This document shows, piece by piece, positions 1-64,000 of a stretch of 64,000 nucleotides of DNA; within the stretch, counting starts at the first letter, position 1; every line of letters begins with the position of its first letter. The stretch is taken from the NCBI GenBank assembly GCA_025462725.1, contig JAOAPE010000003.1, forward strand, positions 62,001 to 126,000, given 5' to 3'. Both the position numbers and the translations under genes were made by a program. Source of the DNA: Terriglobales bacterium (GTDB lineage Bacteria > Acidobacteriota > Terriglobia > Terriglobales > Acidobacteriaceae). Under the pieces are notes generated by a model that was given only the letters and a program-made list of their open reading frames with translations, did not search any database and was not told the DNA's origin.

Positions 1-522
1 CCAAAAGACTTTCCCGGAGCCGTGTTGCTGGTGCAGCACATGCCCGCGAGTTTCACTTCGCAGTTCAGCCAACAGTTGGCAGAGATTGCTGCCATTCGCG
101 TGAAAGAGGCGGAGCCGGGCGAGATCATCGCGCCAGGAAATCTGTATCTGTGTCCGGGTTCGGGACACATGCGCGTCTCGCAGACAGGGCGGCTCACCCT
201 CGACGAAGGTGCGCGAATCAATGGCTATCGTCCTTGCGCGGACGTGATGCTCGAAACCGGCGCGGATTTCGCCGGGAATATGGGTGTCGGCGTCGTGCTC
301 ACTGGCATGGGCAACGATGGATGCCGCGGCGTGCAGGCGGTCAAAGCTGTCGGCGGATACGTCATCGCGCAGGATGAAATGACATCGGTGATTTTCGGCA
401 TGAATGCTGAAGCCATCAAGACCGGTGCGGTGGATCAAATACTGCCCATCGAAAATATCTACCAGGCCATTGAGAAGCGTGTGCTGTACATCTTCGGGGC
501 GTCGAAAGTAGGCGCGCTGTGA
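1..522 (+). CDS. cheB: CheB-type protein-glutamate methylesterase, C-terminal catalytic domain (5' truncated by window edge)
   Basis: The reading frame is open from base 1, so the true start and the N-terminal receiver, if present, lie outside the window. About 173 residues of the methylesterase domain remain. CheB removes methyl groups from glutamates of chemoreceptors in the cytoplasm and resets adaptation. The family's catalytic triad is Ser-His-Asp. The His is visible in VQHMP near the start and the Asp in TGMGNDG around residue 100, while the Ser in the STGG loop is upstream of the window. The stop overlaps the next gene by four bases (GTGA), so this is the first visible member of a tightly coupled chemosensory operon. 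Family assignment is firm. Whether the pathway controls motility or another output cannot be seen here. Confidence 0.93.
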   Translation, partial: PKDFPGAVLLVQHMPASFTSQFSQQLAEIAAIRVKEAEPGEIIAPGNLYLCPGSGHMRVSQTGRLTLDEGARINGYRPCADVMLETGADFAGNMGVGVVLTGMGNDGCRGVQAVKAVGGYVIAQDEMTSVIFGMNAEAIKTGAVDQILPIENIYQAIEKRVLYIFGASKVGAL

Positions 523-1058
523 AGTTGCAACGTGGCAAAAGCCGGGTGAAGAAGCCGCAGGTTGAAGACGTAATCGTCTTCAATGTGGCCGATACCCGCT
601 TTGCGATTGCCGCCAATGCAGTCGATGAGATCCGCAACATGGATGATCTGAATCCGCACAAATCGGGCTTCGACCGGAAGCTTGCGAAAGTGAAGTTCAC
701 TCTTGTGCGTCACAACAAGGACCGCGAGAAGACCTACTTCGTAGTGGACGCAGCCACACACTTCCACGCGGCAGATTCAAAGCCCAGCCGTGTGCTGGTC
801 ATGCGGAACTCCTCTGTAGCGCTGATGGTAGATGGCATCGACCGCATGATGCAGATCACTGCGGTCATCACCATGCCGCATGCGTTCAGCGGCGAAGAGC
901 GCACATGGTATCGCGGATTAGCCATCATGGACGACAAGATTGTCCCAGTGATCAATCCAGATTCGTTCCTGAACGCGGGAGAGATTGCCGTGCTCGAAGC
1001 CAAAGTGAAGGCGCAAACAGCGCCAGCAGTATCGGCGAAGGGAGCAGCTTCAGCATGA
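519..1058 (+). CDS. CheW-like coupling protein
   Basis: This is a 179-residue protein with one CheW-like beta-barrel domain of roughly residues 18-160. Recognisable elements are the opening strands (VIVFNVADTRFAIAANAVDEI), VDGIDRMM in the middle and IVPVINPD near the end. CheW proteins link chemoreceptors to the CheA kinase. The start is GTG at 519, overlapping the cheB stop by four bases, so translation is probably coupled. The basic N-terminus and the Ala-rich tail lie outside the fold. A second CheW-like gene follows, so the pathway has two couplers that may address different receptors or a multi-domain CheA; that is inference. Confidence 0.85.
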   Translation: MKLQRGKSRVKKPQVEDVIVFNVADTRFAIAANAVDEIRNMDDLNPHKSGFDRKLAKVKFTLVRHNKDREKTYFVVDAATHFHAADSKPSRVLVMRNSSVALMVDGIDRMMQITAVITMPHAFSGEERTWYRGLAIMDDKIVPVINPDSFLNAGEIAVLEAKVKAQTAPAVSAKGAASA

Positions 1059-1474
1059 GCAGCTCTCAAAAGTTCGTTTTGTTCCCACTGGGCAAGAAGC
1101 GTTTTGCTATGACAGCAGAGCAGGTAACAGAATTAGCTCAGCCGGATACATTGCAGACATTTCCGCACACCACGCCATTGCTGGCCGGAGTGCTGGTGCG
1201 TCGCGGACGCATCGTTCCAGTGCTCGACATCGCGCAGATACTGATTGGGCCAAATGCTCCAGCGAGGAAGTTCTACTTGATTGCAAATCGAAAATTCGGA
1301 ACTGAGATGGAGTGGACGGCAGTCCCCGTCACCGGCGAATGTGAATTGATGAACGCGGAGATGGTCGCGCCCACCGGACGCCTGCCGCGATACGTTGTAG
1401 GACTACTGTCGCTCGATGGGGAAATCGTGGAAGTGATCGATTTGCAAAAACTCGCAACGGCGGAGGCGGCATGA
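1055..1474 (+). CDS. CheW-like coupling protein (second copy)
   Basis: A 139-residue protein with the compact length of a single CheW domain. The ATG at 1055 overlaps the previous stop as ATGA. A longer reading from 905 is possible, but it would run through the upstream gene in another frame. The opening strands (KFVLFPLGKKRFAM), GRIVPVLDIAQIL and the closing strand with EIVEVIDLQKL fit the CheW fold. It is shorter and rather different from the first copy, so the two are not a recent duplication. It probably bridges a receptor and a CheA-type kinase encoded outside the window. Confidence 0.82.
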   Translation: MSSSQKFVLFPLGKKRFAMTAEQVTELAQPDTLQTFPHTTPLLAGVLVRRGRIVPVLDIAQILIGPNAPARKFYLIANRKFGTEMEWTAVPVTGECELMNAEMVAPTGRLPRYVVGLLSLDGEIVEVIDLQKLATAEAA

Positions 1475-2265
1475 GCACATCCGCTACTCCCGCGACCAAG
1501 ACTCCTCGCTTGTTGCTCATCGACAGCAACGTATTTTTCGCCAAGCGAGTTGGTGACGCGCTGAAGAACGAAGGATTCGACGTAGTCCATAACGCGCAAA
1601 CGGCGTTCGCACTGACTTCGCTAGAGTGGGACACGCCGGTGGCCATCCTTTGTTCCACGAACATGCGTGAGATGGGCGCGTTCGAGTTGCCAAAAATCCT
1701 TCATGCCGACGAGAAGACAGCGAACATTCCGATCATCGCCATGGGAGAAGGTGGCGGACAGGCTTTGATGGAAGCATTCCGCGCAGGTTGCGATGACTAC
1801 GTGGATCGCCGCTTAGGACCGGAGCATATCGCGACGCACGTTCGCACATTCCTCAAGAGCCACATTGACGGATTCCAGCCCACGCAGATGTTGACGACCT
1901 CTGAGACCGCATTGAGCGGAAGCCTCTCGCACCTTGATCTGCCGGGCGTGGTCCAGATGTTGTGCCATTCGCGCAACTCAGGCGCTCTGCACATTAACGC
2001 CAATGACATTGACGGGATAATCTTCTTCGAAGGTGGCGACATCTCGCACGCCGAAGCCGGTGACCTGATCGGCGATGACGCAGTCGTAAGGATCGTGAAG
2101 AGATGCAACGGCTTGGAAACAGGTGTTTACAAATTCATCCCCGGAGTTGAGACCACCACACGCACCGTGCTGCGTTCAGCCACAGACCTGATGCTCGACG
2201 CATTGCGCCAGGTTGACGAAGGTGATCACGATGACGAGCAAGATATGGCAGAGGGAGAGGCATAG
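1471..2265 (+). CDS. PatA-like protein: degenerate receiver plus DUF4388 domain
   Basis: 264 residues starting at an ATGA overlap with the previous gene. Residues about 12-130 have the receiver fold, starting at LLLIDSN, but the phospho-acceptor Asp position appears as Ser (AILCSTNM), only one acidic residue is left in the first loop, and the late conserved Lys is Arg (YVDRRLGPE). This should be a receiver that is not phosphorylated in the usual way. Residues about 145-235 look like DUF4388 (SLSHLDLPGVVQML, ALHINANDIDGIIFFEGGDI), a domain found in PatA-like regulators and gliding-related proteins. Its place between coupling proteins and a functional receiver suggests an output or scaffold role in the same pathway. 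Confidence 0.8.
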   Translation: MSTSATPATKTPRLLLIDSNVFFAKRVGDALKNEGFDVVHNAQTAFALTSLEWDTPVAILCSTNMREMGAFELPKILHADEKTANIPIIAMGEGGGQALMEAFRAGCDDYVDRRLGPEHIATHVRTFLKSHIDGFQPTQMLTTSETALSGSLSHLDLPGVVQMLCHSRNSGALHINANDIDGIIFFEGGDISHAEAGDLIGDDAVVRIVKRCNGLETGVYKFIPGVETTTRTVLRSATDLMLDALRQVDEGDHDDEQDMAEGEA

Positions 2266-3074
2266 TGGGCGCGATACCTACCATTTATTTCATTGACGAC
2301 AGCGCCACCATGCGCGAGGTCATCAAGATTGCTTTCCGTCGCGAGAACATCAACGTCGTCGCCTACAATGACGCGGCCAGCGCGCTTGCTCAATTCGAAA
2401 CTGCCAAGCCTGACATCGTGATCTCAGACGTGATCATGCCGGATAAAGACGGATACGAAGTCTGCCAGTTCATCAAGCAGCATGCATCATTGGGACACAC
2501 GCCCGTGATATTGATGTCCGGTGTGGTGAATCGTGCTGTCGCCGAGAAAGCCTTTTCCGTCAAAGCGGATGAACTGATCCGGAAACCTTTCCAACCGCAA
2601 GACTTGATCACGCGTGTTCGACATCTCTTGCAGCCAAATGCCGCCGCACCAGTTGCTCCGGCAGTTGCAGCCGCTACTGCTGCGGCTACATTGAGCAGTA
2701 TTTTCCAGGCACCCGCTGTAGCACCAGCAGCGCCGCGCGTTCCACGTGTAGCTCAAGCACCGGTCATCCCGCCGCAAGTCCCATATCCACCGCAGGCGGT
2801 TGCGCCCGCGGCCGCTCCGGTAGCTGCGCCACGCCCTGCACCAATCGCCGTCCCTGTGGCTGCGCCAGTTGCAGCAGCGCCTCCGCCGATGCCAGTCCGT
2901 CCAGGTGCGGGGCCCGCTACTTCGATGTCAGCCTCAGCGGACATCCCGAAATTGCGTTTAGAAGTTATGCGTTTGGAAGGGCTGGTCAGGAAGCTGCAAT
3001 CCGAACTGGCCGCCGAACGCGAATACGCTCAGGCATTGGAAGCACACGTGAAAACCTTGCAGGATACGGAATAG
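2265..3074 (+). CDS. Response regulator: receiver domain, Ala/Pro-rich linker, C-terminal coiled coil
   Basis: 269 residues with a GTG start that shares one base with the preceding TAG. Residues about 5-122 form an intact receiver: the acidic pair in FIDDS, the phospho-acceptor Asp in DIVISDVIMPDKDG and the Lys in IRKPF. Residues about 123-220 are an Ala/Pro/Val-rich disordered linker. The last 45 residues are predicted helical with heptad-like Leu spacing (LRLEVMRLEGLVRKLQ), consistent with a coiled coil. There is no DNA-binding or enzymatic output domain, so output is probably through protein contacts. It is the likely phosphorylation target of the CheA of this operon. Confidence 0.85.
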   Translation: MGAIPTIYFIDDSATMREVIKIAFRRENINVVAYNDAASALAQFETAKPDIVISDVIMPDKDGYEVCQFIKQHASLGHTPVILMSGVVNRAVAEKAFSVKADELIRKPFQPQDLITRVRHLLQPNAAAPVAPAVAAATAAATLSSIFQAPAVAPAAPRVPRVAQAPVIPPQVPYPPQAVAPAAAPVAAPRPAPIAVPVAAPVAAAPPPMPVRPGAGPATSMSASADIPKLRLEVMRLEGLVRKLQSELAAEREYAQALEAHVKTLQDTE

Positions 3075-3109
3075 TTAAAGTTCAGCGCAGCGACGCCGAT
3101 GAAGTAAGT

Positions 3110-3139
3110 GCATCGTTCCTTCGGGGGGAGGGACGATGC
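3110..3139 (+). other. Hairpin downstream of the chemosensory operon
   Basis: A 10-bp stem (GCATCGTTCC with GGGACGATGC, one G-T pair) with a 10-base loop, 35 bases after the stop of the receiver gene. It has no T-tract, so it may be an mRNA-end structure working with the second hairpin just downstream. Confidence 0.6.
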
Positions 3140-3144
3140 CGGGT

Positions 3145-3187
3145 AAAGGGCTTGTCACGCGGAAGCGGGGCACGCCCTTTGTTATTT
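3145..3187 (+). terminator. Probable intrinsic terminator of the chemosensory operon
   Basis: The stem AAAGGGC at 3145-3151 pairs with GCCCTTT at 3174-3180 and is followed by the T-rich run GTTATTTCT. The loop is long (22 bases), so strength is uncertain. The convergent DinB-like gene ends at 3210, so it may also help the other strand. Confidence 0.55.
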
Positions 3188-3209
3188 CTAGGTAAAGATG
3201 CGGACTGCT

Positions 3210-3710
3210 TCAGAACATCTCATCTGCTGATGGCCCGTAGGTTGATGGCACTGGTTTTTCGTTCAGCCGTAGATACACGCCCAGCTGTGCGCGATGATGC
3301 ACGATGTGGTTCAAAAACATCTGCCTATAAGCAAGAAAACGGGTGCCCTGAAACAAAGGATTCCCCGGTGAGCGTAACAGTTTCCAGTCCTGTCCCCATG
3401 CTTCGTCCGGCAAGGCGATCAGTGCGGCGCGGACCTTCGCTGCACCCTGATCCAAAACGCTGACAAGCTGCGCCGCTGATTCAAGGGGCAGGGGCGTGTA
3501 GTTGGCCTTCGAAAAGTCCAGTTCAGGAGTGGTCAACACTGTAAGTCCGAAGCCGACAAGTTGGGCCACATGAGGCGCAAGCCTGCCTAACGGCATGGAC
3601 TTCGGATGCGGTGTGAAATCCGCTTTGTCTGCTGGGACGCGTTCCAACATCGCACGGGTCTTCTTCATCTCTTCATCAAATTCATTCACTAACAATTTGC
3701 TTACGGACAT
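3210..3710 (-). CDS. DinB-family four-helix-bundle protein
   Basis: 166 residues, the usual size for DinB/YfiT-like proteins. The three-His metal site typical of the family can be traced: His in APHVAQLVG (near residue 47) and two His in NHIVHHRAQLGVYLR (near residues 133-140). Family members include metal-dependent thiol transferases and many of unknown function, so no substrate is assigned. The start ATG is preceded by GGAGGG only three bases away. It is a single gene facing the chemosensory operon, just downstream of uvrB on the same strand with a 36-base gap. Confidence 0.82.
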   Translation of the reverse strand: MSVSKLLVNEFDEEMKKTRAMLERVPADKADFTPHPKSMPLGRLAPHVAQLVGFGLTVLTTPELDFSKANYTPLPLESAAQLVSVLDQGAAKVRAALIALPDEAWGQDWKLLRSPGNPLFQGTRFLAYRQMFLNHIVHHRAQLGVYLRLNEKPVPSTYGPSADEMF

Positions 3711-3746
3711 GTGCCCTCCGGTCTGTCATTTTGCACGCTAATTCTA

Positions 3747-5735
3747 TTATGCGAAGAAAAACTCTTTTGTGCGAAGGTCGCGAATGGTGTCCCGCAACTT
3801 CGCCGCCTTCTCAAACTCAAACTTCTTTGCCGCTTCGCGCATGTCACTTTCGAGGCGAGCAATGTACTCGTCAAGTTCGTGCTGGCTCCCGAGTTCAGGG
3901 ACACCCTCGGTCAGGTCCGCCAAGTCTGTGTAATCGGCATTGACAATCCCCGCGAGCTGCATATCAATGGCACGAATGATCGTCTGTGGAGTGATGTCAT
4001 TCTCCTCGTTGTATGCCTGCTGAATGGCGCGACGGCGGTCGGTCTCATCCATGGCGGCGCGCATGGAGTCAGTCATCCGGTCCGCGTAGAGGATGGCGCG
4101 TCCGTTGAGATTGCGGGCGCATCGGCCAATGGTTTGGATGAGCGAGCCTTGCGAGCGGAGAAATCCTTCTTTGTCGGCGTCGAGGATTGCGACGAGCGAG
4201 ACCTCGGGAAGGTCGAGCCCTTCGCGCAGAAGATTGATACCGATGAGGACGTCGAATTCACCTTTGCGCAATCCGCGAAGAATCTTGATACGCTCCAGCG
4301 TCTCGATCTCAGAGTGCATGAACCGGCACTTCACTCCTACTTCGCTGTAGTACTCGGCAAGGTCTTCCGCCATGCGCTTCGTCAGCGTCGTCACAAGCAC
4401 ACGTTCGCCGATCTTGGCACGCTCGCGGATCTCATGCAGCAGATCATCAATCTGCCCCTTCACCGGACGAACCTCCACCGGGGGATCGATTAATCCGGTT
4501 GGCCGAATGATCTGCTCGACAACGACTCCGGCAGACTTAGTCAACTCGTAAGGTCCGGGCGTCGCGGAGACGTACACGACCTGATTGATGCGCTGCTCGA
4601 ATTCCTCGAACTGTAGCGGACGGTTATCGAGCGCGGAAGGCAGGCGGAATCCGTATTCGATAAGGTTCTTCTTCCGCGAGCGGTCGCCATGCCACATGGC
4701 GTGTAATTGGGGAACCGTCTGGTGCGACTCGTCAATGAACATGATGAAGTCGCGAGGCACGTAATCGAGCAACGTAGGCGGAGCTTCGCCCGGGAGGCGT
4801 CCGGAGAAATGCCGTGAGTAATTCTCAATACCATGGCAGAAGCCCATGCTCTTGATCATCTCCAGATCGAATCGTGTGCGCTGGTGAACACGTTGGGACT
4901 CCACCAGACGTCCCTGCTTTTTCAGTTCTTTTTCCCACCATGCCAACTCTTCGAGGATCGTATTTACCGCGCGGTCCTTGCGCTCCTTAGGCATCACGTA
5001 GTGGCTCTTCGGATAAATCGGCAGCCGCTGATACTTTTGTTTCACTGTGCCGAAGAGCGGATCGATCTGGGACAGCGAATCAATCTGGTCGCCGAATAGC
5101 TCGATGCGGTAAGCCATGTCGTCGTAAGTAGGGAAGACCTCGATGACATCGCCGCGAACGCGGAAGGTGCCGCGCCGGAATTCAGAATCGTTGCGCTCGT
5201 AAAGAATCTCGACCAGGCGGCGGACAATGTCCTCGCGCTTGATCTTCTGTCCTTTTTCAAGGAAGAGCAACATGCCGTAATAAGCTTCCGGTGAGCCCAA
5301 ACCGTAGATGCAACTCACCGAAGCTACGATGATGCAATCGCGGCGCTCGAAGAGGGAACGCGTAGCAGACAGGCGAAGCTTATCGAGCTCGTCATTGATG
5401 GTGGCTTCTTTTTCAATGTAGACGTCGCCTGCGGGAATGTAGGCTTCCGGTTGGTAGTAGTCGTAATAAGAGACAAAGTACTCGACAGCGTTGTTCGGGA
5501 AGAACGACTTGAACTCGTGATAAAGCTGCGCCGCCAGCACCTTATTGTGTGCGAGCACTACCGCCGGACGGTTGATCTGCTCGATCACCTTGGCGACGGA
5601 ATACGTCTTGCCCGAACCAGTCACGCCGAGCAGGACTTGGTGCTTGTCGCCATCGTAGATGCCTTTGGTGAGCTCGTCGATGGCGCGGCCCTGGTCACCC
5701 GCAGGCTGATACTCGCTGACTAATTTGAAATCCAT
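3747..5735 (-). CDS. uvrB: Excinuclease ABC subunit UvrB
   Basis: 662 residues from the ATG at 5735, close to the 673 of E. coli UvrB. A GTG ten codons upstream at 5765 is possible but less typical, because the family starts directly with [13 protein letters not shown]. UvrB is the damage-verifying DNA helicase of nucleotide excision repair, loaded by UvrA and partnered by the nuclease UvrC. Visible motifs are Walker [10 protein letters not shown], the tyrosine-rich beta-hairpin ([14 protein letters not shown]), helicase motif [16 protein letters not shown], the C-terminal RecA motifs ([22 protein letters not shown]) and the UVR domain at the extreme C-terminus ([16 protein letters not shown]). 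The gene has its own promoter-like site upstream. uvrA is in the same window near 61 kb. Confidence 0.98.
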
Positions 5736-5797
5736 AGGGTCTGAAATTTCTGCCGGACACCCCACAGGGAGCGATTTTGGGGTGTGGCGAATCTTCT

Positions 5798-5803
5798 ATT
5801 ATA
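5798..5803 (-). promoter_or_regulatory. uvrB promoter -10 element
   Basis: Reading the minus strand, a perfect TATAAT lies about 63 bases before the uvrB ATG in the context GGTATAATAGAAGATTC. No good TTGACA is seen 16-18 bases upstream. The surrounding bases closely match those in front of uvrA (63199-63204), which supports a shared promoter type. Confidence 0.55.
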
Positions 5804-5852
5804 CCGTTTCAGAGTTGGATGAAACTGGTGCGAATCGGATGCGAATGACGAA

Positions 5853-6458
5853 CTACTGCCTTCCTACCATGCCTGCAGCCATTCCGCGGGCGCCCACGCG
5901 GGAGAGCTTGCGCTCCATCGCTGGCTTCAAAATACTGGTGTGCGGAATCTCGCAGAGATAGTCCGCGATATACCAAAGGTCGTCGGGTGAGGTCATCCAG
6001 TTCTGCGAATCGAAGCGCGCGAGATTGATAGGACGGGTGGCAAAAGCCCGTAGGGAACGGTCTCCGGAAAGGTTAAAGTAATCGTTGAAGTAGCTCATCG
6101 CAAGCTCACGCAGAGTGCGATATACGGGCTCCCGGTATCGCAGGCCTGAGAAGTTCGATTTGGCGATTGAACCCCAATGTTTGTCCACGCGGAAGACGGC
6201 GAGGACGTGGTCGTCATCCCGGTAGGCCTCAAGGTCCATCAGCAGCGGAGGGAATCCGTTGGCGCCGAGGGCGGCAGCTGCGAAGATCGCCCCTTCAAGA
6301 CAATGGGCGCTGCGATGCTGTAAAACCAGCCGCGGCGACCAGGCTGTCTTGCCGTGGTGGTAGGGCATATCGTCCAGGAATCGCTGAATGCGAGTCGGAG
6401 TTCGCAGCGACCGCAAAGTGCGCAGTTCCTTCGGCGTAAATCCGGAGAGGTTGTTCAA
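5853..6458 (-). CDS. Hypothetical protein, possibly transglutaminase-like (Cys-His-Asp)
   Basis: 201 residues starting with TTG, overlapping the TGA of the upstream phosphatase gene (TTGA), so the two are translationally coupled. The segment RSAHCLEGAIFAAAAL places a Cys at the start of a helix, followed about 30 residues later by DDDHVLAVFRVDKHWGSI with candidate His and Asp. That order resembles transglutaminase/papain-like folds, but I do not recognise the family firmly. The C-terminal part (WMTSPDDLWYIADYLCEIPH) has no known motif. There is no signal peptide or membrane segment, so it should be cytoplasmic. Function unknown. Confidence 0.65.
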   Translation of the reverse strand: MNNLSGFTPKELRTLRSLRTPTRIQRFLDDMPYHHGKTAWSPRLVLQHRSAHCLEGAIFAAAALGANGFPPLLMDLEAYRDDDHVLAVFRVDKHWGSIAKSNFSGLRYREPVYRTLRELAMSYFNDYFNLSGDRSLRAFATRPINLARFDSQNWMTSPDDLWYIADYLCEIPHTSILKPAMERKLSRVGARGMAAGMVGRQ

Positions 6459-7162
6459 TTCTTAAAGACCCCGACCCATTCGCGCGGGGAATCAACCATT
6501 ACATCTCCCGGCGTTCTCGCCAGCGTTTCCGGCGATAGCCCATAGGTCACACCGCAAGACCAGATACCTGCGTTGCGTCCGGTGAGCATGTCGATATCGG
6601 AATCGCCGATGATCACGGCTTCTTCGGCGGAGACTCCGGCTTCCCGCAAAAGAGTATTCACGCCCAGCGGATCAGGCTTCTTAGTTTCAAAACTGTTACC
6701 ACCATAAACCGATCGGAAGAAATCTTTCAGCCCTAACGCATTGACGATCGCGCGCGAAGGATTCACCGGTTTGTTGCTCAACACTGACATCGTCATTCCG
6801 TTATTAGCTGCGGCAATCTGCTGCAAGGCGTCGATCACTCCGTCATAGACGTACGTGAAATCCAGCTTGTGCTCGCGATAGTACTCCAGAAAAAAGACTA
6901 GCGCGTCTTCAATAAATTCTTCTTCCTTGTGATTGAGGGCGTGGTCATCTATGAACCCCAATGAACGGCGAACTAGAGTAGGAGCGCCATCGCCGATGTA
7001 AGTAGCAATAGTGTCGTCGGCAAGTTGCGGGCGATGATAGTTCTGCAACATGGCATTGATGGAGTTCGCGAGATCTTTGCGCGAGTCCACAAGAGTGCCG
7101 TCGAGGTCGAAGATCAGCAGCTTGAGTTTGTCTTTAGGGATGGCGCGATTGACGGTGATCAT
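6455..7162 (-). CDS. HAD-superfamily hydrolase, phosphoglycolate-phosphatase-like
   Basis: 235 residues. The HAD motifs are complete and in order: motif [10 protein letters not shown] near residue 19 with the nucleophile Asp, motif II Ser/Asn in VLSNKP, motif III Lys in ETKKPDP, and motif IV GDSDIDM. The alpha-helical cap after motif I is the type seen in Gph and PpaX. Gph dephosphorylates 2-phosphoglycolate, which also arises when 3'-damaged DNA ends are repaired; the substrate here is not proven. The gene is divergent from the E1 fusion gene and overlaps the next gene by four bases. Confidence 0.85.
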
Positions 7163-7252
7163 GTGCGAAGTACATTCAGTATATCCGTCCTGCTCTCAGA
7201 CAAGTTAAAATGGAGGGTACTCCTATACCCGCTGTATCCGACTGAGGAGAGC

Positions 7253-9466
7253 ATGGCCGTAACCAAGACTGAGCCGAAAAAGCCCGCTGTAGCCGCGCCG
7301 AATGATACTGCGCCCGTCAAGACCGAGAAGACTTATCAGGGGCTCACGAAGAAGCAGATCATTGAGTTTTATCGGCTGATGTATCTCTCGCGGCGATTGG
7401 ACGACCGCGAGATCATGCTCAAGCGCCAGCAGAAGATCTATTTCCAGATCTCAGGCGCGGGACACGAAGCACTCCTTGTTGCCGCAGGAATGGCGCTGCG
7501 TTCCGGATACGACTGGTTCTATCCTTATTATCGCGATCGCGCGTTGTGCCTGGCCATTGGCATGACTCCTGAAGAGCAGTTGCTAGAAGCGGTCGGCGCG
7601 GAAGCTGATCCAAACTCTGGCGGTCGGCAGATGCCTTCCCACTGGGGACACAAAAAGCTGAACATCGTCACGCAGTCGTCTCCGACGGGAACTCAGTTCC
7701 TGCAAGCGGTGGGATGCGCGGAAGCGGGCAGATATTTCTCGAAGTATCCGGAGGCCGCGAGCAAGCCTGAGGGCACGAAGGATTACCGCCAGTTCAAAGA
7801 TGTGCAGTTCCACGGCGATGAAGTCGTTTACGTCTCCACTGGCGACGGCACAACCAGCCAGGGCGAGTTCTGGGAGGCGATGAACTCGGCCGCGAATCTT
7901 AAGCTGCCGGTTCTATTCGTCTGCGAAGACAACGAATATGCGATCTCCGTTCCTGTCGAAGTAAATACCGCAGGCGGAAATATCTCCAAGCTCGTCGCAA
8001 ATTTCCCGAACTTCTTCTTTGCCGAAATCGATGGCACGGATCCCGTCGAGAGCTACGGCGCGATGGTGAAAGCTGTCGAGCATTGCCGCAGCGGCAAAGG
8101 CCCGGCCTTTGTGCACGGACACGTCATCCGCCCCTATTCGCACTCTCTCTCAGACGACGAAAAGCTCTATCGCCCAGACTCCGAGCGCCAGAAGGACGCC
8201 CAACGCGATCCCATCACGCGCACGCAGATGTTCCTGATTCGCGAAAACATTCTCGACGAAGCTGGAATCAACAAACTTGAGAAGTCCGTTGAAGAAGAGA
8301 TTCAGCAAGCGACCGACCGCGCTCTGCTCGCAGCGCTGCCCTCCACAGAAAAGGCAGCGATTCTGAAAAATATCTACTCGCCTGACCTCGATCCAACAGG
8401 CTCGACGTTCGCAACGGAGCCTGCAACAGAAGGCGCGGACAAAACCATGGCCGACCTCATCAACGCCTGTCTCAAAGACGAGATGAAGCGGGATGAGCGC
8501 ATCGTCATGTTCGGTGAGGACGTTGCCGATTGCAGCCGTGAAGAATATCTGAAGCAGAAGCAGGTCAAAGGTAAGGGCGGCGTCTTCAAACTCACGGCCG
8601 GATTGCAAGCCGAGTACGGACAAGACCGCGTCTTCAATTCTCCACTTGCCGAGGCGAACATCGTTGGCCGCGCAACCGGAATGGCCACCCGCGGGTTGAA
8701 GCCCGTTGTCGAGATTCAATTTTTCGATTACATCTGGCCTGCAATGCAGCAGCTTCGCAATGAGCTTCCGCTGATGCGATGGCGCTCGAACGGGAATTTC
8801 TCGTCCCCTGCGGTGGTGCGAGTCGCCATCGGCGGATATCTCACCGGTGGCGCGATCTACCACTCGCAATGCGGAGAGAGCATCTTCACGCACACTCCGG
8901 GAATGCGAGTGATCTTTCCATCAAACGCGCTGGATGCAAACGGCCTGCTTCGCACTGCCATCCGCTGCGATGATCCCGTTCTGTTCCTTGAGCATAAGCG
9001 GTTGTATCGCGAAACCTTCGGTCGCGCTCCGTATCCTGGTCCGGATTACATGATTCCATTCGGCAAAGCGAAGACTGTCCGCGAGGGAACTGACATGACC
9101 GTGATCACTTACGGAGCCGTCGTCCCGCGCGCGTTGCAAGCCGCGCAGAAGATGGAGCGCGAGCACGGTGTCAGCGTCGAGCTGATCGACTTGCGCAGCT
9201 TGAGTCCGTATGACTGGGAAGCGATTGCGGAATCCGTGCGCAAGACGAATCGCTGCATCGTTGCTCACGAAGACACTCTCAGTTGGGGATACGGCTCCGA
9301 GATCGCCGCGCGTATCGCTGACGAACTCTTCCATGACCTCGATGCTCCGGTGAAACGCGTTGCCGCCATGGACACCTTCGTCGCCTATCAACCGGCGCTC
9401 GAGGATGTGATTCTTCCGCAGTCAAGCCACTTGTTCGCGGCCATGCAAGAGATGGCGGAGTTCTAA
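7253..9466 (+). CDS. Branched-chain-type 2-oxoacid dehydrogenase E1, alpha and beta subunits fused
   Basis: 737 residues from the ATG at 7253, preceded by GAGGAG. The reading frame continues upstream to 7025 but has no ribosome site there. Residues about 25-390 are E1alpha, with the thiamine-diphosphate motif starting at GDGTTSQG and ending in CEDNEYA, and the surrounding E1alpha signature EFWEAMNSA. Residues about 405-737 are E1beta ([47 protein letters not shown]). E1 decarboxylates a 2-oxoacid and passes the acyl group to lipoyl-E2. Fused forms occur in several phyla. No E2 or E3 gene lies nearby, so the complex is assembled from other loci. A separate split E1 pair is encoded at 28.6-30.7 kb. 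Confidence 0.93.
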
Positions 9467-9472
9467 GCAGCA

Positions 9473-9811
9473 ATGCGCATGTGGATGGTGAACCCGCGCA
9501 AGATGTGCAACCAGCACTTGCTTGGCGAACACGTCGAAATACATATGCTGGTTGGAACGCTGGTCCGCAAGAAATCCATTGCAGGATTTGTCGAGAACAA
9601 GTTGATCGAGGTTCACAGCATTCGCAAGCGCCATTCCGAACTGGTCAAAGAGATGCAGCGCCGCGGGATGCAGCACCAATCTCCGTTGCCTGCATTTCGG
9701 TCGCGCACATTGGGCAAGGTAAACCGCAAAACCAATCTCGCGGAACTTGCGCGTCGATGCGAACGTTGTAAGGCGGCCCAACGGCCTCGCGCGAAGTCAG
9801 CGCTTCAGTAA
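9473..9811 (+). CDS. Pyrimidine-dimer DNA glycosylase / endonuclease V-like protein
   Basis: 112 residues, starting six bases after the E1 stop. The N-terminal half resembles T4 endonuclease V (Pyr_excise family): the segment CNQHLLGEHVEIH aligns with the T4 helix containing QHL-x2-E-x2-E, placing Glu22 at the position of catalytic Glu23 in T4. Endonuclease V cuts at cyclobutane pyrimidine dimers by forming an imine through its N-terminal alpha-amine. Here residue 2 is Arg, so the initiator Met is probably retained and would supply that amine, which is unusual. The C-terminal part is Arg-rich and overlaps a convergent gene by 15 bases. Homology is from memory of the motif; activity is inferred. 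Confidence 0.7.
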   Translation: MRMWMVNPRKMCNQHLLGEHVEIHMLVGTLVRKKSIAGFVENKLIEVHSIRKRHSELVKEMQRRGMQHQSPLPAFRSRTLGKVNRKTNLAELARRCERCKAAQRPRAKSALQ

Positions 9812-10369
9812 TCCTCCGCCAACCTTCTTTTCGAGCGCGTTTGCTTCGTCTGCATAGTCGCGAGCTGTGATCAGGTTCACGGTCGCGAAGTCCTTGATTC
9901 GCGGGTCCTGTGCTTTTTCAATCGCTCCTTGCAACAGCGTAACTACTTCCTGGGTTCCGTCCACTTCAGTGCCAGCATACGCCGTGTCGAAATCTCCGCC
10001 GGACTTCGACTGCAGATTGGAAACGGTTTCGTTGTCAGCGTTGCCATTGGGAACACTGACTGATTTCGATTGCGCCAGTTTCTGCAAGTTGTTCAGCATG
10101 GTTGTGTAATCTTTTAGCTCGCGCTCTGCATGCGCCTTCACATCCGGACTCTGCGCTTTTGACTGAGCCAGCTTTGCCGCTTCAATCTCCGTAGTCAGGG
10201 CTGCGGCCGTTCGCTGAAAAAAGGTGTTCTCATCCGTAAATGACTGCGCCGCTTTCTCCACTTGCTTTGGAGGCACATCCTTGGGATTCTTTTCCCGGGC
10301 AATGTGCTGTTTACAACCCAATTGCCAACTCAGTGCAAACGCAAGCGACACAATCATCACGGACTTCAT
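9797..10369 (-). CDS. DUF4142-type lipoprotein
   Basis: 190 residues with an N-terminal signal ending in WQLGCK, a lipobox-like Cys at about residue 19, so the protein is probably lipid-anchored. The rest is helical with the DUF4142 layout: a ferritin-like helix pair, a middle AHAERELKDYTTMLNNLQ and a closing TLLQGAIEKAQDPRIKDFA, where the phrase on 'distance-dependent' helices repeats. The function of DUF4142 is unknown; members are often stress-related. A good ribosome site (AGGAAAGGAA) precedes the ATG. It lies 19 bases after a second DUF4142 gene, so the two form a small operon. Confidence 0.78.
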   Translation of the reverse strand: MKSVMIVSLAFALSWQLGCKQHIAREKNPKDVPPKQVEKAAQSFTDENTFFQRTAAALTTEIEAAKLAQSKAQSPDVKAHAERELKDYTTMLNNLQKLAQSKSVSVPNGNADNETVSNLQSKSGGDFDTAYAGTEVDGTQEVVTLLQGAIEKAQDPRIKDFATVNLITARDYADEANALEKKVGGGLLKR

Positions 10370-10388
10370 GAGAGTTCCTTTCCTCGCG

Positions 10389-10997
10389 CTATTGCCCGCG
10401 ACTACCCACTGCCTTCAGCGCAGATTGTGCAAGCTGCAAGTGCTCCTGAAGGATAGGCAGAGTTGTGGTCGCAAAGTTCTTCACGTCAGGATCCTGTCCT
10501 TGACTGGCTTCTTTCTGAAATTCCGCGATGTCCTTCTGGTGGTCTTGCACCATGTTCTGCATGTAAGAGCGGTCAAATTGCTGTCCTTGCGCTTGCGAGA
10601 GTTGCTGCTTCAGGCTCTGCGCGTCCTCCGGAAGATCTGTTGGAAGCGTGACGCCTTTCTGTTGCGCGATCTGCTGCAGCCGGTTGTCAATGTCAGTGTG
10701 GTCAGTGACCATTTTTTGTCCAAACTGTTTCACAACGGAGTTTGCGCCTTGCTGATTGGCCATGCTGCCGAGCTCGACTTCAGCTTTGCCGCCTTTCGCG
10801 GCGTTCATGATGAAGCTGCGATCCTGGTCGCTCAGCTGGCTGTTGCTGGCGGATTGCGAGTTGTCGCCGCCGCCCATTCCGGTTGCGGCTTGGGAATCGC
10901 TGCTGCTGCTGTTCCTTGATTCGCTGCCTTTGGTCTTGCTGCATCCGACAGAGATGGCAAGAACCGCGACTAGAAATAGTGCAAAGATGTTCTTCAT
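10389..10997 (-). CDS. DUF4142 lipoprotein
   Basis: 202 residues. The signal peptide ends in AISVGCS with the lipid-modified Cys near residue 19, followed by a Ser/Gly/Asn-rich linker to about residue 55 and then the DUF4142 helical domain. Recognisable stretches are FIMNAAKGGKAEVELGSMA, FGQKMVTDHTDIDNRLQ and MVQDHQKDIAEFQKEAS. This is a better match to the family consensus than its neighbour. The ATG is preceded by AAGGGAG. It is probably periplasmic and bound to a membrane. No function is established. Confidence 0.85.
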   Translation of the reverse strand: MKNIFALFLVAVLAISVGCSKTKGSESRNSSSSDSQAATGMGGGDNSQSASNSQLSDQDRSFIMNAAKGGKAEVELGSMANQQGANSVVKQFGQKMVTDHTDIDNRLQQIAQQKGVTLPTDLPEDAQSLKQQLSQAQGQQFDRSYMQNMVQDHQKDIAEFQKEASQGQDPDVKNFATTTLPILQEHLQLAQSALKAVGSRGQ

Positions 10998-11348
10998 GGA
11001 GTTGCTCCCTTTGGGTTAGGTTTCTAAAAGGTACGATGTTTGTTGCCGCAATCTGGATGGGCAGCAGAATGTGCCACTCGCGATTTTTAGGAATGGAACA
11101 AAGGCCACCCCGGAGAAAAGGTGGCCTTTGTTTCGGCATCGAAGGAGGCTAGAACCTGTGAAATTCTTCCGCCGTTTTGCCATTTATGGCCGTGAACTCT
11201 GCCTCAGACGCATCGTCCACAACCCGTATTCGCCATTTTTCTTAAAGCTTAGAAAGAGGCTAAAAGATTCAGGATGGTCTTTCCAAGCGTCAAGAGACGC
11301 TAAGTTCCTGGAATTCGAGAGTAGATGATTTAGCGCAGAGCCCCGGGT
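10998..11348. other. Intergenic region holding an orphan hairpin
   Basis: 351 bases between the start of the DUF4142 operon and the end of the saccharopine-dehydrogenase-like gene, both on the minus strand. It contains the ribosome site of the DUF4142 gene and a perfect 12-bp hairpin at 11098-11131. No convincing reading frame is seen; the longest is an 85-codon frame without a ribosome site. Confidence 0.6.
11098..11131. terminator. Perfect hairpin, probable bidirectional terminator
   Basis: ACAAAGGCCACC (11098-11109) pairs fully with GGTGGCCTTTGT (11120-11131) around a 10-base loop. T-rich flanks exist on both strands but are short. On the minus strand it lies about 220 bases past the stop of the gene ending at 11349; on the plus strand no gene precedes it. 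Confidence 0.6.
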
Positions 11349-12503
11349 TTACCGCAAGGCGTAGTCAATGCGGATTCCGCGCTTCGACATCTCATTCAGG
11401 AAATCATTTGCGGGAACGTCCGTCTCCTGCATGATGCCGCCGCGCTTTTTAATGGTGCCGCGCGCCATCATCAGCACCACGATGGACGCAGGCCAAGCGG
11501 TGGTGCGCATCATCGCCGTCATTTTTGCTTTCTCGTCGTAGTGGTCAACCATGTTGAATGCAGCTACGTGTCCGTCTGTGTGCGCTTCAATCCGCATGAT
11601 GCAAACATCAGGGGCGTCGCTGGTGAGCTTGTTCAAAAATATCTGCGATGTGACTTCGCGCGGAGTGACCTCTGTCTTTCCCAGCTTCATCTTCTCGCTG
11701 GAGAAATACCCGAGGTCATAGAGCGAGCGGATCATCGCGAAGTGCGAAGGATACCGCAGCGTCTTTTCGAAACATTCGCCTACGCGTCCCTTGAATGTCT
11801 CCGGCATCGTGGACGTTCCGCCCGAAGTATGGAAAGCCACCATCGGATCGAATCCGCCCATCTGAAAGTCTTCCGCTTCGGTAAGCGGTTCGATTTCAGT
11901 GATCTTTCCGTTGCGCAGAACTTTCGCGGGCTCAACAAATTCGTTGATGAGTCCGTTCACTGAAAAGACCAGGTGATAGAAGAACGGAGGCTGCGGATCT
12001 TCCGGCAATCCGCCGACATAAAGTTTCAGGGCATCCACTTTGCCGTTGTTGCCGGCCATGCGGCGAAAGAGTTCTCCCGCGAGTATTGAGGCCATGCCGG
12101 GTGAGAGTCCGCAATCGGGCGCCAGCGCCACGCCGCGCTTCGCCGCTTGCTTTGACATTGCATACGTCTTGCGGACGACCGTGTTGTTTCCGCCCAGGTC
12201 AGCGAAATGGCACTTGGCTTCGATCGCCGCTTTCGCCAGTCCCACGTTGAAGAAGTAGGGAACCGCGGAGAGGACGGCGGCGTGTCCGCGCATGAGCTTG
12301 CCGGCAGCTTTGTAATTTGCGGCGTCGAGGCGAACGGCGCGGACCTTCTTGTTGCCATTCAGTTTGTTGACGCGGGCGGCAGCGGATTCGGCGAGCTTGC
12401 CATCGGCGTCGGCCAGGGTCACGGATTCCACATCACCGGCGCGCGCCATATCATACGCGGCCGCCGACCCCATCATGCCTGCACCAATCACAAGTAATTT
12501 CAC
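11349..12503 (-). CDS. Saccharopine dehydrogenase-family NAD(P)-binding oxidoreductase
   Basis: 384 residues. The N-terminal Rossmann fold starts at residue 1 with VIGAGMMGSAAAYD, and the first 130 residues include LSAVPYFFNVGLAKAAIE and CHFADLGGNN, typical of saccharopine-dehydrogenase-like and lysine-6-dehydrogenase proteins. The C-terminal part (PGMASILAGELFRRM and the long beta sheet with MVAFHTSGGTSTMPE) is the substrate domain. Family members oxidise or reduce amino-acid adducts such as saccharopine or lysine; the substrate is not determined. No lysine pathway gene is adjacent, and lysA is 23 kb away. It stands alone on its strand. Confidence 0.85.
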   Translation of the reverse strand: MKLLVIGAGMMGSAAAYDMARAGDVESVTLADADGKLAESAAARVNKLNGNKKVRAVRLDAANYKAAGKLMRGHAAVLSAVPYFFNVGLAKAAIEAKCHFADLGGNNTVVRKTYAMSKQAAKRGVALAPDCGLSPGMASILAGELFRRMAGNNGKVDALKLYVGGLPEDPQPPFFYHLVFSVNGLINEFVEPAKVLRNGKITEIEPLTEAEDFQMGGFDPMVAFHTSGGTSTMPETFKGRVGECFEKTLRYPSHFAMIRSLYDLGYFSSEKMKLGKTEVTPREVTSQIFLNKLTSDAPDVCIMRIEAHTDGHVAAFNMVDHYDEKAKMTAMMRTTAWPASIVVLMMARGTIKKRGGIMQETDVPANDFLNEMSKRGIRIDYALR

Positions 12504-12789
12504 CGGACCTACCCCTCCCCATGTACTTTTTCAAATCTTGAGAATCAATGACTGGATAGGATACAGCATCGGTTCAGCCACGCCGGGGTGGCGCTCGCAA
12601 CTGGAAACGTGCAATGTAAAACTGACTTTGTGCTTGTCATGCCGAGCGCAGCGAGGAATCTGCACTTGGTTTCACTGAGAGAGCCGAGAGCAGGGTTGTT
12701 GATGCCCTGACCGCGCCTGCCCATGCTCCTACTAGAAAAGAAGAAACTGGTTTCAAAGTCCGAAGTACGCCGCCCCTCCCGCCTTGGTC
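12504..12789. other. Intergenic region with a dispersed-repeat fragment
   Basis: 286 bases without a credible gene. It holds GTCATGCCGAGCGCAGCGAG followed by GAATCTGC at 12636-12663, which resembles dispersed intergenic repeats I recall from Acidobacteriota and other soil bacteria. A related inverted copy is at 18157-18193. The region borders the AT-richer accessory patch. Confidence 0.5.
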
Positions 12790-14169
12790 TTAAGCCTTAA
12801 GTCGCCAGCGAGAGGCGGAACCCTTCAACTCGGGAACAGGCTCAATTTCACCTTGCTGCTGGAGTCGAATAAAAACATTTTTCATCGAATTTTCGGATCT
12901 GATCCCTGTTAGATCGCGTGCTTCCTTGTTTCTGATGCTCGGGTTCTTTTGTAAATATTTCAGAACAATCTCTTCTGGGTTCCCGAGAGGAGTGTGTGGG
13001 ATCGTAACAACGACATAAGAGCCCTCTACGGATATTTCCGGATCTTTAAGTTTCCACTCCTTCATCTTTTGGAAAGCAGTGTTTAGACCCTCCCCCATGT
13101 CTCGGTTGGGTGGATTCTTGTAGCGTGCCAATGTTCGAACTAGCTTTGGATTGCGCGAAAATCTTGCGTCCAAAATGTTCTGAACAGTTATATATCCTGG
13201 AAGTCTGCCCGGGCTGCGTACTTCAATTCTATTGTCGAACACATAAATGTGAATGTGGTCTGAGATTGAATAATCTCTATGAATAACAGCATTGGTTACG
13301 ATTTCTTGAATCGCTTCCGGCGGGTACTCCACTGGTCGCATTCCTTCCATCGTCCAAATAGTCGTTGCAGACATTATTTCCTTCACCTTCGAAACACTCT
13401 GTGAAATTACGTCATACGCAGGGCCTTCGATCGTAAATGTCTCTTTCAGGTGATCTCTTTCAGCGTCGTCCTCTCTCGTCTCATAACGTGCCACCTTAAC
13501 GGCACATTGTTTGGGCATGACAGCTGAGGGGTTACAAGCAAATAGAAGCAGTCCAGCGACGGTTGGTTCCCAATCTCTGACATCCACTAGATATTGGTTA
13601 ACAACAAAATCTAGTGGGTCGGTTTTTGGAGAGTAGTCTTGTAAAAAGGATCTAACTTCCTCAGAATCAACGATATCTTCAATCCTAGCCTTGCTCACTT
13701 TCTCGTCCTCAAACGAACGTTGTCCTTTGGCGTAGGTGAGATCCATAATCTCTTGAGCTGAAAGCGGTAAGGACTGAGCGGAAACGCGCTGGTAAACCTT
13801 GCCATCCGGCGTTTCATGTACAAACGAATCTTTCTCAATTGCCAAGTGCAGAACGTATCCTGGTAGGCCGACACACACTAAAAAAGTTGCCGTGGTGGTG
13901 CAACTGGGCTGAATATCCCGAAGTGCTTGGAAAAAGCCATTAAACTCTTCGATATCAGAAGCGCCACGCCAGCGATCAATACCAACCGCTGCCTCTTTGT
14001 CATCTGCAATCCCAATCACCAATTCGCCACTATCCGCGTTTGCAAAAGCACAGATGTGACGTAGCAGCTTCGCCGGAGCAATTTGCAGTGACTTGCGATC
14101 AAAGAAATGATCTTCTGGTCGTTCGCAAAACTTGATCGCGTCTTCCATGGAAATTGGTTGGATAATCAT
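12790..14169 (-). CDS. AlbA_2 (Schlafen-like) and HATPase_c_4 domain protein with C-terminal winged helix
   Basis: 459 residues from the ATG at 14169; an in-frame TTG at 14178 is also possible and neither has a clear ribosome site. Residues about 10-145 match the AlbA_2 (Slfn AlbA-like, putative DNA-binding) domain: EDHFFDRKSLQI, ICAFANADSGELVIGIADD. Residues about 290-400 are the divergent ATP-binding domain (YPPEAIQEIVTNAVIHRDYS, RIEVRSPGRLPG, RNPKL, GEGLNTAF). The last 65 residues look like a winged helix (LQKNPSIRNKEARDLTG). Such proteins are annotated as transcriptional regulators or appear in defence neighbourhoods. It lies 39 bases after an unknown gene in visibly AT-richer DNA, suggesting horizontal origin. 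Confidence 0.85.
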   Translation of the reverse strand: MIIQPISMEDAIKFCERPEDHFFDRKSLQIAPAKLLRHICAFANADSGELVIGIADDKEAAVGIDRWRGASDIEEFNGFFQALRDIQPSCTTTATFLVCVGLPGYVLHLAIEKDSFVHETPDGKVYQRVSAQSLPLSAQEIMDLTYAKGQRSFEDEKVSKARIEDIVDSEEVRSFLQDYSPKTDPLDFVVNQYLVDVRDWEPTVAGLLLFACNPSAVMPKQCAVKVARYETREDDAERDHLKETFTIEGPAYDVISQSVSKVKEIMSATTIWTMEGMRPVEYPPEAIQEIVTNAVIHRDYSISDHIHIYVFDNRIEVRSPGRLPGYITVQNILDARFSRNPKLVRTLARYKNPPNRDMGEGLNTAFQKMKEWKLKDPEISVEGSYVVVTIPHTPLGNPEEIVLKYLQKNPSIRNKEARDLTGIRSENSMKNVFIRLQQQGEIEPVPELKGSASRWRLKA

Positions 14170-14208
14170 CAGTGGCAATCACTTTTTGTCATAAATTTGA
14201 GTGCAGAA

Positions 14209-15498
14209 CTAGTTCTCTCCGATAACGATTTTCTTGATTTCTTCCATATCGAGGTGGTCTTTGATTTCGAATGCGCTCGGGTTCAACGAAAGGATGTCGT
14301 CAAATAGGATTATCGTTCTCAATATGCAGCGGCGGGCCTCAGCCCGATATACCTCGGCGTGAACTCCCTTGTTAATGAGTGCTTCCAATTTTTCTAACTG
14401 ATCCCGAAGGGATGCAGTGCTTACACATATTAAGTCGATGTTCGTGTTGCTCTGTCGGGACTTGTCTGCGAATGCTAAAAGTCGATTCCGGTAATGGGTT
14501 TTCCCCGACTTGAAAACATTTGTGGGCTCCCCTTCAATGGGTGGAAAAATGCAGTCAGTCACATATTCGAGGACTCTTCTACAGGACGCACTCACTTGGG
14601 CGAATTGCTCATCTGTTTCGGCACCTTCGAAAGTCTGAAGGGTGGCCCACAACTTTGTACCAAATTGGGGGGCCGTGTCTCCTAGTCGTGTGACTACATC
14701 ATCGGCAATGAACGCAAGTAAGCCACCGGAGCGTCTCTTCCAGTCTGCAATTCTTTGCGCATGCTCAAACCCGTGGTACTTATCGAATATGCTGAACTTG
14801 CCATTCAAGCTTTCATAAGCGATGTCTCTGTACCCTGCATCTCTCAGTTCTTCTTCAGCGGCTACGTCTAGGTAATCTTCTTCATCAAGGTCAAACCCAT
14901 CATGAAAGATGCTGGCCTTGTTCCCAATAAGCCGAAACGTGGGAATTAGCGAATTGGAGTATAAGACCCAATGAGCTGGCGTTGCGTCATCCACTTCCAA
15001 TGCACCAAGGTAGAAGCCTTTTGGAGCCAATCGATTATGCAAAAACTGCGCAGAACGCATGTCGATGCTTTCCAAACAAATCACATATACATCACCGTAT
15101 ACGAGAGTTTCTAATTTGTTGGGTTTCAGTCTCGACCAGACCGTATTCTCGGGTGAGAGCAACGAGCCAACGAACTTCTTAAACTTCTTTTGATCGAATT
15201 TACGTAATTCGCCGTCCCTTGTAGTCTTAGCCTTTTTGTAAGAATGATATTTTAGGAGTAGTCCTCCAATAAAAACCTTCGTTGAAGCTGGGCTGTTATT
15301 TTCCAAAATGGCTTTAAATACGGCTTTACGAAAAGGGCCAGACGATCCCTTGAAGGGTTTCCAGCTTTCGTCGAAGTGAAAGGCAATCTTCATGTTTTCG
15401 GTCTTTTGCGCATCAACATGATAGAGGAACCTTGCGCCGCCTCTTAAAGTATTCGGCGTTGTTACGAAAATGGAACACGCAATTATCTGACGTTTCAT
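14209..15498 (-). CDS. Unrecognised protein, possible partner of the AlbA_2 protein
   Basis: Up to 429 residues from the ATG at 15498. A second ATG at 15393 would give 394 residues and a more natural N-terminus (MKIAFHFDESWKPFKG). Neither has a good ribosome site. I do not recognise the N-terminal 300 residues; no signal peptide or membrane segment is seen, so it should be soluble. The C-terminal 90 residues are helical, and the segment ALINKGVHAEVYRAEARRC resembles a short motif I recall from HEPN-like tails of abortive-infection and other hypothetical proteins. Base composition is AT-rich (hand count of line 15241-15300: 22 G/C of 60) against about 55-62% in two neighbouring lines. Function unknown. 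Confidence 0.75.
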   Translation of the reverse strand: MKRQIIACSIFVTTPNTLRGGARFLYHVDAQKTENMKIAFHFDESWKPFKGSSGPFRKAVFKAILENNSPASTKVFIGGLLLKYHSYKKAKTTRDGELRKFDQKKFKKFVGSLLSPENTVWSRLKPNKLETLVYGDVYVICLESIDMRSAQFLHNRLAPKGFYLGALEVDDATPAHWVLYSNSLIPTFRLIGNKASIFHDGFDLDEEDYLDVAAEEELRDAGYRDIAYESLNGKFSIFDKYHGFEHAQRIADWKRRSGGLLAFIADDVVTRLGDTAPQFGTKLWATLQTFEGAETDEQFAQVSASCRRVLEYVTDCIFPPIEGEPTNVFKSGKTHYRNRLLAFADKSRQSNTNIDLICVSTASLRDQLEKLEALINKGVHAEVYRAEARRCILRTIILFDDILSLNPSAFEIKDHLDMEEIKKIVIGEN

Positions 15499-15564
15499 CT
15501 GTTTGGGTTGTAGCTCAGTTAATCCAATTTGGCATAGTTAATAAAGTACTGTTATCATTCAGCT

Positions 15565-15831
15565 ATGTCCTTCCGCACCTGCATTCACCTCAAAGTCAAC
15601 GGACACCAATGCCAATCCCCGGCGCTGCGTAATTCCACTCACTGCCATTTCCACCACCAGCATCGCCGACATAAACTTAAACGCCGCGACATCAACATCA
15701 CCGCCCTCGACTCCAACCGCGCCCGCCTCGACGCACTGCACAAAGTCATGAACGCCGTCATTTCGCATCGCATCGATCCCGAGATCGGCCGCACTCTTCT
15801 GTATGGCATTGCCACATCGTTTCACCAATAG
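15565..15831 (+). CDS. Small Cys/His-rich protein, putative zinc-binding, lineage-specific
   Basis: 88 residues. The N-terminal 30 residues carry CIHLKVNGHQCQSPALRNS and then CHFHHQHRRH, a Cys-x9-Cys...Cys-x-His pattern that looks like a small zinc-binding knuckle. I recall similar short proteins repeated in acidobacterial genomes, annotated as hypothetical. The C-terminal 45 residues are a simple helix-rich tail. There is no transport signal. The gene is divergent from the accessory two-gene patch and 67 bases away from it. Function not known; nucleic-acid binding is possible from the basic, zinc-finger-like head. Confidence 0.7.
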   Translation: MSFRTCIHLKVNGHQCQSPALRNSTHCHFHHQHRRHKLKRRDINITALDSNRARLDALHKVMNAVISHRIDPEIGRTLLYGIATSFHQ

Positions 15832-15917
15832 AATGAGGAATTTAGCCCAAGGTGCAATCGAATCTATACTTTGCAGACCGAAATCTTGTAAGTGAGGCAA
15901 AGAAAGTACCTTACAAA

Positions 15918-15959
15918 GGGGGAGGGGTGGTTGGGGAGGGTATATGTATGAACCAGTAA
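15918..15959 (+). repeat. G-rich repeat unit 1 ending in AACCAGTAA
   Basis: The block contains four G-runs of three or more bases (GGGGGAGGGGTGGTTGGGG, then AGGG), enough to form a G-quadruplex in principle. It is followed by TATATGTATG and AACCAGTAA. A second unit lies 115 bases downstream. Confidence 0.6.
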
Positions 15960-16032
15960 ACAGGGGAACTGAATGACGTTCATTCCGCGATGCACTTTCC
16001 TCCTAAAGTCGTCATTCTGGCTATCTTAGCTA

Positions 16033-16066
16033 GGGGGGAGGGGGTGGGGGAGGTATCAACCAGTAA
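16033..16066 (+). repeat. G-rich repeat unit 2 ending in AACCAGTAA
   Basis: The block GGGGGGAGGGGGTGGGGGAGG is followed by TATC and AACCAGTAA. It shares the G-rich body and the exact nine-base end with unit 1, but has a shorter spacer. Confidence 0.6.
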
Positions 16067-16171
16067 TCTAGAGCAAGCATTCACAGGAGTTGGGCGCCCT
16101 CTGCGACACCCCGCATCTCATTCTTGAATCCATGCGGTGATGTCGGACGCAAGATAGCTTGGGGGCAGTCC

Positions 16172-16555
16172 ATGCAAGAGGAAACAATCCGTACAGCTCT
16201 GAAAGCGCACTGGCAGGCGTCAGCAGCCGGTGATGCAAATGCGGAACACGATATTTATGATGACGATGCCATTTGTGATTATCCCCAGTCGGGCGAGCGA
16301 ATCCTTGGGCGGAGTAATTTGCAGGCGTTGCGGAGTCATCATCCCGGCAAGCCGTCCGTCTTCGAGGTCAAACGGATTGTGGGAAGCGGGGATCTCTGGA
16401 TCACGGAATACACGATCACGTACCAAGGGCAGCTGGCATACACGGTGAGTATCATGGAGTTTCGCAACGGCAAGGTCGTCCACGAGACTCAGTATTTCGG
16501 CGACCCCTTTGCGGCGCCAGCCTGGCGGAAGCAATGGGTTCAGCAGACCGCGTGA
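16172..16555 (+). CDS. SnoaL/NTF2-like protein
   Basis: 127 residues from the ATG at 16172. The frame is open to 16124 but the shorter form starts at the first helix (MQEETIRTALKAHWQASAAGD) typical of the fold. The NTF2-like cone can be followed: helix, then AEHDIYDDDAICDYPQSGERI, and the closing strands YTVSIMEFRNGKVVHETQYFGDPF. Members are small polyketide cyclases, isomerases or unknown ligand-binding proteins; no specific reaction can be assigned. It stands alone, convergent with the oxidoreductase gene 31 bases downstream. Confidence 0.8.
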   Translation: MQEETIRTALKAHWQASAAGDANAEHDIYDDDAICDYPQSGERILGRSNLQALRSHHPGKPSVFEVKRIVGSGDLWITEYTITYQGQLAYTVSIMEFRNGKVVHETQYFGDPFAAPAWRKQWVQQTA

Positions 16556-16586
16556 CGCGGAACGGCTGATGGCCGTGAATCAGAAG

Positions 16587-17576
16587 TCAGATCGTGACCA
16601 CAATCTTGCCCACTTGCGCATTCGACTCGAGATACTTGTAGGCTTCCGCCGTTTGCGCGAATGGAAATGTTTTCGCGATCTTTAGCTGAAAGCTTCCGTC
16701 CGCTAAATGGTCGTAGACATATTTTTTCCCTGCGGCGAGCTTTTCAGGATTTGCGCTGATCTCGAACAGAGTGTATCCACGAATGGTCAGCCCCTTGCCA
16801 AGCACCGAGAACAGCGGAAATGGTGCGGGTTGCAATGAAAGAGCTCCGTACTGGAAGATGATTCCGCCGGGAGAAGCCGCCTCGGCCAGCTTTTCGAGAA
16901 ATGGACCCGAGACAGGATCAAAGATTACCCGCGCGCCTTTGCCGCCGGTAATCTCCTTCACGCGGGCGACGAAGTCTTCCTCTTCAGTGGCGATCACGTG
17001 GTTGGCACCGAGCGAACGCAACTCAGCTTTCTTATTGCCCTTGCGCGTTGTCGCGATGGAGATAGCACCTTCAGCCTTGGCAATCTCAAGAGCGGCGATT
17101 CCGACACTGCTCGATGCTGCGGTGATGACAACGAAATCGCCTTTCGTCAGATGCGCGATGGGAATCAAGGCCCCATATGCAGTTAAGTACTGCATCCAGA
17201 TAGCTGCGCCTTGGGCCGGTGAAAGGTTCGGCGGATATTCACCTAGAGAGGAAGCCGGAGCTATTACTTCTTCACCGAGCATGCCATAGGTACTCATGGA
17301 GAAAGATGGGATTGTTGCCACCGATTTGCCTATCCAGCTCTTGTCGACTTCGGGACCAACGGCTTCCACCACGCCGGCTGCTTCATATCCAAGGCCGGAA
17401 GGAAACTTCGGTGATTCAAGGTACTGTCCGCGCATGAACATTGATTCCGCGCGATTCAATCCCATCGCCCGAACCTTTAAGCGCACCTCGCCTTTACCCG
17501 GCTGTTTTGTGGGCTCTTCTTCAATGCGCAAAACTTCTGGTCCGCCCAACTCATGAAAACGAACTATCTTCGGCAT
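16587..17576 (-). CDS. MDR-family zinc-independent quinone oxidoreductase-like protein
   Basis: 329 residues, the normal length for NADPH:quinone reductase-like medium-chain dehydrogenases. The N-terminal GroES-like part (GKGEVRLKVRAMGLNRAE, GLGYEAAGVVEAVG) is followed by the nucleotide-binding fold with VVITAASSSVGIAALEIAKAEGA. The catalytic zinc Cys of true alcohol dehydrogenases is absent (Asn in GLNRAE), fitting the quinone-reductase branch. It probably reduces quinones, enals or similar carbonyls with NAD(P)H in the cytoplasm. A GAGG-type ribosome site precedes the ATG. No operon partner is evident. Confidence 0.88.
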   Translation of the reverse strand: MPKIVRFHELGGPEVLRIEEEPTKQPGKGEVRLKVRAMGLNRAESMFMRGQYLESPKFPSGLGYEAAGVVEAVGPEVDKSWIGKSVATIPSFSMSTYGMLGEEVIAPASSLGEYPPNLSPAQGAAIWMQYLTAYGALIPIAHLTKGDFVVITAASSSVGIAALEIAKAEGAISIATTRKGNKKAELRSLGANHVIATEEEDFVARVKEITGGKGARVIFDPVSGPFLEKLAEAASPGGIIFQYGALSLQPAPFPLFSVLGKGLTIRGYTLFEISANPEKLAAGKKYVYDHLADGSFQLKIAKTFPFAQTAEAYKYLESNAQVGKIVVTI

Positions 17577-17646
17577 AGCTCTTACCTCGCGTTGTTTGGA
17601 TTGTCAGGCTGCAATAGAGGTCGCAATTATTCCGCCTACACGGGAT

Positions 17647-18021
17647 TCAGCCCCGGCCGCGGAACTTGATGATCGTGCGGCGATCGCGTTTTGATGGGCG
17701 TCCTGCAGGAAGAGCTTCGAATTGGTTGAAGGCCTTGCGCTCGGCGGCGGCTTTCAGGCGCTGCTCGCGGCTGTCATCGGTCTCTTTGTATAGCGTTTGC
17801 GCGACAGACGCCGGGCCGCGGACTTCGCTGAGCAGCAGGACTTCGACGAGGAAGTCGCCGGCGTCGTTTGTGATCTTCAGCATGTCGCCAATGCGGACCT
17901 CGCGCGCGGGCTTGGCGGGTTGTCCGTTGGATTGGATACGGCCGAGATCGCAAGACTTCGAGGCGAGAGAGCGCGTCTTGAAGAATCGCGCGGCCCAGAG
18001 CCATTTGTCGATGCGGGTCAT
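17647..18021 (-). CDS. S4-domain RNA-binding protein, Hsp15-like
   Basis: 124 residues from the ATG at 18021. A longer frame to 18102 exists but adds only repeat-like sequence. The S4 fold starts at the N-terminus (MTRIDKWLWAARFFKTRSLA) and continues with IQSNGQPAKPAREVRIGD; the family sequence RIDKWLWAARFFKTRS is nearly identical to the Hsp15 consensus. The basic C-terminal tail (RPSKRDRRTIIKFRGRG) is also characteristic. Hsp15 binds stalled 50S subunits that carry nascent-chain tRNA and helps recycle them. It is a single gene. Confidence 0.9.
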   Translation of the reverse strand: MTRIDKWLWAARFFKTRSLASKSCDLGRIQSNGQPAKPAREVRIGDMLKITNDAGDFLVEVLLLSEVRGPASVAQTLYKETDDSREQRLKAAAERKAFNQFEALPAGRPSKRDRRTIIKFRGRG

Positions 18022-18156
18022 GTGGGGCAATTGTAATTTGTGATTGGCGATTTGTGATTGAAAGGCAAAAGCCTTCACCGCAAAGGACGCGAAGGATCGC
18101 AAAGGAAAAGCGGGATATCGATTCTGGGTCGATGCAAGCAGATTGCAGAGTCGTAG

Positions 18157-18193
18157 GGATCCTTCGACTCCGCTACGGTTCGCTCAGGATGAC
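18157..18193 (-). repeat. Dispersed intergenic repeat-like element
   Basis: On the minus strand it reads GTCATCCTGAGCGAACCGTA and then GCGGAGTCGAAGGATCC. The form, a GTCATCCTGAGCG head and a CGAAGGATC end, is one I recall from intergenic repeats of many soil bacteria. A variant is at 12636-12663 in the opposite sense. Confidence 0.45.
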
Positions 18194-18212
18194 AACTTAG
18201 GCGGAATTCAAC

Positions 18213-18242
18213 TTCAATGTGGAGCCGCAACTGCGGTAGAAT
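18213..18242 (+). promoter_or_regulatory. Candidate promoter of the DHS-like gene
   Basis: TTCAAT at 18213-18218 and TAGAAT at 18237-18242, spaced 18 bases. The -10 is close to consensus and the -35 is weak. Transcription would start near 18250, giving a leader of about 105 bases. Confidence 0.35.
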
Positions 18243-18252
18243 ATAGGCAGCC

Positions 18253-18318
18253 ACGGCGGGGTTCGATGGCGGAAGGCAATGCCTACCGTAGACCCCGATA
18301 GCCGGGGCCTCTCTCGTT
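18253..18318 (+). promoter_or_regulatory. Structured 5' leader, class not identified
   Basis: The leader can fold into nested helices: GGGGT with ACCCC enclosing GCGGAAGGC-AAT-GCCTACCGT (one A-A mismatch and one G-T pair), followed by CCCCG-ATAG-CCGGGG. It does not match a riboswitch class I know (compared by eye with guanidine-I, SAM-II, preQ1-II and fluoride). It could be a cis-regulatory element or simple mRNA structure. Confidence 0.35.
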
Positions 18319-18354
18319 TATGGGCTCCCGGACTTCAACCTTGTGGAGACCCCG

Positions 18355-19428
18355 ATGCAAAAGACCGACCTGTTACACACCACCGTAGACCACTACGACA
18401 TTAAAGCCGTCAATGTTGTTCCTATGATCGACATGATGGAGAAGACCGCTTTTCAGGCGCGCAATCTGGCGCGCGCGGCGAAGATCGTTGACGAGATGGT
18501 CAACGATAAAGATTGCGGCATCATCCTGACGCTTGCCGGCAGCCTGATCTCGGCCGGACAGAAGGGCATCATTCTGGACATGATGCGCTCGAACATGGTG
18601 GATTCCATCGTGTCCACGGGCGCGAACATTGTTGACCAGGATTTCTTTGAGGCGCTGGGATACCGGCACTATCAGGGTTCTCCGTTTGCCTCCGACAATG
18701 ACCTGCGCGAGCGGCACATAGACCGCATTTACGACACTTACATCAACGAAGATGAGCTGCGCGTTTGCGACGATACGATCCGCGAGATCGCGGAAGCGCT
18801 TGATCCGCGCGCGTACTCCAGTCGCGAGTTCATCATGGAGATGGGACGATACCTCGACAAGAAATTTCCGAAGGCGGACAGCATTGTGCTGGAAGCGTAT
18901 CGCCGAGGGATTCCGATATTTTGTCCGGCGTTCTCGGATTGCTCCGCGGGATTTGGACTGGTGTTCCACCAGGTTGCGCGGCAGCAGGCAGGGAAGCCGT
19001 ATGTGGCGATCGATTCAGTTGCGGATTTCCGCGAACTAACGCAGATCAAGATCGAGTCCGGCGTAACGGGGTTGATCATGCTGGGCGGCGGCGTGCCGAA
19101 GAATTTTGTGCAAGACATTGTGGTGTCAGCGGAGTTCCTGGGATACGAAGCTGACATGCACAAGTACGCTGTGCAGCTGACTGTCGCCGATGAGCGCGAC
19201 GGCGCGCTGTCAGGCTCGACGCTGAAGGAAGCCAACTCCTGGGGCAAAGTGGACCTGGCGAAAGAGCAGATGGTATTTGGGGAAGCCACAGTCACGTTTC
19301 CACTGATCGCAGGCTATGCGTATCACAAGGGATCGTGGAAGAACCGTAAGGCGAGAAACTTTGCGGAGATATTCGCGAAGCCCTCTACGCTGAAAGCTGA
19401 AGGGTATTCGGAGCTGGCAGCGAAGTAG
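18355..19428 (+). CDS. Deoxyhypusine synthase-family protein
   Basis: 357 residues from the ATG at 18355, preceded by GGAG six bases away. A GTG at 18343 is in frame but overlaps that ribosome site. The protein is similar in size to human DHS (369) and keeps key features: AGSLISAGQKG, PIFCPAFSDCSAGFG, the NAD-site Gly-rich loop IMLGGGVPKNF and, near the end, ANSWGKV with the Trp-Gly-Lys that in human DHS (Trp327, Lys329) holds the catalytic Lys forming the enzyme-imine. Bacteria lack eIF5A, so bacterial DHS-like enzymes probably act in spermidine or homospermidine metabolism or an unknown modification. A GC-rich leader precedes it and a strong terminator follows. Confidence 0.9.
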   Translation: MQKTDLLHTTVDHYDIKAVNVVPMIDMMEKTAFQARNLARAAKIVDEMVNDKDCGIILTLAGSLISAGQKGIILDMMRSNMVDSIVSTGANIVDQDFFEALGYRHYQGSPFASDNDLRERHIDRIYDTYINEDELRVCDDTIREIAEALDPRAYSSREFIMEMGRYLDKKFPKADSIVLEAYRRGIPIFCPAFSDCSAGFGLVFHQVARQQAGKPYVAIDSVADFRELTQIKIESGVTGLIMLGGGVPKNFVQDIVVSAEFLGYEADMHKYAVQLTVADERDGALSGSTLKEANSWGKVDLAKEQMVFGEATVTFPLIAGYAYHKGSWKNRKARNFAEIFAKPSTLKAEGYSELAAK

Positions 19429-19535
19429 GAAGGCAGCAATTAGCTGTTAGCACTTAGCATTCAGATGTGAGTCGATGTAGATTCCACGTTAGCTTTGCGA
19501 ACGTGGGGCACTGTCGTTAGTTTGTAGCTGAAAAC

Positions 19536-19560
19536 GCCTCCCTACTGGGAGGCTTTCTTA
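19536..19560 (+). terminator. Intrinsic terminator of the DHS-like gene
   Basis: GCCTCCC (19536-19542) pairs perfectly with GGGAGGC (19547-19553) around TACT, followed by TTTCTTA. It lies 107 bases past the stop and immediately before the convergent hydrolase gene, so it may serve both. Confidence 0.85.
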
Positions 19561-19561
19561 T

Positions 19562-20485
19562 TTACAAGCGTTTCTGACTGAACAGTCTCAACAGCCGCGT
19601 CTCAAATTCCTGCGGGCTGGCTTGCCAAGCTCCGCAATGCGCGGCGCGGGGAACAAGCCATAGGTCTGTTCTTGGGTTGGCGTTGTGGATGGCTTTGGAA
19701 TTCCGCGGCCAGATATTTACGTCCTCAACTCCGTGGATGAGGAGCACTGGCGTATTCGATCCACTCACAGCGTGTTCCGGTGAGACCTGATTCAAATTGA
19801 GGCTGTATCGCAGGCGCGCATAGAGGATTCCGATCTCGATAGCAGGGCGGAAGATGGTTTTCGCGATCCAAGGTCGAGACTGGAGCATTCCGCTGACGCG
19901 ATCATAGGCACCATCGCGAAAGGTTGCGAAGGATGACTCGGCGGCGACGGCGCAGAATCGGCTCTCACTTGCCAAGGACTGCAGAATGATCGCTGCACCC
20001 ATGGATTCGCCGAAGCCATAGACGCAATGTGGCGGATGAGTCTGGTAGATCCAATCGACCCATTGGTGGATGTCGCCGCCCTCGCGCAGACCGTAGCTGG
20101 CAATTTGTCCATCGCTTTCGCCGTGGTCGCGCATGTCCGGGAGAAGGACGCTGTATCCGTGCTTGAGCAGTAACTCGGCGTATCCGGCGACTCCGAGGCG
20201 ATTGTCTGTGACGCCGTGTAGAAGGATGGCGGCGTCATGATTGGGTTCGGCGGGTTGCAAGTACCAGGCGCGGAGAATGGTACCGTCAGGGGTGCGAATG
20301 CTGACTTCGTCGAGCGAACTGTGCAGTGCCGCAGCGCGTTGCAATGCCACAGTTCTGTATTCCTGGGTGATGGCATGTTTGGGAAGCTTGAGGCAAAACT
20401 CTGTCAGAGCAATCCCGCTGACAAAAGATGCCAGAAGGTACAGCGAAAGAACTGAGTATGCGAACAGCCGCAGCTTTCTCTTCAC
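19562..20485 (-). CDS. Membrane-anchored alpha/beta hydrolase
   Basis: 307 residues from a GTG at 20485 with a clear AAGGAT ribosome site. Longer readings to 20575 lack one. The N-terminus has positive residues and one hydrophobic segment (about residues 6-26), so it is anchored or exported. The catalytic triad is visible: nucleophile Ser in GFGESMG, Asp in HGVEDVN and His in RAAHCG. The oxyanion-loop HGVTDNR and the DMRDHGESDG stretch place it in the BAAT/YfhR-like serine hydrolase group. Substrate unknown. It is convergent to the DHS-like gene. Confidence 0.85.
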   Translation of the reverse strand: MKRKLRLFAYSVLSLYLLASFVSGIALTEFCLKLPKHAITQEYRTVALQRAAALHSSLDEVSIRTPDGTILRAWYLQPAEPNHDAAILLHGVTDNRLGVAGYAELLLKHGYSVLLPDMRDHGESDGQIASYGLREGGDIHQWVDWIYQTHPPHCVYGFGESMGAAIILQSLASESRFCAVAAESSFATFRDGAYDRVSGMLQSRPWIAKTIFRPAIEIGILYARLRYSLNLNQVSPEHAVSGSNTPVLLIHGVEDVNIWPRNSKAIHNANPRTDLWLVPRAAHCGAWQASPQEFETRLLRLFSQKRL

Positions 20486-20584
20486 GTGAATATCCTTCAA
20501 GTGAAGTACGAAAGCCGATTGGCTGAAGTTGCGGGAAATTGCGAATCGGTGGGAGTGGCGGTCGGGGGCCCCCACGTCTGACCG

Positions 20585-20965
20585 CTACTGAATGTCCTTT
20601 TGAAGGTCCCGGACATTAGTCATGCGGTGCATCTCGGCAAGGAAGAGCAGGGTCTTTGCGTCAGACTTGAGGGCTTCTTCGTCTTTACGGATGGTGGCCA
20701 GCATCTCGCGGACGCGTTGCATGCGGTACTGCTGGAGCGCGAAGTCCACATTTTCCGGAGAACCTTGCTGCAATGCAATCACATAGGGCCACACCATGTG
20801 GCGGGCGTGGTCGAGAGAGTTCTTGAAGGTGTCGAGCAGGTCAAAGGTCAGGGATCCAGCGAGCTCAGAATCCGTTATGGGAGTGCCGGCTTTGGACTCG
20901 AGAGTCTTACAAAGTTGATTTAACGCGGCGGACAAATTGCTGATGTCCTGCGCAAGGTCATTCAT
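20585..20965 (-). CDS. Hypothetical helical protein
   Basis: 126 residues, all predicted alpha-helical, with no signal peptide, cysteine motif or membrane segment. Regular Leu/Ala spacing (ISNLSAALNQLCKTLESKA and LATIRKDEEALKSDAKTLL) suggests a helical bundle. I do not recognise the family. It follows the hydrolase gene's start by about 100 bases on the same strand, so the two could be co-transcribed with this one first. Codon use looks like the host, so it is likely real. Confidence 0.65.
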   Translation of the reverse strand: MNDLAQDISNLSAALNQLCKTLESKAGTPITDSELAGSLTFDLLDTFKNSLDHARHMVWPYVIALQQGSPENVDFALQQYRMQRVREMLATIRKDEEALKSDAKTLLFLAEMHRMTNVRDLQKDIQ

Positions 20966-21104
20966 GACAAAACTCCTGGGGGAGGGTGAGATTCGATCCT
21001 AGTGGAAGCGCAGCCGAAGCGAAAGTAACGGAGGGGCATGTACCTCTGCGGCTGCGTGTCCCACATGCTGAAGTGCGCGAGTGCTGCTGCGATACACTAA
21101 ATAA

Positions 21105-21620
21105 ATGCCATCCATAGCACCTGACACGCACAGTATCTGGAAAGAAATGGGAGAGCCGCTGCGGTTAAAGGCGGCAGAGTCGTTTTACGGGGACGCGAAC
21201 CTGAAGGAATTTCATCGCGCGGCCGACATGTTTATCGCTCGTAATAAGAATTTTCGTCCGGCGTTTGTGAAGCGCCTGCCGGAAGCGAAGAGAGCGTTTT
21301 ACCTGGCGACCTTAGGGATCCCGGACGACTTGATCGGGCAGTTGCTGGTCTCGTATCACTTCACGTACCAGCGGCCGATGATGGCAGCGTTCCTGAATGC
21401 TCTCGAGATTGCGAACGAGAACGGTGTGATCAATGAGGGGACAGAAGTGTCGGCACCAGAGAAGCAGGCGGTGGCCTCCGCGGTGAATTCGATGAAGGGC
21501 CAGTTTTCCGCGCTCGACCTCTTTATATATTTTGCGACACTCCATGCGCAAAATCCGGAGACTTGGGGAACTCTGGAAGCTGTTTTACCTGAGCTGCACA
21601 CAGCCAGCCAAGGTGCGTGA
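21105..21620 (+). CDS. Hypothetical protein
   Basis: 171 residues, soluble and mostly helical. No known motif is seen; the sequence reads like a globular domain (FHRAADMFIARNKNFRPAF, LLVSYHFTYQRPMMAAFL). The last third ends in a short acidic helix. Codon use agrees with neighbours, and the ATG lies 139 bases from a divergent gene, so it probably has its own promoter. Not recognised. Confidence 0.65.
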   Translation: MPSIAPDTHSIWKEMGEPLRLKAAESFYGDANLKEFHRAADMFIARNKNFRPAFVKRLPEAKRAFYLATLGIPDDLIGQLLVSYHFTYQRPMMAAFLNALEIANENGVINEGTEVSAPEKQAVASAVNSMKGQFSALDLFIYFATLHAQNPETWGTLEAVLPELHTASQGA

Positions 21621-21734
21621 GTTCCTCCAGGGACGCATCTTGACGCTTTACCTCGCTTTTCAAGAAAACTACCTTACGCGGAAGCGCTGGAAAGCGCGAT
21701 GTAGCTGATTAGAGCTTCTACTCTGGAGAACCTG

Positions 21735-22139
21735 ATGCATCAGCGAAATCTACTTTCGGTCCCGCCAGTTGCAAGTGCAAGAATCCTGAGCGTCTCGCCA
21801 GACAAGATACTTGGCGAAATCCGACAGGCCATCCTCAGCCGCACAGGCTACCGGGTAACGCATGCCGATAACGCAAGCGATGCAGTTTCCGAACTGGCAT
21901 CGCGGAACTTCGACCTGCTGATCCTTTGCCAGACTATTCCATGCAAAGAACGAAAGATCCTGCTTTCAGAGTCAAAGGCAAAGAATGTTCCGGTGCTCTC
22001 CGTGACGACGGCGCCTGTGGGCAAGCCTTGCGAAGTCGGCAGTTTGGAAGGAGCAGCTTGCTTCATCGCAAAAGTGAAGGAGCTGACACCCCACGCACCG
22101 CAGCCGTCCAGTGGGAAGCCGAATACTTTAGCGGCATAA
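21735..22139 (+). CDS. Stand-alone degenerate receiver-like protein
   Basis: 134 residues with the beta-alpha order of a response-regulator receiver: ARILSVSPD, then ILSRTGYRVTHADNASDAVSEL, then FDLLILCQTIP and VPVLSVT. The position of the phospho-acceptor Asp is Cys (LLILCQTIP), the first acidic pair is reduced, and the final Lys is not obvious. It is therefore probably a pseudo-receiver that works by protein contact. The C-terminus is a short unstructured tail. The start ATG at 21735 follows a GGAG eight bases away. It is alone, between two unknown genes and a DHH protein. Confidence 0.65.
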   Translation: MHQRNLLSVPPVASARILSVSPDKILGEIRQAILSRTGYRVTHADNASDAVSELASRNFDLLILCQTIPCKERKILLSESKAKNVPVLSVTTAPVGKPCEVGSLEGAACFIAKVKELTPHAPQPSSGKPNTLAA

Positions 22140-22209
22140 GCGAGCGAAGCCCACGCTTGACAGAACCCCTCTTCACCCGCAATCCTTATTGGTCTTGCGA
22201 GGGGTGCGT

Positions 22210-23208
22210 TTGAAAGTTAGGGTGTTTTACCACGACAAATGTTTCGACGGCACCGCCTCGGCGGCACTGTTCTCGCGCTTTTATCGCGAGCGCATCAATC
22301 CGCAAGCGCAATTCGTCTTTACAGGGTTGCTGCATCGCGCAGGAGCGCTGTTTGATGAGTCGCAGTTCGATGGCGACGAGAACGCGATCGTGGATTTCAA
22401 GTACTCTGCCTCACCGAATATCACTTGGTGGTTTGACCATCATCAGAGTGCCTTTCTGACGCCTAAGGATGGCGAGAATTTCCGCGCGGACAAAAGCGGC
22501 AAAAAATTTTTCGACCCTGACTACAAATCCTGCACCAAATTCCTGGCCGACACCACAGCGAGAGTCTTTGGATTCGATCCCAAACCTGTTGCCGAGTTGG
22601 TGCAATGGGCAGATATCGTGGACGGCGCGCAATACACTGACGCCAAAACCGCTGTCGAGATGAATGAGCCGGCGATGAAACTGACAATGGTCATCGAGGC
22701 GAATCAGGATCCCACCTTTCCAGACAAGCTGATCCCCATTTTGGCAACGAAGCCGCTTGCGGAGATCATCGCAGAACCGTTCATCGCGAAATTGCTTCCG
22801 CCACTGCTGGACCGGCACTGGAAGTCCATTGAGATCATTCGGAAGAACTCGGAATGTATCGATGGCACGATTTTCTTCGATGTTAACGACTACGACCTCG
22901 AAGGCTACAACAAGTTCATCCCGTACTATCTGCATCCAGAGAGCACGTACAGCATTGGATTGAGCAAGAGCAGCTTCCGCACTAAGGTCTCAGTGGGTTC
23001 GAATCCCTGGACGACGACCAAAGCCGAAGACATGGTCAACCTGGCGGTCATCTGCGAGCGCTACGGCGGCGGCGGACACGCGCGCGTAGGGGCCATATCG
23101 TTTCCTCCGGACCGGGCGGATGAGGCGCGCAAAGCGGGCAGGGAAATCGTGGAAGAATTGCGCGCGAGCCAACGCGCGCTACTCGCGAAATCCGGCAAGG
23201 GCGCGTGA
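22210..23208 (+). CDS. DHH/DHHA1-family phosphoesterase
   Basis: 332 residues from a TTG at 22210, with GAGGGG five bases upstream and the natural first residues KVRVFYHDKCFDG; longer readings start with unlikely codons. DHH motif residues are present: the first Asp-containing strand YHDKCFDGTASAA and the DHH triad in WWFDHHQSAF, with a DHHA1-type glycine loop (YGGGGHARVGAISF) at the C-terminus that binds nucleic acid or nucleotide phosphates. Members hydrolyse oligonucleotides (nanoRNA) or cyclic dinucleotides, or pyrophosphate. This group has an unusual long middle and the exact substrate is uncertain. Cytoplasmic; no operon partner. Confidence 0.82.
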   Translation: MKVRVFYHDKCFDGTASAALFSRFYRERINPQAQFVFTGLLHRAGALFDESQFDGDENAIVDFKYSASPNITWWFDHHQSAFLTPKDGENFRADKSGKKFFDPDYKSCTKFLADTTARVFGFDPKPVAELVQWADIVDGAQYTDAKTAVEMNEPAMKLTMVIEANQDPTFPDKLIPILATKPLAEIIAEPFIAKLLPPLLDRHWKSIEIIRKNSECIDGTIFFDVNDYDLEGYNKFIPYYLHPESTYSIGLSKSSFRTKVSVGSNPWTTTKAEDMVNLAVICERYGGGGHARVGAISFPPDRADEARKAGREIVEELRASQRALLAKSGKGA

Positions 23209-23348
23209 GTTTCTCCGTCTGAATGCGCAGGGTTAAGGGCGAACCTTAACCTACTCCTAATACCCTATTCCAATTTAAACCCCTCGATGGCCCAATAGGC
23301 TTGAGCGAATCCTGAACTGCTTTTAGCCTGATAGTCGAGGAGAATTTA

Positions 23349-24635
23349 TTGTCTACCCGCATTCATAACCAGCTCTCATATCTAGCAATCATCTCTGTAT
23401 TTTCAATCAGTGCGTTGGCGCAATCTTCGCAAGAACAGGCAATGGTTCGTCCGCGCTCCAAAACCGAAGGCAAGCCCCCAGCCCCGGTCGCGCTTCCAGC
23501 AAAGGCGCAGGCAAGCAAAAAGTTCGTGCTGGACGTAGTGCAATCCGCAGTCGCGCTGCCGCAGACTGACCAGCAAGACCGGCTGCGAGTGTTGAGTTCG
23601 GCAGTGAGCGTTATGTCGCCGATCGATGCCAAGGTAGCCGCGAAGTTCACGCGGGAAGGCGTGCGCATTGAGTCAGAGTTGATCTCTCTAGGACAGAAGC
23701 CAGCCGTCTCAATGCTGGCCAGCGGTCAAGCCGACTGCAAGACGACCACTGACTTCGTACAACGGCTGTATCCGGGTGCAGTGGCCGCGGCGGAACAGTC
23801 GCTCATAGGCGCGCTGACACGGTGTCCGAAGCAGACGAATGATCTGGTGCGAGCGCGAGTAGATGCTGCGCTGGCGCAAGGGATTTTGGCTCCGAGACTG
23901 CTAATGGCAGCGATCGATGCGCAACCTGCACATTCGCCCTGGGCGCAACAAGTGTTCACGCAACTGTTCTCGTCACTCCCGAGCGACGCAGACAAGGTCA
24001 GCGCCGAAGCTCCGAACTTTGCGGCGATGCTATCCACGACAGCGGCGAAGATGGAGAAGGACGCTGTCCGCGATGCAGGAAACAACTTGCTTCGCTGGCT
24101 GGGCAAGATGAAAGAAAGTGGAGATCGGCAGCTCGCGATCAACATCACCGTCTCGTCGATGAAGGAAACCTTGGGAGAAGAAGGATTCCAGAAGGCCATG
24201 GAAAAAGAAGTGATGGCGAAGCAAGCGGCAGACCTGGCCGGAGCTCCGGGAGAGAGTTCGCGTGAGCCGGAAGAATCCGTGTCAGTGCTTCAGGCAATGA
24301 AGGACTCGGGCGCTGACCAAAGCGAGGCGCTGAAGGACATGGCACCTTCACTTCGCGCGCGACAGGCGGCTGCGTTTGGATTCGCCCAAGGCACGTCCGG
24401 TGATCGCAAATCAGCAGAGGGATACTTCGACGTCGCATTCTCGGCGGCCGACGAAGTCTGGTCAAAGCGCGGCGAAACCAATGTTGCTGCTCTGGTGGAA
24501 GAGGTAAGCGAGGCGGCTGCGCAAGTTGATCCGGTGGCGGCGCTGAAGCGAGCGCAGGGACTTCAGGACCCGTCAGCGCAGGCGATCGGGATGATCGCGG
24601 TAGCACGAGTGGTGCTGAGCCATAATCTGCAGTAG
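23349..24635 (+). CDS. Secreted hypothetical protein, Ala-rich helical
   Basis: 428 residues starting with TTG seven bases after GAGGAG. A signal peptide of about 24 residues ends in ISALAQ, so it is exported. The mature protein is rich in Ala, Glu and Lys and is predicted helical throughout, with TPR/HEAT-like spacing but no motif I can name. A four-residue Cys pair (SGQADCKTT and GALTRCPK) could form a disulfide. It ends at a strong terminator. I do not recognise the family. Confidence 0.75.
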   Translation: MSTRIHNQLSYLAIISVFSISALAQSSQEQAMVRPRSKTEGKPPAPVALPAKAQASKKFVLDVVQSAVALPQTDQQDRLRVLSSAVSVMSPIDAKVAAKFTREGVRIESELISLGQKPAVSMLASGQADCKTTTDFVQRLYPGAVAAAEQSLIGALTRCPKQTNDLVRARVDAALAQGILAPRLLMAAIDAQPAHSPWAQQVFTQLFSSLPSDADKVSAEAPNFAAMLSTTAAKMEKDAVRDAGNNLLRWLGKMKESGDRQLAINITVSSMKETLGEEGFQKAMEKEVMAKQAADLAGAPGESSREPEESVSVLQAMKDSGADQSEALKDMAPSLRARQAAAFGFAQGTSGDRKSAEGYFDVAFSAADEVWSKRGETNVAALVEEVSEAAAQVDPVAALKRAQGLQDPSAQAIGMIAVARVVLSHNLQ

Positions 24636-24650
24636 TGCAGTTTGGAAGTG

Positions 24651-24682
24651 AAAGCCCTCCGGGGGATCGGAGGGCTTTTTAT
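24651..24682. terminator. Strong bidirectional terminator
   Basis: AAAGCCCTCC (24651-24660) pairs fully with GGAGGGCTTT (24669-24678), with TTTT on the plus side and A-rich bases on the other. It separates the convergent genes ending at 24635 and 24685. Confidence 0.9.
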
Positions 24683-24684
24683 AT

Positions 24685-25140
24685 TTACGCTGCCGCTTTC
24701 CGATCGCGCATTCTGCGGATGTAATCGTGGGCACTGAAGATGTTCTGTGCCTGCGTTCGTATGAGCGATGAGAGATTGTCGGGAAGATTCTCATTCAATG
24801 CTTCCTGATAGACCTTTTTGACACCATCCTCGGCGGCTTCAATCGAGCTCAGGATGGCATGGTCAGTACCCCCGAGACTGGCTTTAAGGTCCATCCATAG
24901 CCGGCGAATGGTTCCCCCGGCGCTGCCTTCAACGTCCACATCCGCACTTCCAAAATGCTGGATCTCAGATTGCAACTCGGCGGCATACTGTCCGCGCTCA
25001 ATGCTCCGCTCGTTGAAAAATCGGCGGAGTTCGGGCTCTCTCACCTTTTCGGCGGCATCGCGATAACCTTGTTGTGAGTCACTATCAGCTTCAATGAGGT
25101 TTTTTACGATACCAAACACTTTGTCATTAGAAATGGCCAT
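24685..25140 (-). CDS. PA2169-like four-helix-bundle (DUF2383) protein
   Basis: 151 residues from the ATG at 25140, with AGGAG nine bases upstream. The sequence fits a ferritin-like helix pair: LIEADSDSQQGYRDAAEKV followed by RRFFNERSIERGQYAAEL, the PA2169/DUF2383 signature, and a C-terminal EDGVKKVYQEALNEN helix. Metal-binding Glu residues are not fully aligned, so enzymatic activity is unclear. Such proteins are often stress-induced. The gene is single and ends at a shared terminator. Confidence 0.82.
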   Translation of the reverse strand: MAISNDKVFGIVKNLIEADSDSQQGYRDAAEKVREPELRRFFNERSIERGQYAAELQSEIQHFGSADVDVEGSAGGTIRRLWMDLKASLGGTDHAILSSIEAAEDGVKKVYQEALNENLPDNLSSLIRTQAQNIFSAHDYIRRMRDRKAAA

Positions 25141-25273
25141 GCATACACTCCTGTTGTTCTGATTTGTGTGCTGTCCCCGGTTAGATGCCTGCAACCAGAG
25201 CCGTATGCCTTGAAATCGAGAGCGGAATGCTGTGCTGGCATTTTGCAATATGCCAAATTAGAATGTACGAACG

Positions 25274-25642
25274 ATGAGAAATATTGGAATTTGCGTGCTG
25301 CTGCTGGCCGCGTCATTCGCAGGGGCTTTAGCTGGTGATGAAGGGAGTTCGATCGTGAACTTCACCGTGATTCGTGATTACAACGGGAAGCCTGTCCGCA
25401 ATGCCAGCGTCATACTGCACTCGGTTGATAAGGGCGGCAAGCAAAACAAGGGCGGAGCACAGTTGAAGACTGACGCCGACGGCAAGGCCAATTATCCGGG
25501 ACTGCCGTACGGCAAAGTGCGAGTTCAGGTGATTGCACCGGGGTTGCAGACGTTCGGCGAGGACTACGACATCAAAGATAAAACCATGGACATTGAGATC
25601 AAGATGAAACGTCCAACCGACCAGTACACCATTTATAAGTAA
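25274..25642 (+). CDS. Exported carboxypeptidase-regulatory-like (beta-sandwich) protein
   Basis: 122 residues with a signal peptide (VLLLAASFAGALAG, cleavage near residue 20). The mature 100 residues form a beta-sandwich typical of the carboxypeptidase-D regulatory / SpaA-like fold: NFTVIRDYNGKPVRNASVIL, then TDADGKANYPGLPYGKVRVQV and GLQTFGEDYDI. No enzymatic domain is attached, so it may bind surface ligands or act as a small secreted adhesin-like unit. It is followed by a strong terminator and is convergent with the AMP-ligase gene. Confidence 0.8.
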   Translation: MRNIGICVLLLAASFAGALAGDEGSSIVNFTVIRDYNGKPVRNASVILHSVDKGGKQNKGGAQLKTDADGKANYPGLPYGKVRVQVIAPGLQTFGEDYDIKDKTMDIEIKMKRPTDQYTIYK

Positions 25643-25662
25643 ACTTTTTGATTCAACAAGAG

Positions 25663-25687
25663 ACCCCGCCTGGCGCGGGGTTTTTGC
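25663..25687 (+). terminator. Intrinsic terminator
   Basis: CCCCGC (25664-25669) pairs with GCGGGG (25675-25680), loop CTGGC, followed by TTTTTGC. It closes the small exported-protein gene. Confidence 0.85.
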
Positions 25688-25689
25688 TT

Positions 25690-27267
25690 TTAGAGCTGCG
25701 AACGAAGGTCTTTGCGGAGGATCTTTCCGGAAGGGTTTCGCGGGATGGCAGCGACAAAGCGAACCTGGCGCGGTTGTTTGTAATTTGTAAGCCGCTCGGC
25801 GACATAACCGCAGAGTTCATTTTCCAATTGTTTGCAGGGCGAAATGCTGTCGCGCAGGACGACGAACGCGCAGGGAACTTCGCCTGCATTGTCGTCAGGC
25901 GCTCCGATGACACCGCAATCGCGCACGCAAGGGTGCTCGAGCAGGACGCCCTCGATCTCCGCGGGTGCCATTGCGAATCCTTTGTATTTGATCATTTCCT
26001 TACGGCGGTCAACGATCTTGTAAAAGCCTTCGCTGTCACGAACGGCGACGTCGCCGGACCAATACCAACCATCGCGAAGGACTTCACGAGTGGAGGCAGG
26101 AGCGTTGAGGTATCCGCTCATGAATTGCGGGCCGCGCATAACAAGTTCGCCGGGTTCACCGCAAGCCACTTCGCTTCCATCTTCGGCAACAAGGCGGCAG
26201 TCAGTTTTTGCGGCGGCGTGGCCGATGGAGTCCGGGCGGTAAAGCTGAGATTCGAGAAATCCGAGGTGAGTGACGGGAGAAGCTTCCGTCATGCCGTATC
26301 CCTGGCGCACGCGAATGCCGGTAAGCGAGGTGAATCGCTTGGGAAGCTCAGGCGCAAGCGGAGCGGCTCCTGATTTCACAGAGCGTACGACATGGTTCGC
26401 AGGAAAGCAGCCTTGCTCGGCGGCAACGCAGAATCCATTCATGACCGGCGGAACCAACGGAAGGTAAGTGATCGCCTCCGAGACTAGCAGCGCGAGCGCG
26501 CGTTCCATGTCGAACCGCGCCATCAGGACGATCGTCGAACCGATGAGCAGAAAGGGATTGAGGATTACGTTCAGCCCGTAGATGTGGTACAGCGGCAGAA
26601 AACAGAGGACGACATCCTCAGAGTTAGGAGTGGCTTCTTCGCCCGGAGCGAGAAATTGATAAGCATTCGCGAGCAGGTTCTCGTGCGTGAGCATCACGCC
26701 CTTGGGCAATCCGGTGGTGCCGCTTGAGTATGGGAGAGCGGCGAGTGTATTTGCCGCATTCGACGCCGGCATGGGAACCGTGGCTGAATGGGACTTCAAT
26801 AGTTCCGAAAAGTGTGCGGAGCCGGAGATGGCGTGTCGTGTGGTGAACAGGTGCCGCAGGTTCGGAATACCCGCCAGACTAACCTCTGCGATCTGTGGGC
26901 CGTCAGTGATCAGAGCAACCGCTCCGGAATTCTCAAGTTGGTATCGGACTTCGCGCTCCCGATAGCTGGGATTCAACAACGTAGGAACAGCGCCGGCGAG
27001 AGTGGCTGCGTGGAATGCGACCGCGTATTCCCAGCTGTTTGGAAGATATATGGCGATGACTTCGCCGGGCTTGATGCCAAGTCCCACCAGACTCCTTGCA
27101 GCACGCTCAATCATCTCGCCGAATTCGCCGTAGGAGATCCGTCTGGCGGGGCCGATGCATGAGGTGTCCATCAGAGCGATCTTGCTGGCATGTTTTCGGC
27201 AGGCGTTCAGAAGCGCGTCATGCAGAAAGATTCCGGAAAGTTCGGCATGGAGATGGGTGCGGAGCAT
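25690..27267 (-). CDS. AMP-dependent acyl-CoA synthetase, 4-coumarate-CoA-ligase-like
   Basis: 525 residues with complete adenylation motifs: A3 YSSGTTGLPKGVMLTH, A5 QGYGMTEASP, A7 YWSGDVAVRD, A8 KEMIKYKGFAMAPAEIE and the C-terminal Lys in NPSGKILRK. The order of residues and the size match the 4CL / long-chain acyl-CoA ligase branch. It activates a carboxylic acid to an acyl-AMP and then transfers it to CoA; aromatic or medium-chain substrates are likely. No CoA pathway genes are adjacent. The gene is convergent with the small exported protein and 96 bases from a divergent SDR gene. Confidence 0.93.
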   Translation of the reverse strand: MLRTHLHAELSGIFLHDALLNACRKHASKIALMDTSCIGPARRISYGEFGEMIERAARSLVGLGIKPGEVIAIYLPNSWEYAVAFHAATLAGAVPTLLNPSYREREVRYQLENSGAVALITDGPQIAEVSLAGIPNLRHLFTTRHAISGSAHFSELLKSHSATVPMPASNAANTLAALPYSSGTTGLPKGVMLTHENLLANAYQFLAPGEEATPNSEDVVLCFLPLYHIYGLNVILNPFLLIGSTIVLMARFDMERALALLVSEAITYLPLVPPVMNGFCVAAEQGCFPANHVVRSVKSGAAPLAPELPKRFTSLTGIRVRQGYGMTEASPVTHLGFLESQLYRPDSIGHAAAKTDCRLVAEDGSEVACGEPGELVMRGPQFMSGYLNAPASTREVLRDGWYWSGDVAVRDSEGFYKIVDRRKEMIKYKGFAMAPAEIEGVLLEHPCVRDCGVIGAPDDNAGEVPCAFVVLRDSISPCKQLENELCGYVAERLTNYKQPRQVRFVAAIPRNPSGKILRKDLRSQL

Positions 27268-27363
27268 CTGGGCGGGTTCATTGTAGAGCAGTCAGCACTC
27301 AGCAGTCAGCATTTAGTCGTCAATGTCGGAGGCGATGCGAGGTACATTCGATAGAATGACTGC

Positions 27364-28098
27364 ATGCAAGAGTTGAAAGGGAAAACAGCACTGATTACCG
27401 GCGCGGCGATGCGAATCGGACGCGAGGTGGCATTGGAACTAGCGCGCGCTGGGGCAGATATCGCCATCACCTTCCGATCGTCGGACCGCGAAGCGCGGCG
27501 GACGGTGGTGGAACTGACAGCGTTTGGAGTACGGGCGTTTGCGCTAAAGTGCGATGTCCGGGATGAACTGAATGTGAAAGAGATGATTGCGGAAGTGAGA
27601 AGGGAATTGGGCGGCATCGACATCCTGGTGAACAACGCCGGCGCATACGCGACCGTGGAGTTCGAGAAACTGACAGTCGAGCAATGGGACGAGATGTTTG
27701 CTACGAACGCGCGGGGAGCATTTCTGGTCACGAAGCATGCAGCCAAGGAATTAAGGAAGCGCAAAGGGCGGGTAATCAACATCGGGTCGCTGGGCGGAAT
27801 CAGACCGTGGGCTAGCCATGTCCACTACTGCGCGTCTAAGGCTGCGTTGCACATGCTGACGCAAGCGTCCGCGAAAGCGCTTGCGCCCGATGTGGTGGTG
27901 AACTGTGTGGCTCCAGGAATGATTGATCTGGGTGAAAAGAAGCCTTCAGCGGCGATGAAGAAGTTCACGGAGAAGACTCCGATGCATCGCAATGGGAATG
28001 CACAGGACGTTGCGATTGCGGTGCGGTTCTTCGCAGGCACATCGCAGTTTGTTACGGGGCAGATTTTGGTGGTGGATGGCGGATTGGGGCTGGCGTGA
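27364..28098 (+). CDS. Short-chain dehydrogenase/reductase, pteridine-reductase-like
   Basis: 244 residues. The cofactor loop TGAAMRIGREVA near residue 13 and DVRD plus NNAG are in place. The catalytic Ser (INIGSLGG), Tyr and Lys (HYCASKAAL) are intact. TGAAxRIG is common in FolM/pteridine reductase-like enzymes and NADP preference is suggested by the loop after ITFRSSDREARR. A tentative -10 (GATAGAAT) lies just upstream. It is divergent from the AMP-ligase gene and probably expressed on its own. Confidence 0.9.
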   Translation: MQELKGKTALITGAAMRIGREVALELARAGADIAITFRSSDREARRTVVELTAFGVRAFALKCDVRDELNVKEMIAEVRRELGGIDILVNNAGAYATVEFEKLTVEQWDEMFATNARGAFLVTKHAAKELRKRKGRVINIGSLGGIRPWASHVHYCASKAALHMLTQASAKALAPDVVVNCVAPGMIDLGEKKPSAAMKKFTEKTPMHRNGNAQDVAIAVRFFAGTSQFVTGQILVVDGGLGLA

Positions 28099-28106
28099 GG
28101 CTGCAG

Positions 28107-28589
28107 TTAGCCAGGATTGTCTGCTTGGCTAAGAACAACCGCAGGGGACTGTGCTGTTCCGGAATGCTTTATCTTCTTTCCTGCCCACTGGACGTAAGCT
28201 ACCTCACGAATCTCAACTCGGTTTGTTTCCAGCTTTTCTGATTTTGGCTGCGCCAATTTCAGATGCGATCTGGGACCGCCAGAAGTCGGCTGCAGATAGA
28301 GGTGTAAACCTGCACCGAATGCGCTTACAGATTCAAGTATGAAGGTGCCGTTTTCTGAACCCGGAAGAGGCAATCCCCATACTTCCACGAGAATTCTTTT
28401 CTTTAAGAATGGAAGGAGCGATTGTGCCAATCGGTTTGGCGTTCCGAGGAGCGTTCCGGCAATCATGAAAAATATGATTGCTAACGCAATTCCCGCAAAT
28501 CGAAACTGCTTGCTCAGTAGCGGGCCGAGCAGTGCGGTTACTCCGAAAACAGCAAATATGATGCCAAGACGCAGGTATCTGCTTTTCAA
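28107..28589 (-). CDS. Hypothetical membrane protein
   Basis: 160 residues with two hydrophobic segments near the N-terminus (about residues 7-25 and 31-50), placing the C-terminal 100 residues on one side of the membrane. The soluble part is basic with no recognised motif (LVEVWGLPLPGSENGTFIL). It lies 18 bases downstream of the split E1beta gene on the same strand and may be the last gene of that operon. Not recognised. Confidence 0.65.
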   Translation of the reverse strand: MKSRYLRLGIIFAVFGVTALLGPLLSKQFRFAGIALAIIFFMIAGTLLGTPNRLAQSLLPFLKKRILVEVWGLPLPGSENGTFILESVSAFGAGLHLYLQPTSGGPRSHLKLAQPKSEKLETNRVEIREVAYVQWAGKKIKHSGTAQSPAVVLSQADNPG

Positions 28590-28607
28590 TATTCCGTTCC
28601 GGTCATT

Positions 28608-29594
28608 CTAATACTGAGCGCAACGCTCCATCGCCGCTTGAATCTTTTCCACTGTTGGCATGTAGAACTTCTCCAACGTCGGAGCGAAGGGGATTGCCGG
28701 AATATCCGGCGCGGTCACGCGCAGGATGGGCGCATCCAGACATTCAAACGCCTGTTCGGCGATCACCGCGGAGATCTCTGACGAGATTCCCAAAGTGCGG
28801 TGGTCTTCCTGCACCAGCACCACACGGTTCGTCTTCGCGACGGAATTGAGAATGGTGTCATGGTCGATGGGGTTCAGTGTGCGCAGGTCAATGCATTCGA
28901 CGTTGATGCCGTGCTCACTCTTCATCTTGTCAGCGGCCTGAAGCATGAGTTGCATCGTGTATCCGTAGGAGACGGCGGTCATGTCAGAGCCTTCGCGCCG
29001 GACAACAGCCTTGTCTAACGAAACGGTGTAGTCCTCGCTGGGCACTTCTTCCTTGATCGAGCGATACAGCTTCTTGTGCTCGAAATAAATAACCGGATTG
29101 TCGTCGCGGATCGCGGCTTTGAGCATGCCCTTGGCGTCATACGGAGTGCTGGGGGCGATAACGCGCAAGCCGGGCTCGTGTGCGAACCAGGTGGTGTTGG
29201 TCTGCGAGTGGTAGAGTCCACCGGCGACACCGCCGCCATAGCAGATGCGAAGTGTGATTGGACACGTCTGTGTGCCGGCGCTGCGGTATCGCAGCTTGGC
29301 GGCTTGCTGAGTGATGGCGTCCATCGCAGGAGTGACGAAGTCAACGAACTGAATCTCAGGTACGGGACGCATCCCGGCCATGGCTGCGCCGATAGACGAG
29401 CTGACGATCACGCCTTCCGCGAGTGGGGAATCGATGACGCGGTCAGGGCCGAACTCCTCGATGAGTCCCTTGGTGGCTTTGAACGCTCCGCCCATGACTC
29501 CAACGTCCTCACCGATGATGAAGACTTTTTCGTCGCGCTTCATCTCTTCATTGAGCGCGGTATTGATTGCGTCGATATACGTGATTAGTGGCAT
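28608..29594 (-). CDS. 2-oxoacid dehydrogenase E1 beta subunit
   Basis: 328 residues with the E1beta signature (VFIIGEDVGVMGGAFKATKGL, SPLAEGVIVSSSIGAAMAG) and the closing transketolase-C domain (VVLVQEDHRTLGISSEI). It forms an alpha2-beta2 E1 that decarboxylates pyruvate or branched-chain 2-oxoacids. The ribosome site GGAAGA precedes the ATG. It follows E1alpha by 31 bases, so the two are co-transcribed. No E2 is adjacent. This subunit and its fused paralogue at 7-9 kb are clearly distinct in sequence. Confidence 0.92.
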   Translation of the reverse strand: MPLITYIDAINTALNEEMKRDEKVFIIGEDVGVMGGAFKATKGLIEEFGPDRVIDSPLAEGVIVSSSIGAAMAGMRPVPEIQFVDFVTPAMDAITQQAAKLRYRSAGTQTCPITLRICYGGGVAGGLYHSQTNTTWFAHEPGLRVIAPSTPYDAKGMLKAAIRDDNPVIYFEHKKLYRSIKEEVPSEDYTVSLDKAVVRREGSDMTAVSYGYTMQLMLQAADKMKSEHGINVECIDLRTLNPIDHDTILNSVAKTNRVVLVQEDHRTLGISSEISAVIAEQAFECLDAPILRVTAPDIPAIPFAPTLEKFYMPTVEKIQAAMERCAQY

Positions 29595-29625
29595 TTATCT
29601 TCCGAATGTCTGAATTGTTAGCTGA

Positions 29626-30711
29626 TTACTTTTGCAGGACAGTTGGTGTCCACGTCTTGCGATTCAACTCGCGGTCGCGGATGCTGAACGAATAAACGTG
29701 GTCGAGCGCTTCTTCCGGCTCCGCGTAGGGAGCCTTCTCAGCGAACTCAATGGCTGCGTCCAGTTCCTTCTGGAATGATTCCAGAATCTGCGCCTTGAAA
29801 TCATCTGACCAGAGTTTGTACTTGGCCAGATAGTTTTCCATGAAGGGAATGGGATCTTTCGACTTCCAGTATTCCACTTCAGCGGGATCGCGATACTTCG
29901 CGGGATCGATCTCGGAGTGTCCGTACCAGCGGTAGGTCTTGCACTCGATCAGCGTGGGACCGCCGCCGGTGCGCGCGCGGTGAATGGCTTCGCTGGCGAC
30001 GCGATAGACAGCGACTGCATCGTTACCGTCCACTGTGATGCCGGGAATTCCGTAGCCTTGAGCCTTAATGCTAAGGTCTTCAACCTTGGTCTGAAGCTTC
30101 ACAGAAACGGATTCAGCCCAGAGATTGTTTTGGATCACGTACACGATGGGCAGATTGTGAACGCCGGCAAAGTTCACGGCCTCATGCCAGAATCCGAGGC
30201 TGGTGGAGCCTTCACCTGAGAAGGCCATCACGATGTCATCTTTTTTCTGCATCTTGTAGGCAAGAGCAACGCCGGTGCCGATGTTGAGTTGCGCCGCGAT
30301 GGTGGATGCAGGAGTGATGATGTTCAAAGGAGCGTATCCGCAGTGCGCCGGGGACGAACGGCCTTGATCGGGGCTGGTCTTGCGCGCGTAAATCTGCGAA
30401 ATCATTAAATTCAGCGGCGTGCCTTTGATGAGGTTGGCAATGAAATCGCGATGCGAAGGGGCAATGGTGTCAGAAGGGCGGAGGTCAATTGCGCATCCGA
30501 CTTCGGTAGCTTCTTGCCCGACTGCGGCGTAGTAGTTGCCGGAAAATCGACCCTGCTTGAAGAGGATGCGGATCTTCTCTTCCATCGTGCGGCACTTCAG
30601 CATGGTGGAATAGATCTGTTTCAGCTTTGCTTCCGGCAGAGGAGCAGTGCCGTTGACCGCTTTTGCGGGTGCCGCAGACGTTTCCGCGCGGTCTTTAGTT
30701 TTCGTGGCCAT
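29626..30711 (-). CDS. 2-oxoacid dehydrogenase E1 alpha subunit
   Basis: 361 residues. The thiamine-diphosphate motif is GEGSTSLGFWHEAVNF ending in QNN, with Glu in place of the usual Asp of GDG; the exchange is conservative and may still bind Mg2+. Other family elements are SGNYYAAVGQEATEVG, HRDFIANLIKG and YRWYGHSEIDPAKYR. The first 25 residues are an Ala-rich extension. First gene of a two- or three-gene operon; ribosome site AGGAAAA lies 11 bases upstream of the ATG. Confidence 0.9.
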   Translation of the reverse strand: MATKTKDRAETSAAPAKAVNGTAPLPEAKLKQIYSTMLKCRTMEEKIRILFKQGRFSGNYYAAVGQEATEVGCAIDLRPSDTIAPSHRDFIANLIKGTPLNLMISQIYARKTSPDQGRSSPAHCGYAPLNIITPASTIAAQLNIGTGVALAYKMQKKDDIVMAFSGEGSTSLGFWHEAVNFAGVHNLPIVYVIQNNLWAESVSVKLQTKVEDLSIKAQGYGIPGITVDGNDAVAVYRVASEAIHRARTGGGPTLIECKTYRWYGHSEIDPAKYRDPAEVEYWKSKDPIPFMENYLAKYKLWSDDFKAQILESFQKELDAAIEFAEKAPYAEPEEALDHVYSFSIRDRELNRKTWTPTVLQK

Positions 30712-30937
30712 GTTTAATTATTTTCCTAAAGGGATGTATTTATTGTATCGCAACGATGCACTGCTTGGCAGCAGCCACGTTTTCAACAGGAATGTGTAAA
30801 AACGTACTTACAACTTCACAGTTGCGCGCGGAAGTTTAGCAATGACGAAGGGCTGAGCGGTTTGCACATTTTCCTGTGCGGCAGCATTGACCGATGCGGT
30901 CGAGATGTATTCGGCAGAAGTGCTAAGCTGATTCGCG

Positions 30938-31678
30938 GTGAAGGTAAGAATCGACAAATTGCTGGTGGACCGCGGCCTTGTGACTTCTCGTGAGCGCGCG
31001 CAGGCCCTTATCATCGCGGGACGCGTGCTCGCGAACGAGCAGAAGGTGGCGAAGTCCGGCGTCAACGTTGATGACGAATCCGAGCTTCGCATCATCGGGA
31101 CTGATCTTAAATATGTCAGCCGCGGCGGCTTGAAGCTGGAGCGTGCAATTGAAAAGTGGGCAATCGATCTCGCAGGCAAACTGTGTATGGACATCGGAAC
31201 CTCTACAGGAGGCTTTACCGATTGCATGTTGCAAAACGGCGCTGCGAAAGTGATCGCCGTGGATACGGGGTACGGCCAGATAGATGCGCGATTGCGAGCG
31301 GATTCCCGCGTTCGATTATTGGAGAAGACGAACGCCCGCTATCTTCAGCCGGAAGCAGTCCCCGAAGCTGTGGAGTTCATGGCAATGGATGTCTCATTTA
31401 TCAGTGCTACACTCGTGCTCCCGGCGGTGGTGAAGGCCGCGTTCAAAGGTCGTTCGGGCGACATAGTTGTGCTGATCAAACCACAGTTTGAGGCGGGCAG
31501 GGAATCGGTGGGCAAAGGCGGTATTGTTAAGGACGAAGCCGCACAGCAATCGGCAGTGAAGAAAGTCCGCGACGCGGTTTCGCAACTCGGATTCGTAGAT
31601 ATGGATGTGATCGATTCTCCCATCTTGGGCACGGAAGGTAATCGGGAGTTCTTGCTTCATGCCAAACTCGGCACATAG
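30938..31678 (+). CDS. tlyA: TlyA-family 2'-O-methyltransferase / hemolysin-like protein
   Basis: 246 residues with a GTG start (VKVRIDKLLVDRGLV). Residues about 3-62 form an S4 RNA-binding domain (VDRGLVTSRERAQALIIAG). The FtsJ/Rossmann methyltransferase follows, with the SAM loop MDIGTSTGGFTDCML at about residue 83 and downstream VFE-like motifs (AMDVSFISATLVLP, VLIKPQFEAGRE). TlyA methylates 16S and 23S rRNA 2'-OH groups in some bacteria; cytotoxic activity is a side label. It overlaps the next gene by 20 bases, so the two are co-translated. Confidence 0.93.
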   Translation: MKVRIDKLLVDRGLVTSRERAQALIIAGRVLANEQKVAKSGVNVDDESELRIIGTDLKYVSRGGLKLERAIEKWAIDLAGKLCMDIGTSTGGFTDCMLQNGAAKVIAVDTGYGQIDARLRADSRVRLLEKTNARYLQPEAVPEAVEFMAMDVSFISATLVLPAVVKAAFKGRSGDIVVLIKPQFEAGRESVGKGGIVKDEAAQQSAVKKVRDAVSQLGFVDMDVIDSPILGTEGNREFLLHAKLGT

Positions 31679-32465
31679 TCGCTGTTGCTACGCTATCGCG
31701 CTCTTATTGTGCGTCACCTTGGCTGTGACTTCCGCCGCCGCACAGCAGAAGCGAAAGAAGGCGACTCCAAGCGCCCAAGCGAAAGCCGCCGATGACACGC
31801 CGATTCACGAAAAAATCGCGGAAGGCAAGTATGAATTGAAGAAGCAGAACGGCCAGGTTGCACAGATCGTTGGCGAACCGTGGACGTTGTACCGAACGAA
31901 CGTGGGTTATGAGTTAAAAGAGCAGTGGATCGTCTCAAAGGACACGCAGCAGGAGCCGACAATCATTGATGTAGGCGTGAATTTTGCGCCGGGGCTGTTT
32001 CCCATCCAGATCAGGATCGGCGGAGTTGGTTCCGCGAAAGAACTGAACTGCAGCATGCAAGCCAAAGAGTTTTCCTGTGACAGCGCAGGCCTGCACGCGG
32101 CCATGGCAATGGAGAGACCTTATAATCTCTACCTTCCGTCGCCGTGGATGCTCGGGAGTATCGCGCGTCGCGCGAAGAAAGTGCCTGATAAGGCGACCAA
32201 GGTGCAACTCGTTCAAATGGTGGGAATGACCAGCGCTGGTCCAAAGCTGGATTCGTTCGAAGCGGAAGTGCAGTACGTTGGCGAAGATGAGATTGATGTC
32301 TCAGGCGAGAGGATTCCGGCGAGCATCTTTGAAATCAAAACGAAAACAATGCCCACTATTATGGTGTGGCTTTCGCTGGAAGGTGTAGTGCTGGCAATGC
32401 AAGGCTCGATCAAACCGGAAGAGCGCATGGAACTTACAAAGTTCACGAAGTTTGCGAAGTTCTGA
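31659..32465 (+). CDS. Secreted hypothetical protein
   Basis: 268 residues. A signal peptide ends in TSAAAQ (about residue 28), then a short basic linker and a beta-rich soluble domain (IIDVGVNFAPGLFPIQIRIGG, VSGERIPASIFEI). Two Cys in the middle (ELNCSMQAKEFSCDSA) may pair. The extreme C-terminus is a three-copy repeat of T/A-K-F encoded by a 9-base tandem repeat. I do not recognise the family. It sits between tlyA and nadK in the same direction, overlapping the former by 20 bases and ending 5 bases before nadK. Confidence 0.75.
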   Translation: MPNSAHSRCCYAIALLLCVTLAVTSAAAQQKRKKATPSAQAKAADDTPIHEKIAEGKYELKKQNGQVAQIVGEPWTLYRTNVGYELKEQWIVSKDTQQEPTIIDVGVNFAPGLFPIQIRIGGVGSAKELNCSMQAKEFSCDSAGLHAAMAMERPYNLYLPSPWMLGSIARRAKKVPDKATKVQLVQMVGMTSAGPKLDSFEAEVQYVGEDEIDVSGERIPASIFEIKTKTMPTIMVWLSLEGVVLAMQGSIKPEERMELTKFTKFAKF

Positions 32466-32470
32466 AACAT

Positions 32471-33328
32471 ATGAAGAAAATCGTCATTGTCGCGAAGCCC
32501 GGAAAGCCTGAACTTAGAACGCTCGTGCCGGAACTAGTCGAGTGGCTTCATAAGCGCGGCTGTGAAGTGCTTGTCGATCCCGATTCAGCCACCTGTTGCA
32601 CTGGGATCCCGGTAGTGCAACGGTCAGAGATCGCAGCTCAGAATCCGGACCTGGTGATCGTGCTTGGCGGCGATGGGACGCTTCTCGCCGCGGCGCGCGC
32701 TGTGGCTAAAATCAATATCCCGATCCTCGCGGTCAACCTGGGTTCGCTGGGATTCCTAACTGAGGTCCCGGTCACCGAGCTTTATGCCACGTTCGAAGCT
32801 GTCGAACAAAAGCGCTTTGCGCGGGAGTCGCGCTCGATGCTGCAATGCTGCGTGCAGCGCGGCACTGAGTGCATCGCTGAGTATCTAGCATTGAATGATG
32901 TTGTGGTCACAAAGGGAACCATCGCCCGCATGACGGAGGTGGACATCTTCGTCAACAACAACTTCGTCGCGAATTACAAAGCGGATGGCGTGATCGTTTC
33001 CACACCCACTGGATCGACTGCATACTCGCTCGCGGCAGGCGGCCCGATCCTGGAGCCATCGGTGGATGCATTTGTTATCACTCCGGTGTCGCCGCATGCG
33101 CTGACGAACCGGCCAGTGGTAGTGAGGGATTCGGCGGAGATCGGAATCCATGTCCGCAGTACGCCGGATGAGGCCTTCCTTACTGTAGATGGCCAAGTTG
33201 GAATGCCGGTGTTCGATGGAGACCGCGTGGTGTGCAAGAAGTCTGAGCATCATGTCCATCTTGTGCGATTGCCGGGCCGCACATTCTTCGATGTGCTACG
33301 CACGAAGTTGAAATGGGGAGAGCGCTAA
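32471..33328 (+). CDS. nadK: NAD(+) kinase
   Basis: 285 residues from the ATG at 32471. The GGDGT motif (IVLGGDGTLLAAAR, near residue 60), the LALNDVVV loop and PTGSTAYSLAAGGPI are the diagnostic NadK elements. The enzyme phosphorylates NAD to NADP with ATP or polyphosphate and is usually essential. The gene is five bases downstream of the secreted-protein gene and probably co-transcribed with tlyA, which is a common arrangement in several phyla. Cytoplasmic. Confidence 0.97.
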   Translation: MKKIVIVAKPGKPELRTLVPELVEWLHKRGCEVLVDPDSATCCTGIPVVQRSEIAAQNPDLVIVLGGDGTLLAAARAVAKINIPILAVNLGSLGFLTEVPVTELYATFEAVEQKRFARESRSMLQCCVQRGTECIAEYLALNDVVVTKGTIARMTEVDIFVNNNFVANYKADGVIVSTPTGSTAYSLAAGGPILEPSVDAFVITPVSPHALTNRPVVVRDSAEIGIHVRSTPDEAFLTVDGQVGMPVFDGDRVVCKKSEHHVHLVRLPGRTFFDVLRTKLKWGER

Positions 33329-33355
33329 GGCTCTCCGCTGCTATTATTCTCAGCC

Positions 33356-35041
33356 ATGAATAAGTTTTGGCGGAAGTGTGCGGTTGCGCTGGCCTGTCTG
33401 GCGTCGTCGTTTATTTCAGTTGCTCAGCAGCGTCCTGCGGCTGACTTGATCATCACCAATGCAAATGTGTGGACGGTGGACTCTTCGCGTCCTCATGCGG
33501 AAGCGATTGCAGTCATTGGCGAGCGGATCGTAGCGGTGGGAACTGCGGCGGAGATCGAACTGTGGCGCGGGAGGCAGACGAAGGTCATTGATGCGAAGAA
33601 GAAGCTCGTCCTGCCGGGATTCAATGACGCGCACGTTCACTTTCTTGATGGCAGCTCAACGCTCTTCGAAGTGGACTTAAAGGACGCGAACAGTCCTGAG
33701 GAGTTTGCGCGGCGAATCCAAGCGCAGACGAAGAAGCTTTCAAAGGGCGAGTGGATGCTGGGCGGCAATTGGGATGACCAGGCGTTCGCGAATCCGCAAT
33801 TGCCAACGCGGCAGATGATTGATGCAGTCACACCGGAGACACCGGTGTTTGTGAATCGGCATGATGGACACATGGCACTCGCTAATTCGCTGGCGTTAAA
33901 GCTGGCGGGAGTGGATTCGAAAACCCCTGATCCGCCGGGTGGGAAAATCGTCCGCGACGCGAATGGCGAGCCCACGGGCATCCTGAAGGATGCTGCGATG
34001 GACTACGTTTACAAAATTGTTCCGGAGATGAAGCCAGAGCGCAGAACGGCTGTCTTTAAGGACGGACTGAAGTATGCAGCGTCGGTTGGCATGACCAGCT
34101 TGCAGACGATGAGTACCGCATACGCAAACATTGCTGTCTTTAGCGCTATAGCAGAGACCAACCAGCTGACGCTCCGTGTAAATGCTGTTCCGATGGAAAC
34201 GAATTGGCAGGACCAGGCGAAGCTGGGGATTCGTCATGCGTGGGGCTCGCCCTACCTTCGTCTCGGTGCGTTGAAAGGGTTTGCAGATGGCTCACTCGGT
34301 TCGACTACGGCATACTTTTTCGAGCCATATCTGGATGCCCCGAAAGAGCGAGGACTGCTTTCCGATGAAATGCAGCCGCTCAGCGGTATGCGCGAGCGCA
34401 TGACCAAAGCCGATGCCGCTGATTTGCAGTTGTGCATCCACGCCATCGGTGACCAGGCAATCTCGATTGTGCTTGATCTGTTTCAGGACGTGACCAACAG
34501 CAATGGGCAGAAAGACCGCAGGTTTCGCATTGAGCATGCCCAACACATCGCGCCTAAGGATTTCGTGCGATTTGCAAAGCTGGGTGTGATCGCTTCCGTA
34601 CAGCCATATCACGCGATTGACGATGGACGCTGGGCGGAGAATCGCATTGGTCACGAGCGCAGCAAAACGACTTATGCCTTCCGGACACTGCTCCAGAATG
34701 GGGTGAAGCTGGCTTTGGGCACTGACTGGCCAGTAGCGCCGCTTGATCCAATGCAGACCATATACGCGGCAGTGACCCGGGCCACGCTCGACGGAAAGCA
34801 TCCAGAAGGATGGATCCCGGAACAGAAAATAACCGTAGCCGAAGCCGTGGAAGCCTACACGATGAGCTCGGCGTATGCGGAATTCCAAGACAAAGTAAAG
34901 GGCAGCATCACGCCGGGAAAACTCGCCGACATCGTCATGTTGAGCGATGACATTTTTACAATCCCGCAAGAAACGATCAAGAAGGTGAAAGTGCAAGAGA
35001 CGATTGTTGGCGGGAAGGTGGTTTATTCGCGCGCGAATTAG
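33356..35041 (+). CDS. Exported amidohydrolase family protein (YtcJ-like)
   Basis: 561 residues. An N-terminal signal peptide ends in SFISVAQ. The amidohydrolase TIM barrel follows: metal site HxH in FNDAHVHFLDG, IHAIGDQAI, RIEHAQHI, and the closing ALGTDWPVAPLDPMQTIYAAV. The first conserved strand (DLIITNANVWTVDSS) and the C-terminal composite sandwich (GKLADIVMLSDDIF) are typical of YtcJ-like enzymes. These hydrolyse cyclic amides or exported precursors; the substrate is not known. It overlaps the convergent lysA gene by four bases. Confidence 0.9.
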   Translation: MNKFWRKCAVALACLASSFISVAQQRPAADLIITNANVWTVDSSRPHAEAIAVIGERIVAVGTAAEIELWRGRQTKVIDAKKKLVLPGFNDAHVHFLDGSSTLFEVDLKDANSPEEFARRIQAQTKKLSKGEWMLGGNWDDQAFANPQLPTRQMIDAVTPETPVFVNRHDGHMALANSLALKLAGVDSKTPDPPGGKIVRDANGEPTGILKDAAMDYVYKIVPEMKPERRTAVFKDGLKYAASVGMTSLQTMSTAYANIAVFSAIAETNQLTLRVNAVPMETNWQDQAKLGIRHAWGSPYLRLGALKGFADGSLGSTTAYFFEPYLDAPKERGLLSDEMQPLSGMRERMTKADAADLQLCIHAIGDQAISIVLDLFQDVTNSNGQKDRRFRIEHAQHIAPKDFVRFAKLGVIASVQPYHAIDDGRWAENRIGHERSKTTYAFRTLLQNGVKLALGTDWPVAPLDPMQTIYAAVTRATLDGKHPEGWIPEQKITVAEAVEAYTMSSAYAEFQDKVKGSITPGKLADIVMLSDDIFTIPQETIKKVKVQETIVGGKVVYSRAN

Positions 35042-36330
35042 GTTTCCTGTCGAAAGAGATCCTTCATCGTCTCGCGTTTTCGAACCACTGTAACACCAGA
35101 GCCATCCACCATCACTTCCGCGGCCCGGGGTCGCGTGTTGTAGTTGGACGATAATGCCATTCCATACGCTCCGGCATCGAGAATGGCAACGAGATCGCCT
35201 TCGTGCAAATGCGGCAGTTCGCGATCGCGCGCGAAGAAATCTCCCGTCTCGCAGACCGGGCCTACAACATCAACAACGCTGGTAGCTTTGGTCATCTGCA
35301 AAACCTGATTCAACTGCACAGGCACGATCTCGTGATACGCGCCATAAAGTGATGGCCGGAGAAGATCGTTCATTGCGGCGTCAACGATCACGAAACGCTT
35401 CTTGCCATTCTGCTTGGTGACGACCACGCGACTGAGAAGCGCTCCGGCGGGAGCGACGATCGAGCGACCGGGTTCGAGAAGCAGATGGACTTTAAGTCCG
35501 CCTAACGAGTCGTGCAACGCATGTGCATACGCTGAAGATTTGGCTTCAAAGTTGTCCGCCTCGGCGTCTTCGCTCTTATAGGAAATCCCGAGTCCTCCGC
35601 CGGCGTCGACATAGCGGATGTTGTGTCCGTTGGCAGCGAGCGCGCGGACCAGTTCCGCAATGCGCAGCATCGCCTTAGCGAACGGTTCTACTGTGGTGAT
35701 TTGCGAACCGATATGGCAGCTCACGCCGGCGACATCGAGATACTTGCGGGCTGCGGCGCGGGTGTAGAGGTCACCAACGTCGCTCAGAGCGACTCCGAAC
35801 TTATGCTCGCGCAAGCCTGTGGAGATGTACGGGTGGGTGTCCGCAAAGACATCGGGGTTGATGCGAAGAGCGATGCGCGCCTTTTTCTTGATTTTCGCAG
35901 CGCGCTCGGCGAGCAGGTCAAGTTCGCTTTCGCTCTCCACGTTGAAGATGAGGATGTTGGCTTTCAGCGCGGCATCGATCTCCGCGGCGGTCTTGCCCAC
36001 TCCTGAAAAGACGACTTTCTCCGCTGCCTTACGGCTGACGTGGAGAACACGTTCCAGTTCGCCGCCGGAAACAACGTCGAATCCGGAGCCGAGTTTGGCC
36101 AGCATCTTCAGGAGTGAGAGGTTGGAATTCGCTTTGACGGAATAACACACCGTGTGAGGGAACCGCTTAAATGCATTTTCGAAAGTGCGATAGCGATCGC
36201 GAATGGTGGACGCGGAATAGACGTAAAGCGGTGTGCCGTATCGCTCCGCGAGGTAGGCCAGCGGAACCGAATCCGCGAGTAGATGGTTCTTCTTGTATTG
36301 AAATGCGGGCGGGCGGGCGATTATTTTCAT
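35038..36330 (-). CDS. lysA: Diaminopimelate decarboxylase
   Basis: 430 residues. The PLP-binding Lys is in VCYSVKANSN near residue 68, with the family elements GSGFDVVSGGELERVL, SCHIGSQI, LLLEPGRSIVAPAG and PVCETGDFFARDR (Cys of the active site) in order. LysA converts meso-diaminopimelate to L-lysine, the last step of lysine biosynthesis; in Acidobacteriota it also governs peptidoglycan precursor pools. The start ATG is only 9-15 bases from TATACT on the same strand, so the transcript may be nearly leaderless, but the gene may also be read from the upstream phosphatase gene. Confidence 0.96.
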   Translation of the reverse strand: MKIIARPPAFQYKKNHLLADSVPLAYLAERYGTPLYVYSASTIRDRYRTFENAFKRFPHTVCYSVKANSNLSLLKMLAKLGSGFDVVSGGELERVLHVSRKAAEKVVFSGVGKTAAEIDAALKANILIFNVESESELDLLAERAAKIKKKARIALRINPDVFADTHPYISTGLREHKFGVALSDVGDLYTRAAARKYLDVAGVSCHIGSQITTVEPFAKAMLRIAELVRALAANGHNIRYVDAGGGLGISYKSEDAEADNFEAKSSAYAHALHDSLGGLKVHLLLEPGRSIVAPAGALLSRVVVTKQNGKKRFVIVDAAMNDLLRPSLYGAYHEIVPVQLNQVLQMTKATSVVDVVGPVCETGDFFARDRELPHLHEGDLVAILDAGAYGMALSSNYNTRPRAAEVMVDGSGVTVVRKRETMKDLFRQET

Positions 36331-36354
36331 GGACTCGACAGTATACGAGAGCGC

Positions 36355-38205
36355 TTAGACGTTGCGTAGTGCGCGGGAGGTCTTGCTGCGTTTCGAAGTG
36401 GACGTTGCAGATGCGGGTGCGCCGTTCTCTTTGATTTTCACCACCACAACTGTTTCATCGTCGAATGGACTTACTCCTGCAGAGTGTTCATCGACGGCGG
36501 CAAAGATTGCAGTTACTAAATCATCAGCTGACTTATCACAATTCTTTCGAACAATTTCTTCCACGCGTCCGCGGCCGAATTGGTGGTCCTTGTGGTTGAC
36601 AGCATCAATGATGCCGTCGCTGAAGAAGACGAAGACGTCACCGGGATGTGCATTAAGAGTGACTTCGTCATACTCAGCGTCTTCGAATAATCCAAGCGGA
36701 AGGCCAGTGGCTTCAACAATCTGCGTCTTGCCCTGATGACAGTAGATCGGACGCGGCTGTCCTGAATTGGCGATCTGCATCATCTTACGGTCTTCATCCC
36801 AGACGGAATACAGCATGGAGACAAACTGCGCATCAATGCGACGCTCGTTCAAAGAAAGATTGATGGAAGCCAGCATTTCCGCCGGAGAAGGTTCCAGACT
36901 GGTCATAGAACGAACCATGCCGCCGACCAGGGCTGCAAATAGGGCAGCGGGAGCACCCTTGCCACTCACATCGCCCACGGCGATTCCCACGCGTCCGCCG
37001 GTGTACGTGAGAAAGTCGTACATGTCACCGCCGATAGCGTGTGCGGGCGTAAACTTTGCAGCCAGTTCCGCGCTGGGCATTACGGGACAGCACGGCGGCA
37101 ACAAGTGCTGCTGCACAACGCGCGCCATCGAAAGTTCGCGCTCCATGCGCTGTTCCTCGCGCGCGATCCGCTCGTAAAGGCGCGCATTCTCGATTGCAAT
37201 CGCTACCTGGGCAGCAAGCGTGACTACCGTGCGCATGTTGTCTTCGTTGAAGTATCCGCGACGGGTATGCTCAAGATCGAGCACGCCGATGACGATGTCC
37301 TTGTAGATAAGCGGCACGCACAACTCTGAGCGTGTCTCTGGATTCACCATGATGTACCGCGAATCCTTTGTGACATCCGGCACGAGGATGGTGCGCTTCT
37401 CTGAAGCAGCCGCGCCCACCAACCCGCGTCCCATCGGAATGTCATGCTTGAGCTGGATGTTCTCCTTGAAGCGCAATGAGAAGCGATGCTGGAGTATTTG
37501 TCCCGTTTGGTCGAGCAACAAGATGCTGAACATCTGGAAGTCGATCACGCGATTTAGCAGATCGCCAATACGCTTGAGCAATTGATCAAGATTGAGGATC
37601 GAGGTTAGATCACGACTGATCTCATTCAACACTTGCAGCGTCTGCGCCTGCCTGGCCACACGCGTGTACAGCCGGGCGTTTTCAATGGCTGTCGCAATCC
37701 GCGAAGCAACGAGCGTCAGCAAGCGGCTGTGTTCTTCCTTGAAGTAATCCAGTTGGCTAGATTGGATATCGATGACGCCGATAACCCGGTTCTTCGCTAC
37801 CAAGGGAACGGCGAGCTCAGATTTCACATCGGGATGAGCGTCGATGTAATCGGAGTCACGAGTAACGTCGGAAACAAGAACGGTTTCACGGCGCTCGACC
37901 GCGCGTCCGGTAATCCCTTTGCCGACTTTTATGCGAAGACGTTCGACGTCTGGCGCATGTCCGATCTGAAAGCGCATCCGCAAGTCTTGCGTGCGCTCAT
38001 TCAGTAGAAGAATGGCAAAGATTTCGAAAGGGATGACCTGCCTGACAAGCTCGGCGACGGTCTGAAGCAAGGTATCAAGATCAAGGCTGGTGTTGATCGG
38101 GTCAGCAAGTCTGAGCAGGAAATGTTCTACGCCGGAGGAGCCCAATTCCGTTGCGGGATGGATACCTGAAGTTTTTGCAGCTCCTGTTTTCACAACCGAT
38201 GACAT
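36355..38205 (-). CDS. Two-GAF SpoIIE-type PP2C phosphatase
   Basis: 616 residues from the ATG at 38205 (a TTG at 38214 is in frame). Two GAF domains (about residues 30-190 and 205-360) are connected by a long signalling helix; both contain the GAF cores IGVIDIQSSQ and IGVLDLEHTR. The C-terminal third is the SpoIIE/PP2C phosphatase: VVQQHLLPPCCPVMPSAEL, IGGDMYDFLTYTGGRVGIAVGD, VFFSDGIIDAVNH, with paired Asp residues (GGDMYD, SDGI, PFDDET) binding Mg2+/Mn2+. It should dephosphorylate a serine or threonine, typically in an anti-sigma-factor switch, in response to a ligand of its GAF domains. A related GAF protein is encoded two genes away. Confidence 0.92.
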   Translation of the reverse strand: MSSVVKTGAAKTSGIHPATELGSSGVEHFLLRLADPINTSLDLDTLLQTVAELVRQVIPFEIFAILLLNERTQDLRMRFQIGHAPDVERLRIKVGKGITGRAVERRETVLVSDVTRDSDYIDAHPDVKSELAVPLVAKNRVIGVIDIQSSQLDYFKEEHSRLLTLVASRIATAIENARLYTRVARQAQTLQVLNEISRDLTSILNLDQLLKRIGDLLNRVIDFQMFSILLLDQTGQILQHRFSLRFKENIQLKHDIPMGRGLVGAAASEKRTILVPDVTKDSRYIMVNPETRSELCVPLIYKDIVIGVLDLEHTRRGYFNEDNMRTVVTLAAQVAIAIENARLYERIAREEQRMERELSMARVVQQHLLPPCCPVMPSAELAAKFTPAHAIGGDMYDFLTYTGGRVGIAVGDVSGKGAPAALFAALVGGMVRSMTSLEPSPAEMLASINLSLNERRIDAQFVSMLYSVWDEDRKMMQIANSGQPRPIYCHQGKTQIVEATGLPLGLFEDAEYDEVTLNAHPGDVFVFFSDGIIDAVNHKDHQFGRGRVEEIVRKNCDKSADDLVTAIFAAVDEHSAGVSPFDDETVVVVKIKENGAPASATSTSKRSKTSRALRNV

Positions 38206-38256
38206 GCACTTCAATGATAACAGTCAAAGCAGGTGGACTGAGAAGTAGGGGAAAAG

Positions 38257-39006
38257 CTAATAGCCGGAGACGTTCGCAGGTTCGGTGACGACCGGAGCAC
38301 CGAGATCGCGCACGATTCCCACTCCACCGCTAGTGCCGATACGATTAGCGCCGGCTTGGATCACGGCAAGTGCGTCGGCCGCGATTCGGACTCCGCCAGA
38401 TGCCTTCACACCGAGTTTTTCGCCGACCACGCCGCGCATGAGCGCAACATCGTCGACCGTGGCTCCGCCACCGGCAAATCCGGTGCTGGTCTTTACAAAA
38501 TCAGCGCCAGCGGCGACGGCGAGTTGGCAGGCCACAAGTTTTTCGTCGAGAGTGAGTAGGGAAGTCTCAAGTATTACTTTAAGTATTCCGCCGTTGTCGT
38601 GGACGACATGTGCCACACCAGCGATGTCAGATTGCACAAGGTTGCGGTCACCGGATTTCAGCGCGCCGATGTTGAGCACCATGTCCACTTCTGAAGCACC
38701 GATACGCAGGGCTTCTTCGGCTTCGAATCTCTTTACTGAAGTGAGTGATGCGCCATGAGGAAATCCCGCTGGCACTCCAACTCTCACGTTGCTGCCGCGC
38801 AGGAGCGAGACGGCCAGCGATGCCCAAGTCTGGTGCACGAAAGCGCAGCAGAAGTTGTAGGCCAACGCCTCTTCACAAAGCTGGATGACCTGCGACTGTG
38901 TTGCTTCAGGCTTGAGGAGAGTGTGATCGATCATCGCAGCAACTGCCTGCCATGAAGGACGATTGTCGGTCGAAGCGACGCCGGGAATAACGGTGCTCTG
39001 TGCCAT
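38257..39006 (-). CDS. deoC: Deoxyribose-phosphate aldolase
   Basis: 249 residues. The Schiff-base Lys is in [11 protein letters not shown], with the second Lys in [10 protein letters not shown] and the phosphate loop [10 protein letters not shown] near the end. DeoC cleaves 2-deoxyribose-5-phosphate to acetaldehyde and glyceraldehyde-3-phosphate, recycling nucleoside carbon. The N-terminal 20 residues are an extra extension. It lies between two GAF-domain signalling genes on the same strand, with gaps of 51 and 66 bases, so co-transcription is possible but no functional link is obvious. Confidence 0.95.
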
Positions 39007-39072
39007 GTGCGCTGACTCCGATTTTAACAGGTAGCCGAAGCGAAGGTCGAAGTTTTCACAGTGACATGTTTC

Positions 39073-40566
39073 CTAAGCGCCGGCGCCTGATGAGTGCGGC
39101 TTCTGCCGATCAATACGCGAAAGCAAATGCCGGACAAGTTCCAACTCAGTCGTTCCATCTGCGGGATATTGCACCCGGCCGAAAGCGGCAGTCAGCGCAT
39201 GGCTCGCGCCGGGACGCCCCTCCGCGAGTCTTGTGAGGCCGGTAATGATTTTATTTTGCACCGAGAGCACATCGTTCTCGCTGGTCTCAGGAAGAATCAG
39301 CGCAAAACGGTCCGCCGAATAGCGGCAAATCGTGTCAGTGTTGCGAACGGACGACGCGAGCAGATGGGCGATGTCGCGCAGGAGATCGTCGCCAGCGTCG
39401 AAGCCTAGGGTCTTGTTGACGTGGCTGAAGTTCTGCAAGTCGAACATGATGATGGAGAACTGCTTCTCAAACCGCTTCGCGCGGGAGATCTCATGGGCCA
39501 CAGCGATATGGAAATAACGCTGGTTGTAGACGCCGGTGAGGCTGTCAGTGTTTGCCACACGGCGCAGTTCTTCAGAAAGCTGCACGTTTTTGATCGCAGT
39601 CGCGCAGACGTCGCCTGCAGCTTGTGAGATTGAGCGGTCATCCGTGGTAAATGCGTTGGCGGTTGTATGCGATATCACCACGACGCCGAGCGTTTCACCC
39701 AATGACAGCAACGGAACCGCCATCTCCGCCGCCGAGTTGTAAAGGCACGGCTTCCATTGCGGAGACTCTTTGATCTTCTCAGTTACGTTGTTGGCGATGA
39801 CGTTCATGCGGGCTTCCATGGCTTCCGCAATGATGCCACTCCGCGCGGATGAGCGATATGTTTCTGGGTCGGGATGATGTCCGCCAGTGTGCGCGCTCAA
39901 AATGAGCACACCGCCCTTGTCGCGTAGCAAGATTGAGACTTCACTGCCTTCGAAGGTGTCACTGATGAGATCGCAAAGTGTGACCAGAAGCTGATCAAGA
40001 TCACTGGCGCTGGTCGCGGAGCGGGCGATCAGGTTGATGAACTCGATCTGCCGCATGCGTCGTCTTTCGTTGGTGTAGAGTCGGGCATTCTCCAACGCCA
40101 CTGCCGCCTGTGCAGCAAACATGGCGAGCAGTCCGATCATGTCGTCGGTGAAGAAATCTATTTGCTCACTTTCAATATTCAAGACAGCGATGACTTCATC
40201 GCGCACTAGCAGCGGCAGCGCTAGCTCACTGCGAATGTCCTTGTTGAGGCTGAAATATCGTTGGTCCTTCGCAACATCGGGGACATAGATGGGCTGCTTA
40301 CTGGCTGCAACATATCCGACGATTCCATCCGGCCCGATCGCGAAGCGGGTCTTAGGGCCGCGGTCCTTCCCATTTTCGGCGCGGATGTAAAGCTCTCCGG
40401 CGGCGGCGTCAACCATCAGCACGGCGCAGTCGGCGACCTCAAAATAATTGCGCACGATAAGAAGTATCTGGTGCAGAACGGTGTCTGCATCCATGCTGGA
40501 GAGGATCATCTCCGTAGCTTCCTGAAGGACTGCGACTTCCCGAACGCTGGAATGTAATTGCTTCAA
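39073..40566 (-). CDS. Two-GAF protein with degenerate GGDEF domain
   Basis: 497 residues starting at TTG (the frame has a stop just upstream). Two GAF domains, about residues 15-165 and 185-335, are followed by a diguanylate-cyclase fold beginning at ANTDSLTGVYNQRYF. The signature is replaced: where active enzymes have GGDEF, this one has SADRF (CRYSADRFALILPE), and the earlier metal loop reads FDLQNFSHVNKTLG. Two of the catalytic residues are therefore missing, so cyclic-di-GMP synthesis is unlikely. It may act as a sensor or nucleotide receptor. Related in domain plan to the SpoIIE-type protein upstream of deoC. Confidence 0.88.
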   Translation of the reverse strand: MKQLHSSVREVAVLQEATEMILSSMDADTVLHQILLIVRNYFEVADCAVLMVDAAAGELYIRAENGKDRGPKTRFAIGPDGIVGYVAASKQPIYVPDVAKDQRYFSLNKDIRSELALPLLVRDEVIAVLNIESEQIDFFTDDMIGLLAMFAAQAAVALENARLYTNERRRMRQIEFINLIARSATSASDLDQLLVTLCDLISDTFEGSEVSILLRDKGGVLILSAHTGGHHPDPETYRSSARSGIIAEAMEARMNVIANNVTEKIKESPQWKPCLYNSAAEMAVPLLSLGETLGVVVISHTTANAFTTDDRSISQAAGDVCATAIKNVQLSEELRRVANTDSLTGVYNQRYFHIAVAHEISRAKRFEKQFSIIMFDLQNFSHVNKTLGFDAGDDLLRDIAHLLASSVRNTDTICRYSADRFALILPETSENDVLSVQNKIITGLTRLAEGRPGASHALTAAFGRVQYPADGTTELELVRHLLSRIDRQKPHSSGAGA

Positions 40567-40679
40567 TTGTTAGGCCCCAGAAGGTGAGTGACGTTTCCGA
40601 TTATAGGGTGAGCGGAATTTTCTGAGTGTTTATAGCACGAGGGGGAAACGAATCATTAAACATCCGCGCAGAAGTTTGT

Positions 40680-40685
40680 TAGAAT
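40680..40685 (+). promoter_or_regulatory. Candidate -10 of the CBS-protein gene
   Basis: TAGAAT, 40 bases before the ATG. A weak -35-like TTAAAC lies 18 bases upstream. This is the only promoter-like site seen between the divergent genes at 40566 and 40725. Confidence 0.3.
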
Positions 40686-40724
40686 TCGCGGCCACTACTT
40701 AAGCCGATTTGCCGGGAGGCCCTA

Positions 40725-41174
40725 ATGCTGGTTCGCGATTACATGACTACTAATGTCACGACGTTGACGGACGACTTACGGCTTCTGGATGCTGCGCTGA
40801 TGATCCGCCGCACAGGGAAGCGACATGTGCCGATCGTCTCGGCGAAGGATGGCACGGTAGTTGGCATCATCAGCGATCGCGATATTTCGCGGCTCGCGCC
40901 TTCCATCCTGTCAAAGCAAACGGAAGATGAGTACAACCGCGTTTTCGAAGATACGCCGATCACTGCGGCGATGACGAAGGCGCCATTGACGATCTCTCCT
41001 GACGCTCCCATCACTGATGCCGTGCAGATCCTCTATTCAAAGAAAATCGGCGGACTGCTCGCCGTAGAGAACGGCGAACTCAAAGGCATTCTTACCGTCA
41101 GTGACATGTTGGGTCTACTCAACGAATTGCTGACCGGCGGCGACAAATCACGAAATATGAGCAGCGGCGGCTGA
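40725..41174 (+). CDS. Two-CBS-domain protein
   Basis: 149 residues forming one CBS pair: first repeat from MLVRDYMTTNVTTLTDDL to IISDRDISRL, second from AAMTKAPLTISPDAPITDA to GILTVSDMLGLLNELL. CBS pairs bind adenosyl nucleotides (AMP, ATP, SAM) and regulate partners. No partner domain is fused here, so it acts as a small stand-alone sensor. GGGAGG is a good ribosome site before the ATG. Convergent with the zinc-ribbon gene. Confidence 0.9.
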   Translation: MLVRDYMTTNVTTLTDDLRLLDAALMIRRTGKRHVPIVSAKDGTVVGIISDRDISRLAPSILSKQTEDEYNRVFEDTPITAAMTKAPLTISPDAPITDAVQILYSKKIGGLLAVENGELKGILTVSDMLGLLNELLTGGDKSRNMSSGG

Positions 41175-41184
41175 CGCCAGCCGT

Positions 41185-41430
41185 TTATGCGGCTTGCTTG
41201 CGAATAAGCACCGCGGGCTCGGCTGTGAAATCTGGCTCAGTGTGGCGATGCGCTTCCACCACCTTCATCTGCTTCCAATCGTACGGAAATTCTTTACCGC
41301 AATCCAAACAGACAACATAGGTCCCTGTGACTTGAGCTGCTTTTGCTCGAGCGCCGACCTTGGCGGTTATTGGAAAACTGTAATTGCTGTGCCAGCAGCC
41401 GAACAGGATGTCCATGAAATCAGTGATCAT
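41185..41430 (-). CDS. Small zinc-ribbon-like protein
   Basis: 81 residues from the ATG at 41430, with GGGGAG six bases upstream; a TTG at 41469 would add 13 residues without a ribosome site. The core has FGCWHSNYSFP near the N-terminus and a second Cys pair in VVCLDCGKEFPYDWKQM, about 28 residues later, giving a possible four-ligand zinc site. I recall this pattern in acidobacterial hypothetical proteins. The tail is rich in charged residues. Function unknown. Confidence 0.68.
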   Translation of the reverse strand: MITDFMDILFGCWHSNYSFPITAKVGARAKAAQVTGTYVVCLDCGKEFPYDWKQMKVVEAHRHTEPDFTAEPAVLIRKQAA

Positions 41431-41607
41431 TGATACTCCCCGGGGCAAATCCGAATTGGTATGGCCCAAACCGAATCATCCACAACAACTATGATTCAGC
41501 TTCAAGGGATTAGATTCAGAGTAGCTGGAAAAAGGTTTGTCTAAGGTCGAAAGAAGAATGCACCAGGAATGGGCGCGGAAATTGCGATTCCTATTAAATA
41601 GAGCAGC

Positions 41608-41859
41608 TTAGCTCTCTGGAGTCGGTTTTGAGGATTTGCACTTTGTGACGATGGCGTCGTGCAATTTGGCGCGGAGGGTGTCAGGAAGCTCGTAAATCTT
41701 GTTTTCGCGGTAGATCTCGATGGTCTTTTTGGTGGTATTGCAGACGATGTAGCAGTTGTGGCACCAAGTCAAATGTTCGGAAAGCTCAGCTTTCAGTTTC
41801 TGGTCCAGAGAACCGTCAAGAAAATCGTTGAGTTCGGTTAGAAATTGAGAGCACTTCAC
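41608..41859 (-). CDS. Putative zinc-finger anti-sigma factor
   Basis: 83 residues with a GTG start that overlaps the sigma-factor stop (GTGA). The short N-terminal helix pair holds the ZAS motif His-x3-Cys-x2-Cys (EHLTWCHNC), which binds zinc in anti-sigma factors such as RsrA and ChrR. No membrane segment follows, so this is a soluble, possibly redox-sensitive inhibitor of the adjacent sigma factor. The C-terminal half is basic and helical. Confidence 0.85.
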   Translation of the reverse strand: MKCSQFLTELNDFLDGSLDQKLKAELSEHLTWCHNCYIVCNTTKKTIEIYRENKIYELPDTLRAKLHDAIVTKCKSSKPTPES

Positions 41860-42494
41860 TTCGATTGGTCCCCGTCATTATTTTTTTTCTTCTTGAAGTA
41901 CCTGTTCAGGCGCTCGCGCAATTGCAAACGCGCACGAAGCAACCTGGACTTCACCGCAGGAACACTCAAGCCAAGCGTCTCCGCAGTTTCCTCCGTACTC
42001 AAGCCTTCTACGTCACGCAACATGAACACCGTCCGAAAACCCATGGGCAAACCCTGGATGGTCTTTTCCAGGATCTCACTGAGTTCAGCCTGCCGATACT
42101 GCTGCTCCGGGTTCGGGCTCCAATCGGCGACTTCCCGAGGTACCGATCCGTCCTCCGTCTCCACGTCTTCGTCCATGGATACGGTCTTGCTGGACTTCCG
42201 TTTGCGAAGCTTCATCAGCGCTTCATTGACGGCAATACGAACCAACCAGGTGTAAAACTTTGAATTCCCCTGGAACTGCTTCAGGTTCTGGTACGCCTTC
42301 AGGAAAGCGTCTTGCACTACATCTTCTGCGTCCTCGCGGTTCTGCGTGATGTGCTGCGCAATGCGAAAGACGTTTCGATCATACTTCCTGATGAGCTGCT
42401 CGAAGGCGGCAATGTCGCCTTCTCTCGCAGACTGGATGAGCGCTAGCTCTTCGCTAGTGTCCCCCGTTGTTACATTTGTTTGGATGGTTCCCAT
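41856..42494 (-). CDS. ECF-family RNA polymerase sigma factor
   Basis: 212 residues from the ATG at 42494; the longer reading to 42662 enters the adjacent remnant. Region 2 (ALIQSAREGDIAAFEQLIRKY, EDAEDVVQDAFLKAYQNLKQF) and region 4 (GFRTVFMLRDVEGLSTEETAETLGL followed by RLLRARLQLRERL) are complete, with a short Ser/Pro linker. It directs RNA polymerase to stress or envelope promoters. It is cotranscribed with, and overlaps by four bases, the zinc-finger anti-sigma gene, the usual paired arrangement. The lysine-rich tail (YFKKKKNNDGDQSK) is unusual but harmless. Confidence 0.93.
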   Translation of the reverse strand: MGTIQTNVTTGDTSEELALIQSAREGDIAAFEQLIRKYDRNVFRIAQHITQNREDAEDVVQDAFLKAYQNLKQFQGNSKFYTWLVRIAVNEALMKLRKRKSSKTVSMDEDVETEDGSVPREVADWSPNPEQQYRQAELSEILEKTIQGLPMGFRTVFMLRDVEGLSTEETAETLGLSVPAVKSRLLRARLQLRERLNRYFKKKKNNDGDQSK

Positions 42495-42578
42495 GTTCTC
42501 GCGATGCAATATATTGGCGCAAAAATGAAGACGGATATCTAGATTAACAGGTTGGTCGAACCGCTCAACCCAATGACA

Positions 42579-42849
42579 ATGAATATGCGAACCTGGATAT
42601 TGTACGCGGTTGCAACAGCTATTGCACCGTTGCTGGCCGGATGCGCTAAAGATGTGGTTCACGATGTGCGCCTTGCCTGTCCAGTATGGATTCGATGTGC
42701 CAACTCTTGGTATCGAGGAGTCCGCCCAGCCGGGAATGACAAGACCGTGGTGTTCAAGCCCGGCAAGAAGGGCAAGTTTACGATGGAGTGCGGGATTCTT
42801 TGCAGGCCCGAGGCACGAAACAAAGCGGGCGAAGATAACGTTGGAGTAG
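42579..42849 (+). pseudogene. Frame-disrupted cupredoxin (CuA-like) remnant with lipoprotein signal
   Basis: No single frame gives a good protein, but the pieces of two frames form one. Frame 42579 begins MRTWILYAVATAIAPLLAGC, a lipoprotein-like signal. The second frame (42610) supplies QYGFDVPTLGIEESAQPG (about 42679-42732). The first frame again gives NDKTVVFKPGKKGKFTMEC and GILC (to 42803), and the second frame then gives GPRHETKRAKITLE and a stop at 42849. Joined, they make a cupredoxin: YGFDVPTLGI, then C-x3-C-x3-H in CGILC-GPRH, as in COX2-type CuA domains. At least three frame changes are needed. Decay or sequencing errors could explain this; the copper ligand His before GFD is Tyr. 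Confidence 0.6.
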
Positions 42850-42931
42850 GTTCCCGATTGACAGCACAGGTGAACTCCTTATAATTCCAGCGCTATTGAT
42901 GTGGTAAAGTTGCCCACGTACTCAGGACTTC

Positions 42932-44068
42932 ATGGCATACGATAAAGACATTTCGAAGCTGGTGGAACAGGCTGTTGCGGATGCGCTTGAGGCGCAGCTC
43001 TCCAGCTTGCGGACGTCCCTTCAATCGGAGATTGTCAGCAAAGTCATGAAGACAGTCCAGCCTGCGCTTGAAAAGCAGACTGCTGCTGCAAAAGAGGCGG
43101 ATGCCCCAGCTGCGGGATCCGGCCCCACTGATTTGCTCAATGCTGCCGTGGCCAGCATCTATGACGCCAACGCGCAGACTGAAATTTTGAAATCACTGCT
43201 CGATGGCATGTCGCAATTCACTTCGCGCGCAATGCTCATGGTGGTGAAGGGCGGCTCCATCTCAGCATGGCAATCGCGGGGATTCGCCGATCAAGGTGCC
43301 ATCAAAGGATTCACCCTGGAATCCACCTCGGGTCTGGCCGGCCGCGCTATTAAGGACCGCGAGCCCGTTTCCGCCGCGGCTGTAGATTTCGACAATGGTT
43401 TCATCGGCACGCATGGCAATCCGGTTGACGGCAATGCTTGCGTGCTTCCGATAGTGGTTCGCGAAAAGGTGGCCGCTGTCGTTTACACAGACGCCGGCGT
43501 GGACGGAACGACAGATCAGTCAGCATTGCGATTGCTAGTGAGGTCGGCGGCGAGCTGGCTCGAATTGATGGCCATGCGCAAGGCCGGAGTCGGTGCGGGA
43601 GATACGTCCATCCCCGAACCGGCAATGGCGGCAGCAGCGGTCGCAGCAGCCCCGGCGCCTGCTCCAACGCCTGTTCCCGTTGCAGCACCTGCGCTAGTAG
43701 CAGTGCCTGATCCGGAACCAGAACCAGTGGCTGCGACACCTGCGCCGACTTCAGCGGCAGTTGCAGGCAGCGGGCCTGATCTATCTGGATTATCGCCTGC
43801 AGACCAAGAGATCCATAAAAAGGCGAAACGTTTCGCGAAGCTGCTTGTGGATGAGATCAAGCTCTACAACCAAGCCAAGGTCACTGAAGGCCGGCAAAAT
43901 AAAGATTTGTACAAACGTCTTCAGGAAGACATCGACAAGAGCCGCGCAACCTATGAAAAGAGGTACTCCGCAACTGCAGCGGGGAGCGCGGGTTATTTCA
44001 GTGCAGAGGTGATCCGAATCCTGGCGGACAATGATCCGTCGAATCTCGGCAGCGACTTTCCACAGTAA
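42932..44068 (+). CDS. GAF-like sensory protein with Ala/Pro linker and helical C-terminus
   Basis: 378 residues. The N-terminal 60 residues are helical. Residues about 65-215 resemble a GAF domain (ILKSLLDGMSQFTSRAMLMVV, GLAGRAIKDREPVSAAAVDF, GNACVLPIVVREKVAAVVY). Then comes an Ala/Pro-rich linker (about 215-285), and the last 90 residues form a helical domain with KRFAKLLVDEIKLYNQAKV. The head-linker-tail plan resembles the receiver protein at 2265-3074. I do not recognise the exact family. It lies nine bases before the lytic-transglycosylase gene, so the two are likely co-transcribed. Confidence 0.75.
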   Translation: MAYDKDISKLVEQAVADALEAQLSSLRTSLQSEIVSKVMKTVQPALEKQTAAAKEADAPAAGSGPTDLLNAAVASIYDANAQTEILKSLLDGMSQFTSRAMLMVVKGGSISAWQSRGFADQGAIKGFTLESTSGLAGRAIKDREPVSAAAVDFDNGFIGTHGNPVDGNACVLPIVVREKVAAVVYTDAGVDGTTDQSALRLLVRSAASWLELMAMRKAGVGAGDTSIPEPAMAAAAVAAAPAPAPTPVPVAAPALVAVPDPEPEPVAATPAPTSAAVAGSGPDLSGLSPADQEIHKKAKRFAKLLVDEIKLYNQAKVTEGRQNKDLYKRLQEDIDKSRATYEKRYSATAAGSAGYFSAEVIRILADNDPSNLGSDFPQ

Positions 44069-44077
44069 ACTAAGATT

Positions 44078-46399
44078 GTGTCCCGCATCCGTTGGTCTGT
44101 ATTTTCGATACTCGGCGCATCACTCCTGATTGCGTCTTCAACTTCTTCCTATGGAGTGGCGCAAACAAAAACTAAGAAGCCATCCGCCGCGTCCGCGAAA
44201 AAATCCAAAAAGAAAATTCCGGTAAAGGCCAGCGCCGCGCAAAAAGCAAACATGCGGAAAGCAGCGCAGAAAAAAGCGGCTGATGATGCGCGCTCGCGTC
44301 GGATGAAGCAGGCGTTTGTCGCCTCCTCTGATCTCAAGCCAATGGCGCGGCAGCTTTTGGAGACGCGTTCCAAGGCCGCTTACTCCGGTGTAGAACACTA
44401 CGCCAGCAAGCACGCCGACTCAGAACCTGGCGCCTTGGCTGACCTGGTGCTCGGATATGCGCGCCTTCAGGACAATGACAACAACAAAGCCATCGCGGCA
44501 TTCAAGAGCGCGAAGCCGCATGCCCGCGAGTTGAGCGATTACGTGGATTACATGATGGCGCAGGCTTATCGCAACAGCGGCTCGCCTAAAGATGTGATCG
44601 TCGTTCTGAGTGGATTTGCGAAGCAGTATCCCGATTCGGTCTTTGTGCGTGACGCTTCCTTGATGTATGGCAATGCGCTTCTGAGTACGAGCGCCCCCGA
44701 ACAAGCGGTGGAAGTCCTCGAGAACCAGCGAAAGCCGGCTCGTGCGGATATCGAACTCGCACTCGGCCGCGCATACACCGCTGCCGGGCAAAATGACAAA
44801 GCAATAGATACCTTCCGCAAACTTTATTACGAGATGCCGCTGAGTCCCGAGGCAGACGAAGCAGGTGTGCATCTGCGGCAGATGGTCGGGACCGGCGCAT
44901 ACGGCTCCCGAGAGGCGCGCAAGACCCGCGCCGACCTGCTGGCAAAAGGGAAGCGATACTTCCAGGCAATCTCTGAATACCAGCAACTCGTAAGCGAAGC
45001 TTCAGGACAGCCCGTTGCCGGAATTCAGGTGGCTCTAGCCAACGCTCTTTATAAGAACGACCGGCAGAGTGACGCGAAAAAGGTGCTGTCGGATATCACC
45101 GACGCTAAAGATGAGATCAATGCGCAGCGACTCTATTTGCTCGGCGAGATCGCACGCTCATCCGACGACGACTCCACACACAACTTAGTACTCGATCAAC
45201 TACGCGCATCTGCTCCTCAAAGTGGATGGCTGCAGGAAGCATTGCTGAGCGCGGCGAATAAATATTTGCTGCGCCGGAGTCTGGACCAATCCGCAGCGTT
45301 GTTCGCGGAGATCGCAACGCGGTTCCCGGCAGGCCGCTATGGCCCAAGCGCCCATTGGAAGGCGGCGTGGCTGGCCTATCGGATGGGGAAGACCGCCGAT
45401 GCGAAGAAGCAATTTGAAGAACAGATTTCGCTGTTCCCGAATTCGGCGGAGGTTCCGAACGCGCTTTACTGGCGAGCGAGGATCGCGGAAGACGAACATG
45501 AAACCGCGAAGGCCCGCGCTTACTATTTGAAGCTGTCTTCGCGGTTCCGCAATTATTACTACGCGATACTCGCGCGCGAGCGGCTTCCCGAATTGAAGAA
45601 GCCAGGCACGCAACTCGATGAAGACCCGCTGCTGGGAATGGTCCCCGACGGCCAGGAAAAAGTCTCATTGATTGAAACTGCTGACGGAGTTACGGATGTT
45701 CGTCTGCAAAAAGCGCAGCTGCTTTCGAATGGTGCGCTCTTCGATCTCGCCATTAAGGAATTGCAGCCCGCAGTCGCAGAAAGCGACAAGCCGTGGGCGA
45801 TAGGGGAGATCGTCCGCTTGCACCAGGATGCCGGCCGTCCTTACACAGCATTGCAGACCCTCAAGCGGGCCATCCCGAATTATTTTGCAGTGGACCTCTC
45901 CGCTGTTCCGAAACCATTTCTGGAGACGCTGTTTCCCCGACCCTACTGGCAGGACCTCAAGAGGGACTCTGTGGCCAATGGCCTCGATCCATATTTGGTG
46001 GCCTCGCTCATCCGACAGGAATCAGAGTTCAATGCCGGCGCAGTTTCTCATGCGAACGCATACGGACTGATGCAATTGCTGCCGAATGTCGGCAAGAAAG
46101 TGGCGCATGACGTGAAGCTGAAGCCGTTTTCGACAGCGCGACTTCTCGAACCCAGCGCTAACATCAAGTTAGGCACGCGATACTTCCGCGACATGATCAG
46201 CGTGAACGGAGGCCAAGTGGAGTACGCTCTGGCCGCCTACAACGCGGGCACAAACCGTGTCACCGACTGGCGAGCAGGCGGCTCATTCCGCGATGTCCCG
46301 GAGTTTGTGGAATCCATCCCGTTCACGGAAACAAGGGAATACGTGCAGGCCATCATGCGCAATGTCGCTGTCTATAAGAAGGTTTACGGCGCGAATTAG
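44078..46399 (+). CDS. Slt70-like soluble lytic transglycosylase with TPR-like superhelix
   Basis: 773 residues with a GTG start. The N-terminus has a signal segment (SILGASLLIASSTSSYGVAQ) and a basic Lys/Ala linker. Residues about 90-620 are TPR-like helical repeats (for example DIELALGRAYTAAGQNDKAI and AHWKAAWLAYRMGKTADAKK). The C-terminal SLT domain has ASLIRQESEFNAGAVSHANA with the catalytic Glu, the sugar-binding YGLMQLLP and ALAAYNAGTNRV. It cleaves peptidoglycan glycan strands in the periplasm, giving 1,6-anhydro ends. It overlaps the convergent lspA gene by four bases. Confidence 0.92.
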   Translation: MSRIRWSVFSILGASLLIASSTSSYGVAQTKTKKPSAASAKKSKKKIPVKASAAQKANMRKAAQKKAADDARSRRMKQAFVASSDLKPMARQLLETRSKAAYSGVEHYASKHADSEPGALADLVLGYARLQDNDNNKAIAAFKSAKPHARELSDYVDYMMAQAYRNSGSPKDVIVVLSGFAKQYPDSVFVRDASLMYGNALLSTSAPEQAVEVLENQRKPARADIELALGRAYTAAGQNDKAIDTFRKLYYEMPLSPEADEAGVHLRQMVGTGAYGSREARKTRADLLAKGKRYFQAISEYQQLVSEASGQPVAGIQVALANALYKNDRQSDAKKVLSDITDAKDEINAQRLYLLGEIARSSDDDSTHNLVLDQLRASAPQSGWLQEALLSAANKYLLRRSLDQSAALFAEIATRFPAGRYGPSAHWKAAWLAYRMGKTADAKKQFEEQISLFPNSAEVPNALYWRARIAEDEHETAKARAYYLKLSSRFRNYYYAILARERLPELKKPGTQLDEDPLLGMVPDGQEKVSLIETADGVTDVRLQKAQLLSNGALFDLAIKELQPAVAESDKPWAIGEIVRLHQDAGRPYTALQTLKRAIPNYFAVDLSAVPKPFLETLFPRPYWQDLKRDSVANGLDPYLVASLIRQESEFNAGAVSHANAYGLMQLLPNVGKKVAHDVKLKPFSTARLLEPSANIKLGTRYFRDMISVNGGQVEYALAAYNAGTNRVTDWRAGGSFRDVPEFVESIPFTETREYVQAIMRNVAVYKKVYGAN

Positions 46400-46917
46400 G
46401 ACTGCTGGCGCGTTTGTGCTGGCTGCTGATTGAAGAACAAATCAGATATTAGCAACAGGGAACCGATCACGATGGCGCTATCGGCCAGGTTGAAATCAGG
46501 CCAGTGATACGAACCGAAGTTGAACATCAGGAAGTCCACCACGCTGCCAATGCGAATGCGGTCTGAGAGATTCCCCAGCGCGCCACCCATGATCAGCGCT
46601 AGCGCCAATCCACCCGCTGTGAATGAATGACCTGAGCGCCACAGCATCGTGGTCACAATAGACAAAACGAGTACAGAGAATAAGATCAGTCCGGGCGCGG
46701 TGTAGCGGGAAGCGGAGTCCGCAAACAGGCTGAATGCCGCTCCCGGATTCAAGACGTGGCTTATGCTGAAAAAGCCCGGTATCACCGTTACTGTGTCATG
46801 CAATGCGAGCCTTCGCGCGACAAGAGACTTCGTCGTCTGGTCGAGCATGAGCACGACTATGGCAATCACAAAGTAATATCTGCGAAACGACGCGCGCGCA
46901 TTGTCAGCGAACTCCAT
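46396..46917 (-). CDS. lspA: Lipoprotein signal peptidase
   Basis: 173 residues from the ATG at 46917, overlapping the ileS stop by one base (TAATG). Longer readings enter ileS. Four hydrophobic segments and the two catalytic Asp sites, GNLSDRIRIGSVVDF and PDFNLADSAI, are typical of LspA. The enzyme cuts the signal peptide of diacylglyceryl-modified lipoproteins in the inner membrane. The ileS-lspA arrangement is classical and the two are co-transcribed. Confidence 0.96.
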   Translation of the reverse strand: MEFADNARASFRRYYFVIAIVVLMLDQTTKSLVARRLALHDTVTVIPGFFSISHVLNPGAAFSLFADSASRYTAPGLILFSVLVLSIVTTMLWRSGHSFTAGGLALALIMGGALGNLSDRIRIGSVVDFLMFNFGSYHWPDFNLADSAIVIGSLLLISDLFFNQQPAQTRQQS

Positions 46918-49751
46918 TAGGCTTTTGCGATCTCCTGGATCGAAGCTGAGCAACGCTCGCATATCATCGGATACTCTTTGTTCTCTCCAACGTGCACGGA
47001 ATAATTCCAGCAGCGTTCGCATTTCTCCCCGGCGGCGCGGCTGACTTCTACATGCAGCGCTGCAGAACCGTTGCCCCCGGCAGCTTTCTCCACCGTGACG
47101 CCGGAGACGATCAACAGGAATCGAAGTTGTTGAGCGTACTTGGATAAGGTCTCGTACGTCGATTCAGGCGCCGAAATCTTTAGTTGCGCTTCCAGGCTGC
47201 TTCCAATCTCTTTGCTTTGGCGCGCCGTCTCCAGGGCTTTGAGGGCCTCGTCGCGCACCGACATCATCAATGTCCAATCGCGCCGCAAAGCTTCCAGCGT
47301 CGAAACATTAATGTCCTTGCCGTAGATGTCATGCGGTTGCGGGAAGAGTTCAAGATGAACGCTCTCTGACCGGCCTTCTACTTTGGGCATATTTTGCCAG
47401 ATCTCATCTGAAGTAAAGCTGATGATTGGCGCGATCAGCCGCACGAGCGCTTCAGCGATTCGCCAGATAGCGGTCTGCGCCGAACGGCGAGCACGCGAAT
47501 TCGGAGCAGATGTGTACAGTCTGTCCTTTATTACGTCGAAATAGATGTTGCTTAGATCGACAGCGCAGAAATTGTGGACCTCGTGATAAACACGATGAAA
47601 CAGCATCTCGTCGTACCAATTCTGCACACGCTCCGAGAGTTCAGCCGTTCGCATGAGCATGTATTGATCAAGTGAATCCATGTCCGCGAAAGCAACCGGC
47701 TTGCTTGGATCAAAGTCGTACAGATTGCCCAGCATGTTCTTGAAGGTGTTGCGGATCTTTCGATAGTTCTCCGCGACTCGCTGCATCAGTTCTTCTGAAG
47801 CATGCACGTCTTCGCGGAAATCCACTGACGCGACCCACAAGCGAACGATCTCGCCGCCTAGCCGCCTGGCGATATCCACCGGATCGACAACATTGCCCAG
47901 CGACTTCGACATCGCCTTGCCGGTAGGATCCAGCGTCCAGCCGCTGGTTGACACTTTCTTGTAGGGGGCATGATCGCGCGTACCGACGGAGCAGAGCAGG
48001 GAAGAATGGAACCATCCGCGATGTTGGTCTCCGCCTTCAAAATAGAGATCAGCGGGGAAGTGCAGCTTCCCCTTCCCGAGCACCGCTGCGTTGCTTGATC
48101 CGGACTCGAACCACACGTCGATGATGTCCATCTCTTTACGAAATTCGGAGCCGCCGCACTTCGCGCACTTTGTTCCCGCCGGCAATATCTCCGAGGGCTC
48201 GTGCACATACCATGCATCGGCCCCTTCTTTGGCAAACAACTCGACTACGCGCTGGTTGGCTTCCTTCGAGCGCAACATTTCATTGCAGGATTCGCTCGCG
48301 CAAAAGAATACGGCGATGGGAACTCCCCAGATACGCTGCCGCGAGATGCACCAATCGGGGCGCGTGGCGATCATGTTGGAGATGCGTTCTTCGCCCCACG
48401 CGGGGTCCCACTTCACATTCTTGATCTCGTCGAGCGCGCGCTGGCGAAGCGTGCTGTCGTCCACTTTGCCTTCCATGCTGATGAACCACTGTTCGGTGGC
48501 GCGGAAGATGACTGGCTTGTGGCATCGCCAGCAATGCGGATATGAGTGTTCGATCTTTCCTGAGCCTAAGAGTGCGCCGCGTGATTTCAGCAATTCAACG
48601 ATGGGCTCATTCGCTTGGAAAACTGTCTTGCCGTCGTACTCAGGTAATCCATTGCGGAGACGCCCGGCATTATCGACGTTGCATGTCTGGTCGAGCTTGT
48701 ACTTCACTCCGGTGTAGAAGTCGTCCGCACCGTGTGATGGCGCAGTATGCACGGCGCCCGTGCCTTGATCGGTGGTGACGTAAGTTGCCAGTACTCCCAG
48801 GATCGAACGGTCGAGAAACGGATGCGCAAAAGTGGCATACTCCAGCTTCTTGCCGCGGAATTTTGCGACCTCGACTGCGTCTTCAAGGGAAGTGATTTTC
48901 TTCGTCGGCTCGGCCAGTGCTTCAGCGACGATGTACACCTCTCCCTTTGATTCCAGCGCGACATACTCGTAATCAGGATGGAACGCTACCGCCATTGACG
49001 CAGGAAGTGTCCAGGGTGTGGTTGTCCAGATGATGGTGCTGACCTTCTTGCCCGCAAGCGCCACATCAATGTTCGCCGGATCACTCGTCAACGCATACTT
49101 CACATAGACGCTCGGACTGGTGTGTTGGGCATATTCGATCTCAGCTTCTGCCAACGCCGTGCGATCGTTGATGCACCAATAGACCGGCTTGAGCCCTTTG
49201 TAAACAAGATCGCTTCCGCGCTCGAAAAATTCGTAAAAGGTCTTTACGATCGTTGATTCATATTCCTTCGACATCGTCGAATAGGGATGGTCCCAATCCC
49301 CAAACACGCCGATCCGCTTGAATTGTTCGCGTTGCAGGTCGAGATATTTTGTCGCGTATTCACGACACGCCTGGCGAACGTCCACCGGCTTCATCTCCAA
49401 CTTCTTGCGGCCCAATGATTCATCAACCTTGATCTCGATGGGCAGGCCGTGGCAATCCCATCCGGGAACATACGGAGAATCAAAACCCAGCATGGTCTTC
49501 GACTTAACTACAAAATCTTTCAGGCACTTGTTCAGCGCATGACCAAGGTGGATAGGTCCATTCGCGTACGGCGGGCCATCATGAAGAACATAGCTGGGCG
49601 AATCCTTGCGGGCGTCGCGGATGCGGTCGTAGATGCGCAGCGATTCCCAGCGTTCGAGCCACTTTGGCTCGTTCTGAGGCAAGTTCGCCTTCATGGGGAA
49701 GTCTGTTTTAGGCAGGTTTAACGTGGCCTTTAGCTCTGGTGGTGCGCCCAT
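46917..49751 (-). CDS. ileS: Isoleucine--tRNA ligase
   Basis: 944 residues with GGAG ahead of the ATG at 49751. The class I elements are present: HIGH as HLGH in GPPYANGPIHLGHALNK near residue 68, the KMSKS site as GKAMSKSLGN, and the long CP1 editing insert (WTTTPWTLPASMAVAFHPDYE and DQGTGAVHTAPSHGADDF). The C-terminal zinc finger has CERCWNYS and CERC. The enzyme charges tRNA-Ile in the cytoplasm. The KMSKS loop reads AMSKS, a known variant. An upstream TATAAT lies 36 bases from the start. Confidence 0.97.
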   Translation of the reverse strand: MGAPPELKATLNLPKTDFPMKANLPQNEPKWLERWESLRIYDRIRDARKDSPSYVLHDGPPYANGPIHLGHALNKCLKDFVVKSKTMLGFDSPYVPGWDCHGLPIEIKVDESLGRKKLEMKPVDVRQACREYATKYLDLQREQFKRIGVFGDWDHPYSTMSKEYESTIVKTFYEFFERGSDLVYKGLKPVYWCINDRTALAEAEIEYAQHTSPSVYVKYALTSDPANIDVALAGKKVSTIIWTTTPWTLPASMAVAFHPDYEYVALESKGEVYIVAEALAEPTKKITSLEDAVEVAKFRGKKLEYATFAHPFLDRSILGVLATYVTTDQGTGAVHTAPSHGADDFYTGVKYKLDQTCNVDNAGRLRNGLPEYDGKTVFQANEPIVELLKSRGALLGSGKIEHSYPHCWRCHKPVIFRATEQWFISMEGKVDDSTLRQRALDEIKNVKWDPAWGEERISNMIATRPDWCISRQRIWGVPIAVFFCASESCNEMLRSKEANQRVVELFAKEGADAWYVHEPSEILPAGTKCAKCGGSEFRKEMDIIDVWFESGSSNAAVLGKGKLHFPADLYFEGGDQHRGWFHSSLLCSVGTRDHAPYKKVSTSGWTLDPTGKAMSKSLGNVVDPVDIARRLGGEIVRLWVASVDFREDVHASEELMQRVAENYRKIRNTFKNMLGNLYDFDPSKPVAFADMDSLDQYMLMRTAELSERVQNWYDEMLFHRVYHEVHNFCAVDLSNIYFDVIKDRLYTSAPNSRARRSAQTAIWRIAEALVRLIAPIISFTSDEIWQNMPKVEGRSESVHLELFPQPHDIYGKDINVSTLEALRRDWTLMMSVRDEALKALETARQSKEIGSSLEAQLKISAPESTYETLSKYAQQLRFLLIVSGVTVEKAAGGNGSAALHVEVSRAAGEKCERCWNYSVHVGENKEYPMICERCSASIQEIAKA

Positions 49752-50025
49752 TCAATCTCCGCATCTAATTTAGTCGGTATGTGTTCATTATAGAGGAGCG
49801 GATTCGATTCGTTCGTTGCTGCGTTGAATTGGTTGTCCGCTCCGCCTGAACATACTGACTTCGCGTGAAGCAACAGAGCACCTGATTCCTGCGTCCAAAG
49901 CTTTGAACGACGATTCTCCCTTTGAAAGATGCCAAGGGCAATTCGGCAGAGCAACTTGCACTCGGTCGAACACATCTCGTTAAAGGTCGGCATTTACAGC
50001 CGACACGGGGTCCGATAGCAGCAAA
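49752..50025. other. Divergent promoter region of ileS and the tonB-like gene
   Basis: 274 bases. The minus strand has TATAAT (49787-49792) serving ileS. On the plus side GTCGGC-ATTTACA-GCCGAC at 49986-50004 is a perfect six-bp hairpin just upstream of the tonB-like gene, which has no clear ribosome site. No T-box was recognised. Confidence 0.5.
49787..49792 (-). promoter_or_regulatory. ileS promoter -10 element
   Basis: TATAAT on the minus strand, 36 bases before the ileS ATG. The -35 is not obvious. Confidence 0.5.
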
Positions 50026-51027
50026 ATGACAAACCAGGTTTTAGATCCCCAGGTAGAAAGAACTCCACGCCCTCAGCCTCCGGTTCCCAATTTACTGCGG
50101 CCAGAAGGACCTTCGCTGATCTCATCATTGGTCGGCAATGTTCGTGACGTTTTATTTCCGGAAAAACTACCACCGCTAAAGCTCACATCAAAGCCTGTCC
50201 CCGTTCGGGACATTTGGGAGAAGCGTGATCCCAAAAAAATAGCCACAGCCTCCCTAGGAATCCATGCCTTGATGGTTCTCGCGATGGTGCTGGCTACAAT
50301 CCTCGGCGCGCGAGTCGTCAAGCAGGTCCAAAACCATGAGACCGTGACCCTGATCGCGCCAGACATGACTCAGTTTCTGCCCATGTCGCCGAAGCCCAAA
50401 GTGATGGGCGGCGGTGGCGGCGGCGGTGACGTAAGTAAAATCCAAGCGCCTAAGGGCAAATTGCCTAAGGTGGACACGCAACAGATCACTCCTCCGGCAA
50501 TTGTGGTGAGGAACGAACAGCCAAAGCTGCCGGTTGAAGCCACAGTAGTGGCTCCTCCTTCGGTCAAGTTGCCGAACAGCAACATGCCTACGATTGGAAA
50601 CCCACTCACCAGTGTGGTTGGTCCGGCGTCAAACGGTACCGGATCCAGTGGTGGAATCGGTGCAGGTGGCCATGGCGGTGTTGGAATCGGAACTGGCGCC
50701 GGAGTTGGTCCGGGTAGCGGCGGCGGCTTTGGCGGTGGACCGCTTAGAGTTGGTGGCGGCGTGAAGGCCCCAACCCCGCTTGAAACGCCCGATCCTGAGT
50801 ACTCTGAGGAAGCGCGCAAAGCAAAGTATCAGGGAGTGGTCGTATTGTGGCTCGTAGTCGGCCCAGACGGACACCCGAAGAACATCAAAGTAGAACGTCC
50901 ATTAGGAATGGGACTCGATCAGAAAGCGGTCGAGGCAGTCCAACGATGGAGGTTTGAGCCGGCCACGAAAGACGGAAAACCAGTGGCTGTGCAGATCAAT
51001 GTTGAGGTCAACTTCAGACTCTACTAA
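50026..51027 (+). CDS. TonB-like energy-transducing protein with Gly-rich linkers
   Basis: 333 residues. A cytoplasmic head of about 70 residues is followed by one membrane segment (about residues 75-97, TASLGIHALMVLAMVLATILG), then a periplasmic linker with poly-Gly stretches (GGGGGGG near residue 128 and a longer Gly/Ser-rich tract near 205-250), and the TonB C-terminal domain (DPEYSEEARKAKYQGVVVLWLVV, AVEAVQRWRFEPATKDGKPV). TonB transmits proton-motive energy to outer-membrane receptors, often for iron or vitamin uptake. Poly-Gly replaces the usual Pro-rich linker. It is adjacent to, but opposite in direction to, the iron-transport operon. Confidence 0.88.
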   Translation: MTNQVLDPQVERTPRPQPPVPNLLRPEGPSLISSLVGNVRDVLFPEKLPPLKLTSKPVPVRDIWEKRDPKKIATASLGIHALMVLAMVLATILGARVVKQVQNHETVTLIAPDMTQFLPMSPKPKVMGGGGGGGDVSKIQAPKGKLPKVDTQQITPPAIVVRNEQPKLPVEATVVAPPSVKLPNSNMPTIGNPLTSVVGPASNGTGSSGGIGAGGHGGVGIGTGAGVGPGSGGGFGGGPLRVGGGVKAPTPLETPDPEYSEEARKAKYQGVVVLWLVVGPDGHPKNIKVERPLGMGLDQKAVEAVQRWRFEPATKDGKPVAVQINVEVNFRLY

Positions 51028-51056
51028 TCACCGGAAGAACTGGGGAAGACACACCG

Positions 51057-51090
51057 AATGGAGAGGAGAACCTGCCTCTCCATTTCTTTT
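51057..51090. terminator. Intrinsic terminator between tonB-like and iron-transport operons
   Basis: AATGGAGAGG (51057-51066) pairs perfectly with CCTCTCCATT (51075-51084), followed on the plus strand by TCTTTTG. The stops at 51027 (plus) and 51093 (minus) flank it, so it probably serves both. Confidence 0.88.
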
Positions 51091-51092
51091 GT

Positions 51093-52331
51093 CTAGCGTT
51101 TTGCCAATGTAACGTTTGTCTCGGATTTGGCCAGCGTTGCGGCCTCGCAACAAGTGCCCCGAGGTATAGGACTGCCGTGCGGACACGTCTCAGGATGTCC
51201 TAGAAACGTGCAGATGCTGTCGGTGGCTTCCGGCGAGAGAATGTGTTCGAACTTGCACGCCTGCTGCTCCACTTCCTTCTCGTCTTCAACTTTGAACGTC
51301 TGGATAAACAGTCTCTCCGCCAGTCGATGCCGCCGGATCACGTCCGTGGCCCGCTGCCGTCCACGTTCAGTGAAGTAAAGCGACTCCTTGCCGTGCACAG
51401 GCGAACTTCCCGTTGCAGGATGAATCGCTTCATGGCAGCGGTTCAACACTATCTTGTGCTCGTGGGGATCTTCGTCGCTGTGCTCGCGCCGGGTAAGCAA
51501 GTCCATGCTGACCATCTTGTCTACGGCGATCGAGAGCGGGAGCGCACCGTCCACATCCATGTGTTCCATCTCAGGCACCTCGCCGTTCTCCAGCATGATC
51601 CAGATTTCTTCGAGGATTTCATCAAACTGCTCATCGTCGGTCATCGAGAAAGTCTGTTGCGAGGCGATGCGGCCATGATGGAGTTCAACACGACGGTCAG
51701 CCAGTCGTGAAACAACCGGGTCGTGCGTGACCATGATGATGGTGCGGCCTTGCGCGTGGAAGTCACGCAGTAATCGCAAAACGATTTCCTCGTTGTAGGC
51801 GTCGAGATTGCCCGTAGGCTCATCGGCGAGAATTATCTTCGGATCATTGATGAGCGCCCTTGCAATGCACACCCGTTGCTGCTCACCGCCGGAGAGTTGC
51901 GAGGGCAAATGACTCAGTCGCTCGCCGAGTCCAACCCGCGTGAGCGCTTCCTTGGCTTCTTTCTCGTCCGTCATGCTGTGGAAGTACTGCGCCAGCATCA
52001 CGTTCTCAAGCGCGGTGAGATAAGGAATGAGATGGAACTGCTGAAAGATGAATCCAATCTTTTCTGAACGAAAGCGGTTAAGTTCCGCGGCCGAGAGCTG
52101 CGCCAGGTCTTGACCTTCGATGACGATGCTGCCGCTGTCAGGGCGATCGAGACATCCCAGGATGTTAACGAGTGTCGATTTCCCAGAACCTGACGGGCCC
52201 ATGATCGCCAACCATTCACCCTGTTCCAGATCCAACGACACTGCATCCAGCGCCATTAGCCTGCCCGAGTCGCCGAGCTTCTGTTCCCGTGCGGGATATG
52301 TCTTTGTCAAATCCTTGATGTGAACCGACAT
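51093..52331 (-). CDS. LolD/MacB-type ABC ATPase fused to a DtxR-like metalloregulator
   Basis: 412 residues. Residues 1-225 are the ATPase: Walker A GPSGSGKS at 45-52, signature LSGGE at 146-150, Walker B ILADE at 167-171, H-loop His203, with LolD/MacB-like sequence ([19 protein letters not shown]). Residues about 230-395 match DtxR/MntR: a winged-helix-like [19 protein letters not shown] and [10 protein letters not shown], then RRHRLAER (His335, Glu339), ACKFEH (Cys359, Glu362, His363) and CPHGSPIP at 383-390. These correspond to DtxR metal ligands His79, Glu83, Cys102, Glu105 and His106. A His-rich insert (about 283-313) sits in the wing. It is the last gene of the operon with FTR1 and two permeases, so the pump motor may itself sense iron or manganese. 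Confidence 0.9.
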
Positions 52332-52338
52332 TAAAAAG

Positions 52339-53457
52339 TCACTCTCCCTTGAGGATTACAGCCGGTTGAATTTTTTGCAAGATGTGGAGAGGCACCACCG
52401 CGCTTAGAAAGGCGATGAGCAGCGAGCCAGCGAAGACCGCGGGGAAGACGCTGATTTGCGGCATCACGGCCGCGTGAAAGTTTGCACGCCCTATCCAGGC
52501 AGCCATGCCGGAGCCAATAACAAAACCTAAAATCGCGCCGAGCGTGGCAAGGAGCAAGGATTCAGTGAGGAAAATCGCGTTCAGCATTGTTTGCGATGAG
52601 CCAATCGCTTTCATCACGGCGAAATCCTTGCGGCGTTCCAGCACGGACGAGGTCAGGGTGGCGAGCACGCAAAGCGCAACCATCACTGCTATGAGAATCG
52701 TAGACAGCAGTAAGACGGATCGCGTCTTGCCAAGGACTTTGGTTTCCGCTTCTACGATTTGCCGAACAGGACGAACCTCTGCGGAGTTGCCGATGATCAC
52801 GCGAATCCGATTGAGCGTGTCATTCACACTTTCCGGCGAACCCGAAATGGCAAGTTCCACGGTTGACGGCTGGACTCCACTCCAAGCTACGAATTCAGGA
52901 AGCGCCATGTAGATGCGGCTGTCTTCAGCCCCGCCGGTGTGGACAGTAGTACCAGCATTGGAAATACGAATCTGCCGGCCATTGAACGTGAGGAGCCCCG
53001 GGTCACTTTCCGCATTGAGGACCGTAAATGCACGCTCTCCCACCAACGCCGATTGCGGCGTGTTCGGCCAGGATGTGACTGACCACCATCCGTTCAGCCG
53101 CTTCGCGCCCGCGAATTCGGTTCCAGCCACAACCACCGGCTTTCCGCTCGCGGTTTTTGCGACGAGATAGCCGAACGGAACTGCAATGTCCTGCGGACCA
53201 AGCGACTTCTGAATTCGGGCTATGCTTTCCGGCGCGAGACTGTTATTACCTGTGGCAATCACAACAGCATTAGCTCCGAACTTCCGAAACTCGGTGGTCA
53301 GCTTCGAGTCGATATCCACGTAGAGATTTGAAAGGGATGTCGCCACCGCCGCTGCTATGACCATTGCCAGCAAAGCGGTCAGGGTGCGACCGCGTCGCAT
53401 GACTGCCGACCGCATCAGCAGACGCGCAAACATTTGCACTCGCGAGGTGGAGGCCAT
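52339..53457 (-). CDS. FtsX/MacB-like ABC permease (second)
   Basis: 372 residues. An N-terminal membrane segment (TALLAMVIAAAVATSLS) is followed by a large periplasmic domain (about residues 45-240) and three C-terminal membrane segments ending in IAFLSAVVPLHIL, with the FtsX element RRKDFAVMKAIGSS typical of the MacB/LolC/FtsX type. It overlaps the upstream permease by one base and the ATPase begins seven bases downstream, so together they make one ABC complex, probably a heterodimer of the two permeases. Whether it moves iron, a siderophore or a partner protein is not known. Confidence 0.88.
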   Translation of the reverse strand: MASTSRVQMFARLLMRSAVMRRGRTLTALLAMVIAAAVATSLSNLYVDIDSKLTTEFRKFGANAVVIATGNNSLAPESIARIQKSLGPQDIAVPFGYLVAKTASGKPVVVAGTEFAGAKRLNGWWSVTSWPNTPQSALVGERAFTVLNAESDPGLLTFNGRQIRISNAGTTVHTGGAEDSRIYMALPEFVAWSGVQPSTVELAISGSPESVNDTLNRIRVIIGNSAEVRPVRQIVEAETKVLGKTRSVLLLSTILIAVMVALCVLATLTSSVLERRKDFAVMKAIGSSQTMLNAIFLTESLLLATLGAILGFVIGSGMAAWIGRANFHAAVMPQISVFPAVFAGSLLIAFLSAVVPLHILQKIQPAVILKGE

Positions 53458-54719
53458 CAGGCTGCATCCCCCCTTAGGACCACGGCGGGATCGAAATTAA
53501 GCGCTCTGCGGATTGACGCTGCGCTTCCGAGAAACGTGACCATCAACGCAATAATCACAATAACGGGGAAAAGGATGGGCTGAACTTGCACGTTGGAATT
53601 GAAGACCGCGAGGCCAACTCGTTGAGCGATGAATCCGCCAATCAGGAAGCCAACTGTTCCCCCGCAAACCGCAAGGAGGCCCGCCTCAGAAAGAAATAAT
53701 GTGACTACGGCAGCGTTGTTTGCGCCCAGAGAGCGCATCAACCCGATCTCTTTGCGTCGCTCGAATATCGTTGTCGCCATCGCCGCGGAGACCGCCAACA
53801 CTGCCGCACCCAAGGCCGCGAACGTCACCAGCAACATCAATCCGGATATTCGCGACAGTAGCACTCCTTCGTTCTGAGCCACTTGGCGAATCTGCTCGGC
53901 GCGGGCATTCGGCACCGCTTCTTGAATCTGATACGCGATGGAGTTCGCGTATGGCGAGCATGACCATCGCTCCAACATATCCGGCGACATCGAGCGGGGA
54001 TCCCGCCTCGCGAAATCATCCTCCGGTTTTGTAAGCGCACTGACATAGACGCGACGCACCGCACCGGGACGACCTAGAAGCGATTGCGCCAATGAGAGCG
54101 GAGCCACGATCGAATCTTCTTCGGAGCCGCCGGTGCTGAGTATTCCGGAAACTTTGGCCTCCTGATTCGCAACTCGAATCACGTCACCGGAATGGACTTT
54201 TAACTTGTCTGCGAGTCCTCGGCCCACCAGGACTGACGAGCTATCGTCCGCTGGCCAACTGCCTTCAACCTTCCACCACGGATGTGTCTTTGTGACCCCG
54301 GTAATGAAGGTGTCATCCTCGAGCTTGAGCTGCTTGGCGAAATAGGTGCCCATCAATTCGACTGGCGTCGCGTTTCCTTCAACTTCAACAGAAACGGGCA
54401 ACATCGGTGAGTATCCCAGGATGTTGTGCGCCCAGAATGTGTGCTTGATATTGATGAGGTCGGCTTCCTTGAGATAAGCGCCCTCGCTGGCCGGTTTCAG
54501 ATTCACGCCGCCGACACTCACATCGAGAGTGTCTTCCTGCGGATACACGATGATGTTCGAACCATAACTGCGCAGCTCGCGGTTCATCTTGTCGCCCACA
54601 TCAACGCCAACAACGATCATGGCGGTCGCTATTGCCATACCCAGAGTGATGGCTACTCCCGCCAACAGTTTGCGTCGGCGTTGTCGAAGGAACGATTGAT
54701 AGAGAAGGCGCAGGAACAT
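53457..54719 (-). CDS. FtsX/MacB-like ABC permease (first)
   Basis: 420 residues with the same plan as its neighbour: one N-terminal membrane helix (GVAITLGMAIATAMIVVGVDV), an extracytoplasmic domain to about residue 280, then three membrane helices with the coupling element RRKEIGLMRSLGANN. Sequence identity between the two permeases is visibly low outside the FtsX core, so they are an ancient pair. It starts one base after the FTR1-fusion stop. In Campylobacter jejuni two similar permease genes lie with FTR1 and P19 in an iron-acquisition operon, as far as I recall (Cj1658-Cj1663). Confidence 0.88.
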   Translation of the reverse strand: MFLRLLYQSFLRQRRRKLLAGVAITLGMAIATAMIVVGVDVGDKMNRELRSYGSNIIVYPQEDTLDVSVGGVNLKPASEGAYLKEADLINIKHTFWAHNILGYSPMLPVSVEVEGNATPVELMGTYFAKQLKLEDDTFITGVTKTHPWWKVEGSWPADDSSSVLVGRGLADKLKVHSGDVIRVANQEAKVSGILSTGGSEEDSIVAPLSLAQSLLGRPGAVRRVYVSALTKPEDDFARRDPRSMSPDMLERWSCSPYANSIAYQIQEAVPNARAEQIRQVAQNEGVLLSRISGLMLLVTFAALGAAVLAVSAAMATTIFERRKEIGLMRSLGANNAAVVTLFLSEAGLLAVCGGTVGFLIGGFIAQRVGLAVFNSNVQVQPILFPVIVIIALMVTFLGSAASIRRALNFDPAVVLRGDAA

Positions 54720-54720
54720 C

Positions 54721-55971
54721 TCAGTCTTTTATCTTCTCCGCGCTCTTGCCGAGTTCGAGTTCGCTCACGGTCACGGAATCCCCGCTCACATCAGCGACCA
54801 GCGGAATGGGATTGCATCCACCGCCCTCACCAACCGTTTGCGGATTTATGGGAGCATTGCAGTTCTTGCAGGTGATCCCCTGCGCGCCATTGTTGTAGAA
54901 GCCGACTGAGCCGCAGATGGAACATGCGTCCATCACGGTAGCGATTTTTCCGTTTGGCTTTTTGTAGATAAGGAATCGTACGGGTTGACCATGCAGTTGA
55001 GCAGCGTACCGGCGCAACTCGCCGGGCTGCATGTCACTGACCGCGATCGAAACGCGTCCGTTCGAAAAAGTCACATCTGTCGCAGTGGAAAGGGAAGTGG
55101 TGCTCTTGGCGTATATGAATTGAGCCGTGACCAGAATGATGAAGATGAAAGAGCTGACATAGACAGACGTCGTCCACCAGCGCTCGCGCCGTGCGCTCCA
55201 CTCGGCTTTTCTTTGTTCCGCCTTAGATTCAGATTGCGCGACCGGCCCGCGTGCCCGCGATTCAAACAGCACCATCATTGCCGTAAGTGCCAGCATGGTG
55301 ACAAAGAAAAAAATGTCGTTTCGGACGATCGGACCAATGATCGCCATCTGCCTCTTGCTCGAAGGGATGATCCCGTTTTCAGAAAGTTCGTGCAGGCCGG
55401 ATATCGCCAACTGAAACGCCACAAAAATCAAGATTACCGTCGTGACCTTGAAAAACTTTCCAAGATTGATGCGCACGCTTCCACGCACAAACATCACGCC
55501 GAAGAGGATGGACAATCCAACCCCAATCAGGGTTCCTAAGAATCCGAGCAATTGGCTGGTCGTGAGTTCCACCGCAGAGAGGATGAGTACCGTCTCAACG
55601 CCTTCACGCAAGACCATCAGGAATACGAAGGCGAATATCCCGAAGCGTGAGCCGGCGCTGGCAAATCCTCCGATCTTCTTCTCGATGTCGCCCTTCAGGG
55701 ACTTCGCCGCTTTCGCCATGAAAACGACCATGCTGATTACAAAGATGGAAGCTACCAGCATGATCCATCCCTCGAAGAGGTCAGGATTGAAGTTCGTTTT
55801 TGCCAGTGCAACTGCCACGGCGATGCTGGCCACAAAGGCGCTCACCAGTGCGGAATAGACGGTTTTGCGCAGCTCCGGACGTCCAATCTTCGTGAGATAG
55901 GCGACGGTGATGCCGATAATAAGCGCGGCCTCAACGCCTTCGCGCAGCGTGATGACCAGGGCCTGAAGCAT
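54721..55971 (-). CDS. FTR1-family iron permease fused to DUF2318 Cys-rich domain
   Basis: 416 residues. The first 280 form the FTR1 permease with two iron-binding motifs, LREGVEAALIIG near residue 9 and VLREGVETVLI near residue 121, and about seven membrane helices. The C-terminal part (about 295-416) is a DUF2318-like domain with CSICGSVGFYNNGAQG (two Cys), CKNCNAP (two Cys) and GGCNPIPL. DUF2318 occurs beside FTR1 as a separate gene in several iron-uptake clusters; here it is fused. The ATG has AGGGAA seven bases upstream and lies 39 bases after a perfect palindrome. It is the first gene of a four-gene iron-transport operon. Confidence 0.92.
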   Translation of the reverse strand: MLQALVITLREGVEAALIIGITVAYLTKIGRPELRKTVYSALVSAFVASIAVAVALAKTNFNPDLFEGWIMLVASIFVISMVVFMAKAAKSLKGDIEKKIGGFASAGSRFGIFAFVFLMVLREGVETVLILSAVELTTSQLLGFLGTLIGVGLSILFGVMFVRGSVRINLGKFFKVTTVILIFVAFQLAISGLHELSENGIIPSSKRQMAIIGPIVRNDIFFFVTMLALTAMMVLFESRARGPVAQSESKAEQRKAEWSARRERWWTTSVYVSSFIFIILVTAQFIYAKSTTSLSTATDVTFSNGRVSIAVSDMQPGELRRYAAQLHGQPVRFLIYKKPNGKIATVMDACSICGSVGFYNNGAQGITCKNCNAPINPQTVGEGGGCNPIPLVADVSGDSVTVSELELGKSAEKIKD

Positions 55972-56009
55972 AGACGTTCCCTAATTCCGCTATGAGAGCA
56001 AGTTGAAAA

Positions 56010-56024
56010 TGAAATTCAATTTCA
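56010..56024. promoter_or_regulatory. Perfect 7-1-7 palindrome, candidate metal-regulator operator
   Basis: TGAAATT-C-AATTTCA is a perfect inverted repeat of Fur/DtxR operator size (7-1-7), inside an AT-rich patch (56004-56031), 39 bases ahead of the FTR1-fusion start. The adjoining bases repeat AATTTCA again. It would fit repression by Fur or by the DtxR-like domain encoded in the operon. Confidence 0.55.
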
Positions 56025-56068
56025 ATTTCATATTCTACTCACCCGCATCCTGAAGGTCAATGCTCGCC

Positions 56069-56086
56069 GTCACAACAGTGTGTGAC
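56069..56086. promoter_or_regulatory. Inverted repeat GTCACA-N6-TGTGAC
   Basis: A perfect 6-bp inverted repeat with a six-base spacer between the iron operon and the GNAT gene. It is the reverse of a CRP site, so CRP binding is not implied. It may be an operator of the GNAT gene or a chance repeat. Confidence 0.25.
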
Positions 56087-56142
56087 TTGGGCACATTCCT
56101 GCCATCCGGAGAAGCGCTTCTCGCTTCTAACAATCGGGACCC

Positions 56143-57102
56143 ATGGAAAGAACGATTATCGCTACTTCCGCAGACGAAATGGAGTTGCTGCGACCCGCTT
56201 GGGAGAGTCTCTACGCTACGGGACACTACACCATCTTCCAAAAATATGGGTGGAATCAACTCGCAGCGCGTATTTTCGAGGAAAGTGAACGTCCGCTCGT
56301 GGTTTTGGTCGAGAACGGCTTCAGCGCGGCGATAATCCCCGCTGCCATCAACTCTAAGAATGAACTAATGCTTTTGGGGGAAAAGCTCTTTGACTATCGC
56401 GATGTGCTTTGGACGGGGAACCCCGAGATACTTGAAAGCGCCTGGGCGACACTACTGTTCCATGTCTTAAAAAAGAAACCTACCTTTCAGATGCACGCTC
56501 TAAGGGGAACTCCGTCTCTCGCCTGGTCAAGCTTAGACGTTTCTACCTTCACTGACGCTCCCTGCGTCCGCGCTGAGGACAACGCAGATACCTTCCACAA
56601 TCGTCTGGCCCGCAATTTCCGCCGACTCGAAGCCCTGAACTGTAAGCTTGCGCGGCACAACGGGGATGCATCCGAACTGCTGACCTCTATTTACAACTTG
56701 AAGTCAGCGCAAGGGGAAAGCCTCTTCCGCAATCCTAAGCGTGTCGAGATGCTTGTTGCCATGGCGCGCACGCAACACAATGCCTGCGAAATATTCACAT
56801 TGGAATGCGGCAGCACCCTCGTAGCCGCTTTGGTCACATTCATTGATGGGCCTTGGCGTCGTTTCTACACCACCTATCACGTCGCTGACGAGAAATGGGC
56901 AAAGCACTCGCCCGGACTCACGCTGATCCATGAAGCCGTCCAGCGTTCACTCGCCGCGGGCCTCGATTGCGATTTCATGACCGGCGATCAGCCGTACAAG
57001 CGCCGACTCGCGACTTCCGCAGTGCCGCTCTATCGCGTCACAGCTTCAGCGCAGAAATTGCAAGACATCGTTTCTGCTTACATCCCCGCCATTGCCGCGT
57101 GA
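56143..57102 (+). CDS. GNAT acetyltransferase, CelD/BcsL-like
   Basis: 319 residues. The N-terminal third is an alpha/beta portion (LRPAWESLYATGHYTIFQKY) and the C-terminal half is the GNAT fold of the CelD type: EIFTLECGSTLVAALVTFI, RRFYTTYHVADEKW, and the hallmark CDFMTGDQPYKRRLAT near the end. These proteins are often linked to cellulose or exopolysaccharide acetylation, but no polysaccharide genes are nearby. It has its own start after the divergent iron operon. Confidence 0.85.
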   Translation: MERTIIATSADEMELLRPAWESLYATGHYTIFQKYGWNQLAARIFEESERPLVVLVENGFSAAIIPAAINSKNELMLLGEKLFDYRDVLWTGNPEILESAWATLLFHVLKKKPTFQMHALRGTPSLAWSSLDVSTFTDAPCVRAEDNADTFHNRLARNFRRLEALNCKLARHNGDASELLTSIYNLKSAQGESLFRNPKRVEMLVAMARTQHNACEIFTLECGSTLVAALVTFIDGPWRRFYTTYHVADEKWAKHSPGLTLIHEAVQRSLAAGLDCDFMTGDQPYKRRLATSAVPLYRVTASAQKLQDIVSAYIPAIAA

Positions 57103-57106
57103 CTCT

Positions 57107-57793
57107 TTACAGCAACTTTAGGAATGCCAGTGCCTTCTGCAGTTCCGGAAACAGTTTTTCTTCGGCTTGGAACTCCCGTGAGTGGACGCACCGCCTGCTG
57201 CCGCGCAGCTTGACTGGATGCTTCAGGTGCAGCATCTCGTGATAGACAAGGTATTCGATGGCGAATCGCGGCACATCCTGGCGGTCAAAGACTCTGCTTA
57301 CAACAATCGCATTATGCGCGGGATCGTAGTGTCCCAGGCTCTGCTTGGAATGGTGCTCACTCCAGGTCATCTGCGGACGCGCTAACAATCCATAGAAGAA
57401 CCGCATATTCAAATCCTCAAAGACGGTGTCGAGGTCGTACACATGCCCTTTTGATGGCCCAATCTTTTTTCTTCCGCGTATCTGCCGTATCAAATGCGCC
57501 TTCTTGGAAACATCATGGCTCGACACATATCGCCGATACCGGCTCGCATGATGTTCTTCAATCGGCTTGCGGTAAAGCTTCGCCAGCAGGATATGCGCGA
57601 TCGCATGCAGCACACTTTCCGGAGCGCCGGCCAACAGATCAGAGAGCCGTACAAGGATCCGGCCTTCGCGCAGACGGATCGTGTTGTTGATATTTGTGAA
57701 GTGATAGAACGAGACGCGAAACTCCGGTATGGGCGCACGCGGCCGAAGTTCACGATAAGTGGTCTGGAACAGGGAAGTGAGCGGGGAGTCCAC
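57107..57793 (-). CDS. SprT/YgjP-like zinc metalloprotease-like protein
   Basis: 228 residues. The C-terminal HExxH is in YHEMLHLKHP, followed by a third His in CVHSREFQAEE, which matches the SprT/YgjP gluzincin layout. An upstream HAIAHILLAK is part of the same fold but is not the catalytic motif. The middle (YDLDTVFEDLNMRFFYG) is a helical insert. Proteolytic function is plausible, substrate unknown. It is the last gene of a minus-strand run downstream of uvrA, with a gap of 27 bases. Confidence 0.75.
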   Translation of the reverse strand: MDSPLTSLFQTTYRELRPRAPIPEFRVSFYHFTNINNTIRLREGRILVRLSDLLAGAPESVLHAIAHILLAKLYRKPIEEHHASRYRRYVSSHDVSKKAHLIRQIRGRKKIGPSKGHVYDLDTVFEDLNMRFFYGLLARPQMTWSEHHSKQSLGHYDPAHNAIVVSRVFDRQDVPRFAIEYLVYHEMLHLKHPVKLRGSRRCVHSREFQAEEKLFPELQKALAFLKLL

Positions 57794-57820
57794 TAGCAGC
57801 AGAATAACATCACTGAAAAA

Positions 57821-58375
57821 CTACTTCTTTTTCTTCTTCTCTTCCGGAATTTCTTTGTTCTGCTTGTCTAATAATTCGCGCGTAGAATCCAGTCCGGCGT
57901 TTACAGTCTCAATCGCGCTCTCCAATGGAAACTCATATTCCTTCATCTCGGCCACAGCAGAGGGCTTTGACTGATCAGCCTCTTTCAGCGCGCGAAGTTT
58001 CAACTGCCACTCGGTGTAGCCCTCAACCACGCCCTTCAGCGGTTTGCGCAGGTCAGAATGTTGGCGCGCATACATGTCCACATTGGAATCAAGTTCGTCA
58101 GCGATGTAATTGAAATCTTCCAGTAGGTCGTGGATCTGCTTGCCCCGTCCACCTTCCAGTTTATGGTCGCCACGAATCTGGTCGATAGCAAACATTCTTG
58201 CTCGCGCGAAATCTACGAGCAGCTTGATCCGCTTCAATGGTTCCTGCGTGGTCTCGCGAAGCTGTGCGACCTCCGCTTCCGTCAACGGATCGCGCTTGCC
58301 TTTGCCGTAACTCGAAACACTCAAGCCAAGCATTAAGCAAACCAGTACTACAATCTTCATGAATTTCATCTTCAT
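57821..58375 (-). CDS. Exported hypothetical protein, helical
   Basis: 184 residues from the ATG at 58375; a GTG at 58378 is the in-frame alternative. The signal peptide (KIVVLVCLMLGLSVSSYGK) is followed by an all-helical chain ending in a lysine-rich tail (EEKKKKK). No motif is recognised. It shares one base with the upstream gene stop (TGATG), so it is co-translated in the uvrA-TPR run. Confidence 0.7.
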   Translation of the reverse strand: MKMKFMKIVVLVCLMLGLSVSSYGKGKRDPLTEAEVAQLRETTQEPLKRIKLLVDFARARMFAIDQIRGDHKLEGGRGKQIHDLLEDFNYIADELDSNVDMYARQHSDLRKPLKGVVEGYTEWQLKLRALKEADQSKPSAVAEMKEYEFPLESAIETVNAGLDSTRELLDKQNKEIPEEKKKKK

Positions 58376-58836
58376 CACTTCTTAAACATGCTTTCCAACA
58401 ACTGCCGACGCAACTCTTCGATTCTTGCCGCAGCAGTCACCAGTGGCGGTTGGTCATCAATGGCCAATGTCCGTCGGACCTCTTCGAGGCGGCGCGCAGT
58501 TTCCCGCAGCGTGATCTCAGTGTCTTTGATCTTCTTGCCTTTTTCCTGCGCTGCGGCAGCCGATTTCTCGGAGTACGTCACTGCTTCTTTGATGCTGTTT
58601 TGCGCATTTTCAACTTCGCCGATAGAGAACTGCTGGTTTGCCAACTCCACCAGTTCGCGGGCGATCTCCGCATAAGCGCGGGCGCGGTCAGCCGAACCCT
58701 TCCGCTCGGCGTGCGCCTTCATGTCTTCTATTTTGCTCACCGCAGGATTTGCGGTCTTTGTATCGTTCGGCGCGGTTTGGGCACAACAGGTTCCCAGTGC
58801 CAGAACCAACATCGCAGTGAACGATACAATTCGCAT
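58375..58836 (-). CDS. Exported hypothetical protein, coiled-coil
   Basis: 153 residues from the ATG at 58836. A signal peptide (SFTAMLVLALGTCCAQ) is followed by long heptad-like helices (GEVENAQNSIKEAVTYSEK, TLRETARRLEEVRRTLA). It could be a periplasmic or lipid-anchored protein (the CC near the cleavage site). I do not recognise it. It starts one base after the TPR-gene stop and overlaps the following gene. Confidence 0.7.
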   Translation of the reverse strand: MRIVSFTAMLVLALGTCCAQTAPNDTKTANPAVSKIEDMKAHAERKGSADRARAYAEIARELVELANQQFSIGEVENAQNSIKEAVTYSEKSAAAAQEKGKKIKDTEITLRETARRLEEVRRTLAIDDQPPLVTAAARIEELRRQLLESMFKK

Positions 58837-58837
58837 A

Positions 58838-60184
58838 CTATTTTTTCGTCTTCTGAGCAGGAGGCTCGATGGCAATCAAGCGATGCCGAGCCTGCCACTC
58901 CTGATCCGGAAACTGCCCGTTGGCAACGGCCAAGAACTGATGGTAGTTCTCAGACGCCTGCGTAAACGCCTTCAGGTTATCGTAAGCGGTGGCGCGTAGG
59001 AAGTAAGTTGCTGGGGTGTCGGGAGCCAGCTTGGCGCGGGCGTCCAAGACGCCGATCGCCAACTTGTAATCATTGTTCTCTGAAGCGGCCACCGCGAGGT
59101 CGCCGTAGGCTCCTAACATTTTGCGGTCCTGATTTAAAGCCGCCAGCAATTGCTCCTGAGCTTCAGGGAATTTCTTTTCGTGCAGCAGCATCACGCCGTA
59201 CTCGTGTCGCAGGCCGGCATCGGTTGGGTTTGCCTTCACCAGAGATTCATATTGCGCGGAAGCCAAGTCGTACTTCTTTGCATTCGCATAGATCGCGGCG
59301 AGTTCGCGAAGCAGGTCCTTGTCCTGTGGAGAGGCCTTCAGTCCGGTCTCAAACTCCTGCGTAGCCTCATCAGTCTTGCCGATCCTCATCATCAGACGGC
59401 CCAGTTGCAGGTGCGAACCCGCATCGTTCGGATTCTTCGCTACATACTCTTGCAGCATTTTTTCCGCGTCCGGCAGCCGATTACTCGCAACGTACACTCG
59501 CGTCAATCCCGCCAAGGCAGGCGAGGACTGCGGGTTCGCAGCAAGGACTGCCCTATATTCAGACTCCGCACCGGGAAAATCGTTTTGCTTTTCCAGTAAG
59601 CTGCCGGCGAGAAGATGGGGTTCAGCGTCACCGGCCTTCAATGCCGAGGCCTTTCGCAACGCCGACAGCGCTTCATTCGGCTTGGTCGCACTCAGGACTT
59701 GAGCAAGCGCCATCCATGCGCGATACATCCCATCCGGAATATTCGCTTCCGGTTTGAGTTGCGTGGCTGCATTCAGGTACTTTGCTGCCTCATCATTCTG
59801 TCCCACCGCCGAGAGCAGCATTCCCAGATGGAAGTTGGAAGCAAACACAGTCGGCTTCAATGCTACTGATTTCCGATACGCATCAATCGCTTGCGGATTC
59901 CGCTTTGTCGCCCGATATACATACCCCAAGTCAAACCACGCGAGGTAATCGTTCGGATCGGCAGCTACAACCGGAACCAGCAATTTTTCCGCAGTTGCGT
60001 AATCCTGCTTCTCTAGTGCGGATTCAGCTTGCGCTACGGCGGGGGCAACGGACGTGTCCTCTACCGCTACTCGATGCTTCCGAACAGTTCTTGTGGTTTG
60101 TGTTTGGGCAGGGCAGATTGCAGCGCTGAGCAGAGCGCCCAGCAGCGCCGAAAGCGCCACTCTATTTTTTGACCTTCCGCCCAT
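58838..60184 (-). CDS. Exported TPR-repeat protein
   Basis: 448 residues with a signal peptide ending near ICPAQTQ and about ten TPR repeats, for example AWFDLGYVYRATKRNPQAID, PALAGLTRVYVASNRLPDAE and SHLQLGRLMMRIGKTDEATQ. It is an extracytoplasmic scaffold of unknown partner. It overlaps the uvrA stop by 23 bases, so it is read from the uvrA transcript. Its operon companions are two small exported helical proteins. Confidence 0.88.
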   Translation of the reverse strand: MGGRSKNRVALSALLGALLSAAICPAQTQTTRTVRKHRVAVEDTSVAPAVAQAESALEKQDYATAEKLLVPVVAADPNDYLAWFDLGYVYRATKRNPQAIDAYRKSVALKPTVFASNFHLGMLLSAVGQNDEAAKYLNAATQLKPEANIPDGMYRAWMALAQVLSATKPNEALSALRKASALKAGDAEPHLLAGSLLEKQNDFPGAESEYRAVLAANPQSSPALAGLTRVYVASNRLPDAEKMLQEYVAKNPNDAGSHLQLGRLMMRIGKTDEATQEFETGLKASPQDKDLLRELAAIYANAKKYDLASAQYESLVKANPTDAGLRHEYGVMLLHEKKFPEAQEQLLAALNQDRKMLGAYGDLAVAASENNDYKLAIGVLDARAKLAPDTPATYFLRATAYDNLKAFTQASENYHQFLAVANGQFPDQEWQARHRLIAIEPPAQKTKK

Positions 60185-63140
60185 TGGATCGAGAGTTCCC
60201 GTTCTTATTTATGATGCGCGAGAGCCACTGCCCGGTATGCGATTTCTTGTTTCTGGCCAATTCCTCTGGAGTCCCCACGCCCATGATCTCGCCGCCACCG
60301 GCCCCGCCTTCAGGGCCCAGGTCGATGACCCAGTCTGCCGTCTTGATCACATCCAGATTGTGTTCGATCACGATAATCGAAGCTCCCGTATCCAGCAAAC
60401 GCCGGAAGGCAAAGAGCAGCTTGCTGATGTCGTCAAAGTGCAATCCCGTGGTGGGCTCGTCGAAAATGTACAGCGTGCGATTACCACGCTTGGCCCGCGC
60501 TTTGTCGGCTTCATCTCCATTCGGCGACACCGGCAAATCCCGACGGGGCTGCAGGTGGGCTGCCAGCTTCATGCGCTGCGCTTCGCCGCCGCTCAGCGTT
60601 GTCGCGGATTGCCCCAGGCGAAGATATCCCAGCCCTACTTCTTCGAGCACCCGAAGCTTGTCAATGAGTTTAGGGATGCCCGCAAAGAAGTGGAGAGCCT
60701 CCTTCACGGTCAGGTTCAAGACCTCATGGATGTTCTTGCCCTTGTATTTGATCTCGAGGATGGTGGGCTTGTAACGCATGCCCTTACATTCTTCGCATAC
60801 CAGTTCGACGTCGGCGAGGAACTGCATTTCCACCGTCACTGTTCCGTCGCCGGAGCAAGTCTCGCACCGCCCGCCGGGGATGTTGAATGAGAAGTGCCCA
60901 GCCGCGTATCCGCGCTTCTGCGCTTCGGGCGTGGAGGCAAACGTCTCGCGGATGATGTCAAACGCCTTGATGTAAGTGACTGGATTGGAGCGCGGAGTCC
61001 TTCCGATGGGCGATTGGTCCACAAGGATGACATCGCTCAGGTGCTGCATGCCCTCGATCTTGTCAAGGTTGCCGTTCACCTGTGTTCCGGCGCTGATTCC
61101 CAATGCCGACGCCAGCGACTTGTACAAGACCTCATGCACCAAAGTGGATTTGCCAGAGCCACTCACTCCAGTGACGGCCACCATCATTCCCAGGGGGATC
61201 TCAACATTGATTCGCTTCAGGTTGTGTGCACGTGCGCCGGAGATCTTCAACCGCTGCGCACCCGGCTTACGCGGCGATGGCGGAAGCTGGATCCGCAACT
61301 CGTCTGAAAGATATCGTCCTGTGAGCGACGCGTGCATGCCCTTGATCTCGTCAAAGGTGCCGCTCGCGATCACTCGTCCCCCATGTTCACCCGCGCCTGG
61401 ACCGAGGTCGAGTATGTGGTCTGATGCACGCATCACTTCAGGATCGTGTTCAACCACGAGGATGGTATTTCCCAAGTCCCGCAGGTCGTGAAGGATATTC
61501 ACCAACCGCTCCGTGTCGCGGCTGTGCAGTCCGATCGAAGGCTCGTCCAGAACATACAGTGCACCCACCAAACGTGACGCGAGCGAACTGGCAAGTTGAA
61601 TCCTCTGAGCTTCGCCGCCTGAGAGGGTTGAAGAAAGCCGATCCAACGTCAGGTATTCGAGTCCAACATTGTTTAAGAAGGTCAGTCGGTCACGGATCTC
61701 ATGCAGTATCTTTTCGGCGATGTCTGTTTGCTGGCGCGTGAGCTTTACGGTGCTGATGAACGCAGCCGCTTGATCCACGGTCATTGCCGTGACTTCACAA
61801 ATATTCTTATCGGCAATCCTGATGTTCCGAGCTTCCGCGCGAAGCCGTTGTCCGTGACAATCTGGACAAATCGCGTATCCGCGATATCGACTCAGGAACA
61901 CTCGCACGTGGAGCTTGTATTTCTTCCGTTCGAGGTGGGCGAAGAACCCTTGTATCCCGACAAACTTGTTCGCCGGGTCCCCTTCGAGAATGATCTGCCG
62001 GTAGTCCGCTTCCAGTTCTTCCCAGGGAACATCCATCGGAATCCCATGCACCTTCGCCACTCGCCGCAGTTCGGTGAACAAGGCGCGATACTTCGGTTTA
62101 TTCCACGGATCGATAGCGCCGCCATTCAGCGTCTTCGCTTTGTCCGGAATCACGAGATCGAGATCGAAATCAATGGTGTTCCCGAAGCCCTGGCATCGAG
62201 GACACGCCCCGAATGGATTATTGAATGAGAACAACCGCGGCTCAGGGTCTTGATACTTGATCAGGCAAGTCTTGCACTCAAACTGTTGCGAGAATCGAAG
62301 GCGTGCGCTCTCCTCGAGTTCCTCGCGGGGAACGGTTTCGAAAATAATCTCGCCCGTCTCCCGATACGCGATCTCAATGGCATCCACGATGCGCGCCCGC
62401 ATCTCTGGCGAGACAACGATTCGATCCAACAGCACGAAGAGTGGAATCGCAAAGTTGATCTCCAGCAATGATTCCGGCGTGGAAAACTCGTATATCTGTC
62501 CCGATTGGTAGAGCCGCGTGAATCCACGCCTGCGCAGGTCGAACAACTTCGCTTTCAGCGATTCAGATATCGCCGCAGCTTTCGCCTCGTCCTCAGCCTT
62601 TTTTATCTTTGCGGAAACTCGCTTCTTCGGTTTCTCATCAGTCGCCGCGGGCGTCGGTGGCAAAGTGGCTTTGAGGGGGAAGAGCGCGTTGAGCCGGGTG
62701 TCTGTGCCAAGTGCCAGAATTTTTTCGACCACTTCGTCCACAGTGTCGCGTTTAACTTCCGTGCCGCAGTTCAGGCAGTAAGTGGTTCCAATACGCGCGA
62801 ACAGCAATCGCAAGTAGTCATAGATCTCAGTAGAAGTCGCAACCGTTGATCGCGGATTGCGCGTGGTGTTCTTTTGCCGAATCGCAATCGCCGGAGCGAT
62901 CCCGTCAATCAGATCCACATCCGGCTTTTCGATGCGCTCCAGAAACTGGCGAGCATATGCCGAAAGTGATTCCACATATCGGCGCTGTCCTTCAGCGTAG
63001 ATGGTGTCGAAAGCAAGAGACGATTTGCCTGATCCGGAGACCCCGGTCACTACCGTCAGGGTGTTGTGCTGCACCTCAAAATCAATGTTCTTCAGATTAT
63101 GAACACGGGCGCCGCGAACAACTATGCTGTCATTTGACAT
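60162..63140 (-). CDS. uvrA: Excinuclease ABC subunit UvrA
   Basis: 992 residues from the ATG at 63140; a TTG at 63176 gives 12 more residues. The protein has both ABC modules: N-terminal Walker A VSGSGKSSLAFDT, signature LSGGEAQRIQLASSL, and C-terminal [44 protein letters not shown]. Zinc-binding segments are ECKTCLIKY...CPRCQGFGN and CETCSGDGT...CEECKGMRY. It is about 50 residues longer than E. coli UvrA because of a Lys/Ala/Glu-rich insert near residues 160-195 and a short insert near residue 870. It scans DNA for damage and loads UvrB. Its promoter resembles that of uvrB. Confidence 0.97.
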   Translation of the reverse strand: MSNDSIVVRGARVHNLKNIDFEVQHNTLTVVTGVSGSGKSSLAFDTIYAEGQRRYVESLSAYARQFLERIEKPDVDLIDGIAPAIAIRQKNTTRNPRSTVATSTEIYDYLRLLFARIGTTYCLNCGTEVKRDTVDEVVEKILALGTDTRLNALFPLKATLPPTPAATDEKPKKRVSAKIKKAEDEAKAAAISESLKAKLFDLRRRGFTRLYQSGQIYEFSTPESLLEINFAIPLFVLLDRIVVSPEMRARIVDAIEIAYRETGEIIFETVPREELEESARLRFSQQFECKTCLIKYQDPEPRLFSFNNPFGACPRCQGFGNTIDFDLDLVIPDKAKTLNGGAIDPWNKPKYRALFTELRRVAKVHGIPMDVPWEELEADYRQIILEGDPANKFVGIQGFFAHLERKKYKLHVRVFLSRYRGYAICPDCHGQRLRAEARNIRIADKNICEVTAMTVDQAAAFISTVKLTRQQTDIAEKILHEIRDRLTFLNNVGLEYLTLDRLSSTLSGGEAQRIQLASSLASRLVGALYVLDEPSIGLHSRDTERLVNILHDLRDLGNTILVVEHDPEVMRASDHILDLGPGAGEHGGRVIASGTFDEIKGMHASLTGRYLSDELRIQLPPSPRKPGAQRLKISGARAHNLKRINVEIPLGMMVAVTGVSGSGKSTLVHEVLYKSLASALGISAGTQVNGNLDKIEGMQHLSDVILVDQSPIGRTPRSNPVTYIKAFDIIRETFASTPEAQKRGYAAGHFSFNIPGGRCETCSGDGTVTVEMQFLADVELVCEECKGMRYKPTILEIKYKGKNIHEVLNLTVKEALHFFAGIPKLIDKLRVLEEVGLGYLRLGQSATTLSGGEAQRMKLAAHLQPRRDLPVSPNGDEADKARAKRGNRTLYIFDEPTTGLHFDDISKLLFAFRRLLDTGASIIVIEHNLDVIKTADWVIDLGPEGGAGGGEIMGVGTPEELARNKKSHTGQWLSRIINKNGNSRSNGRKVKK

Positions 63141-63198
63141 GATGGATTCTTGTAGCTCCGCCTTACTGGTGCGCAAAAAGAGGCGAGCGGAATCCTTT

Positions 63199-63204
63199 AT
63201 TATA
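63199..63204 (-). promoter_or_regulatory. uvrA promoter -10 element
   Basis: TATAAT on the minus strand, about 59 bases before the ATG, in GGGTATAATAAAGGATTC. The uvrB site (5798-5803) reads GGTATAATAGAAGATTC, a close match. Confidence 0.55.
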
Positions 63205-63229
63205 CCCCGTCAAAGTAGATGGATTTTCG

Positions 63230-63469
63230 TTACAGGATGTCGTCTTCGTCAGCGTCGAAGTGATCGCGGTCCTTGTATGCCAGTGTGATTAGACCGACCA
63301 TCGCGCCTAAAGATGGAACGAGCAGAACGACAATCCCGTGTCGCAGCGAGCGCTGCGTATCAGGATGGGAAGTCGCCGCATCGCTCAGACACATGGAGCA
63401 TCCTTGCGCAAGCGCCGGGGCCCCAGAGAGCGCAAGGAACAGTGTCAGAGTTAATATTCGAGCTTTCAC
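63230..63469 (-). CDS. Small membrane protein beside the oxidase cluster
   Basis: 79 residues. A signal-like N-terminus ends in APALAQ, then GCSMCLSDAA (two Cys) and one membrane segment near residues 46-64 (VVLLVPSLGAMVGLITLAY) with an acidic tail (DADEDDIL). It lies seven bases after a cytochrome oxidase subunit III gene and is probably co-transcribed. Such small proteins accompany heme-copper oxidases in acidobacterial genomes, as far as I recall, without a known role; the Cys pair could bind copper. Confidence 0.65.
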   Translation of the reverse strand: MKARILTLTLFLALSGAPALAQGCSMCLSDAATSHPDTQRSLRHGIVVLLVPSLGAMVGLITLAYKDRDHFDADEDDIL

Positions 63470-63476
63470 CGCTCAA

Positions 63477-64000
63477 CTATCTCACGAATCTTAGAAGAAT
63501 GAAGATGTAGACCCACAGCGCTCCCATCGCATGCCAATACCAGGCACTGACGTCAGTGGCGATCTGCCGGGTCTCAAGCGGGCGCGCCATGATTCCGACC
63601 GTGGCCGCCCACATCAACGCAACCATGCCGCCCGTCAGGTGGATTGCGTGTGCCCCCGTCAGCATAAAGAAAAATGAACTGCTTGGATTTGTCGCGAGGA
63701 ACACGCCACGTGAATACAGTTCCCGCCACGCGAAGACTTGTCCGATCAAAAATGCCGAGCCGAGTACCAGCGTAGTCCCAAGCCATGGAAGAGAAGCGGT
63801 GCGGGTAGGCGTTCCCATCCCCAACCATTCTTCTGTTACAAGAGGTTCGCGGAAGACTTGCCGTCGTGCGAACTCCATGGAGACGCTGCTGACGATCAGC
63901 AGAATCGTGTTCACCCAAAGAATGCCCGGCAATGTCAGCGGTTTCCAATCCACAATGTAATCGCCGGTGATCGTGTCTACGTGTCCCGTGCCCATTCGCA
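63477..64000 (-). CDS. Heme-copper oxidase subunit III (5' truncated by window edge)
   Basis: About 174 residues are visible, ending at 63477. An ATG lies at 63995, but the first membrane helix of the family would be missing, so the gene probably continues beyond the right edge. Membrane helices follow in the expected order, with the conserved Glu in VSSVSMEFARRQ and His in GAHAIHLTGGM near the middle, and the C-terminal WYWHAMGALWVYIFILL. Subunit III stabilises aerobic terminal oxidases (aa3 or bo3 type). The next gene is a small membrane protein seven bases downstream. Confidence 0.9.
   Translation of the reverse strand, partial: RMGTGHVDTITGDYIVDWKPLTLPGILWVNTILLIVSSVSMEFARRQVFREPLVTEEWLGMGTPTRTASLPWLGTTLVLGSAFLIGQVFAWRELYSRGVFLATNPSSSFFFMLTGAHAIHLTGGMVALMWAATVGIMARPLETRQIATDVSAWYWHAMGALWVYIFILLRFVR

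Follow-up and report, generated by a model that had tools for sequence, protein, structure and literature searches.

Among the described systems closest to the locus analysed here are bacterial Schlafen RNases linked to BREX, which the account in PMC12839542 presents as proteins that join a Schlafen domain to a minimal histidine kinase and a winged helix-turn-helix (wHTH), and for which it proposes a role as RNase effectors in an antiviral context. The mammalian proteins SLFN11, SLFN13 and SLFN14 carry N-terminal RNase domains, and rat SLFN13 is described as cutting tRNA by means of E205, E210 and D248, all in one lobe of the protein (PMC5862951). The c2405 family of HEPN domains, as characterised in PMC3710099, is found fused to AbiTii and, in a few cases, to a helix-hairpin-helix; it has kept the histidine of its motif and lost the arginine. 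Finally, the interval between gpA and gpQ in P2-like phages is, according to PMC9122126, a hotspot of anti-phage genes and the home of old and tin.

We analysed two neighbouring genes, A and B, within a window of 64,000 nucleotides (the whole stretch of DNA that was studied) from a Terriglobales bacterium (Table 1). Gene A has the same three domains as the BREX-linked Schlafens, in the same order, and is predicted to act likewise as an RNase effector in an antiviral context. It differs from them in its second acidic position, which is D and not E, in its close viral relatives, which lack a B-type partner, and in its surroundings, as the four flanking ORFs tested by Pfam are not BREX genes. Gene A is a further member of this already known Schlafen-GHKL-wHTH kind. 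Gene B resembles the c2405 domains in the presence of H and the absence of R in its C-terminal domain, and differs from them by having another N-terminal domain in the place of AbiTii. Our preferred reading, to which we give a probability of about 0.6, is that the small patch was acquired and that its two genes are each of a single-gene antiviral type and mobile on their own, perhaps transcribed together here but not obligate partners.

Table 1. Features of the patch and of its flank on the side of gene A (positions in the window; residue numbers of gene A, here and in the text, count from the TTG start)
Feature	Position	Strand	Basis or remark
AT-rich patch, both genes inside	about 12750..15550		G+C drop in 300-base steps; 400-kb background
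Saccharopine-dehydrogenase-like gene	12503-11349		flank of the patch, A side
Gene A, SLFN_AlbA_2 + HATPase_c_4 (GHKL) + winged helix, 459 aa	12790..14169	-	Pfam, PHROG 12156, AF2 model, fold matches
SLFN_AlbA_2 domain of A	13762..14115	-	PF04326, 49.3 bits (cut-off 25.3)
HATPase_c_4 (GHKL) domain of A	13000..13257	-	PF13749, 56.8 bits (cut-off 26)
Winged-helix domain of A, C-terminal	12793..12981	-	fold matches, residues 399-462
Gene B, unannotated N-terminal domain + C-terminal c2405-like (HEPN) domain, 394 aa	14209..15393	-	start by relatives
N-terminal domain of B, about 225 aa	14719..15393	-	no family match; low-confidence model
C-terminal domain of B, NKGVH motif without the HEPN arginine	14278..14721	-	alignment A5, profile matches, c2405 (PMC3710099)

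Composition and genomic setting of the patch

A preliminary description of this DNA placed the two genes in a segment richer in AT than its flanks, on the basis of hand counts of 29, 22, 33 and 37 G+C in lines of 60 bases. These counts were exact on recount, and the comparison with a larger part of the chromosome points the same way. With a G+C content of 0.455, the patch has the lowest value of all 2709-base segments in the 400 kb that we sampled from the 496,972-base contig of this 4.33-Mb genome, where such segments have a mean of 0.548 and a standard deviation of 0.0144. The next separate minimum stands at 0.501, which leaves the patch below the rest of the sample. The G+C content at third codon positions is 0.446 in gene A and 0.50 in gene B, against a mean of 0.638 (SD 0.048) in 118 mechanically found ORFs of 300-600 aa from the same 400 kb. 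Codon usage is less striking: the distance from the sample mean puts A sixth among the 118, whereas B falls outside the eight most distant. The two genes are co-oriented, and the gap of 39 bases given in the preliminary description holds if A starts at ATG 14169, the start that we adopted because the alignment with relatives suggests it; from TTG 14178 the protein has 462 aa and the gap is 30 bases.

On the side of B, the patch is flanked by a small ORF, a SnoaL-like ORF and a zinc-type dehydrogenase. We saw no phage or mobile genes adjoining the patch (four flanking ORFs were searched by Pfam and the remainder by eye), the Rfam scan of positions 9000-20000 and the tRNA scan returned nothing, and the promoter and terminator scans were at chance level. 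Five related genomes, two of them of the same genus, were compared with the locus, and all retain the flanking saccharopine-type gene. The two same-genus genomes (G603 and G605) share the arrangement long dehydrogenase, two small genes, saccharopine-type gene, at protein identities of 93%, 49-65% and 84-86%, respectively. A and B are absent from the stretches fetched from both, and also from those fetched from three more distant relatives (G125, G157 and G141), and the genes beyond the patch were not found in the stretches fetched from related genomes. Since the order of the flank is kept in fetched stretches that lack A and B, and the genes of the far side do not appear in those stretches, the patch sits at a synteny break. 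The low G+C and the absence of A and B from the fetched stretches of the five related genomes indicate that it was acquired.

The small ORF that adjoins the patch (15565-15831, plus strand) has a Cys/His-rich start. In both same-genus genomes (L099 and L100), homologues of it (39-40%) precede the saccharopine-type gene by about 115 bases, on the other relative strand, and a second copy is absent from the 400 kb sampled. Near the same edge, TACTGGTT[CG]ATAC occurs twice on the minus strand (15946-15958 and 16053-16065, 107 bases apart), each copy being followed by C-rich runs. This pattern, which was built from these two copies, has no third match in the window when one mismatch is allowed, and a related stretch is found elsewhere on the contig. 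Further away, positions 18143-18195 hold a dispersed repeat of 33-55 bases, which has five further copies, all partial, within the sampled 400 kb, and others in two same-genus genomes.

Gene A and its phage-borne relatives

The assignment of A to the AlbA_2/HATPase proteins, made at first from the sequence alone, was borne out by Pfam, where the SLFN_AlbA_2 and HATPase_c_4 domains both score above their cut-offs, and A matches PHROG 12156 with an E-value of 7.9e-81. The AlphaFold model of A, built from 26 sequences, has a mean pLDDT of 89. Its 120-150 N-terminal residues match the C-lobe of SLFN11, SLFN13 and SLFN14 (Z of 9.7-9.8 and rmsd of 3.1-4.3 over 112-123 residues), and the E-values of Foldseek for A go down to 6.7e-7 (SLFN12). 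Residues 399-462 match the winged helices of MarR, ArsR and Z-alpha (Z of about 9-10 over about 60 residues); A has both GHKL, by Pfam, and a C-terminal winged helix, by fold matches. The closest solved structure is that of DIP2311, an uncharacterised protein from Corynebacterium diphtheriae (PDB 3lmm; Z of 22 and rmsd of 7.0 over 275 residues), and A is 19% identical to it. With the RNase domains of SLFN11, SLFN13 and SLFN14, A shares one lobe, the one that holds their three-carboxylate site; unlike them, it is single-lobed and also carries the ATPase and the winged helix, and its role as an RNase is putative. Some long pAgos bear a Schlafen domain, as stated in PMC6299218. We rejected A as a pAgo since the PADLOC match covers only positions 47-433 of the 1121 of the pAgo model and Pfam finds no PIWI domain.

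The acidic and lysine positions of the Schlafen domain of A are E22, D27, D59 and K29. The spacing of E22 and D27 is that of the first two carboxylates of SLFN13, the second of which is E where A has D, and D59 lies roughly where the third would be expected. Among 31 close relatives (the protein of the window, three from plasmids, that of G504 and 26 viral ones), E22 and K29 are kept in all, D27 is kept in 30 and replaced by E in one, and position 59 is D or E in 30. The other members of the family that we aligned (n=30, including two outlying viral loci) have E22 in 27 cases and a gap in three, and position 27 is E in 22 of them. A conserved stretch, E292xxxN296A..H300RDY, directly precedes the Pfam match to HATPase_c_4: E292, N296 and H300 of the ATPase are invariant in the 31 close relatives, and the other 30 sequences keep them in 29, 30 and 30 cases, respectively.

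Two scans gave 28 viral loci with relatives of A, of which 26 are 37-55% identical over most of the protein, the others being a partial match (L130, 42%) and a distant one (L131, 31%). Among viral contigs, plasmids, phages and 396 genomes of the phylum, the three nearest relatives (51-55%) are viral, and the next are on a plasmid of Vibrio chagasii (48%) and on other viral contigs. Sites were assigned in 12 of the 28 loci from the PHROGs labels of ten neighbouring genes, complemented by similarity searches with a few of these genes and of the repressors as queries. Six relatives lie between the genes for a P2-type gpA (replication) and gpQ (portal) (L121 and L124-L128), and three more lie within about 1.6 kb of gpQ, with no gpA opposite in the stretch examined (L105, L129 and L130). 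Another three follow a CI-like repressor, identified by PHROGs in L107, by similarity to L107 in L106 and by eye in L108. On inspection, the listed neighbours included no other obvious recurrent partner. The main text of the paper on the P2 hotspot (PMC9122126) does not contain the words AlbA, RecG, HATPase or Schlafen.

From where these relatives sit, we infer a probable defence role. We have here a specific bacterial Schlafen subfamily that is phage-borne without a B-type partner and is placed in a published defence hotspot, and its members are therefore obvious candidates for study as single genes. It would also link the antiviral Schlafens of animals to the competition between phages.

Domains and distribution of gene B

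The long ORF of gene B opens at 15498 and would encode 429 aa. Only two full-length relatives were found, in metagenome-assembled genomes of Lutibacter (L020, 51%) and Desulfovirgula (L021, 28%), and since both start at the residue that matches the internal ATG 15393, we took B to be the shorter protein. Its first 225 residues have no convincing match in Pfam, PADLOC, NCBIfam or PHROGs. The structural model, which was built from three sequences and has a pLDDT of 53, suggests that this N-terminal domain may be alpha/beta, and the C-terminal domain appears helical at this low confidence. With the same model, Foldseek gave no match at E <= 0.001, and the VIA-align rows, mostly rhodopsins and other helical bundles with no HEPN entry among them, were uninformative. 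Sequence profiles gave no convincing solved relative of B.

Counterparts of the last 150 residues of B are present in proteins of Streptomyces, Acinetobacter, Alteromonas, Rhizobium and others, from plasmids as well as genomes. The tail of B had been called abortive-infection-like, and rightly so, as some of these counterparts stand directly behind AbiTii: Pfam assigns the front halves of L003, L006 and L014 to AbiTii. In L005 a helix-hairpin-helix follows the B-type domain; these are the two kinds of fusion described for c2405. The histidine of the motif is invariant in the 15 rows of alignment A5. It is not preceded by an R in B itself, whereas L003 and the second domain of L009 do have an arginine there, in Rx5H spacing. 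The alignment leaves out L021 and the other domain of L009, which is nearly identical to L008 and keeps the H. The copy in L021 is divergent (23 bits) and seems to lack the histidine motif. When compared by hhalign with 14 HEPN domains of DUF4145, the B domain gave an E-value of 0.017 and a probability of 2.7%, against an E-value of 0.068 in the reversed control. The HEPN assignment therefore rests on the published c2405 family and the features shared with it, and to judge by these the C-terminal domain of B fits the c2405 family.

We rejected B as an AbiTii protein, as it matches neither PF18864 nor the AbiTii model of PADLOC and shares with AbiTii only the neighbouring C-terminal domain. A Rhizobium match (95% coverage, E of 8e-3) was rejected as a B-type protein, having a good C-terminal profile match and a front that is AbiTii-like by eye. 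On a Rhizobium etli plasmid (L051), the neighbourhood of a protein with the B-type C-terminal domain includes large proteins and two genes annotated as HEPN, and may be a defence island.

B is rare. No other genome among 249 of the order or 396 of the phylum yielded it at full length; its C-terminal domain turned up elsewhere in the order set only in G211, and in the phylum set only in G269 and G476. We also scanned 84,980 genomes with B by exact short peptide patterns, a method that finds close relatives only. Viral contigs and phages gave no relative of B, nor did plasmids searched with the L021 protein, and in 296 genomes of the Lutibacter phylum the only relative was that of Lutibacter itself. 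Our literature search found no description of B or of the A-B pair. As far as sequence comparison can tell, B represents a new combination of domains built on a HEPN-type family. The HEPN-type domain associated with AbiTii is modular, with an unannotated N-terminal partner in this genome and in those of Lutibacter and Desulfovirgula.

Pairing of the two genes and competing readings

The preliminary description suggested that A and B together form an undescribed module. They could be a single dedicated defence system, with one protein as the sensor and the other as the effector, and their common orientation, their distance of 39 bases and their shared foreign composition would favour this. The co-occurrence of the two families argues against it. 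We searched the ORFs of 132 sequences with two profiles, one of whole B and one of its C-terminal domain, and neither gave a match in any of 60 loci with relatives of A, of which 29 are from the phylum (about 1.5 kb per side) and 3 and 28 from plasmids and viral contigs, respectively (up to 6 kb per side), some of them ending at contig ends. The phylum loci derive from 121 genomes with matches to A among 396; loci were obtained for 30, one of which is that of the window. From the side of B, where the test rests on two full-length relatives, neither locus has an A-type ORF (flanks of 8-10 kb each in Lutibacter, and of 1.5 and 10 kb in Desulfovirgula).

There is partial counter-evidence. Two of the five Streptomyces plasmid proteins with the C-terminal domain of B (L004 and L007-L010) adjoin an AlbA_2 protein by Pfam, the remaining three loci being judged from annotation only. 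Yet these AlbA_2 proteins have an architecture unlike that of A, are found on differing sides of their neighbour (downstream in L004, upstream in L010) and do not match the profile of the A subfamily at an E-value of 1e-8. In Lutibacter, B and the one A-family match of the genome share a 46-kb contig; the match is about 11 kb away from B, among what look by eye like type I restriction genes. The proximity in Streptomyces and Lutibacter may be due to a loose clustering of defence genes or to a looser functional tie. With the pair found in 0/60 and 0/2 loci, we take A and B to be independent genes that are neighbours here, not a conserved module, and a dedicated two-gene system seems improbable. 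The composition, the AlbA_2/HATPase assignment and the abortive-infection-like tail of the preliminary interpretation have stood, and its two-gene module has not.

Alternatively, A could be mainly a transcription regulator, and the patch a regulatory or neutral cargo with no part in defence. The winged helix at the C-terminus of A would suit such a role, and some records of Gordonia and Mycobacterium phages annotate relatives at 28-32% identity as helix-turn-helix proteins or DNA helicases; the older annotation of A-type proteins is COG2865-type, or 'RecG-like'. The conserved acidic positions of the Schlafen domain, the match of the fold to the RNase lobe and the presence of relatives in the hotspot described for P2-like phages make this unlikely. 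The order and close spacing of the genes might also recall a toxin-antitoxin-like pair, in which B would be a HEPN-type toxin and A, through its winged helix, the regulator or antidote, and HEPN domains are often toxins, as PMC3710099 reports. But neither the 60 loci with A relatives nor those of the two B relatives hold both families, A is large and has a putative effector domain of its own, and the domain of B lacks the catalytic arginine; we hold such a pair to be very improbable.

Our preferred reading, two separately mobile antiviral-type genes in one acquired patch, is favoured by the match of the A model to the lobe with the RNase triad, the conservation of the acidic positions and the carriage of relatives by phages. 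Counting against it are the D at position 27, where 22 of the 30 distant members have E, the missing HEPN arginine of B and the two of five Streptomyces relatives that adjoin an AlbA_2 protein. If this reading is right, the ATPase and winged helix of A would sense infection, through nucleic acid or the nucleotide state, and free the Schlafen domain to cut tRNA or other RNA and bring translation to a stop. The N-terminal domain of B would sense a phage product, and its HEPN-like domain would be the effector or, as the usual arginine is missing, a non-cleaving RNA-binding module. A doubtful extension is that B founds a rare, undescribed single-gene antiviral family, where a new sensor replaces AbiTii before an arginine-less HEPN, and that it was captured together with a phage-type Schlafen as a two-layer defence. 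If true, two different RNA-acting effectors would share one short transcription unit.

Distant relatives of A also occur on plasmids of Klebsiella and Pseudomonas, where many of the matches overlie annotations of an RNA-binding domain protein and a TrlF family AAA-like ATPase; this pairing is a recurrent neighbour of a different kind.
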